Source: Multifurca ochricompacta
Lineage: Eukaryota > Basidiomycota > Agaricomycetes > Russulales > Russulaceae
Assembly: GCA_022496185.1 (NCBI GenBank)
Contig: WTXG01000146.1
Coordinates: 26,419-90,418, forward strand
Direction of reading: 5' to 3'
Length of the DNA: 64,000 bases
The notes under the pieces are model-generated. The model had not been told where the DNA came from, ran no database searches, and worked only from the letters and a program-made list of their open reading frames with translations. Below are positions 1 to 64,000 of the stretch, piece by piece. Made by a program: the position numbers and the translations under genes. Position 1 is the stretch's first letter. Every line of letters begins with the position of its first letter.

Positions 1-705
1 GGACCCTTAGTGGGTGAAACACCTTAAGCTCCTCATGTGTGCCCTAAGTAAATAGTGTTCATAGTTGTAGCTGGGTTTTTGTCCCATAGATAGTTTTAGT
101 AGGCCACTTGCCCAGAAGGCTTGAGGCTTTAGGTCTGGTCAATGCTTGGCTCAATCCGTAAGCTGGGTTTAGCCACCCGCAGGTAGAGTTTAGGGTCTAG
201 AACAAGGCATGGGTAGTCACTCCCATGACGCTTGGGCTCGATACAAGTAGGCCACACTACTATAGTATATACACAGTAGCTAGAGGGTTTTGTCTCTGGG
301 CAGAAGTATCAGCTGCCATGTAGTGGGGGTTCGCCCCACCAGAGGAAACCCAATAGTCTACTACAGTCATGGCCCCAATCATCTAGGGCTTAATCATGGA
401 CTCCACCACCAGCACTAGAGGAAGGGCTCTACACCCTTTGTCTCTATGTGGAACTTGCGGTTGGCTCCTCCATGACATGACTCCCCTTCTATTTACACAG
501 TATCCACCTGATGTGGCTTTGGGATCTGTTGTAGAATGGGGTTAGACAGTCTCACTATACTACTTAGAAGTCACACATTGGAGGCAGGACTTTTCTAAGT
601 TCTGAAGCATAGCACCACAGATTGGATGGGCCCTCTTAAATGAGACCTGGACAACTGGTTCTAACTGCTCCTTGGGACCAGGATCAAATTTTTTAAATCA
701 TCTCA
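1..705 (+). other. Copia-1 5' leader (untranslated)
   Basis: Non-coding leader between the 5' LTR (outside the window) and gag of Copia-1. It matches the leader of Copia-2 (about 14810-16094) and, inverted, those of Copia-4 and Copia-3. The conservation across copies, with no long ORF, suggests a role in RNA packaging or translation rather than coding. That role is inferred. Confidence 0.85.
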
Positions 706-1623
706 ATGGCTAACATTGTCTTCCCTTCAACCTTCAAATTCGACAAACTCGATGGCTCCAACTGGCCGCAGTGGTCGGTATCTTTTACCACCCTGCTCAG
801 GATTAATGGCATGAGAAGGCACATCACACATGATGGGCCTGAGTATGCAAGTCCCCCGATCCAGAAGGATGACAAGAAGGAAGCTGACTACCAGGCAAGA
901 TTTGCTACCTGGACGGAACCCATAATCCAGGAGTGGAATAGGGTTGAAGAAGTATTGATGGGTTTACTGGTGCTGGTTGTCACCAGTGAGGTTTATTCTC
1001 AGATTGCCTCTGATAGGAAGTATCCATCAGTCTGCTCAAAGTATGAGCAGCTGGAGTCCTTGTATGGCACTGTGGGTAGCATGGCCACCTACAATTTGTG
1101 GTGCTCTGTTTCATCCTTCCATCTAGAGGAAGGCAAACAATTTAGGCCCCAATTGCAGCATGTGCTAGATGCTAGGAATACCCTGAAGGAGAATGGGATG
1201 GAGGTCTCTGACCTCCAGATGAGCTTTATTTTGCTCCAGTCCCTTCCCCCATCATACAGTGCCATTGCTGGCTCAATCCTGGCTTCAGGTCCTCCTGAAC
1301 ACCTTTCCCCTCAGGACCTCATTCAGAGGTTCCTAAATGAGGAAAGCCGACTTGCCGGCCCCGCAGGAAGTGGTGTTGGGGCTGCCCTTAACAAGGCAGC
1401 CCATGTCAACAAAAATAAAAATAAAAAAGTACAATTTATCATGCCACAACCTGCAGGTGCATCATCGTCCAATGATGTCACCTGCTTCTACTGCCAGAAG
1501 CTGGGCCACAAGGCAAATGAATGTCGGCAGAGGAAACAGGATCGGCAGAATGCTGCAGCTGGAAAAAGAGCAATCAGAGGAAGGTGCAAGGCGCCAGTAC
1601 ACCATCATCTTCCCACCAAATAG
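706..1623 (+). CDS. gag: Copia-1 Gag polyprotein
   Basis: Gag of a Ty1/Copia LTR retrotransposon, which forms the virus-like particle and binds the RNA. The 305-residue protein starts at an ATG in the context TCTCAATGG. It has the Copia-type Gag N-terminus (FDKLDGSNWPQWS), an alpha-helical UBN2-like capsid region, and one CCHC zinc knuckle (CFYCQKLGHKANEC, residues 260-273) followed by a basic tail. The frame is open throughout. It ends 103 nt inside the pol frame, so pol needs a -1 shift, probably at the A5 run near 1563-1568. Copia-4 has the same arrangement, but Copia-2 and Copia-3 have gag and pol in one frame. Confidence 0.95.
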   Translation: MANIVFPSTFKFDKLDGSNWPQWSVSFTTLLRINGMRRHITHDGPEYASPPIQKDDKKEADYQARFATWTEPIIQEWNRVEEVLMGLLVLVVTSEVYSQIASDRKYPSVCSKYEQLESLYGTVGSMATYNLWCSVSSFHLEEGKQFRPQLQHVLDARNTLKENGMEVSDLQMSFILLQSLPPSYSAIAGSILASGPPEHLSPQDLIQRFLNEESRLAGPAGSGVGAALNKAAHVNKNKNKKVQFIMPQPAGASSSNDVTCFYCQKLGHKANECRQRKQDRQNAAAGKRAIRGRCKAPVHHHLPTK

Positions 1624-4600
1624 CTACAATAGTTAATGGTAGTGGAAGAATACAGGAGGTGCATGAGACACCTCACATTAAACTTTATACCTTGAATGCA
1701 ACTGAAGAACTTTTCCAAGATGATGGATTTGCCTGGATGATGGATAGCGGTGCCACCACCCACTTCACACCCTTTGAGTCAGATTTCTATGAATATCTGC
1801 CTCATTCGGGACATACTGTTACAGTGGCTGATGGAACTGTGGTCCCAATACAGGGAGTAGGAAGCATTCATATAAGAACCAATAAAAATTATATATTGGA
1901 ACTTAACAATGTCTTCTACATGCCATCAGCAGGAAATCACATCTTATCAACAAGTCATATCACCAACAAAGGTGGTATGGTCTTATTTGATCAGTACAAT
2001 GTTGCAATAGAATATAAAGGACAAAGAATAGCGGAAGGAATCAAGGCTGGGGATCTATACTGGATCCAAGGGTCAATAGTGGATAAACCAACCGCTGCCC
2101 TGAATACTGCATCAACCAGCCTTGATACCTGGCATCTTAGAATGGGTCACATGTCTAAACAAGCCCTGAAAAGATATGCTCCTGAGGCCATAAAAGGTCT
2201 CAGTTTAAAAAATAGCCAAGAGGAAGTAAAGCCTTGTCATGGCTGCAAAATGGGGAAATCCCATCGCCTTCCTTTCCCTCCCTCTAATAAGCGGGCTTCA
2301 GCACCCTTGGAAGTCATTCATAGCGACCTAGTCGGTCCACTCCAATGTACCTCAATACAAGGGAATTTATATTTCACCACTTTCATAGATGACTTTAGCC
2401 AAAGTGCTATAGTTGTTCCAATGAAGGCAAAACACTATTTCAAATCAGTCTTTGCAAATGTTAAGGCATTCTTAGAAAACAAGACAAATAATAAAATAAA
2501 GACCTTACACACAGACCGTGGTGGCGAATATGTTAATAATGAGCTGAAGTCCTTGCTAAGTGAGGCTGGCATAGAGCATAAACTTACGATGCCATATTCC
2601 CCACAACAGAATGGAAGAGCTGAAAGGTTCAATAGAACCATAATGGAAAAAGCCACTAGCATGCTTCATCATGCTGGGCTTTCTCTTGGCTTTTGGGAGT
2701 GTGCTGTTTCCACAGCATGTCACATATATAACAGAACTCCCATCTGTTCTAACAAGTGGAGGACACCGCTAGAGCTTCTGGTTGGGGACATACCAGATGT
2801 CTCTTATTTTAAAGTCTTTGGTTGTGAAGCATATTATCATGTTCCAGAAAACAAGTGGCAAAAATTGGATCCTAAAGCCAAAAAAGCCATCTTCATTGGG
2901 TATGAGCCAAATAGCAAAGGCTACATTCTATGGGATAGACATACCCAGTCCTTTGTTTCGTCCAGAGATGTGACGTTTAATGAAGAGTCCTTCCCATCCC
3001 ACTCAGTAGCGGACAACAGAGATAAAGCAAAGGAACAAGTTGTTCCTGTAGAAGGAGGGTCTGTCCAACCCTCACCAGCAATAGCCACAGTTCCTCAGGA
3101 TCCTGAGTATAAGGATACTGAGGTTGAGGAACAGGAGGTAGTGGAGCCTCCTCAAATAAATCCTGAGCCTACCACACCCGATAATGAAGTAGACACACAC
3201 ACAGAAACCATATATCAGACACCACCATCCCAAATAATGGAACCCTCCCAACTCCCCACCAGAACTCATGCCATTAGAAAGTCAACAAAAAAGGCTAGAG
3301 GCAAACTTTCCCAACCAGTCTTTACTAGGGAAAGTCCACGCTCTGAACAACAGTCAGTGGTTATACAAGAAGATTTAGATCTTGATACTGTTAAGCCGAA
3401 ACGTTTACGTTGTCTGAATCCTCGCTTTTATAATGAGGATAATGCAGAGTTTGTGCAAGGTTCATCCAGACTTAGGACTATGGAATTGCTAAATGCCGCT
3501 GGTGTCTCTTATAGAGACCCCCTAACTTTTCAGGAGGCAATGCAGTCTGATAACGCCACTGAGTGGCTTGAGGCATGTCAATATGAGATAGATGCCTTAA
3601 ATAAATTAAATGTGTGGCGCCTTGAGGATCTTCCTGAAGGAAGAAAGGCAGTCAAATCCAAATGGGTTTTTAAGCTGAAACCAGATGGACGGTTTTGTGC
3701 TAGGCTTGTGGCAAAAGGTTTCACTCAAATAGAAGGAGTGGACTTTGATGAAACATTCTCCCCAGTTGCCAGATTTGAATCACTTCGTTTATTACTAGCG
3801 CTAGCTATGCTAGAAGATTGGGAAATCCACCAGATGGATGTCAAATCAGCATTCCTTCATGGCGATCTGGATGAGGAGATTTATATGGAGCAACCTGTTG
3901 GTTTCGTCATTGCTGGACAAGAGTCCAAAGTTTGTAGGCTACAAAAAGCATTATATGGCCTCAAACAAGCCTCCCGGGCATGGAATCTTCAATTTCATGC
4001 AGTTCTTATTGAACTGGGCTTTACTTGGACGTACTCTGATGCAGGAGTATATGTGTATCATCACCATGGGGGGGATGATTCACTTTTCGTCATTCTTTAT
4101 GTTGATGACATCACTATACTTGGATCTTCAAAAGATAAGATAACATGGCTGAAGGAATCTCTATCTAGCCGATATGAGATGACTGACTTGGGAGAAATCC
4201 AGTCATATCTTGGTGTTAACATCACCAGAGATCATCCTAACAAGACGCTGGAAATTGATCAGGCAGCTTATGTTTCGTCCATTCTTGAGAAGTTTGGGAT
4301 GAAGGATTCCAATCCAGTATACACTCCCCTACCAGCCGGTGCAGATGCACATCTGGTCAAGTTTGAAGGCCAGGCATCTACTTCAGAAATAAAGAAGTAT
4401 CAACAGTTAATGGGGTCACTGCTATGGGTGCAGATTGGAAGCAGACCCGACATTAGCTTTGCTGTTGCACGCCTTAGTCAATATGCTTCCAATCCTTCAC
4501 AACATCATCTGCACCTAGCAAAGTATGTTCTAAAGTACCTAAATGCTACTATGAACTACAGGGTGCGATATTCTGGAGGGAATGAAGAGAGTGGCCTTCA

Positions 4601-5054
4601 TGGCTTTGCAGATTCCTCATGGGGAGATCAAGAGGACTGTCACTCCACTTCAGGCTACGTCTATATGCTTGCAAATGGAGCCATATCCTGGTGCTCTAGA
4701 AAGCAAAAGACAGTAGCACAGTCCACCACAGAAGCTGAATACATGAGCCTAGCTGAGGCTTCTAATCAGGCTGCATGGTATAGAATGTTTATGGAGGAAT
4801 TGGGATATGAAGTCACTTCACCCATACAACTCCACTGTGACAATAAGGGTGCTGTGGACTTAGCATTAAACCCTGTCACAGGAAGGCAGTCAAAACACAT
4901 ACCAATAAAGTACCATGCAATCAGGGAGTATGTTGAATCGCATCTAATCAATTTAGTGCGAACTCCCACTAGTGAAATGCTGGCAGATGGCTTCACAAAG
5001 TCTCTACCAAGAGTGTCACATGAAAACATGGTTACTAAACTTGGACTTATGTGA
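1521..5054 (+). CDS. pol: Copia-1 Pol (protease, integrase, RT, RNase H)
   Basis: An uninterrupted 1177-codon frame in the Copia order. Aspartic protease comes first (DSGAT, residues 75-79). The GAG-pre-integrase zinc motif follows (WHLRMGH...CHGCKMGKSH). The integrase core shows HSDLVGPLQ, HTDRGGEY and a Glu in QQNGRAERFNR. Reverse transcriptase has YVDD at about residue 860, and RNase H has TEAEYMSL and CDNKGAVDLAL. Translation probably enters from gag by a -1 shift, so the upstream ATG is only the start of the open frame. No stops or frameshifts are seen, making this the best preserved coding copy in the window, although its 3' LTR is split by Gypsy-1. Confidence 0.95.
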   Translation: MSAEETGSAECCSWKKSNQRKVQGASTPSSSHQIATIVNGSGRIQEVHETPHIKLYTLNATEELFQDDGFAWMMDSGATTHFTPFESDFYEYLPHSGHTVTVADGTVVPIQGVGSIHIRTNKNYILELNNVFYMPSAGNHILSTSHITNKGGMVLFDQYNVAIEYKGQRIAEGIKAGDLYWIQGSIVDKPTAALNTASTSLDTWHLRMGHMSKQALKRYAPEAIKGLSLKNSQEEVKPCHGCKMGKSHRLPFPPSNKRASAPLEVIHSDLVGPLQCTSIQGNLYFTTFIDDFSQSAIVVPMKAKHYFKSVFANVKAFLENKTNNKIKTLHTDRGGEYVNNELKSLLSEAGIEHKLTMPYSPQQNGRAERFNRTIMEKATSMLHHAGLSLGFWECAVSTACHIYNRTPICSNKWRTPLELLVGDIPDVSYFKVFGCEAYYHVPENKWQKLDPKAKKAIFIGYEPNSKGYILWDRHTQSFVSSRDVTFNEESFPSHSVADNRDKAKEQVVPVEGGSVQPSPAIATVPQDPEYKDTEVEEQEVVEPPQINPEPTTPDNEVDTHTETIYQTPPSQIMEPSQLPTRTHAIRKSTKKARGKLSQPVFTRESPRSEQQSVVIQEDLDLDTVKPKRLRCLNPRFYNEDNAEFVQGSSRLRTMELLNAAGVSYRDPLTFQEAMQSDNATEWLEACQYEIDALNKLNVWRLEDLPEGRKAVKSKWVFKLKPDGRFCARLVAKGFTQIEGVDFDETFSPVARFESLRLLLALAMLEDWEIHQMDVKSAFLHGDLDEEIYMEQPVGFVIAGQESKVCRLQKALYGLKQASRAWNLQFHAVLIELGFTWTYSDAGVYVYHHHGGDDSLFVILYVDDITILGSSKDKITWLKESLSSRYEMTDLGEIQSYLGVNITRDHPNKTLEIDQAAYVSSILEKFGMKDSNPVYTPLPAGADAHLVKFEGQASTSEIKKYQQLMGSLLWVQIGSRPDISFAVARLSQYASNPSQHHLHLAKYVLKYLNATMNYRVRYSGGNEESGLHGFADSSWGDQEDCHSTSGYVYMLANGAISWCSRKQKTVAQSTTEAEYMSLAEASNQAAWYRMFMEELGYEVTSPIQLHCDNKGAVDLALNPVTGRQSKHIPIKYHAIREYVESHLINLVRTPTSEMLADGFTKSLPRVSHENMVTKLGLM

Positions 5055-5260
5055 GCATGTTCTCGACCTCGAATGTGGCACAAGAAGTGTCCATATTGTC
5101 GACCTCAAGAGTGACACAAGAGGTGTGTGACTGAACATGTTTCAGTTTGCATAACACACTTCAGATCACTCCTCTCCTCTCATCGACTCACTCTCACACC
5201 TCTTAACTGGCGATATGCTCATTCAATTCATTTTGACCTGATGCCTTAATCATGGAGGGA
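5055..5260 (+). other. Copia-1 3' untranslated region with polypurine tract
   Basis: Non-coding DNA between pol and the 3' LTR. It ends in a purine-rich tract (CATGGAGGGA, 5251-5260) immediately before the LTR. The same tract precedes the 3' LTRs of Copia-2, Copia-3, Copia-4, Copia-5 and Copia-Y, as expected for the plus-strand primer. Confidence 0.8.
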
Positions 5261-5456
5261 TGTTGACACAGCACATGTCTTGAGGTGCTTCAGGCATCTG
5301 GGTTAGGGTCTAAGCTGTGCAAGATTAGATTAGATATAGATTCGGAGTCTCAGACTTTTTACCATATCATTATTACTTTCTTTCTCGCAATGCACAGCAG
5401 CTGACTGATGTACCTTAGTAATCCTGTGTAGCATGTGATATCTCACTGGCCAATGG
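5261..5456 (+). repeat. Copia-1 3' LTR, first part
   Basis: The LTR begins TGTTGACACAG directly after the polypurine tract. It is broken at 5456 by Gypsy-1. The 5 bases AATGG (5452-5456) are duplicated at 12954-12958, where the LTR resumes. Confidence 0.95.
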
Positions 5457-6048
5457 TGTTACAATCCCTACTGAGCAACCCCATTTTCTTCCACCTCCCC
5501 AACAGCAACCCGTCTTTACCACCCACCTTGCACTTCATGATCACATCCCCGTCCTGGGACCCATCACGTGCCCTACTTCCCTCCCCGTGACTTGCTTTGG
5601 ACTTGTTGACGTACTGTATGCCTGTGTTTGACCTTTATCTCTTGTCTTGTTATCTCCTTATCTTTACGTTCGGACACTTACTTAATACCCTATCAGAAGC
5701 CCGACTTTACGCCGTCCGCTTCCATATATTTGGGCCCACTTGACTCCGATTCCTTATCTTGTAGACACCCATTTGATTACATATATAAGTCCACTGTAGC
5801 TACGTTGTAGACCTCAGACTCGACTTATTGAATACATTGGTGTTTGTCTTCCGGACTTCCCCTTGAAACCTCTGACTTGATCATCTCAGTGCTTTAGGCA
5901 CTTTCCGCTCAACATTGTCACTAGGGAACAGCCCCTTTGACTTTGACTCATCCATTTGAACTCCAAGAGGTCTTATTGACTTCTTATCTGAACACACATA
6001 CCAAGCTGTCGCATAAGTCGTGCAGAACATCTCACACTGGACATAACA
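5457..6048 (+). repeat. Gypsy-1 5' LTR
   Basis: 592 bp, TGTTAC...ATAACA. A TATATAAG box lies near 5782. Internal DNA begins TCAAGTCAAG. I see no clear match to a standard tRNA primer site there, so a non-standard or self-priming mechanism is possible. Confidence 0.95.
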
Positions 6049-6067
6049 TCAAGTCAAGTCTCTCACA

Positions 6068-7578
6068 GTGGCTTCCAGCCGCAGTCAGACCCTCTTCCGG
6101 GAAGAACTCATCGAATGCAGAGACGAGCATAATCTTTCACAGCAAGTACTTGGCTCTGCCACCTGGAAAGACTTTGAGTCCGAGTTTGGATACTACGTCT
6201 ATCACGACGGAAGATACCAACCAGTAGAATACGACAACGAAAAGAGGGTTTGGTATTGTATCCGATACTTGGACAGCCGACACTCTTGGGTCACTACAAG
6301 ACCTGCCCCACCTGAATTTGGACTAGGCCCATGGAGAGAGAATCCCCTGGCCATTGTCACGGACTCCAAACCAGAGGAGTATGTAGAAGAACCTAGTGAA
6401 GAAGAAGCACCGGCATTAGCAGCAACTACGTTTCCGGTTGCACCCACAGTTGTCACATCCAGAGCCCCTGCTTTGACAGCTCCCCAGATATCGATACAAT
6501 CCACAGACACCATCACCCCATCCTATCCATCCATGTCTACCATCGCTGCCCAACTACCAGACCCCGCCCCACCAGCCCCCATGGGACCACCACCAAACAT
6601 TCCCCCCCCTCTGGACGTTTGTCCGGAGTGTTGCCCCAAACATTTGCTGGGGATCATTCACAAAGCAAGAAGTTCATGTTGGAGTTCACGACGTTCAAAA
6701 ACTTCAATCATGACGTCCCACAGATTGTCAACCCTTTCCAGCATGCCAATCTGTTTCTTTCCCTAATCTGAGGGGATGCAGTGGATGATTGGACAATGGA
6801 ACAACTGGAGTGGCTGAATGAACAGGTTGAAGGTGGACGTTGAACGACAAGCGAAGGTCTTTGGGAGACCATAGCTGAGAGGTTTAAAGACGCCTTCACA
6901 GACGGGCAGGCCAAACAGAAAGCAGCCCGGGAACTGAAGTCCCTTAGAATGGAGAAGGGAGAACTTGATGCATATGTAGCCAAGTTCAGGAGTTTAGCCA
7001 ACAGAGCTGGCTATGACACTGACGAAGAGGCAACACTAGACCTCTTCTCACAAGGACTACCCAACCCCTTAGTCAAAAATATCATCCAATTTCACCACCC
7101 TCATGACTGGGATACTTGGGTTGATGCCGCTCAATGGCAACAACAAGACTACCTTGATTTCCAGACACGATTTGGAATTGACACCAAGAAGGGAAAAACT
7201 CGAGACCAGTGGAAGGCAGCTTTCGGAGTAAAGCCCCCGCATACCCAGCGGGATCCAAACGCCATGGACACCTCCGCAGATAGGGCCCGGGCTCGAGCAG
7301 CACTTACAGAAGACAAGTGGCAGACACTAATGAAGGAAGGGCGCTGCTTCCGTTGCAGAGCACTGGGACATATGTCTCGAGACTGCCCCAAGAAGGGAGT
7401 ACGAGTTGCCGTTGCCACCGTAGCGACAGAACACCCTATATGGAACAATCCACCTACCAAGGACAAGCGATCAAAAGAAGAGAAGGCTCAGGACATATGG
7501 GCTAATATGATGAAGGAAAGCGAGGAAGTACGCGCCATCCTGGTAGAAAAGGCGTTTGCAAAGAAGGATTTTTGTTAG
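6068..7578 (+). pseudogene. gag: Gypsy-1 gag (inactivated)
   Basis: Ty3/Gypsy Gag homologous to the Gypsy-2 copy. The start is GTG where Gypsy-2 has ATG (52188). The N-terminal part includes WKDFESEFGYY. After a frameshift in the proline-rich stretch (about 6600-6660), the capsid region continues (DEEATLDLFSQGLPNPLV) and ends with the zinc knuckle CFRCRALGHMSRDC. In the capsid frame, TGA stops occur at 6769 and 6841, both where Arg is expected. Gag ends with TAG at 7576, one nucleotide out of phase with pol, and pol reads through GGATTTTTG in the -1 frame. Confidence 0.92.
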
Positions 7579-10500
7579 GCTCAAACCCATCGGCCTGGGC
7601 ACGAGCACTCCATGTTACCTCTGTGTATGCTAGTCGATTCAAGTCATTAAAAATACCAGTTCATTTTGAAACTACACAGAGGACGGCCAATTGAGATATT
7701 TTAGTGGACTCCGGAGCCACAGACAATTTCATTCATCCACGACTAATCAGAACAATGGGTCTGGGAAGGCTGGCACTTCCCCAAGAGAAAAATATCTGGA
7801 ATATTGATGGGACGGCCAATCGCGCCGGAAAGATCACCCACTATATGGATCTGAAGGTCCAAGTTGGAGAAATCACAAAGAACATTCGTTTCCTCATTAC
7901 AGATCTAGGAGATGAAGATCTTATTCTGGGATACCCATGGCTTGCCACATTTGAACCCAAGATCAACTGGGCTGATGTGACAATGGATAAAGAGTCCCAT
8001 CCTACCATCATTACATCCATCGGCTATGATTATGCAGTCAGGCATCCAACAATAAAAGCCACAAGTACAGAAGAGGAAGACCCAGGTCACTGTTACATCA
8101 CCAAAGCGTCTGAACTGGCCCAAAAAGCGGTACAAGGGCAGACAGAAAAGACATACAGCGATGTAGTGCCAAGTACCTACCATCGGCACTGGAAGGTGTT
8201 TTCTGAAGAAGAATCCCAGCATTTCCCACCCTCTAGGCCATGGGACCATGCCATAGACCTACTCCCTGATACGCCGGCAGCAATAGATTGCAAAATCTAT
8301 CCGCTGTCCCAGTCCAAACAGGTGGCACTAACGGAATTCCTCGAAGAACACTTGGCAAAAGGATACATTCGCCCATCTAAGTCGCAGTACGCCTCGCCCT
8401 TCTTCTTCATCAAAAAGAAGGATGGCAAGCTACGACCGGTCCAGGATTATTGGTGAATCAATGCATACACTGTGAAAAATGCCTACCCCCTGCCGCTCAT
8501 CTCTGAGCTCATCAACACCATGAGGGATAAGTCCCTCTTCTCAAAGATGGACGTACAATGGGGCTACAACAATGTCAGAATCAAGGAAGGCGACCAGTGC
8601 AAGGCGGCATTCAAAACGAATCAAGGGTTGTTCGAACCCAATGTCATGTTCTTTGGTCTCACGAACTCGCCAGCGACATTCCAATCTATGATGAACCACA
8701 TCTTCCACAATCTTATTCTCACAGGAGAAGTAGTGGTCTATATGGATGACATCTTAGTAGCTACCCCGGATAACTTGAACCATCATCGAGAGCGCATACA
8801 TCAGGTATTGGACATATTGCACAAACACGACCTATATCTCAAACCAGCCAAATGCTCCTTTGAACAACGAAGCGTTGAATATCTGGGAGTTATCTTAGAG
8901 GATGGACAAGTGTGCATGGACCCCATTAAAGTACAAGGAATCCGGGAGTGGCCTGTGCCAACCTGTGTCAAGGATGTCCAATCATTCATCGGATTCTGCA
9001 ACTTTTACCGATGATTTGTCAAGGGGTTTTCAGGCATAGCGCGACCATTAAACGACCTACTGAAAAAGGATGTACCATGGCATTGGGATGCAGCACAGCA
9101 GCAGGCATTCGAGCAAATTAGGGACCTCATTGGCTCAGAACCAGTGCTTATCCAACCAGACCTGAGCCACCCCTTTGAATTAGAGGTGGACACCTCCCAC
9201 TTTGCGAACGGGGCAGTGTTATACCAAAGAGATGCCACACAGATACTTCACCCAGTGGCATACTACTCTGAAACTTTCTCCCCCACCAAAAGGAACTATG
9301 ACATCTGGGATAGGGAGCTCTTAGCCATAGTTAAGGCATTGCAACACTGGCGACCCTACCTGGCAGGAACCCCTCACAAGACCATCATTTACACTGACCA
9401 TTCCAATCTGTTATATTGGAAGGAACCCCATAAAATCAGTCGACGGGTAGCATGGGAGGTCCTGGAACTAGAGGAATATAACTTCATGTTGAAACACATC
9501 ACTGGAAGCCAGAATGCTAGAGCGGATGCACTGTCGCGCAAACCAGATATGCATACAGGGGAGGACGACAACAATGACATCACTGTTCTCCCAGAAGAGG
9601 TATTCGCGAAAATGGCCGTGGTCAGCCTCCATGACATGGACCTATGGGCACAGATCTCCCAAAATATGAACCAAGAATTATGCCGCTCATGGGCTGACGC
9701 ACACAACTTAAAAGAAGTCAATGGCCTATGGTGGAAAGATGGGGACCGACTCGTTGTCACCGGTGGTGACAACATTAAGAGGGGGGTGATCCATTTTCAC
9801 CATGACCTCCCCTCCGCAGGACACCCTGGCATTGCCAATACATACGCCCTGGCTAGACGAGATTACTGGTGGCCCAATATGAAAAAGGATATCAAGAACT
9901 ACATACAGGGGTGTGCTGCGTGTCAAGCAAACAAAGTAAACACGCACCCGAAAGTCCCGCCAATACATCCCATCATGCCCACTGCATCGACTCCTTTCCA
10001 GACCATCACCATGGACTTCATTGTTAAGCTACCCAAATCACGAGGCTTCAACACTATCCTCATGATCACAGACCATGACTGCTCCAAGGCAGCCCTGTTT
10101 ATCCCTTGTAACGAAACTATCACAGCCGAGGGAGTGGCAAAACTATACCTGAATCATGTGTACTGCCATTATGGACTCCCTAAGAAGATTATCTCCGACC
10201 GAGATACCCGTTTTACATTGACGTTCGCAAGGGCCCTATGCAAGATGTTAGACATTGTACAAAACATCTCTACAGCATACCATCCACAAACGGACGGGCA
10301 GTCTGAACGAACCAACCAATGGCTGGAACAGTATCTCCGGTTCTGGTGCAACAGCAGGCAAGATGACTGGGCAGACTGGCTGTCAACTGCAGAATTTGCT
10401 CACAATTCATGGCCCAACGGAATGACGAAGGCTACCCCTTTCTCCCTTATCATGGGCTGGACTCCACGCACCACATGGACAGATAAGCCCACCAATGTCC

Positions 10501-11054
10501 CATCAGTAACCCAACGGATAAGCCAATGGGAGGAACTACGGCAATCAGCCAATGAGAATCTGATAAAGGCGCAACAACTCCAAGCAACACAGCCAAGCAC
10601 ATTCGCACCTTATCGAACCAATGACTGGGTATGGCTTGAGGGCAGGAATATTCACACATCGCACCCCTCGGCCAAACTAGCGCCCCGACGTCATGGACCC
10701 TTCCAAATCACAAGGAAGCTGTCGGACGTGTCCTATGAACTGCAATTGCCGCCGAAATGGAAGATCCACCCAGTCTTCCATGCCAAGCTCCTGACCCCTT
10801 ACAAGGAGACCTCCATTCATGGAGAGAACTTCTCGAGACCCCCACCTGACCTTATCAATGACGAAGAGGAGTGGGAAGTGGAGCGCATTCTAGACTCCAA
10901 GCGACAAGGCCGAGGGCGCAAGCTGTACTACCTGATCAAGTGGAAGGGATTCCCAGACTCTGACAACTCATGGGAACCAACTGGGGACATCTTTGCTCCG
11001 GTTCTTATCTCGGAGTTTCATATCCGACATCCAGAAGCGCCTAAGAATGCTTAA
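7569..11054 (+). pseudogene. pol: Gypsy-1 pol with C-terminal chromodomain (three nonsense codons)
   Basis: A single reading frame interrupted only by TGA at 7692, 8454 and 9012. Comparison with Gypsy-3 shows each replaces an arginine CGA. Domains in order: protease DSGATDNF; RT with the FGLTNSPATF motif and YMDDILVAT; RNase H (NYDIWDRELLAIVKAL); integrase HHCC zinc finger (HHDLPSAGHPG...CAACQ); integrase DDE core (TMDFIVKLP, ISDRDTRF, ending TDGQSERTNQ); and a chromodomain near the C-terminus (YYLIKWKGFPDSDNSWEP). The chromodomain places the element among chromoviruses, which target heterochromatin. Confidence 0.95.
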
Positions 11055-11130
11055 AAGAAACGCCTCTAAACCTCATCAATTCCCCCAGTACATGCTCTCT
11101 CAGCAACGTCCTACCACCATCCAATCCATT

Positions 11131-12330
11131 ATGTCTTTTATCGCTGCCAACGCTGCTGTCGATGCTTTCACCGCCACCACTGTAGTGGTTGAGAACTTCC
11201 CTTCCGCTCATCCCTCCACACGCCCTTCCTCTCTGATAGACTACAAAGCTGCTGAGGCCCGGGTCAAGAACCAGTCCCCAAACCCGAACGATGACTTTGA
11301 ACACAGCGAAGAGCCGCACCCGAATGACTTGTTGGGTATGGAGATGGATGATGAAGTGCCGGAGTTCCCATTTTTCACCAACAATCCCAACTCCTCGACT
11401 TACTTCCCTCTCGAAATCACTATGGCCGATGGAACCGTTGCCATTGCTAAGTATATCTTCTACACGAATGGAGGAATGGACGTCGCCGGGTGTATGAAGA
11501 AAGATGGCCCTGTCTATGGGGCCCCAGTCTATTTGGAGGAAAGGTATACAGGACGCCTCCATCACACAATGACTGATGAGCAGCTCGGGCACTTGGCTGC
11601 CAAGGACTCTCGCGCCTTCGCCATCAATGAAGTGCTCAACGATATGCGCCTTCCACGTCTCAAAGCCGAGGTGATGAGACTGCAGAAGAACCTGACATTG
11701 CGCATGACACTCAATAAGCAATACAAGGAACACGCAAAAATGATGGCGAGGCTGACCAATGGAATGTTCCAAGTCAAGCAGGAGTTGGTGGAGATCAGAA
11801 AAAGGCTGGAGATAGGAGACACATATCAGACCATCGCTGAACGGTACACCGACACATATGCACGACCCCTCCCTCCACGATCATTAGGGGCTGCCCCGAG
11901 GCTGATACCAAACTGATTTGAAATGCCACGTATGCACGAAAACCCCCGTGGAGAAACATGTTGGCGGTGTGACAGTAAGTACCACATCAGCTGGAATTGT
12001 CCCCTCAATCGCAAGTGGTGCCGGCACTGTCACAGCAACCTCCACTGGAGCTGGTTTTGTATCTTCCGCCAAGTGGGAGTCGCCCCGACGATCGTCAATC
12101 TGTCGGGGTGGTGTGGCAAGTGCCTCCGCCACAACTCCGGGCATCGCGAGCTGGACTGTCCAATCCACGACATGTGCCGCCTATGTGGCCAACGAGGCCC
12201 ATATGGATTCCTCCATACCCACCAGTGCCCGCAGGACTCAGACAAGGAGAACTACACATTGGATGATCATAATGTAGCTGACGATTACCTGGATTTGGTA
12301 CAGGATGATGACAGTACGAGTCGTTTCTAG
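11131..12330 (+). pseudogene. Gypsy-1 ORF3: extra coiled-coil, multi-zinc-knuckle protein
   Basis: An additional gene between pol and the 3' LTR, about 399 codons from the ATG of MSFIAANAAVDAF. One in-frame TGA (11914) interrupts it. Gypsy-3 has CAA at this position, so the ancestral frame was continuous. Visible parts are a low-complexity acidic N-terminus, a conserved middle (FYTNGGMDVAGCMKKDGPVY), a predicted coiled coil (about 175-245), then four Cys/His clusters: C-x2-C-x4-H-x4-C at 277-290 and 297-310, C-x2-C-x6-H-x4-C at 328-343, and a Cys/His variant at 349-366. I do not recognise the family. Nucleic-acid binding is inferred from the knuckles. It is not a typical env (no signal peptide or membrane helix seen). 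Confidence 0.8.
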
Positions 12331-12361
12331 CCGGGTCTGCTAGAACCAGAAGAGGGGGTGA
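12331..12361 (+). other. Gypsy-1 polypurine tract
   Basis: GAAGAGGGGGTGA (12349-12361) directly precedes the 3' LTR. The identical tract is present, inverted, at 58851-58863 in Gypsy-3. It is the probable plus-strand primer. Confidence 0.85.
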
Positions 12362-12953
12362 TGTTACAATCCCTACCGAGCAACCCCATTTTCTTCCACC
12401 TCCCCAACAGCAACCCGTCTTTACCACCCACCTTGCACTTCATGATCATGTCCCCGTCCTGGGACCCATCACGTGCCCTACTTCCCTCCCCATGACTTGC
12501 TTTGGACTTGTTGACGTACTGTATGCCTGTGTTTGACCTTTATCTCTTGTCTTGTTATCTCCTTATCTTTATGTTCGGACACTTACTTAATACCCTATCA
12601 GAAGCCCGACTTTACGCCATCTGCTTCCATATATTTGGGCCCACTTGACTCCGATTCCTTATCTTGTAGACGCCCATTCGATTACGTATATAAGTCCGCT
12701 GTAGCTACGTTGTAGACCTCAGACTCGACTTATTGAATACATCGGTGTTTGTCTTCCGGACTTCCCCTTGAAACCTCTGACTCGATCATCTCAGTGCTTT
12801 AGGCACTTTCCGCTCAACATTGTCACTAGGGAACAGCCCCTTTGACTTTGACTCTTCCATTCAAACTCCAAGAGGTCTTATTGACTTCTTATCTGAACAC
12901 ACGTACCAAGCTGTCACATAAGTCATGCAGAACGTCTCACACCGGACGTAACA
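12362..12953 (+). repeat. Gypsy-1 3' LTR
   Basis: 592 bp, TGTTAC...GTAACA, the same length as the 5' LTR. Followed by the AATGG target duplication (12954-12958). Confidence 0.96.
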
Positions 12954-13257
12954 AATGGCCTTAGTCCCTCAGTAGTACATTCTAGTGCATTCCATTGCAC
13001 ACAGACCATCCCGTTGAAGTATATAAGGGTGTCTGTTTCATCTCTTACACTTCAGAGTTTTCTTCACCTCTGAAGTGTAAGTCCATTCCTCTTTACTTAC
13101 TACCTTACCTTTGACTAACTGTCTCATGTAGATAACTTGTCCTCTAGGTGTGTAGTATAGTAAAATAGAGTTTTCTTCACCTCTGAAGTATAACTTGTCC
13201 TCTAGCCTTATATGCTAACCACAGTCAGTATCACTGCATGCACATGCCTGTTTATCA
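12954..13257 (+). repeat. Copia-1 3' LTR, second part
   Basis: The LTR resumes after Gypsy-1. A TATA box (GTATATAAGG) is at about 13019. A 14-bp hairpin, a 55-nt intron-like sequence (13077-13131) and a spliced-form duplicate (13167-13205) follow. The LTR ends ...TTTATCA. The next bases TTTCA (13258-13262) are the expected right TSD; the left one is outside the window. Confidence 0.93.
13077..13131 (+). other. Intron-like segment in Copia-1 3' LTR
   Basis: A 55-nt segment with a GTAAGT donor, a branch-like GACTAAC and a TAG acceptor. The 23 nt before it (13054-13076) and 16 nt after it (13132-13147) recur fused without the intron at 13167-13205, with all 39 positions identical. Confidence 0.8.
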
Positions 13258-14074
13258 TTTCAGACATCCAGCCCGGAACATCCCGGTCTAAGAGATATGC
13301 ACTTGGACACAACACATTCATTTATGGCTTCTTAAGATCCCTCAAAAATTCCTATTTTATGTTCATAAGATTAAGATAATTTATTATTCCATTTTTATTT
13401 TATAATTCTGGTTTCAATTTTATACAAGTGCGACTGTTCTTTGCATTTCTGCGCATTTTGGATAAATGGCCTGGGCTATCCCAGTCAGGGAGATAAGCAC
13501 TTGGACACAATGTGTTCATTTATGGCTACTCAAGATCCCTCAAAAATTGTTGGTTTATGTTCAGAAGATTAAATGGATCCTTTATTTACATTACTATTTT
13601 ATTATTCTGCTTTCATTTCATACAAGCGTGACTGTTTTGGTGCGTCTAAGTCAACCTTCCTTAATAGGAAGGAGGTCAGACCACCATGCAATGCAATGTA
13701 GTTGCTGCCCCATGCAGCTTGTAGATACATGCGGGCCTTGTTTCAGTAAACTAATTTAATAATTTGATTATATTATAGTCTTAAGTAGTCTAGAGAGTAT
13801 TTTAGATAGTGCCAGACCAGCAGAATTGATCGCACGTTAATAAAACAGATGCATCATGATTTTCAAGAAGTGGATCACTGATAACACTTTTATTTTACAT
13901 CGCACCATTGATCTGCTTTGATATTTCATATGATAATACTAGAACATATTTAAAGCCACCCTGTAGCATACATCAGACGAGATCTTGTATTTTTGTGGCT
14001 GCAGATGTGTTTTATCTTAGACTTTCTACTGATCTTGTCAATGCATAATTGGCACCTATACCCACCAAACCCGC
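13258..14074 (-). mobile_element. hAT-A, left segment (non-autonomous hAT-like element)
   Basis: Reverse-orientation copy of the hAT-B/hAT-F family, containing the AT-rich subrepeat units (AAATGGCCTGGGC...). The left end is cut by Copia-1 and lies outside the window. The right side is interrupted by Copia-2 and continues at 21232. No transposase is encoded. Confidence 0.85.
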
Positions 14075-14338
14075 TGTTGAACACAGGACGTGTTTGGTGA
14101 TGCTTCAGGCATCAGGTGATTAGATTAGCTGCTTTGTAGATTAGATTAGATTCCGGAGTTTCGGACTTTTACTATATCTTTATTACTTTCTTTCTCACAT
14201 TCCACAGTAGCTGACTGATGCACCATGTAACATGTGATTCCTGTAGTAGCCAATGGCCTTTCTCCCTCTGTTTATTGTTTGGACTCTGTCCGGCACTTGA
14301 GGACTTATTCCCAGTGCACAGACCATCCCTTCAAAGAG

Positions 14339-14347
14339 TATATAAGG
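14339..14347 (+). promoter_or_regulatory. TATA box of Copia-2 5' LTR
   Basis: TATATAAGG about 24 nt upstream of the hairpin. The same box at the same spacing is seen in every Copia LTR of the window. Transcription should begin at or just before the hairpin. Confidence 0.75.
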
Positions 14348-14362
14348 GTGTCTGTTTCGTCT

Positions 14363-14400
14363 CTTACACTTCAGAGTTGTCTTCTCCTCTGAAGTGTAAG
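14363..14400 (+). other. Conserved 14-bp hairpin overlapping the LTR splice donor
   Basis: Arms CTTACACTTCAGAG and CTCTGAAGTGTAAG pair perfectly around a 10-nt loop. The 3' arm contains the intron donor (AAGT^GTAAG). The loop differs between LTRs while the arms are kept. Confidence 0.8.
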
Positions 14401-14450
14401 TCCCATCTACTCTACTAACTACTTTACCTTTGACTAACTGTCTCTTGTAG
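14396..14450 (+). other. Intron-like segment in Copia-2 5' LTR
   Basis: A 55-nt segment with GTAAGT donor, GACTAAC branch-like site 15 nt from the acceptor, and TAG acceptor, the size and signals of a basidiomycete intron. It lies in what should be the transcribed 5' end of the element. The 3' LTR holds the same segment at 21047-21101. Confidence 0.8.
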
Positions 14451-14486
14451 ATAACTTGTCTTTCTAGGTGTGTAGTATAGTGTAAT

Positions 14487-14526
14487 AGAGTTGTCTTCTC
14501 CTCTGAAGTATAACTTGTCTTTCTAG
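14487..14526 (+). repeat. Spliced-form duplicate of the LTR exon junction
   Basis: 40 nt identical to 14373-14395 joined to 14451-14467, that is, the sequence expected after removal of the 55-nt intron. It is separated from the first copy by a short spacer GTGTGTAGTATAGTGTAAT. Confidence 0.9.
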
Positions 14527-14580
14527 CTTAACCCGCTAACTCTCTACAGTCAGTATGCTGCGCCTCATGCCTGTTTCACA

Positions 14581-14594
14581 GGTTATGGGCCCTG
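14581..14594 (+). other. Copia-2 primer-binding site (half initiator tRNA-Met type)
   Basis: GGTTATGGGCCCTG directly abuts the 5' LTR. It is complementary to the anticodon arm (...GGGCCCATAACC) of eukaryotic initiator tRNA-Met, the half-tRNA priming used by Drosophila copia. The same site is present at 36211-36224 (-), 45203-45216 (-), 46358-46371 and 58262-58275. Confidence 0.85.
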
Positions 14595-16094
14595 GGCACG
14601 CTTTACTGATCTGTTACTTCTCTTGATCAGTCCAACCCTTCTTCAAGCTCACCAGCTTCAAGACTTCGTCTTTTTCCCAATCAGTCTTACAGTGAGCTTT
14701 GATTATTTTCCCCTTGCCCTTAACTATCCACAAGGTGGTGCGCTTTATGTGCCCACCTTGATCTGTCTGGCTAGTCCCTCAGGGGATTCTTGCAAGAGGT
14801 GATGAGGGACCCTAAGTGGGTGAAACACCTTGAGTTCCTCATGTGCGCTCTAAGTAAATAGTATTCTTAGTTGTAGCTGGGTTTTCGTCCCATCCATAGT
14901 CTTAGTAGGCCCCTTGCCCAGAAGGCTTGGAGCTATAGGTTCAGTCAATGCTTGGCTTGATCCGTAAGCCAGGTTTAGCGACCTGCAGGTAGAGTTTAGG
15001 GTCTAGAACAAGGCATGGGTAGTCACTCCCATGACGCTTGGGCTTGATACAAGTAGGCTTGAACTACTATAGTGTTACGCCCGGTGCGGGACGTCCCACA
15101 CGACTTGTGTGACAGCGTTCGTTCGTAGTCAGATAAAGGACCAACAAGATCCTTTGGAGTTTAGATGGGAAGAGTCAGAGTCAAAGAGGCTGCACTCTAA
15201 GACACTGTTGAGCAGAAGGTACCAGAAGTACCGAGACGACCGAGTCAAGGCTTTCAAAGGGATGTCCAGAAGACAAGCACCGATGTATTCAATAAGTCGA
15301 GTCTAAGGTCTACTGGGTAGCTATAGCGGACTTATATACGTAAAGCAGTGGGCGTCTATGAGATAAGGATACGGAGTCAAGTGGGCCCAAATATCTGAAA
15401 GCGGAGGGCGTAAAGCCTGGCTTCTACTGATAGGGGATTAAGTAAATGTCCGGTCATATGATAAGGAGATAAGCGATAAGCGAAGAAACAAGTAGGTAAA
15501 CATGAGCAAACAAACGAGTCACGGGGATGGACGAAGGGCATGTGACGGATCCCACGATGGAGACGTGATCTGGTAGTGAAGCGTGGGCGGCAGGGAAGGG
15601 TCATCGTTGGGTAAGAAGAAAAAGACTGGGAGTGACGGGGTTCGTAACATATAGTATTTACACAGTAGCTAGAGGGTTTTGTCTCTGGGCAGAAGTACCT
15701 GCTGCTTTCATTGGGGGTCCGCCCCAACCAGAGGAAACCTAATAGTCTACTATAGTCATGGCCCCAATCATCTAGGGCTTAATCATGGACTCCACCACCA
15801 GCACTAGAGGAAGGGCTCTATACCCTTTGTCTCTAGTGGAACTTGCAGTTGGCTCCTCCATGACATGACTCCCCATCTATTTACACAAGGTCCCCCTGAT
15901 GTGGGCTTAGGACTTGTTGTAGATGGCGTTAGACAGTCTACTATACTACTTAGAAGTCGCACATCAGAGGCAGGACTTTTTTAAGTTCTGAAGCATAGCG
16001 CCACAGAGTGGATGGGCCCTCTTAAATGAGACCTGGACAACTGGTTCTAACTGCTCCTTGGAACCAGGATCAAACCTTTTTAAAATCATCTCAA
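14595..16094 (+). other. Copia-2 leader
   Basis: An untranslated leader of about 0.9 kb, interrupted by a solo Gypsy LTR. Homologous leaders occur in Copia-1, -3, -4 and -Z. It contains no substantial ORF of its own. Confidence 0.85.
15073..15649 (-). mobile_element. Solo Gypsy LTR in Copia-2 leader
   Basis: 577 bp, TGTTAC...GTAACA, reverse orientation (matches 58277-58850), flanked by TATAG on both sides (15068-15072, 15650-15654). Left by LTR-LTR recombination of a Gypsy-1-family element. Confidence 0.95.
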
Positions 16095-19000
16095 ATGTCT
16101 TCCATCGTCTTCCCCCCCACCTTCAAGTTTGATAAACTTGATGGCTCCAACTGGCAGCAGTGGTCTGTGTCGTTCACAGCCCTGCTGAGGATTAATGGGA
16201 TGAAGAGGCATATTACACATGATGCCCCTGAATTCCTCAATCCTCCCAAGCCAGAGGATGGAGAAAAGGATGACAAATATGCCAAGCGCTTCGCACAATG
16301 GTCGGAGCCCATGTACTTGGAGTGGAATAGGGTTGAAGAAGTCCTCATGGGAGTTCTGGTCATGGTCACATCGCCAGAAACATACTCCCAAATTGCCTCT
16401 GACAGAACTTATCCTTCTGTCAATGCCAAGTATGAGCGTTTGGAATCGCTCTATGGCTCAGTAGGAAGCATGGCCACCTACAACTTGTGGTGTTCTGTGT
16501 CCTCCTTCCGCTTGGAGGAGGGTAAACAATTCAGACCCCAGTTGCAGCATGTGCTGGATGTGAGGAGTACCCTCAAGGAAAATGGGATGGAGATCTCTGA
16601 TCTCCAGCTGAGCTTTATATTGCTCCAATCCCTACCTCCATCCTACTCCGCCATTGCTGGCTCCATCCTGGCGTCAGGTCCACCTGACCGCCTTTCCCCT
16701 CAGGACCTTGTACAAAGGTTCCTAAATGAGGAAAGCCGACTTGCTGGCCCCGCAGGAAGTGGTGTTGGGGCTGCCCTTAACAAGGCAGCCCATGTCAACA
16801 AAAATAAAAACAAAAAACAAGTATCTTTCACGCCACCTCCTGCAGGTGCATCATCGTCCAATGATGTCACCTGCTTCTATTGCCAGAAGCCGGGCCACAA
16901 GGCAAATGAATGTCGGCAAAGGAAACAGGACAGAGCCAATGCTGATGCAGGCAAAAAGGGCAACAAGAGGAAGGGGCAAGGCCCCAGTGTACATAATAAC
17001 TCCACACAAGTAGCTACCATAGTTAATGGTAGTGGCAGAATACAGGAGGTGCATGAGACACCTCATATTTCACTTTATATGATGACCGAGCACACACAAG
17101 AGGTCGATGATGGCAGCAATCCTTGGATGATGGACAGTGGAGCCACCACTCATTTCACACCGTACCTAGATGACTTTTCTGAGTACTTCCCACACAAGGG
17201 TCATCAGGTGACAATTGGTGATGGTTCCATAGTCCAAGTCGAAGGAACAGGCAAAGTCATACTCAAAACTCGTAATAATTATGAGTTAGAGTTAAACAAT
17301 GTCTTTTACATGCCTGGCAGTGAAAGAATACTGTCGACAAGCTGCATCACTGACAAAGGTGGCTCAGTGGAATTTTCTCCATCTGAGGTCAAAATAAAGT
17401 ACAATAATACAATTATAGCGGAAGGTGTCAAGGCTATGGGACTCTACTGGGTCTTTGGGAAAACTATGCAAAATTTAAATACTGCGTCCCACAAATCTGC
17501 ATCAACTAGCCTTGAAACCTGGCATTTGCGCATGGGTCATATGTCAAAAGAGGCCCTCAAAAGATATGCTCCTAAGGCTGTAAAAGGTCTTAGCATAGAT
17601 AATAGCCAAGTGGAAGACAAGCCGTGTTATGGCTGTGAAATGGGAAAATCACACCGTCTTCCATTCCCTCCCTCTCAAAAGAGAGCTTCAGCACCCTTGG
17701 AAGTCATTCATAGTGACCTAGTTGGTCCTCTGCAATGCACTTCAATTCAAGGGAACCTATACTTCGCCACTTTCATAGACGACTTTAGCAGGACAGCTCT
17801 AGTTGTTGCTATGAAAGCGAAAAGTGATTTCACATCGGTCTTCAGTAATGTTAAGGCATTCTTGGAAAATAAAACAGACAAGAAAATAAAGACCTTACAC
17901 ACAGACCAAGGTGGCGAATTTGTCAATAGGGAGCTGAAGTCAATACTTGAGCAGGCTGGCATAGAGCATAAATTGACAATGCCATACTCCCCACAACAGA
18001 ACGGAAGGGCTGAAAGGTTCAATAGAACCATCATGGAAAAGGCCACCAGTATGCTGCATCATGCTGGTCTTTCCCTTGGGTTCTGGGAATGTGCAGTGCG
18101 AACAGCCTGTCACATATACAATAGAACACCAATCCGTTCAAATAAGTGGAGGACACCGCTTGAGCTTCTGGATGGGGACATTCCAGATGTCTCGTACTTT
18201 AAAATCTTTGGCTGCTTAGCCTACTATACTGTCCCAGAGGATAAAAGACGCAAACTGGATCACAAAGCCAGAGAAACAGTCTTTGTCGGGTATGCACCCC
18301 ATTCTAAAGGATATCTTCTTTGGGATATGCATACTTGATCCTTCGTATTGTCAAGAGATGTGACATTTGATGAAGGATCCTTCCCATCTAACCTTGCAAA
18401 GGACAGCAAGGGAAAGCAAAAGGAAAAAGTTACACCTTTTGTGTTAGAAGCAGAGAGGCCTGTCCAGCCTCAACCAGTAATAGCCACAGTTCCTCAGGCT
18501 CCTGAAGACAAGGATGCCAAGGTTGAGGAACAGGAGGTAGTGGAACCTCCTCAAATAAATCCTGAGCCTACCACACCTGAAAATGAACTTGACACACACG
18601 ATCAAACTATCTATCAGACACCTCCTTCCCAAATCATGGAACCATCAGAACTCCCCCAAAGAACCCATGCCAAAAGACAAACTAAGAAGAATGTTGGCAA
18701 GATTTCCCAACCAGTTTTACTAGGGAAAGTCCACGGTCTCAGCAACGTGACAGGGCTGTGCAGGAAGATTTAGATCTTGATACTGCCCGTCCCAGACGTT
18801 CGCGTCGCATGAATCCTCAATTCTATAATGAGGATAATGCTGAGTTCGTACAGGGTTCTTCCAGACTTGGGCATATGGAATTGCTAAATGCCGCAGGTGT
18901 CTCTTATAGAGACCCCCTGACTTTTCAGGAGGCAATGCAGTCTGACAATGCCAGTGAATGGCTTGAGGCATGTAAATATGAAATAGATGCCTTAGATAAA

Positions 19001-20454
19001 CTTAATGTGTGGCGCCTTGAGGATCTTCCTAAGGGAAGAAAGGCAGTCAAGTCAAAATGGGTTTTTAAGCTGAAACCAGATGGACGATTTTGTGCTAGGC
19101 TCGTGGCAAAAGGTTTCACCCAAATTGAAGGGGTGGACTTCAATGAAACATTCTCTCCAGTCGCCAGATTTGAATCACTCAGATTATTACTAGCGCTAGC
19201 TACGCTAGAGGATTGGGAAATCCACCAGATGGATGTCAAGTCGGCATTCCTTCATGGCGATCTGGATGAAGAAATTTATATGGAGCAACCAATTGGTTTC
19301 ATCGTTACTGGTCAGGAGTCCAAAGTTTGTAGGCTACAAAAAGCACTATATGGCCTCAAACAAGCTTCCCGAGCATGGAATCTACAATTCCATGCAGTTC
19401 TTAATGAACTGGGCTTTACTCGGACGTACTCTGATGCAGGAGTATACGTGTTTCATCAAAAGGAGGGGGATGATTCGCTTTTGTCATTCTCTATGTAGAT
19501 GACATTACTATACTTGGGTCTTCCAATGATAAGATAACGTGGCTGAAGTCAGCTCTATCTAATCGATATGAGATGACTGACTTGGGAGAAATCCAGTCAT
19601 ATCTTGGAGTTAACATCACCAGAGATCGTCCTAATAAGACACTGGAGATTGACCAAGCAGCCTACGGTTTATCTATTATTGAGAAGTTTGGGATGAGGGA
19701 TTCCAACCGAGTATATACTCCTCTTCCCTCTGGCGCTGATGTACATCTGGTCAAGTTTGAAGGCCAGGCATCTACTTCAGAAATAAAGAAGTATCAACAG
19801 TTGATGGGGTCTCTGCTATGGGTGCAGATTGGAAGCAGACCTGATATCAGTTTTGCTGTGGCGCGCCTTAGTCAATACGCTTCCAATCCCTCTCAAGATC
19901 ACATGCGACTTGCAAAGTATGTCTTAAAGTATCTAAATAGTACAAAAGACTGCAAGTTGCGGTATTCTGGAGGGAATGGGGAGAGTGGCCTTCATGGCTT
20001 TGCAGATTCCTCATGGGGAGATCAAGAGGACTGCCACTCTACCTCAGGCTACATGTTTTTCTTGGCAAATGGTGCCATTTCATGGTGTTCCAGAAAACAG
20101 AAAACAGTAGCACAGTCCACCACTGAGGCCGAATATATGAGCCTCTCTGAGGCTGCAAATCAGGCAACGTGGTACAGGACTTTTATGGAGGAATTAGGGT
20201 ATGAGGTATCCTCCCCTATACTACTCCATTGTGACAATAAGGGTGCCATAGATTTGGCATTAAACCCAGTCACAGGAAGGCGGTCAAAGCATATACCCAT
20301 CAAGTACCATGCCATTAGGGGGTACATTGAATCACACATAATAGAATTAGTGCGAACCCCCACAGGTGAGATGCTGGCAGATGGCTTCACTAAGTCTCTA
20401 CCAAGAGCATCGTTTGAAACCATGGTCAATGGACTTGGACTTATGCTGAAATGA
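16095..20454 (+). pseudogene. gag-pol: Copia-2 gag-pol
   Basis: Single-frame gag-pol of subfamily II (start MSSIVFPPTFKFDKLDG). Gag with knuckle CFYCQKPGHKANEC runs in frame into protease (DSGATTHF) and integrase (HTDQGGEFVN). TGA at 18336 falls just after HT in the integrase/RT junction, a stop also found at the same place in Copia-3. One-base deletions near 18716 and 19475 shift the RT frame. The rest of RT and RNase H (TEAEYMSL, CDNKGAIDLAL) is otherwise complete to the natural end. Confidence 0.95.
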
Positions 20455-20725
20455 GAGAGCTGGAATCTGGAGACTTTGAATACCAGTTTCACTTTCCCAC
20501 CATGAGCAAAATTCTCAACTTCGAGAGTGACGCAAGAGGTGTGTATGGTTTCAGTTTGCATAAGCGAATCACCGCGATATGCCTCTGAACACCACGTGTC
20601 TCTCGCACTCAAAAGAGTTAGAGAAATTGGATCTCTGGCTGGCAATATGCTCATTTAATTGTGATGGCAGTGTGCTCATCCAACTCATTTTCCATCCATG
20701 ACCAGATGCCTTCAGCATGGAGGGA

Positions 20726-21231
20726 TGTTGAACACAGGACGTGTTCGGTGATGCTTCAGGCATCAGGTGATTAGATTAGCTGCTTTGTAGATTAGATTAG
20801 ATTCCGGAGTTTCGGACTTTTACTATATCTTTATTACTTTCTTTCTCACATTCCACAGTAGCTGACTGATGCACCATGTAACATGTGATTCCTGTAGTAG
20901 CCAATGGCCTTTCTCCCTCTGTTTATTGTTTGGACTCTGTCTGGCACTTGAGGACTTATTCCCAGTGCACAGACCATCCCTTCAAAGAGTATATAAGGGT
21001 GTCTGTTTCGTCTCTTACACTTCAGAGTTGTCTTCTCCTCTGAAGTGTAAGTCCCATCTACTCTACTAACTACTTTACCTTTGACTAACCGTCTCTTGTA
21101 GATAACTTGTCTTTCTAGGTGTGTAGTATAGTGTAATAGAGTTGTCTTCTCCTCTGAAGTATAACTTGTCTTTCTAGCTTAACCCGCTAACTCTCTACAG
21201 TCAGTATGCTGCGCCTCATGCCTGTTTCACA
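20726..21231 (+). repeat. Copia-2 3' LTR
   Basis: 506 bp, nearly identical to the 5' LTR. Preceded by the purine tract GGAGGGA (20719-20725). Intron-like segment at 21047-21101 and spliced duplicate at 21138-21177. Confidence 0.96.
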
Positions 21232-21512
21232 CCCACCACGCGGGTACGGGTTTCCACGGGTTGGGAGCCATATACCCGTACCTAGGGCATAGCATGAGTC
21301 TGGGTAACTCGCGAGTTTTTTGAGTAGAGCCATAGGAAAACTCATGGGTATTGATACTCGCGGATCCGGGTGATCCGTGGGAAAATACTCACACGGATCC
21401 GGGTATTGATTTTGGCACCCCAGGTACCTGCATGGGTACTCATGGAATACTCATGGGAATATTATTATATAAAATTATTTTTTTACTAGGCTTGTCAACC
21501 TAGAACAGAAAT

Positions 21513-21589
21513 GGCTGAAACATGGATTGAACCTAAAGACCTCTGGGAACAAGCTCGGTCCGGTGCTCTAACCACTAAGCCACCCAGCC
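21513..21589 (-). other. Degenerate tRNA-like sequence within hAT-D
   Basis: 77 nt with an A-box-like TGGCTTAGTGG, a B-box-like GTTCAATCC and a pairable acceptor stem (GGCTGGG with TTCAGCC, two G-U pairs). The anticodon and T stems do not form, so this is a tRNA relic or a pol III promoter remnant, not a working tRNA gene. Confidence 0.45.
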
Positions 21590-21661
21590 TCACTGGTAAA
21601 GACACACAATATATTATATATAGGGTTATGCAGAATTGATTTTATCACTTGTATCTATTTA

Positions 21662-21868
21662 ATTGTGAACGCGTTTTGATCTTATCACTTGTATTATCTT
21701 AGATGTATATCTTTAGTATCTAATTAATTGTGAACGCATTTTTGATCTTATCACTTAGATGTACATCCCAAGTATCTAATTAACTGTGAACACATTTTGA
21801 TCTTATCACTTAGATGTATATCCTAAGTATCTAATTAATTGTGAACGCGTTTTTGATCTTATCAATTA
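21662..21868. repeat. Imperfect tandem repeat, 55-65 bp units
   Basis: About 3.5 units, each starting near ATTGTGAACGCG and containing TTTTGATCTTATCACTT and ATCTAATTA. They lie within hAT-D. Confidence 0.7.
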
Positions 21869-22663
21869 GGCATGATCCCAGCATCTCTGTACCGACGTGT
21901 GCCGACGCGTGCATTCTTAAGCCTACCTTCCTAGATAGGAAGGCAATGCACGGTCTGATCGGCGCGCCCCACACTTCGCGTTTTTTCGCGTTTTTTCGCA
22001 TTTCTATAGATATTGTAACTGATTCTTGTTTTATTTTGGATCGGATGCATGATCTGACTTGAAACTTCGTGGGATCGTAGTAATATATATATTCTTTCTG
22101 TGTATGCAAGATGAAGATCTCTGGCTGCCTCAAACCTTACAAGTAAACCTACAAGTATACCCACGAGTACTCGGATCTGTGCGAGTATAGGACTCACGGC
22201 TCTGGGTGATCCGTGGGAACATACTCATGCGGATCCGAGTATGGGATTATCTAATCTAAATACCCACGAGTTCGGATCCGGGTAACTCACGAGTGCACTC
22301 ATGCTAGGCCCTACCCATACCCATACCTGGCAAAACCCGTGGTGCTTACCTGCGCGGGTATGAAAACCCTTGACAATCACTAGTCTGACCCCATTGGATA
22401 ACCTTTGTCTGCTTTGAATTCCATTCCTTCCACAATAATACAGGTGGGGTCGTTTGTGAAAGATGTGCCAATAGATTAACAGCAAGAGGAACATAGTCCA
22501 CAGCTTTCATAAGTTCTTCTGCATGATCATCATAAACATCTGTAACATGCACCCAGATCTCTTTAGCAGCATGATGACTCAGTGTCTGCAATGGTGCCAG
22601 CAGTGGTCTTGTCCACTGTGTCTCTGATGGCCTCTCTGTGCCCCGCATGGTGATCAGCACAGT

Positions 22664-24115
22664 TAGTGATTGTCAAGGGTTTTCATACCCGCGCAGGTAA
22701 GCGCCACGGGTTTTGCCAGGTACAGGTACGGGTATATGGCTCCCAACCTGTGGAAACCCGTACCCGCACGGTGGGTTTGGCGGGTATAGGCACTGATTAT
22801 CCATTGACAAGATCAGTGGAATTTCCAAGATAAAACACATCTGCAGCCACAAAAATACAAGATCTCGTCTGATGTATGATACAGGGTGAATGTAAATATG
22901 TTCTAGTGTTATCCTACAAAATATCAAAGCAGATCAACGGTGCAATGTAAAATAAAAGTGTTATCAGTGATCTACATTCTTGAAAATCATGATGCATCTG
23001 TTTTATTAATGCGTGACCAATTCTGCTGGTCTGGCACTATCTAAAATACTCTCTAGACTACTTTAGACTATTCTATAATCTAATTATCAAATTAATTTAT
23101 TGAAACAAGGCCCGCGTGTATCTACAAGCTGCATGGGGCAGCGACTACATTGCATTGCATGGTGGTCTGACCTCCTTCCTATTAAGGAAGGTTGACTTAA
23201 ACGCACAGAATTGTGCATCCAGGGACCAGGACAGTCGTGCTTGTATGAAATGAAACTAGAATAATAAAATAATAATGTAAATAAAAGATCCTTTTAATCT
23301 TCTGAACATAAAACAACAATTTTTGAGGAATCTTGAGTAGCCATAAATGAACGCGTTGTGTCCAAGTGCTTATCTCCTTGACCGGGATGGCCCGGGCCAT
23401 TTATCCGAAATGCGCAGAAATGCAAAGATTGGTCGCGCTCGTATAAAATTGAAACCAGAATAATAAAATAAAATTGGAATAATAAATTATCTTAATCTTA
23501 TGAACATAAAATAGGAATCTTTGAGGGATCTTGAGTAGCCATAAATGAACGCGTTGTGTCTGAGTGCGTATCTCCTTGACCGGGATGGCCTGGGCCAATT
23601 GTCTGAAATGTGCGATGCAAGTAAAGAACTTGCACGTGTTTCATTTTATGGGCAACCCAGGTATCAAAACAATTATCCAGGGGTTACCCCTGCCAATGTC
23701 TATGTGTTCATTAAATTTTTTTGCATTCTGTGTGGTTATCTGACAGGCTATTCATCAATGTTCTATAACATCCTATCTAATCATCTCTGTATACTGGATT
23801 TTAGTTGTGCTTGTATAAAATTGAAAGCAGAATAATAGAAAAATAATGGAATAATGAATTATCTTAATCTTCTGAACATAAAACAAGAGCCATTGAGGGA
23901 TCTTAAGCAGCCACAAATAAACGCATTGTGTATCTTCTTGGTCCAGGAAGGCCTGGGCCAGTTATCCGAAATGCACGATGCAAGTAAAGAACTTGCATGC
24001 GTTTTCATGGGTGACCTGCGGGTAACCCACGGGTTACCTGTACCCGTCACTACGGGTACGGGTATGGGTACGGGTACCAATGAGTATACCCCAGGGTTAC
24101 CCCTGCCAATCACTA
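22664..24115 (+). mobile_element. hAT-B, non-autonomous hAT-like element
   Basis: 1452 bp, TIR TAGTGATTGTCAAGGG / ...CCTGCCAATCACTA, with a perfect 8-bp TSD AGCACAGT (22656-22663, 24116-24123) in the NLR exon. GGTACGGGTACGGG-type repeats lie near both ends, with two AT-rich units of about 200 bp from 23200. No transposase. Homologous to hAT-A and hAT-F. Confidence 0.93.
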
Positions 24116-24368
24116 AGCACAGTGACACGGCGAACTTCTGTGACACTAGATAACAGCTCCTCAACAGAGTGCCTTGTGTCCCCAGCCTGATCCCAAGGTG
24201 ATTCAAAGTTGTCAAAACAGATAATGCATTCCTTTGCCTCAAGTGAGGTATGGATCCGGGACCAGAGGGAATCTGAAGGACCTTTTAAGACACCGAGCAT
24301 CTTTCCAAGTTCGATCAAGAGAGCCCCAGAGGATGAAATGGACTCGCAGGCAACAAAGTACCTACAGG

Positions 24369-25569
24369 TAGTGATGTGCATGGCTCGGCTCAAAGCCGTA
24401 AGCCGGCTGTTTCTGAGCTGGAAAAAGCCGGGCCGACATAGGCCGTGAAAACGGCTTCCAGCGGCCTACAGCTCAGGCTTTAGGTTTGGAAAGCCTGAAG
24501 CCGCGGCTTTTGGTGGCTGAGTCATGCTTTCTATCCGGATTTTTGCAAACTGTTGAACCAGAATACCAGTACAGAGATAGCAACATAATTGTGATTGTGT
24601 TTAGATAAAACAATTGATGAGATAAAAACATGTCTCACATTAATTAAAATACTGAGTATATACATCTCAGATTGATCATGTGATTAAATCACATTGCAAG
24701 ATAATACATTTGTTTACTTTAACTTAGTAGCTGATATAGTACATGTCCTGGATGCGCATTTTTTGGCATCCCAGACTGATTGAAAACCATCCTGAGGGTG
24801 TCACACGATTGCATGTCTTGCAGAGTCGACCTTCTTAGACTTAGATAAGATAAGAAGGAGTTCGGACTGATCTGACCCAGTCCACGCGATGCCAAGTAGT
24901 CGCTGCCCTACACATGGACACTGATAGATACATGCGGCCTTTGTTTGAGTAATACAATTCGATGATTTGATTATAGAGTGATCTAAAGTAGTCTAGTATG
25001 TATTTTAGATAATGCCAGACTGGCAGAAACGATTGCGCATTAATAAACAAGATGTGTCAGGGTACTTAGAAGAGTAAGCCACTGATAACTAATTAGATTT
25101 ACATTGCATGCTCGATCGGCTTTGGTATTTCGTAGAATAGTACTAGAACTTATTTAAAGGTCTATTCTTGCTGGATTTTCACTCTTAGTTTCACCACGAT
25201 CTCAACATCTTATCTTATCTACATAGCAAGCATGGGATAGAAGCACCTGTTACAAACACTTGTTATTGATACAAGCTAAACTAAGACAATTTATGTTACA
25301 TGAGTTAAATAGGAGACATAATATGGCAGAAGGCCAAAGCAGTGGCCAGGGGTTGATATAATGTAAACTACAAGTCCTTCAGAAATGCAGAGTAAAAGCA
25401 ATCAGAAGATCCAAACTAAAACTTGTAAAGCCGCGGCTTAGGCCTAAGCCGGGCCTAAGCCGGCTGGAAGCCATCGCTACAGCCCAGGCTTGAGTCTTGA
25501 CAAGCCTGAGCCGCTAAAAGCCGAGCCTAAGCCGCGGCTTCAGGCCGAGCCGGGGCCGTCACAACACTA
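24369..25569. mobile_element. hAT-C, non-autonomous hAT-like element
   Basis: 1201 bp, termini TAGTGATGTGCATGGCTC / ...GTCACAACACTA, perfect 8-bp TSD CCTACAGG (24361-24368, 25570-25577). The subterminal 100 bp at each side are packed with AAGCCG/CGGCTT inverted repeats. The core is AT-rich and non-coding. The same family as hAT-E. Confidence 0.93.
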
Positions 25570-26755
25570 CCTACAGGGGCCATAATATTCCTTCACACGA
25601 TCATGAGTGAGGACGGCATTGGCAAGGGTTGTTTTTCCATATCCACCAGGGCCAAGGATGGCGATGCGGGCGGGATGAGATCCGATGTTGGTGAAAATCA
25701 TGTGGATGATCTGAGCAACCTCAGCATCACGCCCAAAAAATATCTGGGGTGTGCGCGGCTTCGTTGGCATGGATCTATATGACCAGTCAGCCCGCACATA
25801 GACGCGGTATGTCCGAGAGGCACTTACGTGGTAGCCTCGGTCGGGTTAGGATGGGTAACCTATCGAAACGGTCCATCAAAATGCGCATGAGATGTAACTA
25901 TAAGTCACATACTGTGGTATTGCGCTCCATAACAATCTGGGCAAACCTCGAATCTAAGGCCATCTTCGCCTATAAAACGAGAACCCAAGTGGATTGTAAA
26001 GATAAATGAATGAATTTAATACCATGACTGACCTGGAAAGTTTGGAGCACATTCGACAACTTGGTATCATATTGCTTGACGGTCTGAAGCATGTCTGCAC
26101 GTAGGATGACCCTCGTGATGCGTCCGGTCTGCGCACATTCCTTCAACGCAGCTTCGATTCCATCTAGTTCACTTTCCCGCCAATCAGGTCATGGAAAAAC
26201 ACAAAGTAATGCAGAACCTACGTGCGAATGGACAGCAATATAGTGCGCAGGCCAGCCGGGAGGTCTTCTTCCTTCAGGTTGTGGGTTTGGCAGGACTCTC
26301 CCACATTGACAACGATATTGGCCACACTGGTGAGCTTTTGCATGACTGCCTCCCAATCTCCCTTGAACTGTTTCACTTCCTGTTCGCGGATTTATAAGGA
26401 TTTAAGAGAGAAATATGAGGGAGGAATTAGGGACATACGCCTCGCATCTGGAGTGCCAGTAGGAGGAGGCCTGCGATCGGGCCGATAAAGGGGACGTTGG
26501 TCGCGAGAGCACTCCCCTCCTTGAGAAGAGCGAGGGAAGTCTGTATCGCAGTCGTCGCAACAACTGTGGGTCCGCCGATTGACCCAGATGGGACGGGAGC
26601 AGTATCACCAGTTGCTGGTACCAGAAGTCAGTCAGGAAAGTTGAAAGAAAGAAGAGGGTTGGAGTTGTCTAAGACTCACGAGTTGAGGACTTGTCCCTAG
26701 AAGACGGAAAGATCTTCTGGAAGGATTTTCTGAATGAAAATGATTTGGATTGCAT

Positions 26756-26932
26756 GTTTTTTATTTGTGTGTAGCAGATGATGGTTAGCACTGCGGTGGA
26801 CAAGGTGCTGACACTGGGAAACTACCAGAACCGGGCCGGATGCCGGGTGCAGGAACCCTTTGCGCGATTGCGATGTTTATTGATTGATCCCACACTCACA
26901 AAATCCATAATTGGCTATAGGGGCATTGAACC
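26756..26932. promoter_or_regulatory. Divergent promoter region between NLR and reductase genes
   Basis: 177 bp separating two head-to-head genes (247 bp if the reductase starts at 27003). It contains ATTGGCTATA (26919-26928), an inverted CCAAT beside a TATA-like motif, upstream of the reductase. Shared regulation is possible but not shown. Confidence 0.5.
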
Positions 26933-28246
26933 ATGAGCATGAGAATAAAATTGACGCCATTCATATCTGTTCATCATCATCTCCCTCTCTTCTCTCTTCT
27001 AAATGGTCGTTGCTGTTTCCCCCCGGCTAAAGTCCTCGTCACAGGCGCGAATGGTTATCTCGCCGTCTGGGTCGTCAAGAAATACCTGGAAGCTGGGTAT
27101 GCCGTGCGCGGAACTGTCCGTTCCTTGACCAAAAACGCCTTCCTCAAAGATCGATTTGCCCATTATGGTGACCGCTTCGAGCTTGTCGTGGTCGAGGACA
27201 TTACCAAGGACGGTGCCTTTGACGAAGCCGTCAAGGGCGTTGATGCTATCGCACACACAGCCTCTCCATTTCACTACAAGGCTACTGATCCCGATGGTCT
27301 GGTCTTTCTGTTTTTATCTTCCGGAGTGTGGCTCTCGTTGACGTGCAACACGTCCATTACCTCTCAGAGCTCATTATCCCTGCCGTGCGCGGAACAACAT
27401 CAATCCTGAACTCGACCTTGAAGCACGGAAGTGCTGTGAAGCGTTTGGTTCTCACGTCTTCGGTGGCTGCCGTCCGCGAGGAGGCCACGACACCGCGAGT
27501 CTTCAACGAGACGACTTGGAACAACTCCGCGATGGAGGCGGTCAAGACGAAAGGTTCTACGGTTGGGCCGGTGACAATATACTTGGCATCGAAGACCCTC
27601 GCAGAAAAGGCCGCATGGGATTTTGTGGCCACTCATAAGTCTGAGATCTCGTGGGATCTCGTCGTCATCAACCCCCCGTATGTCTTCGGGGTGCGTCTAT
27701 GCGATATATATCTCGTTTTATCGGTAACTGATTCTTCGCGCGGGCTTGTTTATAGCCCTCTCTCAGTCCCGCGCCGACAGTTGACGACATTAACACGTCT
27801 CAGCGTGAAGTATACGACACACTCTCGGGTGCGAGGACCAGCGCACAATTGCGGAATCAGGGAAATTGGGTGCATGTGGCCGTCGCTGCGGAGGCACATG
27901 TGCGCGCGACGCATGTAGCAGCTGCGGGTGGTGAACGGATCATTGTTACATCTGGCCCTTTCTTCTACCAAGACCTCCGTGAGTCATTGTTTCGGCCCGT
28001 TCCCACAGGTCCGTGTCATTATGGAGCTAACACTTCTCGCAAGTGGACGCTGCGGCTGAGCTCGGCATCCCGAATGTACCACGTGGAGAGCCGGGATCAA
28101 CGAAGGACATACCGATAATCATCAATCTTGAGACGAATAAAGCAAGGGAGTTGCTCGGACTGACGTCGGAAACCCCTTTGAAGGATCTTGTCGAAGAATC
28201 AGTCAAGGACTTCAAAGAGCGTGGCTATCCTGGATTTACCGTATAG
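26933..28246 (+). CDS. NAD(P)-dependent extended SDR (dihydroflavonol-4-reductase / aldehyde reductase-like)
   Basis: Probable cytosolic NADPH-dependent ketone/aldehyde reductase of the DFR/GRE2-like extended SDR family. Inferred exons: 26933-27296, 27368-27690, 27756-27978, 28044-28246, with GT-AG introns and phases that fit (about 370 codons). Seen: Rossmann motif VTGANGYLA, active-site Ser in LTSSVAAV, YLASK (YxxxK catalytic pair), NPPYVFG, and WVHVAVAAEAHV. The C-terminus ends GYPGFTV at TAG. The start is odd: the usual position would be ATG at 27003 (VVAVSPP...), but a run of six C puts it one base out of frame. The only in-frame ATGs are 26933/26939, adding an atypical N-terminus. So either the longer start is used or the gene (or the assembly) has lost one C. 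Confidence 0.85.
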
Positions 28247-28744
28247 GGATCAGCAATGGTGATGACCAGAGTTTCAGTAAGAAGGCAATATCAGTTGTTC
28301 ATTGTCAATTCTTAGTTGGAATGCCAAAAGTTTGGTTTTTCTAAGTGTCTGCTTGATCATATCATCACCAGCCTCCAGCTTAATCAGGACTTCTTTAACC
28401 AACAAGGTGAGATAGATAGTAGTATTGTAGTATCTAAAGTACAAGCTGACAAAAATGCAGCTGTGAGAAGGTTTAGCTATCTATGTAGATAGTGGATAGG
28501 TTCAGTTGTTGTGGTCAAAACTGATATTTTAATTAGTATCTTTAATTATGTAGATAGCAGATAGGCTATTACTAAGCATTAGCTAACTACAATAAAGATA
28601 AGATACTGATACTCACTTCAGTTGTTGTGGTCAAAACTGAAGTGAACATGTACAATGTAGTGACCTTTTATAGTACATAAAAGTGTGACAATCATAACAG
28701 TAAACAGTTCTATTTACTTGTGACAAGATATTGGAAGGAATGTG
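28247..28744. other. AT-rich intergenic DNA with a repeated palindrome
   Basis: No gene seen. A 24-bp near-palindrome of the form TTCAGTTG...CAAAACTGA occurs identically at 28501-28524 and 28617-28640. The rest is AT-rich and without transposon similarity to other parts of the window. It probably holds the 3' flank of the reductase gene. Confidence 0.6.
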
Positions 28745-28943
28745 TGTTGACACAGGATGTGTCTGGAGATGCTTCAGGCATCTAAGGTTCGCTTCAGCTG
28801 TAGATTAGATTAGATTAGATTCCGGAGTTTTGAACTTTTTATGTTATCTTTATTACATTCTTTCTCACCTTACTCAGCTGATTAGTGATGACCTTAGTAA
28901 TGTGCAGTATAGCATGTGATTCTCCTTTGGCCAATGGCCTTAG
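28745..28943 (+). repeat. Copia-W LTR fragment
   Basis: Begins TGTTGACACAGG and matches the first 200 bp of the Copia LTRs. It is interrupted at 28943 by Copia-Y (likely 5-bp TSD CTTAG; partner outside the window). The rest of Copia-W is not in the window. Confidence 0.8.
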
Positions 28944-29199
28944 TGATGAACAGGCAAGGTGTGCAGCATACTGACTGTAAGAGTTAGTGGGTTAGGCTAG
29001 ACAAAGAAAGTTACTTCAGATGTTAGAAGAACTCTGTATTAACTATACTACTGACCTAGACAAAGAAAGTTCTATATAATGAACATTAGTCTAATAGTTA
29101 AGTAGATAGTAAAGAAGGAACTTACACTTCAGATGTTAGAAGAACTCTGAAGTGTAAAAGATGAAACAGACACCCTTATATACCCATGGGGGCCAGGGG
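28944..29199 (-). repeat. Copia-Y 3' LTR, first part
   Basis: Inverted LTR beginning TGATGAACAGGC. It is long form, with intron-like segment at 29072-29125 and spliced-form duplicate from about 28998. Broken by Copia-3 with TSD AGGGG (29195-29199 and 45597-45601), and continues at 45602. Confidence 0.9.
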
Positions 29200-29578
29200 T
29201 GTCGAACAGGCATGAGGCGCAGCATACTGACTGTAAAGGTTAGTGGTTTAGGCTAGAAAACAAGTTATACTTCAGAGGTGAAGAAAAATCTGAAGTGTAG
29301 GAGACGAAACAGACACCCTTATATACCCCAAGGGATGGTCTGTGCGCACTGGGAATAAGTCCACAAGTGCTGGACAATAAGTATGAGGGACAAAGGCCAT
29401 TGGCCACTACAGAAATCACATGTTACATGGTGCATCAGTCAGCTACTGTGGAATGTGAGAAAGAAAGTAATAATGATAATGTAAAAAGTCCAAGACTCCG
29501 GTATCTAATCTATCTACAAAGTAGCTAATCTAATCACCTGATGCCTGAAGCATCACTGAACATCTTCTGTGTTCAACA
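29200..29578 (-). repeat. Copia-3 3' LTR (short form)
   Basis: 379 bp. In LTR orientation the hairpin exon is joined directly to the downstream exon, with no GTAAGT intron, spacer or second copy. Followed on the + strand by the polypurine tract complement TCCCTCCATG. Confidence 0.93.
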
Positions 29579-29744
29579 TCCCTCCATGCTGAAGGCATCT
29601 GGTCATGGATGGGAAATGAATTGGATGAGCACACTGCCATCACAATTGAATGAGCATATCGCCAGCCAGAGATCCAACTTCTCTAACTCTCAAGTGCGGG
29701 TTGTAAGTTTTGCATACAAGTTGTAGATTCACTTATGCAGGCTG
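29579..29744 (-). other. Copia-3 3' untranslated region, part
   Basis: Non-coding 3' region of Copia-3. It is cut at 29744 by Copia-4, with TSD GGCTG at 29740-29744 and 36717-36721, and resumes at 36722. Confidence 0.85.
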
Positions 29745-30236
29745 TGATAAACAGGCATGTGCGCGCAGTGATACTGACTGTGGTTAGTGTGTAAGGCTAG
29801 AACAAGTTATACTTCAGAGGTGAAGAAAACTCTTTATTACTATACTACACACCTAGAACAAGTTATCTACAAAAGATGGTTAGTTATAGGTAAAGTAGTA
29901 AGTAAAGAGACTGGGACTTACACTTCAGAGGTGAAGAAAACTCTGAAGTGTAAGAGATGAAACAGACACCCTTATATACACTTCAAGGGATGGTCTGTGC
30001 ACAATGGAATGCGCTAGAATGTACTACTGAGGGACTAAGGCCATTGGCCAGTGAGATATCACATGCTACACAGGATTACTAAGGTATATCAGTCAGCTGC
30101 TGCGCATCGCGAGAAAGAAAGTAATAATGATAAGGTAAAAAGTCCGAAACTCTGAATCTTTATCTAATCTAATCTAGCACAGCTTAGACCCTAACCCAGA
30201 TGCCTGAAGCACCTCAAGACACATGCCGTGTCAACA
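29745..30236 (-). repeat. Copia-4 3' LTR (long form)
   Basis: 492 bp. Intron-like segment at 29867-29921, flanking exon parts at 29922-29944 and 29853-29866, and the spliced-form duplicate at 29797-29833 with all 37 positions identical. Confidence 0.95.
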
Positions 30237-30443
30237 TCCCTCCATGATTAAGGCATCAGGTCAAAAATGAGTTGAATGAGCATATCGCCAGTTAAGAGGC
30301 GTGAGAGTGAGTCGATGAGAGGAGAGGAGTGATCTGAAGTGTGTTATGCAAACTGAAACGTGTTCAGTTACACACCTCTTGCGTCACTCTCGAAGTCGAG
30401 AACGTGGACACTTCCTGTGTCACATTTGAGGTCGAGAATATAC

Positions 30444-33400
30444 TCATATAAGTCCTAGTCTAGTAACCATGTTTTCATGTGATGCTCTTGGTAGAAACTT
30501 TGTGAAGCCATCTGCCAGCATTTCACCAGTGGGAGTTTGCACTAAATTGATTAGATGCGATTCAACATACTCCCTGATAGCATGGTACTTTATTGGTATG
30601 TGTTTTGACCGCCTTCCTGTGACAGGGTTTAATGCCAAGTCTACGGCACCCTTATTGTCACAATGGAGTTGTATGGGTGAAGTGACTTCATATCCCAATT
30701 CCTCCATGAACATCCTATACCATGCAGCCTGATTGGAAGCCTCAGCTAGGCTCATGTATTCAGCTTCTGTGGTGGACTGTGCTACAGTCTTTTGCTTTCT
30801 AGAGCACCAGGATATGGCTCCATTTGCAAGCATATAGACGTAGCCAGAAGTAGAGTGGCAGTCCTCTTGATCTCCCCATGAGGAATCTGCAAAGCCATGA
30901 AGGCCACTCTCTTCATTTCCTCCAGAATATCGCACCCTGTAGTTCATAGTAGTATTAAGGTACTTTAGAACATACTTTGCTAGGCGCAGATGATGTTGTG
31001 AAGGATTGGAAGCATATTGACTAAGGCGCGCAACAGCAAAGCTAATGTCAGGTCTGCTCCCAATCTGCACCCATAGCAGTGACCCCATTAGCTGTTGGTA
31101 CTTCTTTATTTCTGAAGTAGATGCCTGGCCTTCAAACTTGACCAGATGTGCATCCGCCCTGGCTGGTAGGGGAGTGTATACTGGATTGGAATCCCTCATC
31201 CCAAACTTCTCAAGAATAGACAAAACATAAGCTGCCTGATCAATTTCCAGCGTCTTGTTAGGACGATCCCTTGTGACAGAATTCTCCCTGCAACGTTACT
31301 AATGACTTGACATCGTGTTTCACCGGTGTTTTGCTTACTGAGGGCCTAACCCCTCCTAATTCTCCTTAGTTCTAGCTCATTCTACTGCACAACCATTTAG
31401 ATACTATGTCATAGTCCTAGAACCTTCTATTTACTATGACATAGCTAGAACTACTTGTATTTAAAGTACAGTAAAGTAGAGAGACAGACCTAAGTCTGTT
31501 CTCTTGTGTTCAATCCAAGGTGCTTCAACTTCATCTGAACTCCCAGTAAGAAACCCCACTTGAACTCTCCAAGACGCGACTTGGAGAGCCTTCAATCCCT
31601 TGAACTTGTTGCAGGACTGAGCGTCTCTGCTGTTGACTCGACTCTCACACACGCCCCCTTTGACCTTGTTGTGGGCTTGAACTAGGCTTGATCCACTGTG
31701 ACCTTGGAGCCTTGACTGGACTTGTTTTCTCTTGTTCGACGACGACACAGTTCCTGCACCTAACTGTGACATCCCTGGTGATGTTAACACTGAGATATGA
31801 CTGGATTTCTCCCAAGTCAGTCATCTCATATCGGTTAGATAGAGATTCCTTCAGCCATGTTATCTTATCTTTTGAAGATCCAAGTATAGTGATGTCATCA
31901 ACATAAAGAATGACGAAAAGTGAATCATCCCCCCATGGTGATGATACACATATACTCCTGCATCAGAGTACATCCAAGTAAAGCCCAGTTCATTTAGAAC
32001 CACATGAAATTGAAGATTCCATGCCCGGGAGGCTTGTTTGAGGCCATATAATGCTTTTTGTAGCCTACAAACTTTGGACTCTTGTCCAGCAATGACGAAA
32101 CCAACAGGTTGCTCCATATAAATCTCCTCATCCAGATCGCCATGAAGGAATGCTGATTTGACATCCATCTGGTGGATTTCCCAATCTTCTAGCGCAGCTA
32201 ATGCTAGTAATAAATGAAGTGATTCAAATCTGGCGACTGGGGAGAATGTTTCATCAAAGTCCACTCCTTCTATTTGAGTGAAACCTTTTGCCACAAGCCT
32301 AGCACAAAACCGTCCATCTGGTTTCAGCTTAAAAACCCATTTGGATTTGACAGCCTTTCTTCCTTCAGGAAGATCCTCAAGGTGCCACACATTTAACTTA
32401 TTTAGAGCATCTATTTCATACTGACATGCCTCTAGCCACTCAGTGGCATTTTCAGACTGCATTGCCTCCTGAAAAGTTAGGGGGTCTCTATACAAGACAC
32501 CAGCGGCATTTAGCAGCTCCATGGTCCCAAGTCTGGTTGAACCTTGCACAAACTCTGCATTATCCTCATTATAGAAGCAAGGATTCAGACGATGTGAGGG
32601 TCTTGGCATAACAGTGTCTAGATCTAAGTCTTGTATAGCCACTGACCGTCGTTCAGAGTGTGGACTTTCCCTAGTAAAAAGTGGTTGGGAAAGTTTGCCT
32701 TTAGCCTTTTTGTTGACTTTCTAACAGCACGAGTTCTTGTGGGGAGTTGGGAGGGTTCCATTATTTGGGATGGAGGTGTCTGATAAATTGTGTCCGTGTG
32801 TGTGTTGACTTCATTATCGGGTGTGGTAGGCTTAGGATTTATTTGAGGAGGCTCCACTACCTCCTGTTCCTCAACCTCAGTATCCTTATGCTCAGGATCC
32901 TGAGGAACTGTGGCTATTGCTGGTGAGGGTTGGACAGACCCTCCTTCAATAGGAACAATTTGTTCCTTTTGTTTTTCTCTGTTGTCTGCTACAGAGTGGG
33001 ATGGGAAGGACTCTTCATTGAATGTCACATCTCTGGATGAAACAAAGGACCGGGTATGTCTATCCCATAAAATATAGCCTTTGCTATTTGGCTCATACCC
33101 AACAAAGATGGCTTTTTTGGCTTTAGGATCCAATTTTTGCCGCTTGTTTTCCGGAACATGATAATATGCTTCACAACCAAAGACTTTAAAATAAGAGACA
33201 TCTGGTATGTCCCCAACCAGAAGCTCTAGCAGTGTCCTCCATTTGTTAGAATGGATGGGAGTTCTGTTATATATGTGACATGCTGTAGAAACAGCGCACT
33301 CCCAAAAGCCAAGAGAGAGCCCAGCATGATGAAGCATGCTTGTGGCTTTCTCCATTATGGTTCTATTGAACCTTTCAGCTCTTCCATTCTGTTGTGGGGA

Positions 33401-34475
33401 ATATGGCATTGTGAGTTTATGCTCTATGCCAGCCTCACTTAGCAGGGACTTCAGTTCATTATTAACGTATTCGCCACCACGGTCTGTGTGTAAGGTCTTT
33501 ATTTTATTATTTGTTTTATTTCTAGGAATGCCTTAACACTTGCAAAGACCGATTTGAAATAATGTTTTGCCTTCATTGGAACAACTATAGCACTACGGCT
33601 AAAGTCATCTATGAAAGTGGCAAAATATAAATTCCCTTGTATTGAGGTACATTGGAGTGGACCGACTAGATCACTATGAATGACCTCCAAGGGTGCTGAA
33701 GCCCGCTTATGAGAGGGAGGGAAAGGAAGGCAATGGGATTTCCCATTTCGCAGCCATGACAAGGCTTTACTTCCTCTTGGCTATTATTTAAACTGAGACC
33801 CTTTACGGCCTCAGGAGCATATCTCTTTAGGGCTTGCTTAGACATGTGACCCATTCTGAGATGCCAGGTATCAAGGCTGGTTGATGCAGTATTCAGGGCA
33901 GCGGTTGTTTTACCCACTATTGACCCTTGGATCCAGTAGAGATCCCCAGCCTTGATTCCTTCCACTATTCTTTGTCCTTTATACTCTATTGCGACATTGT
34001 ATTGATCAAATAAGACCATTCCACCTCTATTGGTGATATGACTTGTTGATAAGATGCGATTTCCTGCAGATGGCATGTAGAAGACGTTATTAAGTTCCAA
34101 TATATAGTTTTTATTGGTCCTTATATGAACGCTTCCTACTCCTTCAATTGGAACCACAGTTCCATCAGCCACTGTAACAGTGTGTCCCGAATGAGGTAGA
34201 TATTCATAGAAATCTGACTCAAAGGGTGTAAAGTGGGTGGTGGCACCGCTATCCATCATCCAGGCAAATCCATCATCTTGGAAGGTTTCTTCAGTCGCAT
34301 TTAAGGTATAAAGTTTAATGTGAGGTGTCTCATGCACCTCCTGTATTCTTCCACTACCATTAACAATTGTAGCTACTTGGTGGGAAGATGATGGTACACT
34401 GGTGCCTTGTGCCTTCCTCTGGTTGCCCTTTTTCCAGCTGCGGCATTCTGCCGATCCTGTTTCCTCTGCCGACAT
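30444..34475 (-). pseudogene. pol: Copia-4 pol
   Basis: Copia Pol closely related to Copia-1. Protease DSGATTHF, integrase, RT and RNase H are all recognisable. One-base deletions near 33740 (in the GGGG run before GKSH), 33520 and 32700 (an A-run) break the frame, and a 499-bp solo LTR splits RT at 31273. It overlaps gag by about 100 nt in the -1 frame, as in Copia-1. Confidence 0.93.
31273..31771. mobile_element. Solo LTR of a distinct family in Copia-4 pol
   Basis: 499 bp, TGTGACAGAA...CTGTGACA, with perfect 5-bp TSD TCCCT (31268-31272, 31772-31776). Contains TATTTAAA (about 31451) followed by the self-complementary CAGACCTAAGTCTG. No other copy in the window, so the parent element is unknown. 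Confidence 0.85.
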
Positions 34476-35290
34476 TTGTTTGCTTTGTGGCCTGGCTTCT
34501 GGCAGTAGAAGCAGGTGACATCATTGGACAATGATGCACCTGCAGGTTGTGGCATGATAATTTGTACTTTTTTATTTTTATTTTTGTTGACATGGGCTGC
34601 CTTGTTAAGGGCAGCCCCAACACCACTTCCTGCGGGGCCAGCAAGTCGGCTTTCCTCATTTAGGAATCTCTGAATGAGATCCTGAGGGGAAAGGCATTCA
34701 GGAGGACCTGAAGCCAGGATTGAGCCAGCAATGGCACTGTATGATGGGGGAAGGGACTGGAGCAAAATAAAGCTCATCTGGAGGTCAGAGACCTCCATCC
34801 CATTCTCCTTCAGGGTATTCCTAGCATCTAGCACATGCTGCAATTGGGGCCTAAATTGTTTGCCTTCCTCTAGACGGAAGGATGAAACAGAGCACCACAA
34901 ATTGTAGGTGGCCATGCTACCCACAGTGCCATACAAGGACTCCAGCTGCTCATACTTTGAGCAGACTGATGGATACTTCCTATCAGAGGCAACCTGAGAA
35001 TAAACTTCGCTGGTGACGACCAGCACCAGTAATCCCATCAGTACTTCTTCAACCCTACTCCATTCCTGGATTATGGGTTCTGTCCAGGCGGCAAATCTTG
35101 CCTGGTAGTCCGCTTCCTTCTCATTGTCCTTCTGGACCAGAGGATTGGTGTATTCAGGCCCATCATGCGTGATGTGCCTTCTCATGCCATTTATCCTGAG
35201 CAGGGCGGTGAAAGACACTGACCACTGCGGCCAGTTGGAGCCATCAAGTTTGTTGAATTTGAAGGTTGAAGGGAAGACAATGTTAGCCAT
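34373..35290 (-). CDS. gag: Copia-4 Gag
   Basis: An open 305-codon Gag starting MANIVFPSTFKF, nearly identical to Copia-1 Gag. CCHC knuckle CFYCQKPGHKANKC (final Glu of the usual NEC changed to Lys). Ends at TAG inside the pol frame; the -1 exit would be at the GGAAAAAGG run around 34427-34435. Confidence 0.93.
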   Translation of the reverse strand: MANIVFPSTFKFNKLDGSNWPQWSVSFTALLRINGMRRHITHDGPEYTNPLVQKDNEKEADYQARFAAWTEPIIQEWSRVEEVLMGLLVLVVTSEVYSQVASDRKYPSVCSKYEQLESLYGTVGSMATYNLWCSVSSFRLEEGKQFRPQLQHVLDARNTLKENGMEVSDLQMSFILLQSLPPSYSAIAGSILASGPPECLSPQDLIQRFLNEESRLAGPAGSGVGAALNKAAHVNKNKNKKVQIIMPQPAGASLSNDVTCFYCQKPGHKANKCRQRKQDRQNAAAGKRATRGRHKAPVYHHLPTK

Positions 35291-36210
35291 TGAGATGATT
35301 TTTTATAAAATTTGATCCTGGTCCCAAGGAGCAGTTAGAACCAGTTGTCCAGGTCTCATTTAAGAGGGCCTGTCCAGTCTGTGGCGCTATGCTTCAGAAC
35401 TTAAGAAAGTCCTGCCTCTGATGTGTGACTTCTAAGTAGTATAGTGAAGCTGTCTAACCCCATTCTACAACAGATCCCAAAGCCACATCAGGCGGATACT
35501 GTGTAAATAGAAGGGGAGTCATGTCATGGAGGAGCCAACCACAAGTTCCACTAGAGACAAAGGGTGTAAAGCCCTTCCTCTAGTGCTGGTGGTGGAGTCC
35601 ATGATTAAGCCCTAGATGATTGGGGCCATGACTGTAGTAGACTATTAGGTTTCCTCTGGTGGGGTGAACCCCCACAACATGGCAGCTGATACTCCTGCCC
35701 AGAGACAAAACCCTCTAGCTACTATGTATATACTATAGTAGTGTGGCCTACTTGTATCGAGCCCAAGCGTCATGGGAGTGACTACCCATGCCTTGTTCTA
35801 GACCCTAAACTCTACCAGCGGGTGGCTAAACCCAGCTTACGGATTGAGCCAAGCATTGACCAGACCTAAAGCCTCAAGCCTTCTGGGCAAGTGGCCTACT
35901 AAGACTATCTATGGGATGAAAACCCAGCTACAACTATGAACACTATTTACTTAGGGCACACATGAGGAGCTTAAGGTGTTTCACCCACTAAGGGTCCCTT
36001 GTCACCTTTTGCAAGAACCCTTTAGGAAGGGCTAGCCAAACAGATCAAGGTGGGCACATAAAGCGCACCACCTTGTGGACAGTTAAGGGCAAAAAGACGG
36101 AAGAGAAGCTCACAAGGAAAAGTTATTGGGAATGAACTTTTGAAGCTTTTATTGAGCTTGATAAAAGTGTTGGACTGTGATCAAAGGAATGCCAGATCAG
36201 TAAAGAGCGT
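35291..36210 (-). other. Copia-4 leader
   Basis: Untranslated leader homologous to those of Copia-1 and Copia-2. No coding potential seen. Confidence 0.85.
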
Positions 36211-36224
36211 CAGGGCCCATAACC
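36211..36224 (-). other. Copia-4 primer-binding site
   Basis: CAGGGCCCATAACC on +, that is GGTTATGGGCCCTG next to the 5' LTR in element orientation. Complementary to the initiator tRNA-Met anticodon arm. Confidence 0.85.
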
Positions 36225-36716
36225 TGATAAACAGGCATGTGTGCGCAGTGATACTGACTGTGGTTAGTGTGTAAGGCTAGAACAAGTTATACTTCAGAGG
36301 TGAAGAAAACTCTTTATTACTATACTACACACCTAGAACAAGTTATCTACAAAAGACGGTTAGTTATAGGTAAAGTAGTAAGTAAAGAGACTGGGACTTA
36401 CACTTCAGAGGTGAAGAAAACTATGAAGTGTAAGAGACGAAACAGACACCCTTATATATACTTCAAGGGATGGTCTGTGCACAATGGAATGCGCTAGAAT
36501 GTACTACTGAGGGACTAAGGCCATTGGCCAGTGAGATATCACATGCTACACAGGATTACTAAGGTATATCAGTCAGCTGCTGTGCATCATGAGAAAGAAA
36601 GTAATAATGATAAGGTAAAAAGTCCGAAACTCCGAATCTTTATCTAATCTAATCTAGCACAGCTTAGACCCTAACCCAGATGCCTGAAGCACCTCAAGAC
36701 ACATGCCGTGTCAACA
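36225..36716 (-). repeat. Copia-4 5' LTR (long form)
   Basis: 492 bp, the same length as the 3' LTR, with hairpin, intron-like segment and spliced-form duplicate conserved. One hairpin-arm base is changed (ACTATG for ACTCTG). Confidence 0.95.
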
Positions 36717-37665
36717 GGCTGAATGCCTGACATATTTGAATATCTACTTCATACACACCACTTGTGTCACTCTTGAGGTCGAGAATATACTCATATGGCA
36801 TGGTGGGAAAGTGAGACTGGTATTCAAAGTCTCCAAATTCCAGCTCTCTCATTCCAGCATAAGTCCAAGTCCATTGACCATGGTTTCAAATGATGCTCTT
36901 GGTAGAGACTTAGTGAAGCCATCTGCCAGCATCTCACCTGTGGGGGTACGCACTAACTCAATTATGTGCAATTCAATATACCCCCTAATGGCATGGTACT
37001 TGATGGGAATATGCTTTGACTGCCTTCCTGTGACTGGGTTTAATGCCAAATCCACGGCACCCTTATTATCACAGTGGAGTAGTATGGGAGAGGATACCTC
37101 ATACCCTAATTCCTCCATAAAAGTCCTATACCATGCTGCCTGATTTGCAGCCTCAGAGAGGCTCATATATTTGGCTTCAGTGGTGGACTGTGCTACTGTT
37201 TTCTGCTTCCTGGAACACCATGAAATGGCACCATTTGCCAAGAAAAACACGTAGCCTGAGGTAGAGTGGCAGTCCTCTTGATCTCCCCATGAGGAATCTG
37301 CAAAGCCATGAAGGCCACTCTCCCCATTCCCTCCAGAATACTGCAACTTGCAGTCTTTTGTACTGTTAAGATACTTTAAGACATACTTTGCAAGTCGCAT
37401 ATGATCTTGAGAGGGGTTGGAAGCATATTGACTAAGGTGCACCACAGCAAAACTGATGTCAGGTCTGCTTCCAATCTGCACCCATAGCAGAGACCCCATC
37501 AACTGTTGATACTTCTTTATATCAGAAGTAGATGCCTGGCCATCAAACTTGACCAGATGTACATCAGTAGTGATGTTCTGGCCCGGCTTGGCCCAAAAGC
37601 CACAGCTTTGGCTTGGCCTGAGGTGGCTCCAGCTTTCCTAAAGTCTGGGCCGAGCCAAAGCCGCC

Positions 37666-39009
37666 TGTTATGACCCTACTCTTTTCCTGACCCTTACACT
37701 GCACCTCCCCCTTGCACCACACTTGACTGTCCATTCCCCTATTCCACCATCCCTTGACCACTTTGGCCCCAGAACCCAGATGCCTATGGCCTTGTGCCTA
37801 GGACCTTTGACTTGATGCCCTTGGCTTACTGCCTTGGGACCCTGCCTGATGCCTGTGGCCTGTGTGCCCAGGACCCCACCCTGATGCCTGTGATATGACG
37901 CTCATAGAACCCCATTCCTGACACCTGCACCTGACCCACTGATAGTTCAGCTACTGTGCTGTTGGCTGTAGACCCCCCTTCTCCTGATGCTTGGCCTTTG
38001 TCTTGGCCAGTATCTGTACCCTGTCCCTGTGGCTGACACCCATAGGATCTCTGACACTGTCCCTGCCAATCTAATCTTCAACTTTGGCTTGTACTTGACC
38101 CTCTGCCAGTCATGTGACTCCTGGCCATGTGACTCCTGGCCATGTGACTCCTGGCCATGTGACTCCTGGCCATGTGACCCTTGGCCATGTGATCCTTGAC
38201 CATGTGATCCCTGACCATGTGACTTTAGACCATGTGATCCCTGACCCTGATCACAGCATCTTCATCTGATCATTTACCCCTTTCTGATCACATGGCCCAT
38301 CTGGCTTATCATTCGCTTCTCTGATTCCTGTGGGAGTATTCCCACATCCACCCTGACTCCTGTGGGACCTGTTATCTCCCCATTTACCCCTGACCCTGGT
38401 GGGAATCCTCCCACACTGATATGACTCCTGTGGGGCTGTCCCACATGATTATGCTTCTGATAAGGCTTATCCTTATCATGGACTATATTTGACATCTTAT
38501 CTGCTATTGGATGATAAGGACCCTGACCCTGTTCCTGATTAGCTACAAACCAGATCCCCATACAGTATATAAGACCCTGTAGACAGTTTGTACAACCCTA
38601 GATTTGACCTCTTGTGCCTTCAGCCTAGAGATCTTAGACCCCAATACATCAGAAGCCTTTTCCCCCTCTTTTGTGTCCTTGAGATCCCTGCAGGGACCCC
38701 CATTGCCTCTGGCAATGGGTGTGTACCCTTCCCTTTGAACCCCTTTGCCATCTCCTAGGGCTCCAGTGTGCTCAGTGCATTTCCGGCACAGCAACTGGGC
38801 CCTGTCTCCACTTAACAGCCTCAGGGGATTAGCTCCCTTTGGCTGGCTCATCCCGTCTCCCTCTGTGCTTGATTATAGCACCAAACCTTAACTGATCCTG
38901 AAGCTAAACAGTGCCCAGAGTCTAGCCTTATCGTGCTAGGCTCGTGGCTGAGGTAATGGACCCACGCCGACCCATGCACACCGCACAGAACGCTCCGCTG
39001 AGCATAACA
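37666..39009 (+). mobile_element. Solo LTR (1.3-kb family), copy 1, inside hAT-E
   Basis: 1344 bp, TGTTATGACCC...GAGCATAACA, TSD CCGCC (37661-37665, 39010-39014). Carries a CATGTGA minisatellite and a TATATAAG box near 38564 that sets orientation. No internal protein is known. The short ORFs in it are not conserved between the two copies. Confidence 0.92.
38111..38245 (+). repeat. 15-bp minisatellite of E-box motifs
   Basis: Nine units of CATGTGACTCCTGGC, first at 38111, exactly 15 bp apart; the later units diverge (CATGTGATCCCTGAC). Lies in the U3 part of the solo LTR, upstream of its TATA box. The second LTR copy has related but irregular CACGTGAC/CATGTGAC sites around 39810-39920. Confidence 0.9.
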
Positions 39010-39359
39010 CCGCCACAGACGGCTTGGCCCTGGCCCAGCTTGGCCCAAGCCGCAGCTGTTGGCAGAGAAACTTTTATGACATATAACTAGTAGTTATAGT
39101 TCAGCTAATCCAAATATGACTTAGTGTGTTACGTATTGCAAAGCTATATTGAAGAAAAAGTTTGAAATGCCACAATAAACATGATCACATGACCCAAATC
39201 AACCACTTTGTGATCAGATTTCTACTGATTTTGACGATTGCTATTGCACTTGTATGTGCTGTTGAAAGCCGCGGCCTGAGCCAGCGGCTTTGGCTTTTAG
39301 CTTCTCTGAGCCGGGCCAGGCACATCACTATACATCAGCACCAGAGGGAAGAGGAGTAT

Positions 39360-40659
39360 TGTTACGAACCTACTCTTTTCCTGATCCTCATACTGCGCCT
39401 CCCCTTTTCTCACACTTGACTGTCCATTCCCCTATTCCACCATCTCTTGACCACTTTGGCCCTAGAACCCAGATGCCTATGGCCTTGCGCCTAGGACCTT
39501 TGACCCGATGCCCTTGGCTTGCCGCCTTGGGACCCTACCTGATGCCTGTGGCTTGTATGCCCAGGACCCCACCCTGATGCCTGTGACATGATGCTCTCAG
39601 GACCCCCTACCCTTGACACCTGCACCTGACTCACTACTAGTTCAGCTACTGTGCTGATGGTTGCATTCCCTTGTCCCCTGATACTTGGCCTCCGCCTTGG
39701 CCAGCATCCATACCCTGTCCCTGTGGCTGACACCCATGGGATCCCTGACACTGTCCCTGCCAAACCTGACTCTGAACACAAGATGACTTTGGCTTGTACT
39801 TACCCCTCCAGACCACGTGACCTGTAGGCACATGACATGGACTCGGAGCCATGACCTGTCATGTGACCCTTGACCACATGACCTCAGACCACGTGACCCC
39901 TTTGACCATGTGACCTTGGACCTTGATCATGACCCCTTAGATCATCTGACCTATCAGTCACTCGACCCTCTCCTCTGACTCCTGTGGGAGTATTCCCACA
40001 CTGATCTGACTCTGATGGGACCTGTCATTCCCCATTCACCCCTGACCCTGGTGGGAATCCTCCCACACTGATATGACTCCTGTGGGGCTGTCCCACATGA
40101 CTATGCTTCTGATAAGGCTTATCCTTATCATGGACTATATTTGACCTCTTATCTATTGGACGATAAGGACTCTGACCCTGTCTCTGATTAGCTACAGACT
40201 GGACCCCATACAGTATATAAAACCCTGTAGACAGTTTGTATGACCCCAGATTTGACCTCTTGGGCCTTCAGCCTAGAGATCTTAGACCCCAGAATACATC
40301 AGAACCTTTTTCCCCTCTTTTGCATCCTTGAGATCCCTGCAGGGACCCCCATTGCCTCTGGCAATGGGTGTGTACCCTTCCCTTTGAATCCCTCTGCCAC
40401 TCCCTAAGGGCTCCAGTGTGCTTGGTGTGCTTCCGGCACAGCAACTGGGCCCCGTCCCCACTTAACAGCCTCAGGGGATTAGCTCCCTTTGGCTGGCTCA
40501 TCCCGTCTCCCTCTGTGCTTGATTATAGCACCAAACCTTAACCGATCCCAAAGCTAGACAGTGCCCAGAGTCTAGCCTTATTGTGCTAGGCTCATGGCTG
40601 AGGTAATGGACCCGCGCTGACCCGTGCATGCCGCACAGAATGCTCCGCTGAGCATAACA
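39360..40659 (+). mobile_element. Solo LTR (1.3-kb family), copy 2, in Copia-3 RT
   Basis: 1300 bp, TGTTACGAACC...GAGCATAACA, TSD AGTAT (39355-39359, 40660-40664). TATATAAA near 40214. It inserted only 21 bp from the right TSD of hAT-E, splitting Copia-3 pol. Confidence 0.93.
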
Positions 40660-43600
40660 AGTATATACTTCGTTGGAATCCCTCATCCCAAACTTCTCAA
40701 TAATAGATAAAACGTAGGCTGCTTGGTCAATCTCCAGTGTCTTATTAGGATGATCCCTGGTGATGTTAACTCCAAGGTATGACTGGATTTCTCCCAAGTC
40801 AGTCATCTCATATCGATTAGATAGTGATGACTTCAGCCACGTTATCTTATCATTGGAAGATTCAAGTATAGTAATGTCATCTACATAGAGAATGACATAA
40901 AGTGAGTCATCCCCCTCCTTTTGATGAAACACATATACTCCTGCATCAGAGTACATCCGAGTGAAGCCTAGTTCATTAAGAACTCCATGGAATTGAAGAT
41001 TCCATGCTCGGGAGGCTTGTTTGAGGCCATATAATGCTTTTTGTAGCCTACAAACTTTGGACTCTTGACCAGCAACGACGAAACCAACTGGTTGCTCCAT
41101 ATAAATTTCTTCATCCAGATTGCCATGAAGGAATGCCGATTTGACATCCATCTGGTGGATTTCCCAATCCTCTAGCATAGCTAGCACTAGTAATAATCTA
41201 AGTGATTCAAATCTGGCAACTGGAGAGAATGTTTTGTCGAAGTCCACTCCTTCTACTTGTGTGGACCCTTTTGCCACAAGCCTAGCACAAAACTGTCCAT
41301 CTGGTTTCAGTTTGAATACCCATTTTGATTTGACAGCCTTCCTTCCTTTTGGAAGATCTTCAAGGCACCACACATCAAGTTTATCTAAGGCATCAATTTC
41401 ATATTTACATGCCTCAAACCATTCACTGGCATTGTCAGACTGCATTGCCTCCTGAAAAGTCAGGGGATCTCTATAAGAGACTCCTGCGGCATTTAGCAAT
41501 TCCATGTGTCCAAGTCTGGAAGAACCCTGTACAAACTCAGCATTATCCTCATTATAAAATCGAGGATTCATGTGACATGAACGTTTAGGACAGGCAGTAT
41601 CAAGATCTAAATCTTCCTGCACAGCCTTGTCATGTTGCTGAGAACGTGGACTTTCCCTGGTAAATACTGGCTGGGGAAGTCTGCCAACATTCTTTTTCTT
41701 AGACTGTCTTTTGGCATGGGTTCTCTTGGGGAGTTCTGATGGTTCCATGATTTGGGATGGAGGTGTCTGATAAATAGTGACATCATGTGTGTCTTCTCTT
41801 TCGGGTGTGGTAGGCTCAGGATTTATTTGAGGAGGTTCCACTACCTCCTGTTCCTCAACCTCAGCATCCTTGTCTTCAGGAGCCTGAGGAACTGTGGCTA
41901 TTGCTGGTTGAGGCTGGACAGGCCTCTCAACTTCTAGTACAAAAGGCATAACTTTTTCCTTTTGTTTTCCCTTGCTGTCCTTGGCAAGGTTTGATGGGAA
42001 GGACCCTTCATCAAATGTCACATCTCTTGACAATATGAAGGATCAAGTATGCATATCCCATAGTAAATATCCTTTTGAATGGGGTGCATATCCGACAAAG
42101 ACTGTTTCTCTGGCTTTGTGATCCAGTTTATGTCTTTTATCCTCTGGGACAGTGTAATAGGCTAAGCAGCCAAATATTTTAAAGTATGAGACATCTGGAA
42201 TGTCCCCATCCAGAAGCTCAAGCAGTGTCCTCCACTTATTTGAGCAGATAGGCATTCTATTGTATATGTGACAGGCTGTTCACACTGCACATTCCCAGAA
42301 ACCAAGGGAAAGACCAGCATGATGCAGCATACTGGTGGCCTTTTCCATAATGGTTCTGTTGAACCTTTCAGCCCTTCCATTCTGTTGTGGGGAATATGGC
42401 ATTGTTAATTTATGCTCTATGCCAGCCTGCTCAAGTATAGATTTCAGCTCCCTATTGACAAATTTGCCACCTCGGTCTGTGTGTAAGGTCTTTATTTTCT
42501 TGTCTGTTTTATTTTCCAAGAATGCCTTAATGTTACAGAAGACCAATGTAAAATCACTTTTTGCTTTCATAGCAACAACTAGAGCAGTCCTGCTAAAGTC
42601 ATCTATGAAAGTGGCGAAGTATAGGTTTCCTTGAATTGAAGTACATTGCAAAGGACCAACTAAGTCACTATGAATGACCTCCAAGGGTGCTGAAGCTCTC
42701 TTTTGAGAGGGAGGGAATGGAAGATGGTGTGATTTTCCCATTTCACAGCCATAACACGGCTTGTCTTCCACTTGGCTATTATCAATGCTAAGGCCTTTTA
42801 CAGCCTTAGGAGCATATCTTTTGAGGGCCTCTTTAGACATATGGCCCATGCACAAATGCCAGGTTTCAAGGCTAGTTGATGCAGATTTGTGGGAAGCAGC
42901 ATTTAAATTCTGCATTGTTTTCCCAAAGACCCAATAGAGTCCCATAGCCTTGACACCTTCTGCTATAATTGCATTATTGTACTTTATTCTGACCTCAGAT
43001 GGAGTAAATTCCACTGAGCCACCTTTGTCAGTGATGCAGCTTGTGGACAGTATTCTTTCACTGCCAGGCATATAGAAGACATTATTTAACTCTAACTCAT
43101 AATTATTACAAGTTTTGAGAAGAACTTTGCCTGTTCCTTCGACTTGGACTATGGAGCCATCACCAATTGTCACCTGATGTCCCTTATGTGGGAAGTACTC
43201 AGAGAAGTCGTCTAAGTACAGTGTGAAGTGAGTGGTGGCTCTGCTGTCCATCATCCAAGGATTGCTGCCATCATCGACCTCTTGCGTATTTTCTGTCAGA
43301 GTATAAAGTGAAATGTGAGGTGTCTCATGCACCTCCTGTATTCTGCCACTACCATTAACTATGGTAGCTACTTGTGTGGAGTTTGTTTGTACACTGGGGC
43401 CTTTCCCCTTCCTCTTGTTGCCCTTTTTGCCTGCATCAGCATTGGCTCTGTCCTGTTTCCTTTGCCGACATTCATTAGCCTTGTGGCCTGGCTTCTGGCA
43501 ATAGAAGCAGGTGACATCATTGGACGATGATGCACCTGCAGGTTGTGGCATGAAATTTGGTTTTTTAGTTTTATTTTTGTTGACATGGGCTGCCTTGTTA

Positions 43601-44283
43601 AGGGCAACCCCAACACCACTTCCTGCGGGGCTGGCTAGTTGGCTTTCCTCATTAAGGAACCTTTGTACAAGGTCCTGAGGGGAAAGGTGGTCAGGAGGAC
43701 CTGATGCCAGGATTGAGCCAGCAATGGCATTGTAGGATGGAGGTAGGGATTGGAGCAATATAAAGCTCATCTGGAGATCAGAGATCTCCATCCCATTTTC
43801 CTTGAGGGTACTCCTCACATCCATCACACGCTGCAACTGGGGTCTGAATTGTTTGCCCTCCTCCAAGCGGAAGGAGGACACAGAACACCACAAGTTGTAG
43901 GTGGCCATGCTACCTACTGAGCCATAGAGCAATTCCAAACGCTCATATTTGGCATTGACAGAAGGATAAGTTCTGTCAGAGGCAATCTGGGAGTATGTTT
44001 CTGGTGATGTTACCATCACCAGAACTCCCATGAGGACTTCCTCCACCCTGCTCCATTCCAGGTACATTGGCTCTGACCAAAGTGCAAAGCGCTTGGCATA
44101 CTCATCATCCTTTTCCCCATCCTCTGGCTTAGGAGGATTCAGGAATTCAGGGGCATCATGCATGATGTGCCTCTTCATCCCATTAATCCTTAGCAGGGTG
44201 GTGAAGGACACTGACCACTGCTGCCAATTAGAGCCATCAAGTTTGTCAAACTTGAAAGTGGGGGGGAAGACAATGGAAGACAT

Positions 44284-45202
44284 TTGAGATGATTTGTAAA
44301 AAAAGATCCTGGTTCCAAGGAGCAATTAGAACCAGTTGTCCAGGTCTCATTGAAGAGGGCCCATCCATTCTGTGGCACTATGCCTCAGAACTTAAAAAAG
44401 TCCTGCCTCTGATGTGTGACTTCTAAGTAGTATAGTAGGCTATCTAGCGCCATCTACAACAAGTCCTAAGCCCACATCAGGGGGACTTGTGTAAATAGAT
44501 GGGGAGTCATGTCATGGAGGAGCCAACCGCAAGTTCCACTAGAGACAAAGGGTATAGAGCCCTTCCTCTAGTGCTGGTGGTGGAGTCCATGATTAAGCCC
44601 TAGATGATTGGGGCCATGACTATAGTAGACTATTAGGTTTCCTCTGGTTGGGGCAAACCCCCAATGAAAGCAGCAGGTACTTCTGCCCAGAGACGAGACC
44701 CTCTAGCTACTGTGTAAATACTATAGTAGTTCAAGCCTACTTGTATCGAGCCCAAGCATCATGGGAGTGACTACCCATGCCTTGTTCTAGACCCTAAACT
44801 CTACCAGCAGGTTGCTAAACCTGGCTTACGGATCGAGTCAAGCATTGACTGAACCTATAGCCCCAAGCCTTCTGGGCAAGTGGCCTACTAAGTCTATGGA
44901 TGGGACGAAAACCCAGCTATAACTATGAATACTATTTACTTAGAGTGCACATGAGGAACTCAAGGTGTTTCACCCGCTTAGGGTCCCTCATCACCTCTTG
45001 CAAGAATCCCCTGAGGGACTAGCCAGACAGATCAAGGTGGGCATGTAAAGCACACCACCTTGTGGACAGTTAAGGGCAAAGAGAGAAATGCAAAGCTCAC
45101 AAAGTTGACTGATTGGGAAAGGAGTCTTGAAGCTTTTGTGAGCTTGAAGAAGTTTGTTGGACTTGATCAAAAAAAAGAAAAAACAGATCAGTTAAGCATG
45201 CC
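44284..45202 (-). other. Copia-3 leader
   Basis: Untranslated leader homologous to that of Copia-2 and, less closely, Copia-1. Confidence 0.85.
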
Positions 45203-45216
45203 CAGGGCCCATAACC
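45203..45216 (-). other. Copia-3 primer-binding site
   Basis: CAGGGCCCATAACC on +, directly beside the 5' LTR; same half initiator tRNA-Met complement as in the other Copia copies. Confidence 0.85.
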
Positions 45217-45596
45217 TGTCGAACAGGCATGAGGCACAGCATACTGACTGTAAAGGTTAGCAGTTTAGGCTAGAAAACAAATTATACTTCAGAGGTGAAG
45301 AAAACTCTGAAGTGTAGGAGACGAAACAGACACCCTTATATACCCCAAGGGATGGCCTGTGCGCACTGGGAATAAGTCCACAAGTGCTGGACAATAAGTA
45401 TGAGGGACAAAGGCCATTGGCCACTACAGAAATCACATGTTACATGGTGCATCAGTCAGCTACTGTGGAATGTGAGAAAGAAAGTAATAATGATAATGTA
45501 AAAAGTCCGAGACTCCGGTATCTAATCTAATCTACAAAGTAGCTAATCTAATCACCTGATGCCTGAAGCATCACCGAACATCTTCTGTGTTCAACA
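45217..45596 (-). repeat. Copia-3 5' LTR (short form)
   Basis: 380 bp. Compared with long LTRs it lacks about 112 bp, equal to intron plus one duplicated unit plus spacer. Followed by the TSD AGGGG. Confidence 0.95.
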
Positions 45597-45957
45597 AGGG
45601 GAAATGGTCTGTGTGCACTGGGAATAAGTCCACAAGTGCCAGACAATAAACAAGAGGGATGAAGGCCATTGGCCAATGGTAATCACATGCTTGTACATCA
45701 TTACTAAGGTACATCAGTCAGCTACTGTGGAATGTGAGAAAGAAAGTAATAATGATATGATAAAAAGTCCAAAACTCTGATATCTAATCTAGTCCACAAA
45801 GTAGCTAATCTAATCTCCTGATGCCTGAGGCATCACTGAACACATCTAGTGTTCAACATCCCTCCATGCTGAAGGCATCTGGTCATGGATGGGAAATGAG
45901 TTGGATGAACACACTGCCATCACAATTGAATGAGCATATCACCAGCCAGGAGCTTGT
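45597..45957 (-). repeat. Copia-Y 3' LTR, second part, and internal end
   Basis: 45602-45856 completes the LTR begun at 28944 and ends GTGTTCAACA. It is followed by TCCCTCCATG (polypurine tract complement) and about 90 bp of 3' untranslated region. Cut at 45957 by Copia-Z. Confidence 0.88.
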
Positions 45958-46357
45958 TGTTGAACACTAGATGTGTTCAGTGATGCTTCAGGCATCAGGA
46001 GATTAGATTAGCTACTTTGTGGATTAGATTAGATATCAGAGTTTTGGACTTTTTATCATATCATTATTACTTTCTTTCTCACATTCCACAGTAGCTGACT
46101 GATGTACCTTAGTAATGATGTACAAGCATGTGATTACCATTGGCCAATGGCCTTTATCCCTCTTGTTTATTGTCCAGCACTTGTGGACTTATTCCCAGTG
46201 TGCACAGACCATTTTTCCTGGCCCCCATGGGTATATAAGGGTGTCTGTTTCATCTTTTACACTTCAGAGTTCTTCTAACATCTGAAGTAACTTTCTTTGT
46301 CTGGCCTAACCCACTAACTCTTACAGTCAGTATGCTGTGCACCTTGCCTGTTCATCA
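45958..46357 (+). repeat. Copia-Z 5' LTR (short form)
   Basis: 400 bp, TGTTGAACACTAG...TTCATCA. Very similar to the Copia-Y LTR but with the intron, spacer and second copy missing, leaving one spliced-type junction (CTGAAG joined to TAACTTTC). A 5-bp CTTGT (45953-45957) is the likely left TSD. Confidence 0.9.
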
Positions 46358-46371
46358 GGTTATGGGCCCTG
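46358..46371 (+). other. Copia-Z primer-binding site
   Basis: GGTTATGGGCCCTG directly after the LTR, as in Copia-2. Confidence 0.85.
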
Positions 46372-47299
46372 ATGCACTTTAACTGATTTGTACTCTTTTA
46401 TTCTTGATCAGTCCAACTTTCTTCAAGCTCACAAAAAGCTTCAAGTTTCCTTCCCAACAAACTTACTTTCCATGAGCTTCATTATTTCTACTTGCCCTTA
46501 ACTGTCCACAAGGTGGTGCGCTTTATGTGCCCACCTTGATCTGTCTGGCTAGTCCCTCCTGTTGAACACAGAAGATGTTCGGTGATGCTTCAGGCATCAG
46601 GTGATTAGATTAGCTACTTTGTAGATTAGATTAGATACCAGAGTCTCAGACTTTTTACATTATCATTATTACTTTCTTTCTCACATTCCACAGTAGCTGA
46701 CTGATGCACCATGTAACATGTGATTTCTGTAGTGGCCAATGGCCTTTGTCCCTCATACTTATTGTCCGGCACTTGTGGACTTATTCCCAGTGTGCACAGA
46801 CCATCCCTTTGGGTATATAAGGGTGTCTGTTTCGTCTCTTACACTTCAGAGTTCTCTTCACCTCTGAAGTGTAAGTTCCAATCTCTCTACTTACTACTTT
46901 ACCTATAACTAATTGTCTCTTGTAGATAACTTGTTTCTAGGTGTGTAGTATAGTAATATAGAGTTCTCTTCACCTCTGAAGTATAACTTGTTTCTAGCTT
47001 AAACTGCTAACCTTCACAGTCAGTATGCTGTGCCTCATGCCTGTTCAACACCTCCAGGGATTCTTGCAAGAGGTGACAAGGGACCCTAAGCAGGTGAAAC
47101 ACCTTGAGTTCCTCATGTGCGCTCTAAGTAAATAGTATTCATAGTTGTAGCTGGGTTTTTGTCCCATAGATAGCTTTAGTAGGCCACTTGCCCAGAAGGC
47201 TTGAGGCTTTAGGTCCAGTCAATGCTTGGCCCAATCCATAAGCCAGGTTTAGCAACCCACTGGTAGAGTTTAGGGTCTAGAACAAGGCATGGGTAGTCA
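46372..47299 (+). other. Copia-Z leader, interrupted by a solo LTR
   Basis: Leader DNA at 46372-46559 and 47056-47299, homologous to the Copia-2 leader. It stops at 47299, where Copia-5 entered (left TSD AGTCA, 47295-47299). Confidence 0.85.
46560..47050 (+). mobile_element. Solo Copia LTR (long form) in Copia-Z leader
   Basis: 491 bp, TGTTGAACACAG...GTTCAACA, TSD CCTCC (46555-46559, 47051-47055). Intron-like segment 46871-46925 (CTAAT branch-like site). Spliced duplicate 46960-46997 identical to 46848-46870 plus 46926-46940. Confidence 0.95.
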
Positions 47300-47812
47300 T
47301 GTTGAACAGGCATGAGGCACAGCATACTGACTGTAAAGGTTAGCGGTTTAGGCTATAAGACAAGTTATACTTCAGAGGTGAAGAAAACTCTGTATTACTA
47401 TACTACACACCTATAAGACAAGTTATCTACAAGACAGTTACTCAGAGGTAAGCTAGTAAGTAAAGAGGATTGGACTTACACTTCAGAGGTGAAGAAAACT
47501 CTGAAGTGTAAGAGACAAAACAGACACCCTTATATACTTTCCAAGGGATGGTCTGTGCACTGGGAATAAGTCCACAAGTGCTGGACAAAGTTCAAACAAT
47601 AAACAAGAGGGACTAAGGCCATTGGCCAGTAAGGAATCACATGCTTGTACATCATTACTAAGGTACATCAGTCAGCTACTGTGGAATGTGAGAAAGAAAG
47701 TAATAATGATATGGTAAATAGTCCAAAACTCTGATATCTAATCTAGTCCACAAAGTAGCTAATCTAATCTCCTGATGCCTGAAGCATCACCAAACATGTC
47801 CTGTGTTCAACA
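47300..47812 (-). repeat. Copia-5 3' LTR (long form)
   Basis: 513 bp with intron-like segment and spliced duplicate. Both exon copies carry the private variant CTATAAGAC (others have CTAGAAC), again showing that the copies change together. Confidence 0.93.
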
Positions 47813-48112
47813 TCCCTCCATGCTGAAGGCATCTGGTCATAGATGGGAAATGAGTTGAATGAGCACACTGCCATTACAATTGAATGAGCATATCGCCAGC
47901 CAACAAGGTTGAGAACAAGTCGACGAGAAGTGTGGGGTTGTAAGTTTTGCATACAAGTTGTATATTTGCTTATGCAAGCTGAACACTTGACATATTTGAA
48001 TGCCTACTTCTGGTATACACACCACTTGCATCACTCTTGAAGTCGAGAATGTGCTCATGTTGCATGGTGGGAAAGTGAGACTGGTATACAAAGTCTCCAA
48101 ATTCCAGCTCTC

Positions 48113-49368
48113 TCATTCCAGCACTAATCCAAGTCCATTGACCATGATTTCAAAGGATGCTCTTGGCAGGGACTTTGTAAAGCCATCTGCCAGCATCTCA
48201 CCAGTGGGAGTTCGCACTAAGTCAATTATGTGTGATTCTATGTATCCCCTAATGGCATGGTACTTGATAGGTATGTGCTTTGACTGCCTTCCTGTGACAG
48301 GGTTTAATGCTAGATCCACAGCACCCTTATTGTCACAGTGGAGTAGTATAGGGGAGGATACCTCATACCCTAATTCCTCCATAAAAGTCCTATACCATGC
48401 TGCCTGATTAGAAGCCTCAGAGAGGCTCATATATTTGGCTTCAGTGGTGGACTGTGCTACTGTCTTCTGCTTTCTGGAACACCAGGATATGGCACCACTT
48501 TCCAAGAAGAACACATAGCCTGAGGTAGAGTGGCAGTCCTCTTGATCTCCCCATGAGGAATCTGCAAAGCCATGAAGGCCACTCTCCCCATTCTCTCCAG
48601 AATATCGCAACTTGTAGTCTTTTGTACTATTAAGATACTTTAAGACATATTTTGCAAGTCGCATATGATCTTGAGAGGGGTTGGAAGCATATTGACTAAG
48701 GCACACTACAGCAAAACTGATGTCTGGTCTGCTTCCAATCTGCACCCATAGCAGAGACCCCATCAACTGTTGGTACTTCTTTATATCAGAAGTAGATGCC
48801 TGGCCATTAAACTTGACCAGATGTACATCAGCGCCAGAGGGAAGAGGAGTATATACTTGGTTGGAATCCCTCATCCCAAACTTCTCAATAATAGATAAAA
48901 CATAGGCTGCTTGGTCAATCTCCAGTGTCTTGTTAGGACAATCCCTGGTGATATTAACTCCAAGGTATGACTGGATTTCTCCCAAGTCAGTCATCTCATA
49001 TCAATTAGATAGAGATGACTTCAGCCATGTTATCATATTATTGGAAGATCCAAGTATAGTGATGTCATCTACATAGAGAATGACATAGAGTGAATCATCC
49101 CCCTCTTTATGATGAAACACATATACTCCTGCATCAGAGTACGTCCAAGTAAAGCCCAGTTCATTAAGAACTGCATGAAATTGTAGATTCCATGCTCAGG
49201 ATGCTTGTTTGAGGCCATATAATGCTTTTTGTAGCCTACAAACTTTGGACTCTTGACCAGCAACAATGAAACCAACTGGTTGCTCCATATATATCTCCTC
49301 ATCCAGATCGCCATGAAGGAATGCTGATTTGACATCCATTTGGTGGATTTCCCAATCCTCTAGTGTAG
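48113..49368 (-). pseudogene. pol: Copia-5 pol (RT and RNase H part)
   Basis: Subfamily II RT/RNase H with LYVDDITILGSS, TEAKYMSL and CDNKGAVDLAL. TGA codons at 49196-49198 (after GLKQAS) and 49001-49003 (in SNRYEMTDL) replace arginine codons. The upstream part of pol was separated by the Gypsy-2 insertion. Confidence 0.92.
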
Positions 49369-50104
49369 TGTTACGACCCCTGCCTAGCAACCCACTTTTC
49401 TTCACCATTCCCAACAATGACCCTGCCCTTCCCCCTATGTTACATTTCTTGATCACATCTCCCTCCTGGGACCCATCACATGCCTTACTCCCTTCCCTGT
49501 GATTGCCTTTGTCTTTGTTTATGTCACTTTGCTTATGATTGTCCTCTTATCTTATCTCTTATCCTTATCGTTACGACTGGACACTTACTTAATTCCCTAT
49601 CAGAAGCTCAGCTTTATGCCCTTCACTTTCATATATTTGGGCCCACATGACTCTACAATATCTTATCTTTAGATGCTCATCTGATTACATATATAAGTCT
49701 GCTGTAACTACATTGTAGACCTCAGACTCGACTTATTGAATACAGTGCCTCACAAAACTGAGTCAATGTTTTGCACTTTTGCACTGTTTGTTGAATATCA
49801 CATCAGCCAAAACAAATATAAACAAAGTCTTGGTAGACCATAAAAGGTACAAGATAAGGGTTATGTAATGCAGCAATGATTATGTAATTCTGATCAAAAC
49901 TTGTGGAGCTATGCCCATTTCAAATTGGGGACTCATTGACTCAGTTTTGTGAGTGGGTATCAGAAATATCAGAATCTGATGCTCCACCAAATGTACAGCA
50001 ACCAATCCTTAATATATGGTTACCATAGTTGTCTTAATATTGATGGGGCCTGGAATAGAGCTATTTAACCATGGTTTACATTCCCAGAATATTATAATTT
50101 CCCA

Positions 50105-50548
50105 ATGCACCCCACCTCCTCTGCTCAGAAAGAAAACATGCTCTCTCTGGCCTCTGAAGGTCATTCCACTGACACTTTTGCCTCCAGACTCAGCCTCAGC
50201 CAGTCCACAGTCTCTAGGACACTCAGAACCCTCCTTCCCAACCATCAGTCACCTCATTTTGGTCATCCTTCCAAGCTCTCTGCTACCTCTGAACATGCTA
50301 TCATGATACAAATCACCACAGGAAAGGTTGCCAATGCTGTCCAGGCCACAAAGCACATCAATTCCATCATCCCCAACCATGTCTCTTCACAAACTGTGCA
50401 CTGGGTTCTTAAACAACATTCATTCAAGGCTGTAACAAAGAAGAAAAGGCCACTACTCTCTGCAGTACATTGCAAGAAGCACTTAGCCTTTGCTTTGAAG
50501 TACAGAGAGTGGACTGTGGAGGACTGGCATATGACCCAAACCTGTTGA
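50105..50548 (+). pseudogene. Tc1-like transposase N-terminus, left arm
   Basis: 147 codons with a helix-turn-helix (TFASRLSLSQSTVSRTLRTL) and a second DNA-binding part (HVSSQTVHWVLKQHSFKAV). Runs off at EDWHMTQTC, where the inverted arm begins, and lacks the DDE/D domain. Confidence 0.85.
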
Positions 50549-51002
50549 TTTTGGTCTCATCTGACCAAATCACCCTCTTCCAGTCCTCCATAGTCCAGTT
50601 TTGGTACTTCAAAGCAAGGGCTAAGTGCTTCTTGCAATGTACTGCAGAGAGTAGTGGCCTTTTCTTCTTTGTTACAGCCTTGAATGAATGTTGTTTAAGA
50701 ACCCAGTGCACAGTTTGTGAAGAGACATGGTTGGGGATGATGGAATTGATGTGCTTTGTGGCCTGGACAGCATTGGCAACCTTTCCTGTGGTGATTTGTA
50801 TCATGATAGCATGTTCAGAGGTAGCAGAGAGCTTGGAAGGATGACCAAAATGAGGTGACTGATGGTTGGGAAGGAGGGTTCTGAGTGTCCTAGAGACTGT
50901 GGACTGGCTGAGGCTGAGTCTGGAGGCAAAAGTGTCAGTGGAATGACCTTCAGAGGCCAGAGAGAGCATGTTTTCTTTCTGAGCAGAGGAGGTGGGGTGC
51001 AT
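50424..51002 (-). pseudogene. Tc1-like transposase N-terminus, right arm
   Basis: 192 codons, mirror copy of the left-arm ORF. It continues through the spacer to VIWSDETKINRFGS, which includes the first catalytic Asp of the Tc1 DDE domain, before running antisense into the left arm. Confidence 0.87.
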
Positions 51003-51420
51003 TGGGAAATTATAATATTCTGGGAATGTAAACCATGGTTAAATAGCTCTATTCCAGGCCCCATCAATATTAAGACAACTATGGTAACCATATATTAAGG
51101 ATTGGTTGCTGTACATTTGGTGGAGCATCAGATTCTGATATTTCTGATACCCACTCACAAAACTGAGTCAATGAGTCCCCAATTTGAAATGGGCATAGCT
51201 CCACAAGTTTTGATCAGAATTACATAATCATTGCTGCATTACATAACCCTTATCTTGTACCTTTTATGGTCTACCAAGACTTTGTTTATATTTGTTTTGG
51301 CTGATGTGATATTCAACAAACAGTGCAAAAGTGCAAAACATTGACTCAGTTTTGTGAGGCACTGTACATCGGTGCTTGTCTTCTGGACACTCCCCTTTGA
51401 ATCCTTGACTTGTCCATCTC

Positions 51421-51998
51421 TGTTACAACCCTTGCCCAGCAACCCTCTTTTCTTCACCATCCCCAATACCAACCCTGCTCTTCCCCCTATGCTACACTTC
51501 ATGATTATGTCTCCTTCCTGGGACCCGTCACATGCCTTACTCCCTTCCCTGTGATTGCCTTTGTATTTGTTTACATTGCTTTACTTATGATTGTCCTCTT
51601 ATCTCTTATCTTTATGACCAGACACTTACTTAATTCCCTATCAGAAGCCAGGCTTTACACCCTCTGCTTTTGTATATTTGGGCCCACTTGACTCCATAAC
51701 TCTTATCTCATAGACGCTCATCCAATTATGTATATAAGCCCACTGTATCTACCTTGTAGACCTCAGACTTGACTTATTGAATACATTGGTGCTTGTCTTT
51801 TGGACATCTCCTTTGAACCTTTGGCTCATTCATCTCAGTGCTTTCAGCACTCTTCCACTCAACAGAAGTCTTAGGGAACAGCCCCTTTGACTCTGACTCA
51901 TCCCCATTAACTCCAAGGAACCTCATTGGTTTCTTATCTGAATACATGTACAATGCTGTCACACAAGTTGTGTGGAATGTCCCACACTGGACATAACA
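51421..51998 (+). mobile_element. Solo Gypsy LTR inside the Gypsy-2 5' LTR
   Basis: 578 bp, TGTTACAACCC...ACATAACA. TSD ATCTC (51416-51420) with GTCTC (51999-52003), one transition. The Gypsy-1 LTR shows the uninterrupted host sequence at this point. Confidence 0.9.
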
Positions 51999-52813
51999 GT
52001 CTCAGTGTTTCTGACACTTTTCCAATCACCATTGTCTTAGGGAACAGCCCCTTTGACTTTGACTCATCCCACTTGAACTCCAAGAAGCCTTATTGGTTTC
52101 TTATCCAATCCTGAATGATATGCTGTTACACAAGTCATGTGGAACATCCCACACCAGATGTAACATCAAGCCGAGTCTCCTTTCATCATGGCTTCTTCCA
52201 GCCACAGTCAGACCTTGTTTAAAGAAGAGCTCATTGAATGCAGAGATGAGAATAATCTTTCACAACAGACACTTGGCTCTGCTGTCTGGAAAGACTTTGA
52301 ATCTGAGTTTGGATACTACATCTATCATGATGGAAGATATTAACCAATAGAATATGACAACAAGAAAAGAGTTTGGTATCGTATCTGATACTCAGATAGC
52401 TGACACTCTTGGGTCACTACAGGACCTGCCCCACCTGAATTTGGATTAGGACTGTGGAGAGAGAATCCCCTGGCCATTATTACCAACTCTGAAGAAGAGT
52501 ACATAGAACAAGAACAGAGTGATGATGCACCAGCATTAGCTATTGCTACCCAGGTTGCACCAGAAATTGCTATGATCAGAACCCCTGCATTAGCAACTCC
52601 CCAGATATCCACACAATCCACCAACACTGTCCACCCCATCATGTCCACAATTGCCACACAACTTCCTGACCCCACCCCCAACCCTCCTCCCCCTCCTACC
52701 ATAATGGCCCCAAACATCCCACCCCATCAGGATGGCTCTCAGGGGTATTACCCCAGATGTTCATGGGAGATCACTCCCAAAGCAAGAAGTTCATTCTGGA
52801 GTTCACCACCTTC

Positions 52814-54463
52814 TAGTGATTGTCAAGGGTTTTCATACCTGCGCGGGTAAGCGCCATGGGTTTTGCCAGGTACAGGTATGGGTATATGGCTCCCAACCCA
52901 TGGAAACCCATACCCGTGCGGCGGGTTTGGCGGGTATAGGTGCCGATTATCCATTGACAAGATCAGTGGAATTTCCAAGATAAAACACATCTGCAGCCAC
53001 AAAAATACAAGATCTCGTCTGATGTATGATACAGGGTGAATGTAAATATGTTCTAGTGTTATCCTACAAAATATCAAAGCAGATCAATGGTGCAATGTAA
53101 AATAAAAGTGTTATCAGTGATCTACATTCTTGAAAATCATGATGCATCTGTTTTATTAATGCATGACCAATTCTGCTGGTCTGGCACTATCTAAAATACT
53201 CTCTAGACTACTTTAGACTATTCTATAATCTAATTATCAAATTAATTTATTGAAACAAGGCCCGCGTGTATCTACAAGCTGCATGGGGCAGCGACTACAT
53301 TGCATTGCATGGTGGTCTGACCTCCTTCCTATTAAGGAAGGTTGACTTAAATGCGCAGAATTGTGCATCCAGGGACCAGGACAGTCGTGCTTGTATGAAA
53401 TGAAACTAGAATAATAAAATAATAATGTAAATAAAAGATCCTTTTAATCTTCTGAACATAAAACAACAATTTTTGAGGAATCTTGAGTAGCCATAAATGA
53501 ATGCATTGTGTCCAAGTGCTTATCTCCTTGACCGGGATGGCCCGGGCCATTTATCCGAAATGCGCAGAAATGCAAAGATTGGTCGCACTCATATAAAATT
53601 GAAACCAGAATAATAAAATAAAATTGGAATAATAAATTATCTTAATCTTATGAACATAAAATAGGAATCTTTGAGGGATCTTGAGTAGCCATAAATGAAC
53701 GCGTTGTGTCCAAGTGCTTATCTCCTTGACTGGGATGGCCTGGGCCATTTATCCAAAATGCGCAGAAATGCAAAAATCGGTCGCACTCGTATAAAATTGA
53801 AACCAGAATAATAAAATAAAATTGGAATAATAAATTATCTTAATCTTATGAACATAAAATAGGAATCTTTGAGGGATCTTGAGTAGCCATAAATGAACAT
53901 GTTGTGTCTGAGTGCATATCTCCTTGACCGGGATGGCCCAGGCCGATTGTCCGAAATGTGCAATGCAAGTAAAGAACTTGCATGCATTTCATTTTATGGG
54001 CAACCCAGGTATCAAAACAATTATCCAGGGGTTACCCCTGCCAATGTCTATGTGTTCATTAAATTTTTTTGGATTCTGTGTGGTTATCTGACAGGCTATT
54101 CATCAATGTTCTATAACATCCTATCTAATCATCTCTGTATACTGGATTTTAGTTGTGCTTGTATAAAATTGAAAGCAGAATAATAAAATAATAATGGAAT
54201 AATGAATTATCTTAATCTTCTGAACATAAAACAAGAGCCATTGAGGGATCTTAAGCAGCCACAAATAAACGCGTTGTGTATCTTCTTGGTCCGGGAAGGC
54301 CCGGGCCGGTTATCCGAAATGCGCGATGCAAGTAAAGAACTTGCACGCGTTTTCACGGGTGACCCGCGGGTAACCCGCGGGTTACCTGTACCCGTAGTGA
54401 CGGGTACGGGTACGGGTACGGGTACCAACGAGGATACCCCAGGGTTACCCCTGCCAATCACTA
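52814..54463 (+). mobile_element. hAT-F, non-autonomous hAT-like element in Gypsy-2 gag
   Basis: 1650 bp, TIR TAGTGATTGTCAAGGG / ...CTGCCAATCACTA, perfect 8-bp TSD CCACCTTC (52806-52813, 54464-54471). 198 bp longer than hAT-B because it has three instead of two AT-rich tandem units (from about 53349, 53556, 53752). GGTACGGGTACGGG repeats near the right end. Confidence 0.94.
53349..53950 (+). repeat. About 200-bp tandem units within hAT-F
   Basis: Three units, each with GCGCAGAA..., ATAAAATTGAAACCAGAATA-like AT stretches and ending in CTTGAC-GGGATGGCC. hAT-B carries two (about 23200-23600). Confidence 0.8.
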
Positions 54464-55329
54464 CCACCTTCCAGAACTTCAACCATGACGTCCCACAAAT
54501 CATCAATCCATTCCAATGAGCCAACCTCTTTCTGTCACTCATTAGAGGGGAAGCCATAGATGATTGGACAATGGAGCAACTAGAGTGGTTAAATGATCAA
54601 GTGGCAGCCAGACGACGCACCACAAGCCTTGGGCTTTGGGAGATGGTTGCCCAGAGATTTAAAGATGCCTTCACAGATGGGCAGGCTAAACAGAAAGCTG
54701 CAAGGGAACTAAAGACATTGAAGATGGAGAGAGGGGACTTGGACACATACATTGCCAAGTTCCATAGCCTAGCTAATCAAGCTGGGTATGATACAGATGA
54801 GGAGGCCACATTGGACCTCTTCTCACAGGGACTCCCCAACCCCCTGGTAAAGAACATAATCCAGTTCCATCACCTGCATAATTGGGAAGGCTGGGTGGAT
54901 GCCGCACATTGGCAGCAACAGGACTACCTCGACTTTCAGATGAGGTTTGGAGTTGACACAAAGAAAGGGAAGATGAGGGACCAATGGAAGGCAGCCTTTG
55001 GGGTGAAACCCCCAGGGCACACTTTGACGAGGGATCCAAATGCCATGGACACTTCGGCTGACAGAACCTGCATCTGTGCTACCCTAACAGAAGATGAGTG
55101 GCAGACCCTCATGAAAGAAGGAAGGTGTTTCTGCTGCAAAGCACAAGGGCACATGTCCGAAGACTGCCCAAAGAAGGGAGTATGCATAGCCGAAGCCACA
55201 ACCACCCCTGTCCCAGCTTCCAACAACCTGCCCTCAATTGACAAACACACCAAGGAAGAGAAGGCCCACAATATATGGGCAAATATGATGAAAGAAAGTG
55301 AGGAAGTATGCGCCATCCTGGTAGAAAAG

Positions 55330-57756
55330 GCATTTGCAAAAAAGGATTTTTGACTGGCTTGACCCCATCAGCCTGGGCAAGAGCATTACATGTAACTTCT
55401 GTGTACACTAGTCAGTTCAAATCATTAAAAATACCAGTACACTTTGAAACCACACAGAAGACAGCCAATCGAGATGTTTTGGTAGACTCTGGAGCCACCA
55501 ATAACTTCATCAGCCAGCAACTTGTAAAAGTCCTGGGATTAGGGATGCTCATGCTCCCTCAAGAGAAGGATATTTGGAACATAGACAGGACAGCCAATAA
55601 AGCTGGGAGGATCACACATTATACTGATCTAAGCATACAGGTCAGAGAAGATACCAGGACGATCCACTTCCTTATCACTGATCTTGGTACTGAGGATCTC
55701 ATCCTGGGATACCCCTGGCTTGCAGCCTTTGAACCAAAAATAAACTGGGCAGACACAACCATGAGCAAAGAATTCTACCCTGTCATCATTACATCTTTGG
55801 GGTACAACTATGTGGTATGACACCCTGTCATCCGAGCCATTGTTATAGGAGAAAAAGCTACATGGGATGACCTGGAGCCTAGCGATCAAGTATATTGCTA
55901 CATGACAAAGGCTTCTGAATTGGCACAAAAGGCAATGGAAGGACAGGAAGACAAAACCTTTGAAAATACTGTCCCCAAAGAGTACCAGCATCACTACAAG
56001 GTATTCTCTGAAGAAGAGTCCCAGTGGTTCCCACCTTCACAACCCTGGGACCATGCCATTGATTTTGCACCAGACACCCCCCCTGCCATTGATTGTAAAA
56101 TCTACCTGTTATTGCCAAAGGAGCAGGAGGCATTGACTGCCTTCCTGGAGGAACATCTTGCCAAAGGATATATTTGCCCATCCAAGTCACCCTATGCGTC
56201 ACCCTTTTTCTTCATCAAAAAGAAAGATGGCAAACTACGCCCAGTACAGGATTACAGGAGAATTAATGCTTACACCGTTTGAAATGCCTATCCTCTCCCG
56301 CTTATACCAGAACTCATCGACACAATGAGGGACAAGGCATTGTTCTCTAAGATGGACATCTGCTGGGGGTACAACAACATATGTATTCGCGAAGGAGATC
56401 AGGGAAAAGCCGCATTCAAAACCAACCAAGGACTCTTTGAACCCAATGTTATGTTTTTTGGGTTAACCAACTCTCCAGCAACATTCCAGGCAATGATGAA
56501 CCACATATTCCAAGATCTCATACTGATGGGAGAAGTGGTTGTCTACATGGATGACATTTTGGTCACTACTAGGGACAACCTCCCTCATCATCAAACCTGC
56601 GTCCATCAGGTTCTGGATATCCTACATGACCACGACCTCTACTTGAAACCAGCAAAGTGCTCCTTTGAACAAAGGAGCGTTGAATACCTAGGAGTTATAC
56701 TCAAGGAAGGGCACATGCGCATGGACCCAGTCAAAGTGCAGGGGATCAGAGAATGGCTGATGCCCACAAGTGTTAAAGATGTTAGATCCTTTGTCAGATT
56801 CTGTAACTTCTATCAGTGTTTTGTCAAAGGCTTCTCTGGAATTGCTCATCCACTGAACAACCTCTTAAAAAAGGACATACCATGGCATTGGGGCATGCCC
56901 CAACAGGAAGCATTTGAAAGGATCAGAGACATTGTAGGAGCGGAACCAGTACTCATCCAACCTGATCTAAACCAGCCCTTTGAGCTGGAGGTAGACACCT
57001 CCCACTTCACAAATGGAGCCATACTGTACCAGCATGACACTGCCCAGATTTTACACCCAGTGGCATACTACTCTGAAACCTTCTCCCCAGCCAAACGAAA
57101 TTATGACATTTGGGATAGAGAAATGCTTGCCATCATCAAAGCACTACAACACTGGTGACCCTACCTAGCCGGTGCTCCTCATAAAACCATTATCCACACT
57201 GACTATTCCAACCTGTTGTATTGGAAAGAACCCCATAAAATCAGTCAGCATGTGGCATGAGAAGTATTGGAGCTAGAAGAATACAACTTCACCCTGAAAC
57301 ACATCACTGGAACCCATAATGCACAAGCAGATGCACTGTCATGAAGACCAGACATGCATACTGGGGAGGATGATAACAATGACATTACTGTCCTCCCAGA
57401 AGAAGTATTCACGAGGATGGCCATAGTCAGCCTCCATGACATGGACTTGTGTCTCAAAACATGAACCAAGAGCTTTGTCAGTCTTGGGCCAATGCACATA
57501 ACCTGAAGGAGATTAATGGCCTGTGGTGGAAAGATGGCAATTGTCTCGTTGTCACCAGTGGCAACAACATTAAGAGGGGGGTGATCCATTTTCATCATGA
57601 CCTCCCCTCTGCAGGACACCCAGGCATTGCCAACACCTACACCCTTGCCAAACAAGACTACTGGTGGCCCAACATGAAACAGGACATCAAAAACTATGTG
57701 AAAGGATGTGCTGCATGTCAGGCAAACAAAGTCAACATGCATCCAAAAATCCCACC
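55330..57756 (+). pseudogene. pol: Gypsy-2 pol (protease, RT, RNase H, start of integrase)
   Basis: Protease DSGATNNF, RT FGLTNSPATF and YMDDILVTT, RNase H NYDIWDREMLAIIKAL, integrase zinc finger HHDLPSAGHPG...CAACQ. Stops at 55818, 56280, about 57156 (CGA to TGA), 57258 and 57342, and a deletion near 57450. It ends in integrase at the Copia-6 insertion. Confidence 0.93.
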
Positions 57757-58261
57757 TGTTGAACACAGGAGATGTTCGGTGATGCTTCAGGCATCAGGTG
57801 ATTAGATTGGCTACTTTGTAGATTAGATTAGATACCGGAGTTTTGGACTATTTACATTATCATTATTACTTTCTTTCTCACATTCCGCAGTAGCTGACTG
57901 ATACACCATGTAACATGTGATTTCTGTAGTGGCCAATGGCCTTTCTCCCTCTTGTTTATTGTTTGGACTATGTCCGGCACTTGTGGACTTATTCCCAGTG
58001 CACAGACCATCCCTTGAAGAGTATATAAGGGTGTCTGTTTCGTCTCTTACACTTCAGAGTTTCTTCTACCTCTGAAGTGTAAGTCGTCCTTTCTACTATC
58101 ATCACTACCTTGAGACTAACTCTGTATATAGAACTTGTCTTTGTCTAGGTGTGTAGTATAGTATAATAGAGTTTCTTCTACCTCTGAAGTAACTTGTCTT
58201 CGTCTAGCCTAACCCGCTAACTCTCTACAGTCAGTATGCTGCGCCTCATGCCTGTTTCACA
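57757..58261 (+). repeat. Copia-6 5' LTR (long form)
   Basis: 505 bp, TGTTGAACACAGG...TTTCACA, inserted in Gypsy-2 integrase (left TSD CCACC). Intron-like segment 58079-58131 (53 nt, ending TATATAG). The duplicate at 58168-58207 joins exactly at the shifted acceptor (GAAGT to AACTT), 39 of 40 positions identical. Confidence 0.95.
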
Positions 58262-58275
58262 GGTTATGGGCCCTG
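58262..58275 (+). other. Copia-6 primer-binding site
   Basis: GGTTATGGGCCCTG directly after the LTR. Copia-6 is interrupted one base later by Gypsy-3; the remainder is outside the window. Confidence 0.85.
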
Positions 58276-58276
58276 G

Positions 58277-58850
58277 TGTTACGTCCGGTGTGAGACGTTC
58301 TGCACGACTTGTGCGACAGCTTCGTACGTGTATTCAGATAAGAGATCAATAAGACCTCTTGGAGTTCGAATGGATGAGTCAAAGTCAAAGGGGCTGTTCC
58401 CTAGTGACAATGTTGAGCGGAAAGTGCCAAAAGCGCTGAGACGATCAAGTCAAAGGTTTCAAGGGGAAGTCCAGAAGACAAACACCGATGTATTCAATAA
58501 GTCAAGTCTGAGGTCTACAGGGTAGCTACAGCGGACTTATATACGTAATGCAGTGGGCGTCTACGAGATAAGGGAACGGAGTCAAGTGGGCCCAAATATA
58601 CGAAAGCGGAGGGCGTAAAGCCTAGCTTCTGATAGGGTATTAAGTAAGTGTCCGGTCGTATGATAAGAAGATAAGTGATAACGAAGATAACAGTAGGTAA
58701 ACATGAACAAACAAGAAGGTCACGGGGATGGACGAAGAGCATGTGACGGATCCCACGATGGAGACATGATCTGATAGTGAAGTGTGGGCAGTAGAGAGGG
58801 ATCGTCGTTGGGCAAGAAAAAGAATATGGGCAAAGACGGGGTTCGTAACA
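58277..58850 (-). repeat. Gypsy-3 3' LTR
   Basis: 574 bp, TGTTACGTCC...CGTAACA, preceded (in element orientation) by the GAAGAGGGGGTGA purine tract at 58851-58863. Confidence 0.95.
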
Positions 58851-58881
58851 TCACCCCCTCTTCTGGTTCTAGCAGACCCGG

Positions 58882-60077
58882 CTAGAAACGACTCGTACCG
58901 TCATCATCCTGTACCAGCTCCAAATAATCATCAGCTACATTACGATCGTCCATCGTGTAGTTCTCTTTGTCCGCGTCTTGGGGGCACTGGTGAGTGCAGA
59001 GAAACCCGTAAGGGCCACGTTGCCCACATAGACGGCATAAGTCGTGAACGGGGCAATCCAACTCCCGATGTCCTGATTGTGACGCAAGCATTTGCCACAC
59101 CATCCGGACGGGTTGGTGATCGTCAGCGCAACTCCTACTCGGCGGAAGATACAGAACCTGCTCCAATGCAGGTTGCTGTGACAGTGCCGGCACCACTTGC
59201 AATTGAGGGGGCAGTTCCAGCTAATGTGGTACTTACTGTCACACCTCCAGCATGTCTCCCCCCGAGGATTCTCATGCATGCGTGGCATTTCAAATTGGTT
59301 CGGCAGTAGCACCGGGGCAGCCCCTAGTGATCACGGTGGGAGAGGTCGGGCATAGGTGTCGGCGTACCTCTCAGCAATCGTTTGGTATGTGTCCCCCTTC
59401 TCCAACCTCTTTCGGATCTCCACTAGCTCCTGCTCGATTTGGAACATTCCGTTGGTCAACCGGGCCATCATCTTGGCATGTTCTTTGTACTGTCGGTTGA
59501 GTGTGTTGCGCAGGGTTAGGTTCTTCCACAGCCTCATTACCTCGGCTTTAAGGCGCGGAAGTCGCATGTCACTCAATACCTCGTCAATGGCAAAAGCCCG
59601 GGAATCTTCGGCAGCTAAGTGCCCCAGCTGCTCGTCGGTCATTGTATGATGCAAACGACCCGTATACCTTTCCTCCAGATAAACCAGAGCTCCGTAAACC
59701 GGACCGTCCTTCTTCATGCATCCGGCGACATCCATCCCTCCATTGGTATAGAAATGTATTTGGCGATTGCAACTGTCCCATCGCCCATGGTGATCTCCAG
59801 TGGGTAGTACGTGGAGGAGTTGGGGTTGTTGACGAAGAAAGGGAATTCGGGACTTCGTCGTCCGACTCCATACCCACCAGGTCATTTGGGTGTGGCTCTT
59901 CGCTGTGTTTAAAATTGTCATTGGGTTGGGGGACTGGTTCTTGACTCAAGCTTCGGCGGCGTCATAGTCAATGGGGGAAGAGGGGCGAGTGGAGGGATGA
60001 GCCGAAGGGAAGTTCTCAACAACTACGGTGGTGGCAGTGAAAGCGTCGACGGCGGCGTTGGCAGCGATGAAAGACAT
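58882..60077 (-). pseudogene. Gypsy-3 ORF3: second copy of the extra zinc-knuckle ORF
   Basis: Homologous along its whole length to ORF3 of Gypsy-1, beginning MSFIAANAAVDAF and ending TSRF. TGA at 59946-59948 and 59331-59333 stand where Gypsy-1 has arginine codons. Frameshifts lie near 59930, 59830 and 58980. It is open (CAA) where Gypsy-1 has its own TGA. The first three knuckles (CWRC, CRHC, CGKC) are preserved, which argues that ORF3 was a real gene of the ancestral element. Confidence 0.82.
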
Positions 60078-60151
60078 GATAGACTGTGTGGTGGTAGAAC
60101 GTTGCTGTGGGAGCATGTACTGGGGAATTAACAGGGTCTGGGGCACTTCTT

Positions 60152-63100
60152 TTAAGCATTCTTTGGCGCTTCTGGGTGTCGGATGTGGAACTCCGAGATA
60201 AGGTCCGGGGCAAAGATATCTCCGGCTGGTTCCCACGAACTGTCAGAGTCTGGGAATCCCTTCCACTTGATTAGGTAGTACAGCCTGCGCCCTCGGCCTT
60301 GTCGTTTAGAGTCTAGAACACGTTCTACCTCCCATTCTTCTTCGCCATCGATAAGGTCAGGCGGAGGTCTTGGGAAGTTCTCTCCATGAATGGAGGTTTC
60401 CTTGTAAGGGGTCAGAAGCTTGGCATGGAAGACTGGGTGGATCTTCCATTTCGGTGGCAATTTCAATTCATATGATACGTCTGACAGCTTCCTTGTGATC
60501 TGGAAGGGTCCGTGACGTCGGGGCGCTAGTTTGGCCGAGGGGTGTGACGTGTGAATGTTCCTGCCCTCGAGCCATACCCAGTCATTGGTCGATAAGGTGT
60601 GAACGTGCTTGGCTGTGCTGTCAGGAGCTGTTGCGCCTTTACCAGATTCTCATTGGCCGATTGTCGCAGTTCTTCCCATTGGCTTATCCGTTCGGTTGCC
60701 GACGGGACATTGGTGGGCTTATCTGTCCATGTGGTGCGTGGAGTCCAACCCATGATAAGGGAGAAAGGGGTAGCTTTTGTCGTGCCATTGGGCCACGAGT
60801 TGTGGGCAAACTCCGCGGTCGATAGCCATTCTGCCCAGTCATCTTGCCTACTGTTGCACCAGAATCGGAGGTACTGTTCTAGCCATTGGTTCGTCCGTTC
60901 GGACTGTCCGTCCGTTTGGGGATGGTATGCTGTAGAGATATTCTGCGTAATATCCAACGTTCTGCATAGGGCCTTTGCAAATGCCGATGTGAAACGGGTG
61001 TCCCTATCAGAGATGATCTTCTTGGGGAGCCGTAGTGACGGTATACGTGGTCCAGGTATAGTTTTGCCACTCCTTCGGCTGTGATGGTTTCGTTACAGGG
61101 GATAAAGAGGGCCGCTTTGGAGCAGTCATGATCTGTGATGGTGAGGATAGTGTCGAAGCCTTGTGATTTGGGCAACTTGACAATGAAGTCCATGGCGATG
61201 GTCTGGAACGGAGTCGATGCAGTGGGAGTGATGGGGTACATTGGTGGGACTTTCGGGTGCGTGTTCACCTTATTTGCTTGACATGACGCACATCCTTGTA
61301 CGTAGCTTTCAATGTCCTTTTTCATATTGGGCCACCAATAGTCTCTTTAGCCAAGGCGTAGGTGTTGGCGATGCCCGGATGGCCAGCAGAGGGAAGGTCG
61401 TGATGAAAATGGATCACCCCCCTCTTAATGTTGTCACCACCGGTGACAACAAGTCGATCCCCGTCTTTCCACCAAAGACCATTGATTTTCTTTAAATTGT
61501 GAGCATCGGCCCATGAAAGGCACAGGTCTTGATTCATATTTTGGGAACTTGTGCCCAAAGGTCCATGTCGTGGAGACTGACCACGGCCGTTCTTGCAAAG
61601 ACTTCTTCCGGGAGGACAGTGATGTCGTTATTGTCGTCTTCTCCTGTATGCATGTCTGATCTTCGTGACAGTGCATCTGCTCTAGCATTCTGGCTTCCTG
61701 CGATGTGTTTCAGCGTAAAGTTATATTCTTCCAACTCCAAGACCTCTCGCGCCACGCGTCGACTGATTTTGTGGGGTTCCTTCCAATATAATAGATTGGA
61801 ATGGTCAGTGTAGATGATGGTCTTATGCGGGGTCCCTGCCAGGTAGGGTCGCCAATGTCGTAATGCCTTGACTATGGCTAAGAGCTCCCTGTCCCAGATA
61901 TCATAGTTCCTTTCGGCTGGGGAGAAGGTTTCAGAGTAGTATGCCACTGGGTGAAGTATTTGTGCGGTGTCCCTTTGGTATAATACCGCTCCGTTCGCGA
62001 AGTGAGAGGCATCCACCTCTAGTTCGAAGGGGTGACTCAGATCCGGCTGAATGAGTACTGGTTCTGACCCGACAAGGTCCCTAATTCGTTCGAATGCCTG
62101 CTGTTGTGCCGCACCCCAATGCCATGGTACGTCCTTTTTCAGTAGGTCGTTCAATGGTCGCGCTATGCCTGAAAATCCCTTGACGAATCGTCGGTAGAAG
62201 TTACAGAATCCGATGAACGACCGGACATCCTTGACACAGGTCGGCACCTGCCACTCTCGGATTCCTTGCACTTTAATGGGATCCATACGCACTCGTCCTC
62301 CTTCTAAGATGACTCCTAGGTACTCCACACTCCGTTGCTCAAAGGAGCATTTGGCGGGTTTGAGATACAGGTCATGTTCTTGTAGTATATCCAGTACCTG
62401 GTGCACTCGGTCTTGATGGTGGTCTAGATTGTCTGAGGTAGCAACCAGGATGTCGTCCATGTAGACCACTACTTCTCCTGTGAGAATGAGGTCGCGGAAA
62501 ATGTGATTCATCATGGATTGGAACGTTGCCGGCGAATTTGTGAGACCAAAGAACATGACGTTGGGTTCGAACAACCCTTGGTTTGTCTTAAACGCTGCTT
62601 TGCACTGATCACCTTCCTTGATTCTAACATTGTTGTAACCCCACCGCACGTCCATCTTTGAAAAGAGAGCTTTATCCCTCATAGTGTCAATGAGTTCGGA
62701 GATGAGCGGCAGGGGGTAGGCATTTTTCACAGTGTATGCATTGATTCGTCGATAGTCCTGGACTGGCCGCAGCTTGCCATCCTTCTTTTTAATGAAGAAG
62801 AAGGGCGAGGCGTACTGCGACTTGGATGGGCGAATGTAACCTTTTGCCAAATGTTCCTCGAGGAATTCCGTTAGTGCTACCTGCTCTGCCTGGGACAGTG
62901 GATAGATTTTACAGTCTATGGCGGTCGGTGCATCCGGGAGTAAGTCTATGGCATGGTCCCATGGTCTGGAGGGCGGAAAACGCTGGGACTCTTCCTCGGA
63001 AAATACCTTCCAATGTCGATGGTAGGTACTTGGTACTACGTCGCTGTACGTTTTTTCTGTCTGTCCTTGTACTGCTTTCTGAGCCAATTCTGATGCTTTG

Positions 63101-63633
63101 GTGACATAACAGTAACCTGGGTCTTCTCTTTCCGCGCCTGTGGCCTTTATTACTGGATGTCTGACTGTATAATCATAACCCATCAATGTAATGATGGTGG
63201 GATACGATTCTTTATCCATCGTTGCATCAGCCCAATTGATCTTGGGTTGGAAGGCAGCGAGCCACGGGTATCCCAGAATAAGGTCTTCATCTCCCAGATC
63301 CGTAATGAGGAAATGAATGTTCTTTGTAGCCTCTCCAACTTGGACCCTCAGATCCGTATAGTGCGTGATTTTTCCGGCATGGTTGGCTGTTCCATCAATA
63401 TTCCAAATGTTCTTTTCTTGGGGGAGTGTCAACCTTCCCAGGCCCATTGTTTTGAGCAGTCGTGGGTGAATAAAGTTGTCTGTGGCTCCAGAGTCCACTA
63501 GAATGTCTCGATCGGCCGTCCTCTGTGTAGTTTCAAAATGGACTGGTATTTTCAACGACTTGAATCGACTAGTATACACAGAGGTAACATGGAGTGCTCT
63601 CGCCCAGGCCGATGGGTTTGAGCCTAACAAAAA
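60152..63633 (-). pseudogene. pol: Gypsy-3 pol with chromodomain
   Basis: Protease DSGATDNF, RT (FGLTNSPATF, YMDDILVAT) and RNase H are open from the gag overlap to 61534. Integrase is then broken by frameshifts near 61545, 61340, 60930-60950 and 60500, but its HHCC finger, DDE core and chromodomain (YYLIKWKGFPDSDSSWEP) are all recognisable. The open protease-RT-RNase H block preserves arginine at each position where Gypsy-1 has TGA. Confidence 0.94.
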
Positions 63634-64000
63634 TCCTTCTTTGCAAACGCCTTCTCTACCAAGATGGCGCGCACTTCCTCACTTTCCTTCATCATATTGG
63701 CCCATATATCCTGGGCCTTTTCCTCTTTAGATCGCTTATCCACAGCAGGTGGGTTGTTCTGCGCGGGACGTTCTGGTACCACGGTAGTGGCGGCGACTCG
63801 TACTCCCTTCTTGGGACAGTCTCGAGACATATGCCCCAATGCTCTGCAACAGAAGCAGCGTCCTTCTTTCATGAGGGTCTGTCGCTCGTCTTCTGTGAGT
63901 GCTACTCGAGCTTGGGCCCGATCTGCAGAGGTATCCATAGCGTTTGGGTCCCGCTGGGTGTGTTGGGTAGGCTTCACTCCAAAGGCGGTCTTCCACTGAT
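63624..64000 (-). CDS. gag: Gypsy-3 gag, C-terminal part
   Basis: Partial at the window edge. Nucleocapsid knuckle CFCCRALGHMSRDC and the end VEKAFAKKDFC, TAG. Pol continues in the -1 frame across GGATTTTTG. Confidence 0.9.
   Translation of the reverse strand, partial: QWKTAFGVKPTQHTQRDPNAMDTSADRAQARVALTEDERQTLMKEGRCFCCRALGHMSRDCPKKGVRVAATTVVPERPAQNNPPAVDKRSKEEKAQDIWANMMKESEEVRAILVEKAFAKKDFC

Follow-up and report, generated by a model that had tools for sequence, protein, structure and literature searches.

A retroelement that passes through RNA is expected to lose its introns, and its spliced RNA is usually regarded as lost to replication. Among LTR retrotransposons, the barley Copia element BARE1 contains an intron and produces a spliced RNA; in the excerpted text of PMC3735527 this RNA serves to make Gag and is argued not to take part in replication. 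The BARE1 intron is internal, unlike the one described here, which lies in the LTR. Ogre/EVADE elements are likewise LTR retrotransposons with introns, and there, according to the excerpted account, the introns serve subgenomic RNAs (PMC12786077). Spliced RNA of HIV-1 can be packaged and reverse transcribed, as stated in excerpts of PMC1868081; however, this RNA accompanies an unspliced genome, whereas in the element considered here the spliced RNA would be the normal template.

The closest precedent for masking a splice donor at the 3' end of an RNA, which in our case is suggested by predicted opening energies, comes from the foamy viruses. In these, R contains a splice donor that precedes the poly(A) signal (excerpts of PMC3694450 and PMC3185757). 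SHAPE analysis indicated that RNAs starting at +1 and at -13 fold differently, and the 3' fold was proposed to hide the donor and to block U1 snRNP (PMC3694450, in excerpt). The likeness lies in a donor situated in the 5' part of the LTR transcript. The foamy viruses are, however, animal retroviruses, and the excerpts of PMC3694450 describe neither a copy of joined exons nor a genomic RNA that has lost an intron lying within the LTR. An LTR with an intron and a pre-spliced copy was also absent from the literature on introns in LTRs, among the matches listed and as far as their excerpts go.

The element analyzed here resembles Ty1/Copia elements in its Gag, an integrase that precedes RVT_2, TG..CA LTRs, a primer-site candidate, a purine tract and a 5-bp duplication. 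It differs from them in a predicted intron inside the LTR together with a copy of the same sequence that is already spliced. From its sequence we consider it a Copia LTR retrotransposon with a proposed replication cycle that was not met in the literature listed.

The Copia element and its long terminal repeats

The window, i.e. the whole 64-kb stretch of DNA that was analyzed, belongs to an assembly of 53.8 Mb in 605 contigs, which is likely fungal to judge by the size of the genome and of its introns. The element with the feature under study has the following parts.

14075..14580, + strand: Copia 5' LTR with the feature; TG...CA ends, with primer-binding site, polypurine tract and an imperfect target duplication read
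14581..14594, + strand: primer-binding-site candidate GGTTATGGGCCCTG, adjoining the end of the 5' LTR
16026..18338, + strand: open reading frame with Copia gag, zinc knuckle and integrase domains (Pfam)
18758..19498, + strand: open reading frame with reverse transcriptase RVT_2 (Pfam)
19573..20454, + strand: open reading frame with the end of RVT_2 (below the Pfam cut-off); remainder without Pfam match
20714..20725, + strand: purine-rich stretch preceding the 3' LTR, likely the polypurine tract
20726..21231, + strand: Copia 3' LTR (TATA 20990), partner of 14075..14580
21024-21046, 21047-21101 and 21102-21118, + strand: exon 1, intron 1 and exon 2 of the 3' LTR (checked by script)
21119-21137 and 21138-21177, + strand: spacer and copy of the 3' LTR (checked by script)

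The integrase is thus encoded upstream of the RVT_2 reverse transcriptase, as in Ty1/Copia elements, and TG..CA LTRs, a candidate primer-binding site, a likely polypurine tract and a short target duplication are all present. The duplication is read from the flanks of 14075-21231, CCCGC and CCCAC, which are alike in four of five bases. The candidate primer-binding site GGTTATGGGCCCTG is identical in the 25 commonest of the 35 forms tabulated. A search of the assembly for the tRNA primer gave no match to GGGCCCATAACCC and one match to GGGCTCATAACC, around which ARAGORN found no tRNA. No tRNA with a contiguous arm matching the primer-binding site was found in the assembly, and ARAGORN found no tRNA gene in the 64-kb window.

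The layout of the long LTR is given below for the 5' LTR, with E1 and E2 denoting the exons and E1' and E2' their copies.

14339..14346, + strand: TATA box; its 19-nt core is also found genome-wide
14363..14376, + strand: left arm of a 14-bp hairpin, the first 10 nt lying upstream of the putative cap site
14373..14395, + strand: exon 1 (E1); its first base is the putative cap site, 34 nt past the start of the TATA box
14387..14400, + strand: right arm of the hairpin, made of the end of E1 and the intron-1 donor GTAAG
14396..14450, + strand: predicted intron 1, GTAAGT...CTAAC...TAG, 55 nt; junction read from the copy
14451..14467, + strand: exon 2 (E2), 17 nt, resembling a branch point, a pyrimidine tract and AG
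14468..14486, + strand: spacer, starting with the donor-like GTGTGT and containing TAGTATAG, a candidate poly(A) signal region
14468..14526, + strand: predicted intron 2 of 59 nt, comprising the spacer and the spliced copy; its donor is GTNNGT, and E2' ends in its acceptor TCTAG
14487..14509, + strand: E1', copy of exon 1
14510..14526, + strand: E2', copy of exon 2, directly adjoining E1' with intron 1 absent
14527..14580, + strand: U5, with a further conserved CTAAC..CAG TCAGTA motif

Downstream of its TATA box a long LTR therefore has E1 (about 23 nt) and E2 (14-18 nt) on either side of intron 1, then a spacer close to 19 nt in length, E1'E2' and U5. The preliminary description had reported that the two exon parts, joined without the segment between them, recur exactly downstream. 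A script check confirmed this in all three fully given examples, namely 14373-14395+14451-14467 = 14487-14526, 13054-13076+13132-13147 = 13167-13205 and 46848-46870+46926-46940 = 46960-46997; each of them has the donor GTAAGT and the acceptor TAG. Beyond the two LTRs of the element above, the window contains these long LTRs, all with exon 1, intron 1, exon 2, spacer and spliced copy.

13054..13205, + strand: long LTR
46848..46997, + strand: long LTR
58056..58207, + strand: long LTR (TATA 58022); acceptor shifted by 2 nt, copy shifted too
47353..47503, - strand: long LTR (TATA 47536)
36277..36422, - strand: long LTR (TATA 36458)
29797..29944, - strand: long LTR (TATA 29978)
28997..29149, - strand: long LTR (TATA 29182); acceptor TATATAG/AACTTT, followed by the copy

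A shifted acceptor, described in the earlier observation as tracked by the duplicate, was seen at 58022+ and at 29182-. One exon-2 base of the 58022+ LTR is unlike its copy, and in the 36458- LTR the match between source and copy begins two bases later. Among the 12 LTRs with a TATA core in the window, nine have the long layout and three are short (29325-, 45342- and 46232+).

Other repeats were noticed in the window. Positions 49741-50527 and 50580-51366 form an inverted repeat with arms of 787 nt, 99% complementary and 52 nt apart. An 82-nt repeat has seven copies in 23280-23931 and 53430-54279, many of them spaced 198 nt apart.

Generality and edges of the spliced copy

The 19-nt TATA core occurs 1528 times in the 53.8-Mb genome. 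A sample chosen by this core only comprised 99 LTRs in 98 records, taken from the first 100 places listed, on contigs C1-C20. The exact 29-nt spliced core was found downstream in 85 of these 99 LTRs; the remaining ones were three with 1-2 mismatches, three short LTRs and eight that were truncated, interrupted or diverged. The set used for statistics contained 151 LTRs, i.e. the core-sampled ones, those of the window and loci fetched by similarity (L001-L030, L129-L138). Because this set was partly picked by similarity to the finding, its proportions are biased toward the long form. Before the counts were made, places read more than once were reduced to a single reading, and TATA cores followed by fewer than 230 bases were removed.

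A junction of the GT-AG type was found in 130 of the 151 LTRs, another junction in six, and 15 had no copy that could be parsed. A copy was counted as unparsed when it had more than 4 mismatches in 29 nt, and the counts of agreement exclude such copies (15/151). Among these 15 are six short LTRs and a long one, L075, whose copy has visibly diverged. The six junctions other than GT-AG reflect a mutated site or an ambiguous or wrong parse. The search for the junction required neither GT nor AG, and GT-AG was found in 130/136 in spite of this. The donor of intron 1 is GTAAGT in 132/136 and its acceptor TAG in 132/136 LTRs; its length is mostly 49-57 nt, and a CTRAY motif lies within the last 30 nt in 128/129. 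Intron 1 hence has the features of a spliceosomal intron, its join being read from the DNA copy rather than from RNA. Together, these counts confirm that the layout is general across the sampled LTRs and not a product of chance; it was seen in one genome. In two of the LTRs, L086 and L093, nearly identical foreign sequence lies about 100-150 nt after the TATA box; it starts with CAGTGCCTCACAAAACTGAGT beside TA and is probably the end of a DNA transposon.

The edges of the copy are well defined. Its start lies at TATA+34 in 110 and at TATA+33 in 21 LTRs, together 131/136. This fixed distance of 33/34 nt places the likely cap site there, at AGAG, so that it would coincide with the 5' edge of the copy. 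The spacer donor was located by a GT..GTAG search in 134 of the 136 LTRs with a copy (none in 2/136); these 134 were analyzed, and 129 of them have a GT-AG junction. The spacer begins with GTCAGT in 66 cases, GTGTGT in 64, GTATGT in three and GTTAGT in one (n=134), and TAG precedes the spacer donor in 131 LTRs. Almost every source accordingly has TAG|GTCAGT or TAG|GTGTGT at the 3' edge of the copied sequence, and almost every copy has AG|C there. Layout and copy edges are established from these sequences.

The spacer and the copy together measure 56-61 nt in 129/129 LTRs, and E2' ends in AG in 128/129. The sequence from GTNNGT to this AG is approximately as long as intron 1, and it is probably a second intron, so that the RNA would lose two; its excision is deduced from where the copy starts and ends, together with the forms that are missing in the genome (see below). 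The resemblance of exon 2 to a branch point, a pyrimidine tract and AG would then follow from the role of E2' as the acceptor of intron 2. The spacer also contains TAGTATAG, a candidate poly(A) signal, in 121/134 LTRs. In U5 a good acceptor, CTAAC..CAG, occurs in 133/134 and CAGTCAGTA in 125/134 LTRs, which gives an acceptor-like plus a donor-like site. The cycle proposed below has no role for this acceptor, which counts against it.

Agreement between the copy and its source

The copies and their sources vary together. The last 19 nt of E1 are identical to E1' in 130/134 LTRs (mean of 2000 shuffles 16.6, maximum 30), and E2 is identical to E2' in 121/134 (mean 10.9, maximum 22, again with 2000 shuffles). 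Source and copy differ by 0.16 edits on average, compared with 0.91 edits between LTRs whose introns are most alike and 5.8 between random pairs. Distances between the source exons correlate with those between the copies with a coefficient of 0.971, compared to 0.699 with those of intron 1, 0.289 with those of the spacer and 0.178 with those of U5. In 51 disjoint pairs of LTRs with similar introns and different exons, both copies follow their exons in 41. The test suggested earlier, of whether the two copies covary more than the spacer and the intron, agrees with joint renewal in a sample of LTRs rather than in all of them, and independent divergence of the copies was not seen in the sampled LTRs.

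The choice of acceptor provides a second record. The 129 GT-AG LTRs fall into 13 classes according to the start of exon 2, e.g. ATA-, A-, TTA-, CTA- or TA- before ACTT, and in the source TAG stands directly before each of these starts. The copy has the exon-2 start of its source in 128/129 LTRs (shuffle maximum 41); the single exception is an LTR that is the sole member of its class. An acceptor that is shifted in the source hence recurs as a shifted join in the copy, which indicates that splicing and reverse transcription set the copy; this fits splicing followed by reverse transcription and not conversion at the DNA level. Covariation and tracking of the acceptor are established. They favor the original proposal that a spliced 5' RNA end is reverse transcribed and that the copies are renewed together, with the splicing itself deduced from the DNA. 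The second donor/acceptor pair at the 3' edge of the copy, the hairpin that would distinguish the two RNA ends, and the short LTRs are additions to that proposal.

The differences between copy and source are few. With L082, which has a broken copy, left out, there are 14 differences in 128 LTRs, and 11 of them lie in the 3' half of exon 2. This uneven distribution implies that the end of the copy may sometimes come from another template, and it may be due to partial replacement or to a transfer from one RNA to a different one. The same half of exon 2 is also more variable between LTRs that share exon 1 (1424 to 526). Some of the differences seem to be inherited, since they are shared by the probable LTR pairs L090/L091 and L117/L118, as judged from spacing and sequence. 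In L045:1501+ and L049:1501+ E1 ends in GAAGC, E2 in CTAT and E2' in CTAG; renewal from an element's own doubly spliced RNA does not account for the mismatch between CTAT and CTAG.

A proposed replication cycle with splicing, and its alternatives

The explanation which we regard as probable on the sequence data is that first-strand DNA made from the spliced 5' end of the RNA lands on the joined copy, and that copy and intron are renewed in each cycle. In the proposed cycle transcription would start at AGAG, 33/34 nt past the TATA box. The 5' end of the RNA would lose intron 1 (GTAAGT..CTAAC..TAG), an excision which the DNA copies appear to record, and also intron 2 (GTNNGT..TAG), i.e. the spacer plus the copy; the leader after double splicing would be E1-E2-U5. 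At the 3' end of the RNA intron 1 would stay, because a sequence in U3 pairs with its donor in the predicted 14-bp hairpin. Cleavage of the RNA in or just after E1' would remove the acceptor of intron 2 and leave an unspliced 3' end of the form U3-E1-intron 1-E2-spacer-E1', with TAGTATAG as the candidate cleavage signal. The strong-stop DNA E1-E2-U5 could then pair with E1'(E2') at the 3' end of the RNA in the first-strand transfer. Its extension through spacer, E2, intron 1, E1 and U3 would produce the observed LTR, and E1'E2' would in each cycle be overwritten by the product of the latest splicing. Short LTRs without introns, which exist, would be the outcome of pairing with the first E1.

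The full form of this scheme makes splicing obligate. The terminal repeat for transfer would arise at the 5' end of the RNA only after loss of the two introns, intron 2 would store the spliced repeat, and the hairpin, formed at the 3' end only, would keep intron 1, so that the introns are re-created. Taken jointly, these steps seem to us somewhat more credible than not.

In the predicted hairpin the sequence CTTACACTTCAGAG, before and at the putative cap, can pair with CTCTGAAGTGTAAG, the end of E1 plus the donor. All 14 pairs are possible in 71 of 124 LTRs, 13 in 46, 12 in five, 11 in one and six in one; the left arm forms on average 4.8 pairs with other 14-mers of the LTR, at most 12. Ten of the 14 bases of the left arm lie upstream of the putative cap, so the whole hairpin could form only in RNA of the 3' LTR. 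Folding predictions put the cost of opening donor 1 at 9.3 kcal/mol in the 3' context and at 4.5 kcal/mol in the capped 5' context; it is 3.5 kcal/mol in the 3' context when the upstream 20 nt are shuffled. The cost is higher in the 3' than in the 5' context in 124/124 LTRs. This opening-energy test was chosen after a test of pairing probabilities had given no clear split. In long folds the donor is unpaired with a mean probability of 0.269 in the 3' context and 0.326 in the 5' context, the 3' value being the lower one in 80/129 LTRs; in short local folds the means are 0.224 and 0.187, which is the wrong way, and the 3' value is lower in 50/129. Pairing probabilities do not, therefore, separate the two contexts. 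By opening energy, but not by pairing probability, the 14-bp hairpin is predicted to mask the intron-1 donor in RNA of the 3' LTR only.

It is possible, if unlikely, that renewal occurs as proposed and that the hairpin serves the promoter or integration, with retention of the 3' intron resulting from formation of the RNA 3' end or from distance. The steps of cap, double splicing, strong-stop transfer and short LTR are compatible with this alternative as well. It gains from the failure of the pairing probabilities to separate the contexts and from the near invariance of the arms, by which co-variation cannot be shown. However, the right arm covers the donor, the left arm is mostly upstream of the putative cap, and the opening cost differs in every one of the LTRs compared.

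The forms that are missing from the genome bear on whether both introns leave the RNA. If RNA that has lost only intron 1 were the template, some LTRs should show joined exons followed by the spacer. This arrangement gave no match genome-wide, neither in the NTAACTTG class, which makes up 72/134 of the sampled LTRs, nor with any exon 2 of similar size; since the spacer pattern recognizes 119 of the 134 spacers in the sample, it would overlook roughly one in nine. The NTAACTTG class has, in contrast, 447 cases in which the joined exons lead into U5, and the donor context of intron 1 occurs 1517 times genome-wide in any class. The absence of the first arrangement is established for these patterns.

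An alternative, which we judge to be distinctly improbable, is that intron 1 alone is spliced. The strong-stop DNA would then be E1E2-spacer-E1'E2'-U5, and one unit would be lost by slippage of reverse transcriptase or by recombination, homogenizing the copies. The concentration of 11 of the 14 copy differences in the 3' half of exon 2 is what partial replacement would give, but this half also varies more between LTRs with a common exon 1. Donor 2 (GTGTGT/GTCAGT) has a weak consensus and is predicted to be more closed in the 5' leader than donor 1 (8.2 vs 4.5 kcal/mol); after removal of intron 1 its opening costs 7.3 kcal/mol. These properties favor splicing of intron 1 only. On the other hand, such a process should leave behind joined exons with a spacer, or an extra unit, for which the genome gave no match with a pattern that misses approximately 1/9 of the spacers. 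It also leaves unexplained why the copy ends exactly, with TAG before GTNNGT in the source and AG before U5. Growing arrays and loss of intron 1 only were rejected on the zero matches to joined exons plus spacer with this pattern.

The short LTRs have the order TATA-E1E2-U5. Those in the window are listed here.

45217..45596, - strand: short LTR (TATA 45342), 5' end of an element; exons joined, without intron or spacer
29200..29578, - strand: short LTR (TATA 29325), 3' end of the same element; CCCCT on both sides
46232..46304, + strand: further short LTR, from the TATA box to the end of the joined exons

LTRs of this form are rare, with 19 in the NTAACTTG class. At three sites of the class searched, intron 1 is present and intron 2, i.e. 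spacer plus copy, is precisely absent; the third of these is cut by the start of its contig, with exon 1 off the contig. The three sites and the short LTRs, which would be the only direct record of an excision of intron 2, could also be explained by recombination between direct repeats. The element 45217-45596/29200-29578 has two short LTRs and a perfect 5-bp target duplication, CCCCT, and replication, or a short parent, fits this combination better than a deletion in one LTR. The short LTRs L149, L150 (contig C246), L140 (C35) and L153 (C357) share private variants of the TATA region (TATATAAGGGTGGCTG; TATATAAGGAGGTCTATTT), which suggests that elements of the short form may themselves multiply. 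A search for poly(A)-tailed retrocopies from which the 3' end of the RNA could be read gave two matches, neither of them LTR-like in the printed letters.

Neighboring repeats can be homogenized by conversion. A tandem duplication at the DNA level, homogenized by gene conversion and with a segment between the exons that is a never-spliced insertion, is nonetheless a very improbable origin of the copies. It would account for short LTRs and for those without intron 2 through recombination between E1 and E1' or E2 and E2'. However, the element with intact ends has both of its LTRs short, the distance between the TATA box and the start of the copy is fixed, and 130/136 junctions are GT-AG without this having been demanded. 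Conversion across a segment of 49-57 nt that is absent from the copy would not place the joins at GT-AG. A duplication confined to DNA was rejected because the copy tracks the shifts of the acceptor in 128/129 LTRs. That copy and intron arose only once and agree within each LTR by common descent, as the shared layout of the sampled long LTRs might suggest, is scarcely tenable, since independent copies should differ at least as much as relatives do, and this is contradicted by an agreement of E1 and E2 far above the shuffles and by 0.16 edits between copy and source against 0.91 for the nearest relatives and 5.8 for random pairs.

The renewal of the copy from spliced RNA has several implications. 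The DNA copies from many variants of the LTR would record spliced RNA as the template, and yet the intron persists. If the proposed cycle is correct, it represents a mode of replication in which splicing creates the R repeat. Each long LTR would store its own splicing product, and the choice of splice sites would be documented naturally in what may be over 1000 LTRs of the genome. The element would also provide a second setting in which identical LTRs need different processing at the two ends of an RNA. Finally, it would be an unusual way for a retroelement to escape the general loss of introns on copying through RNA.
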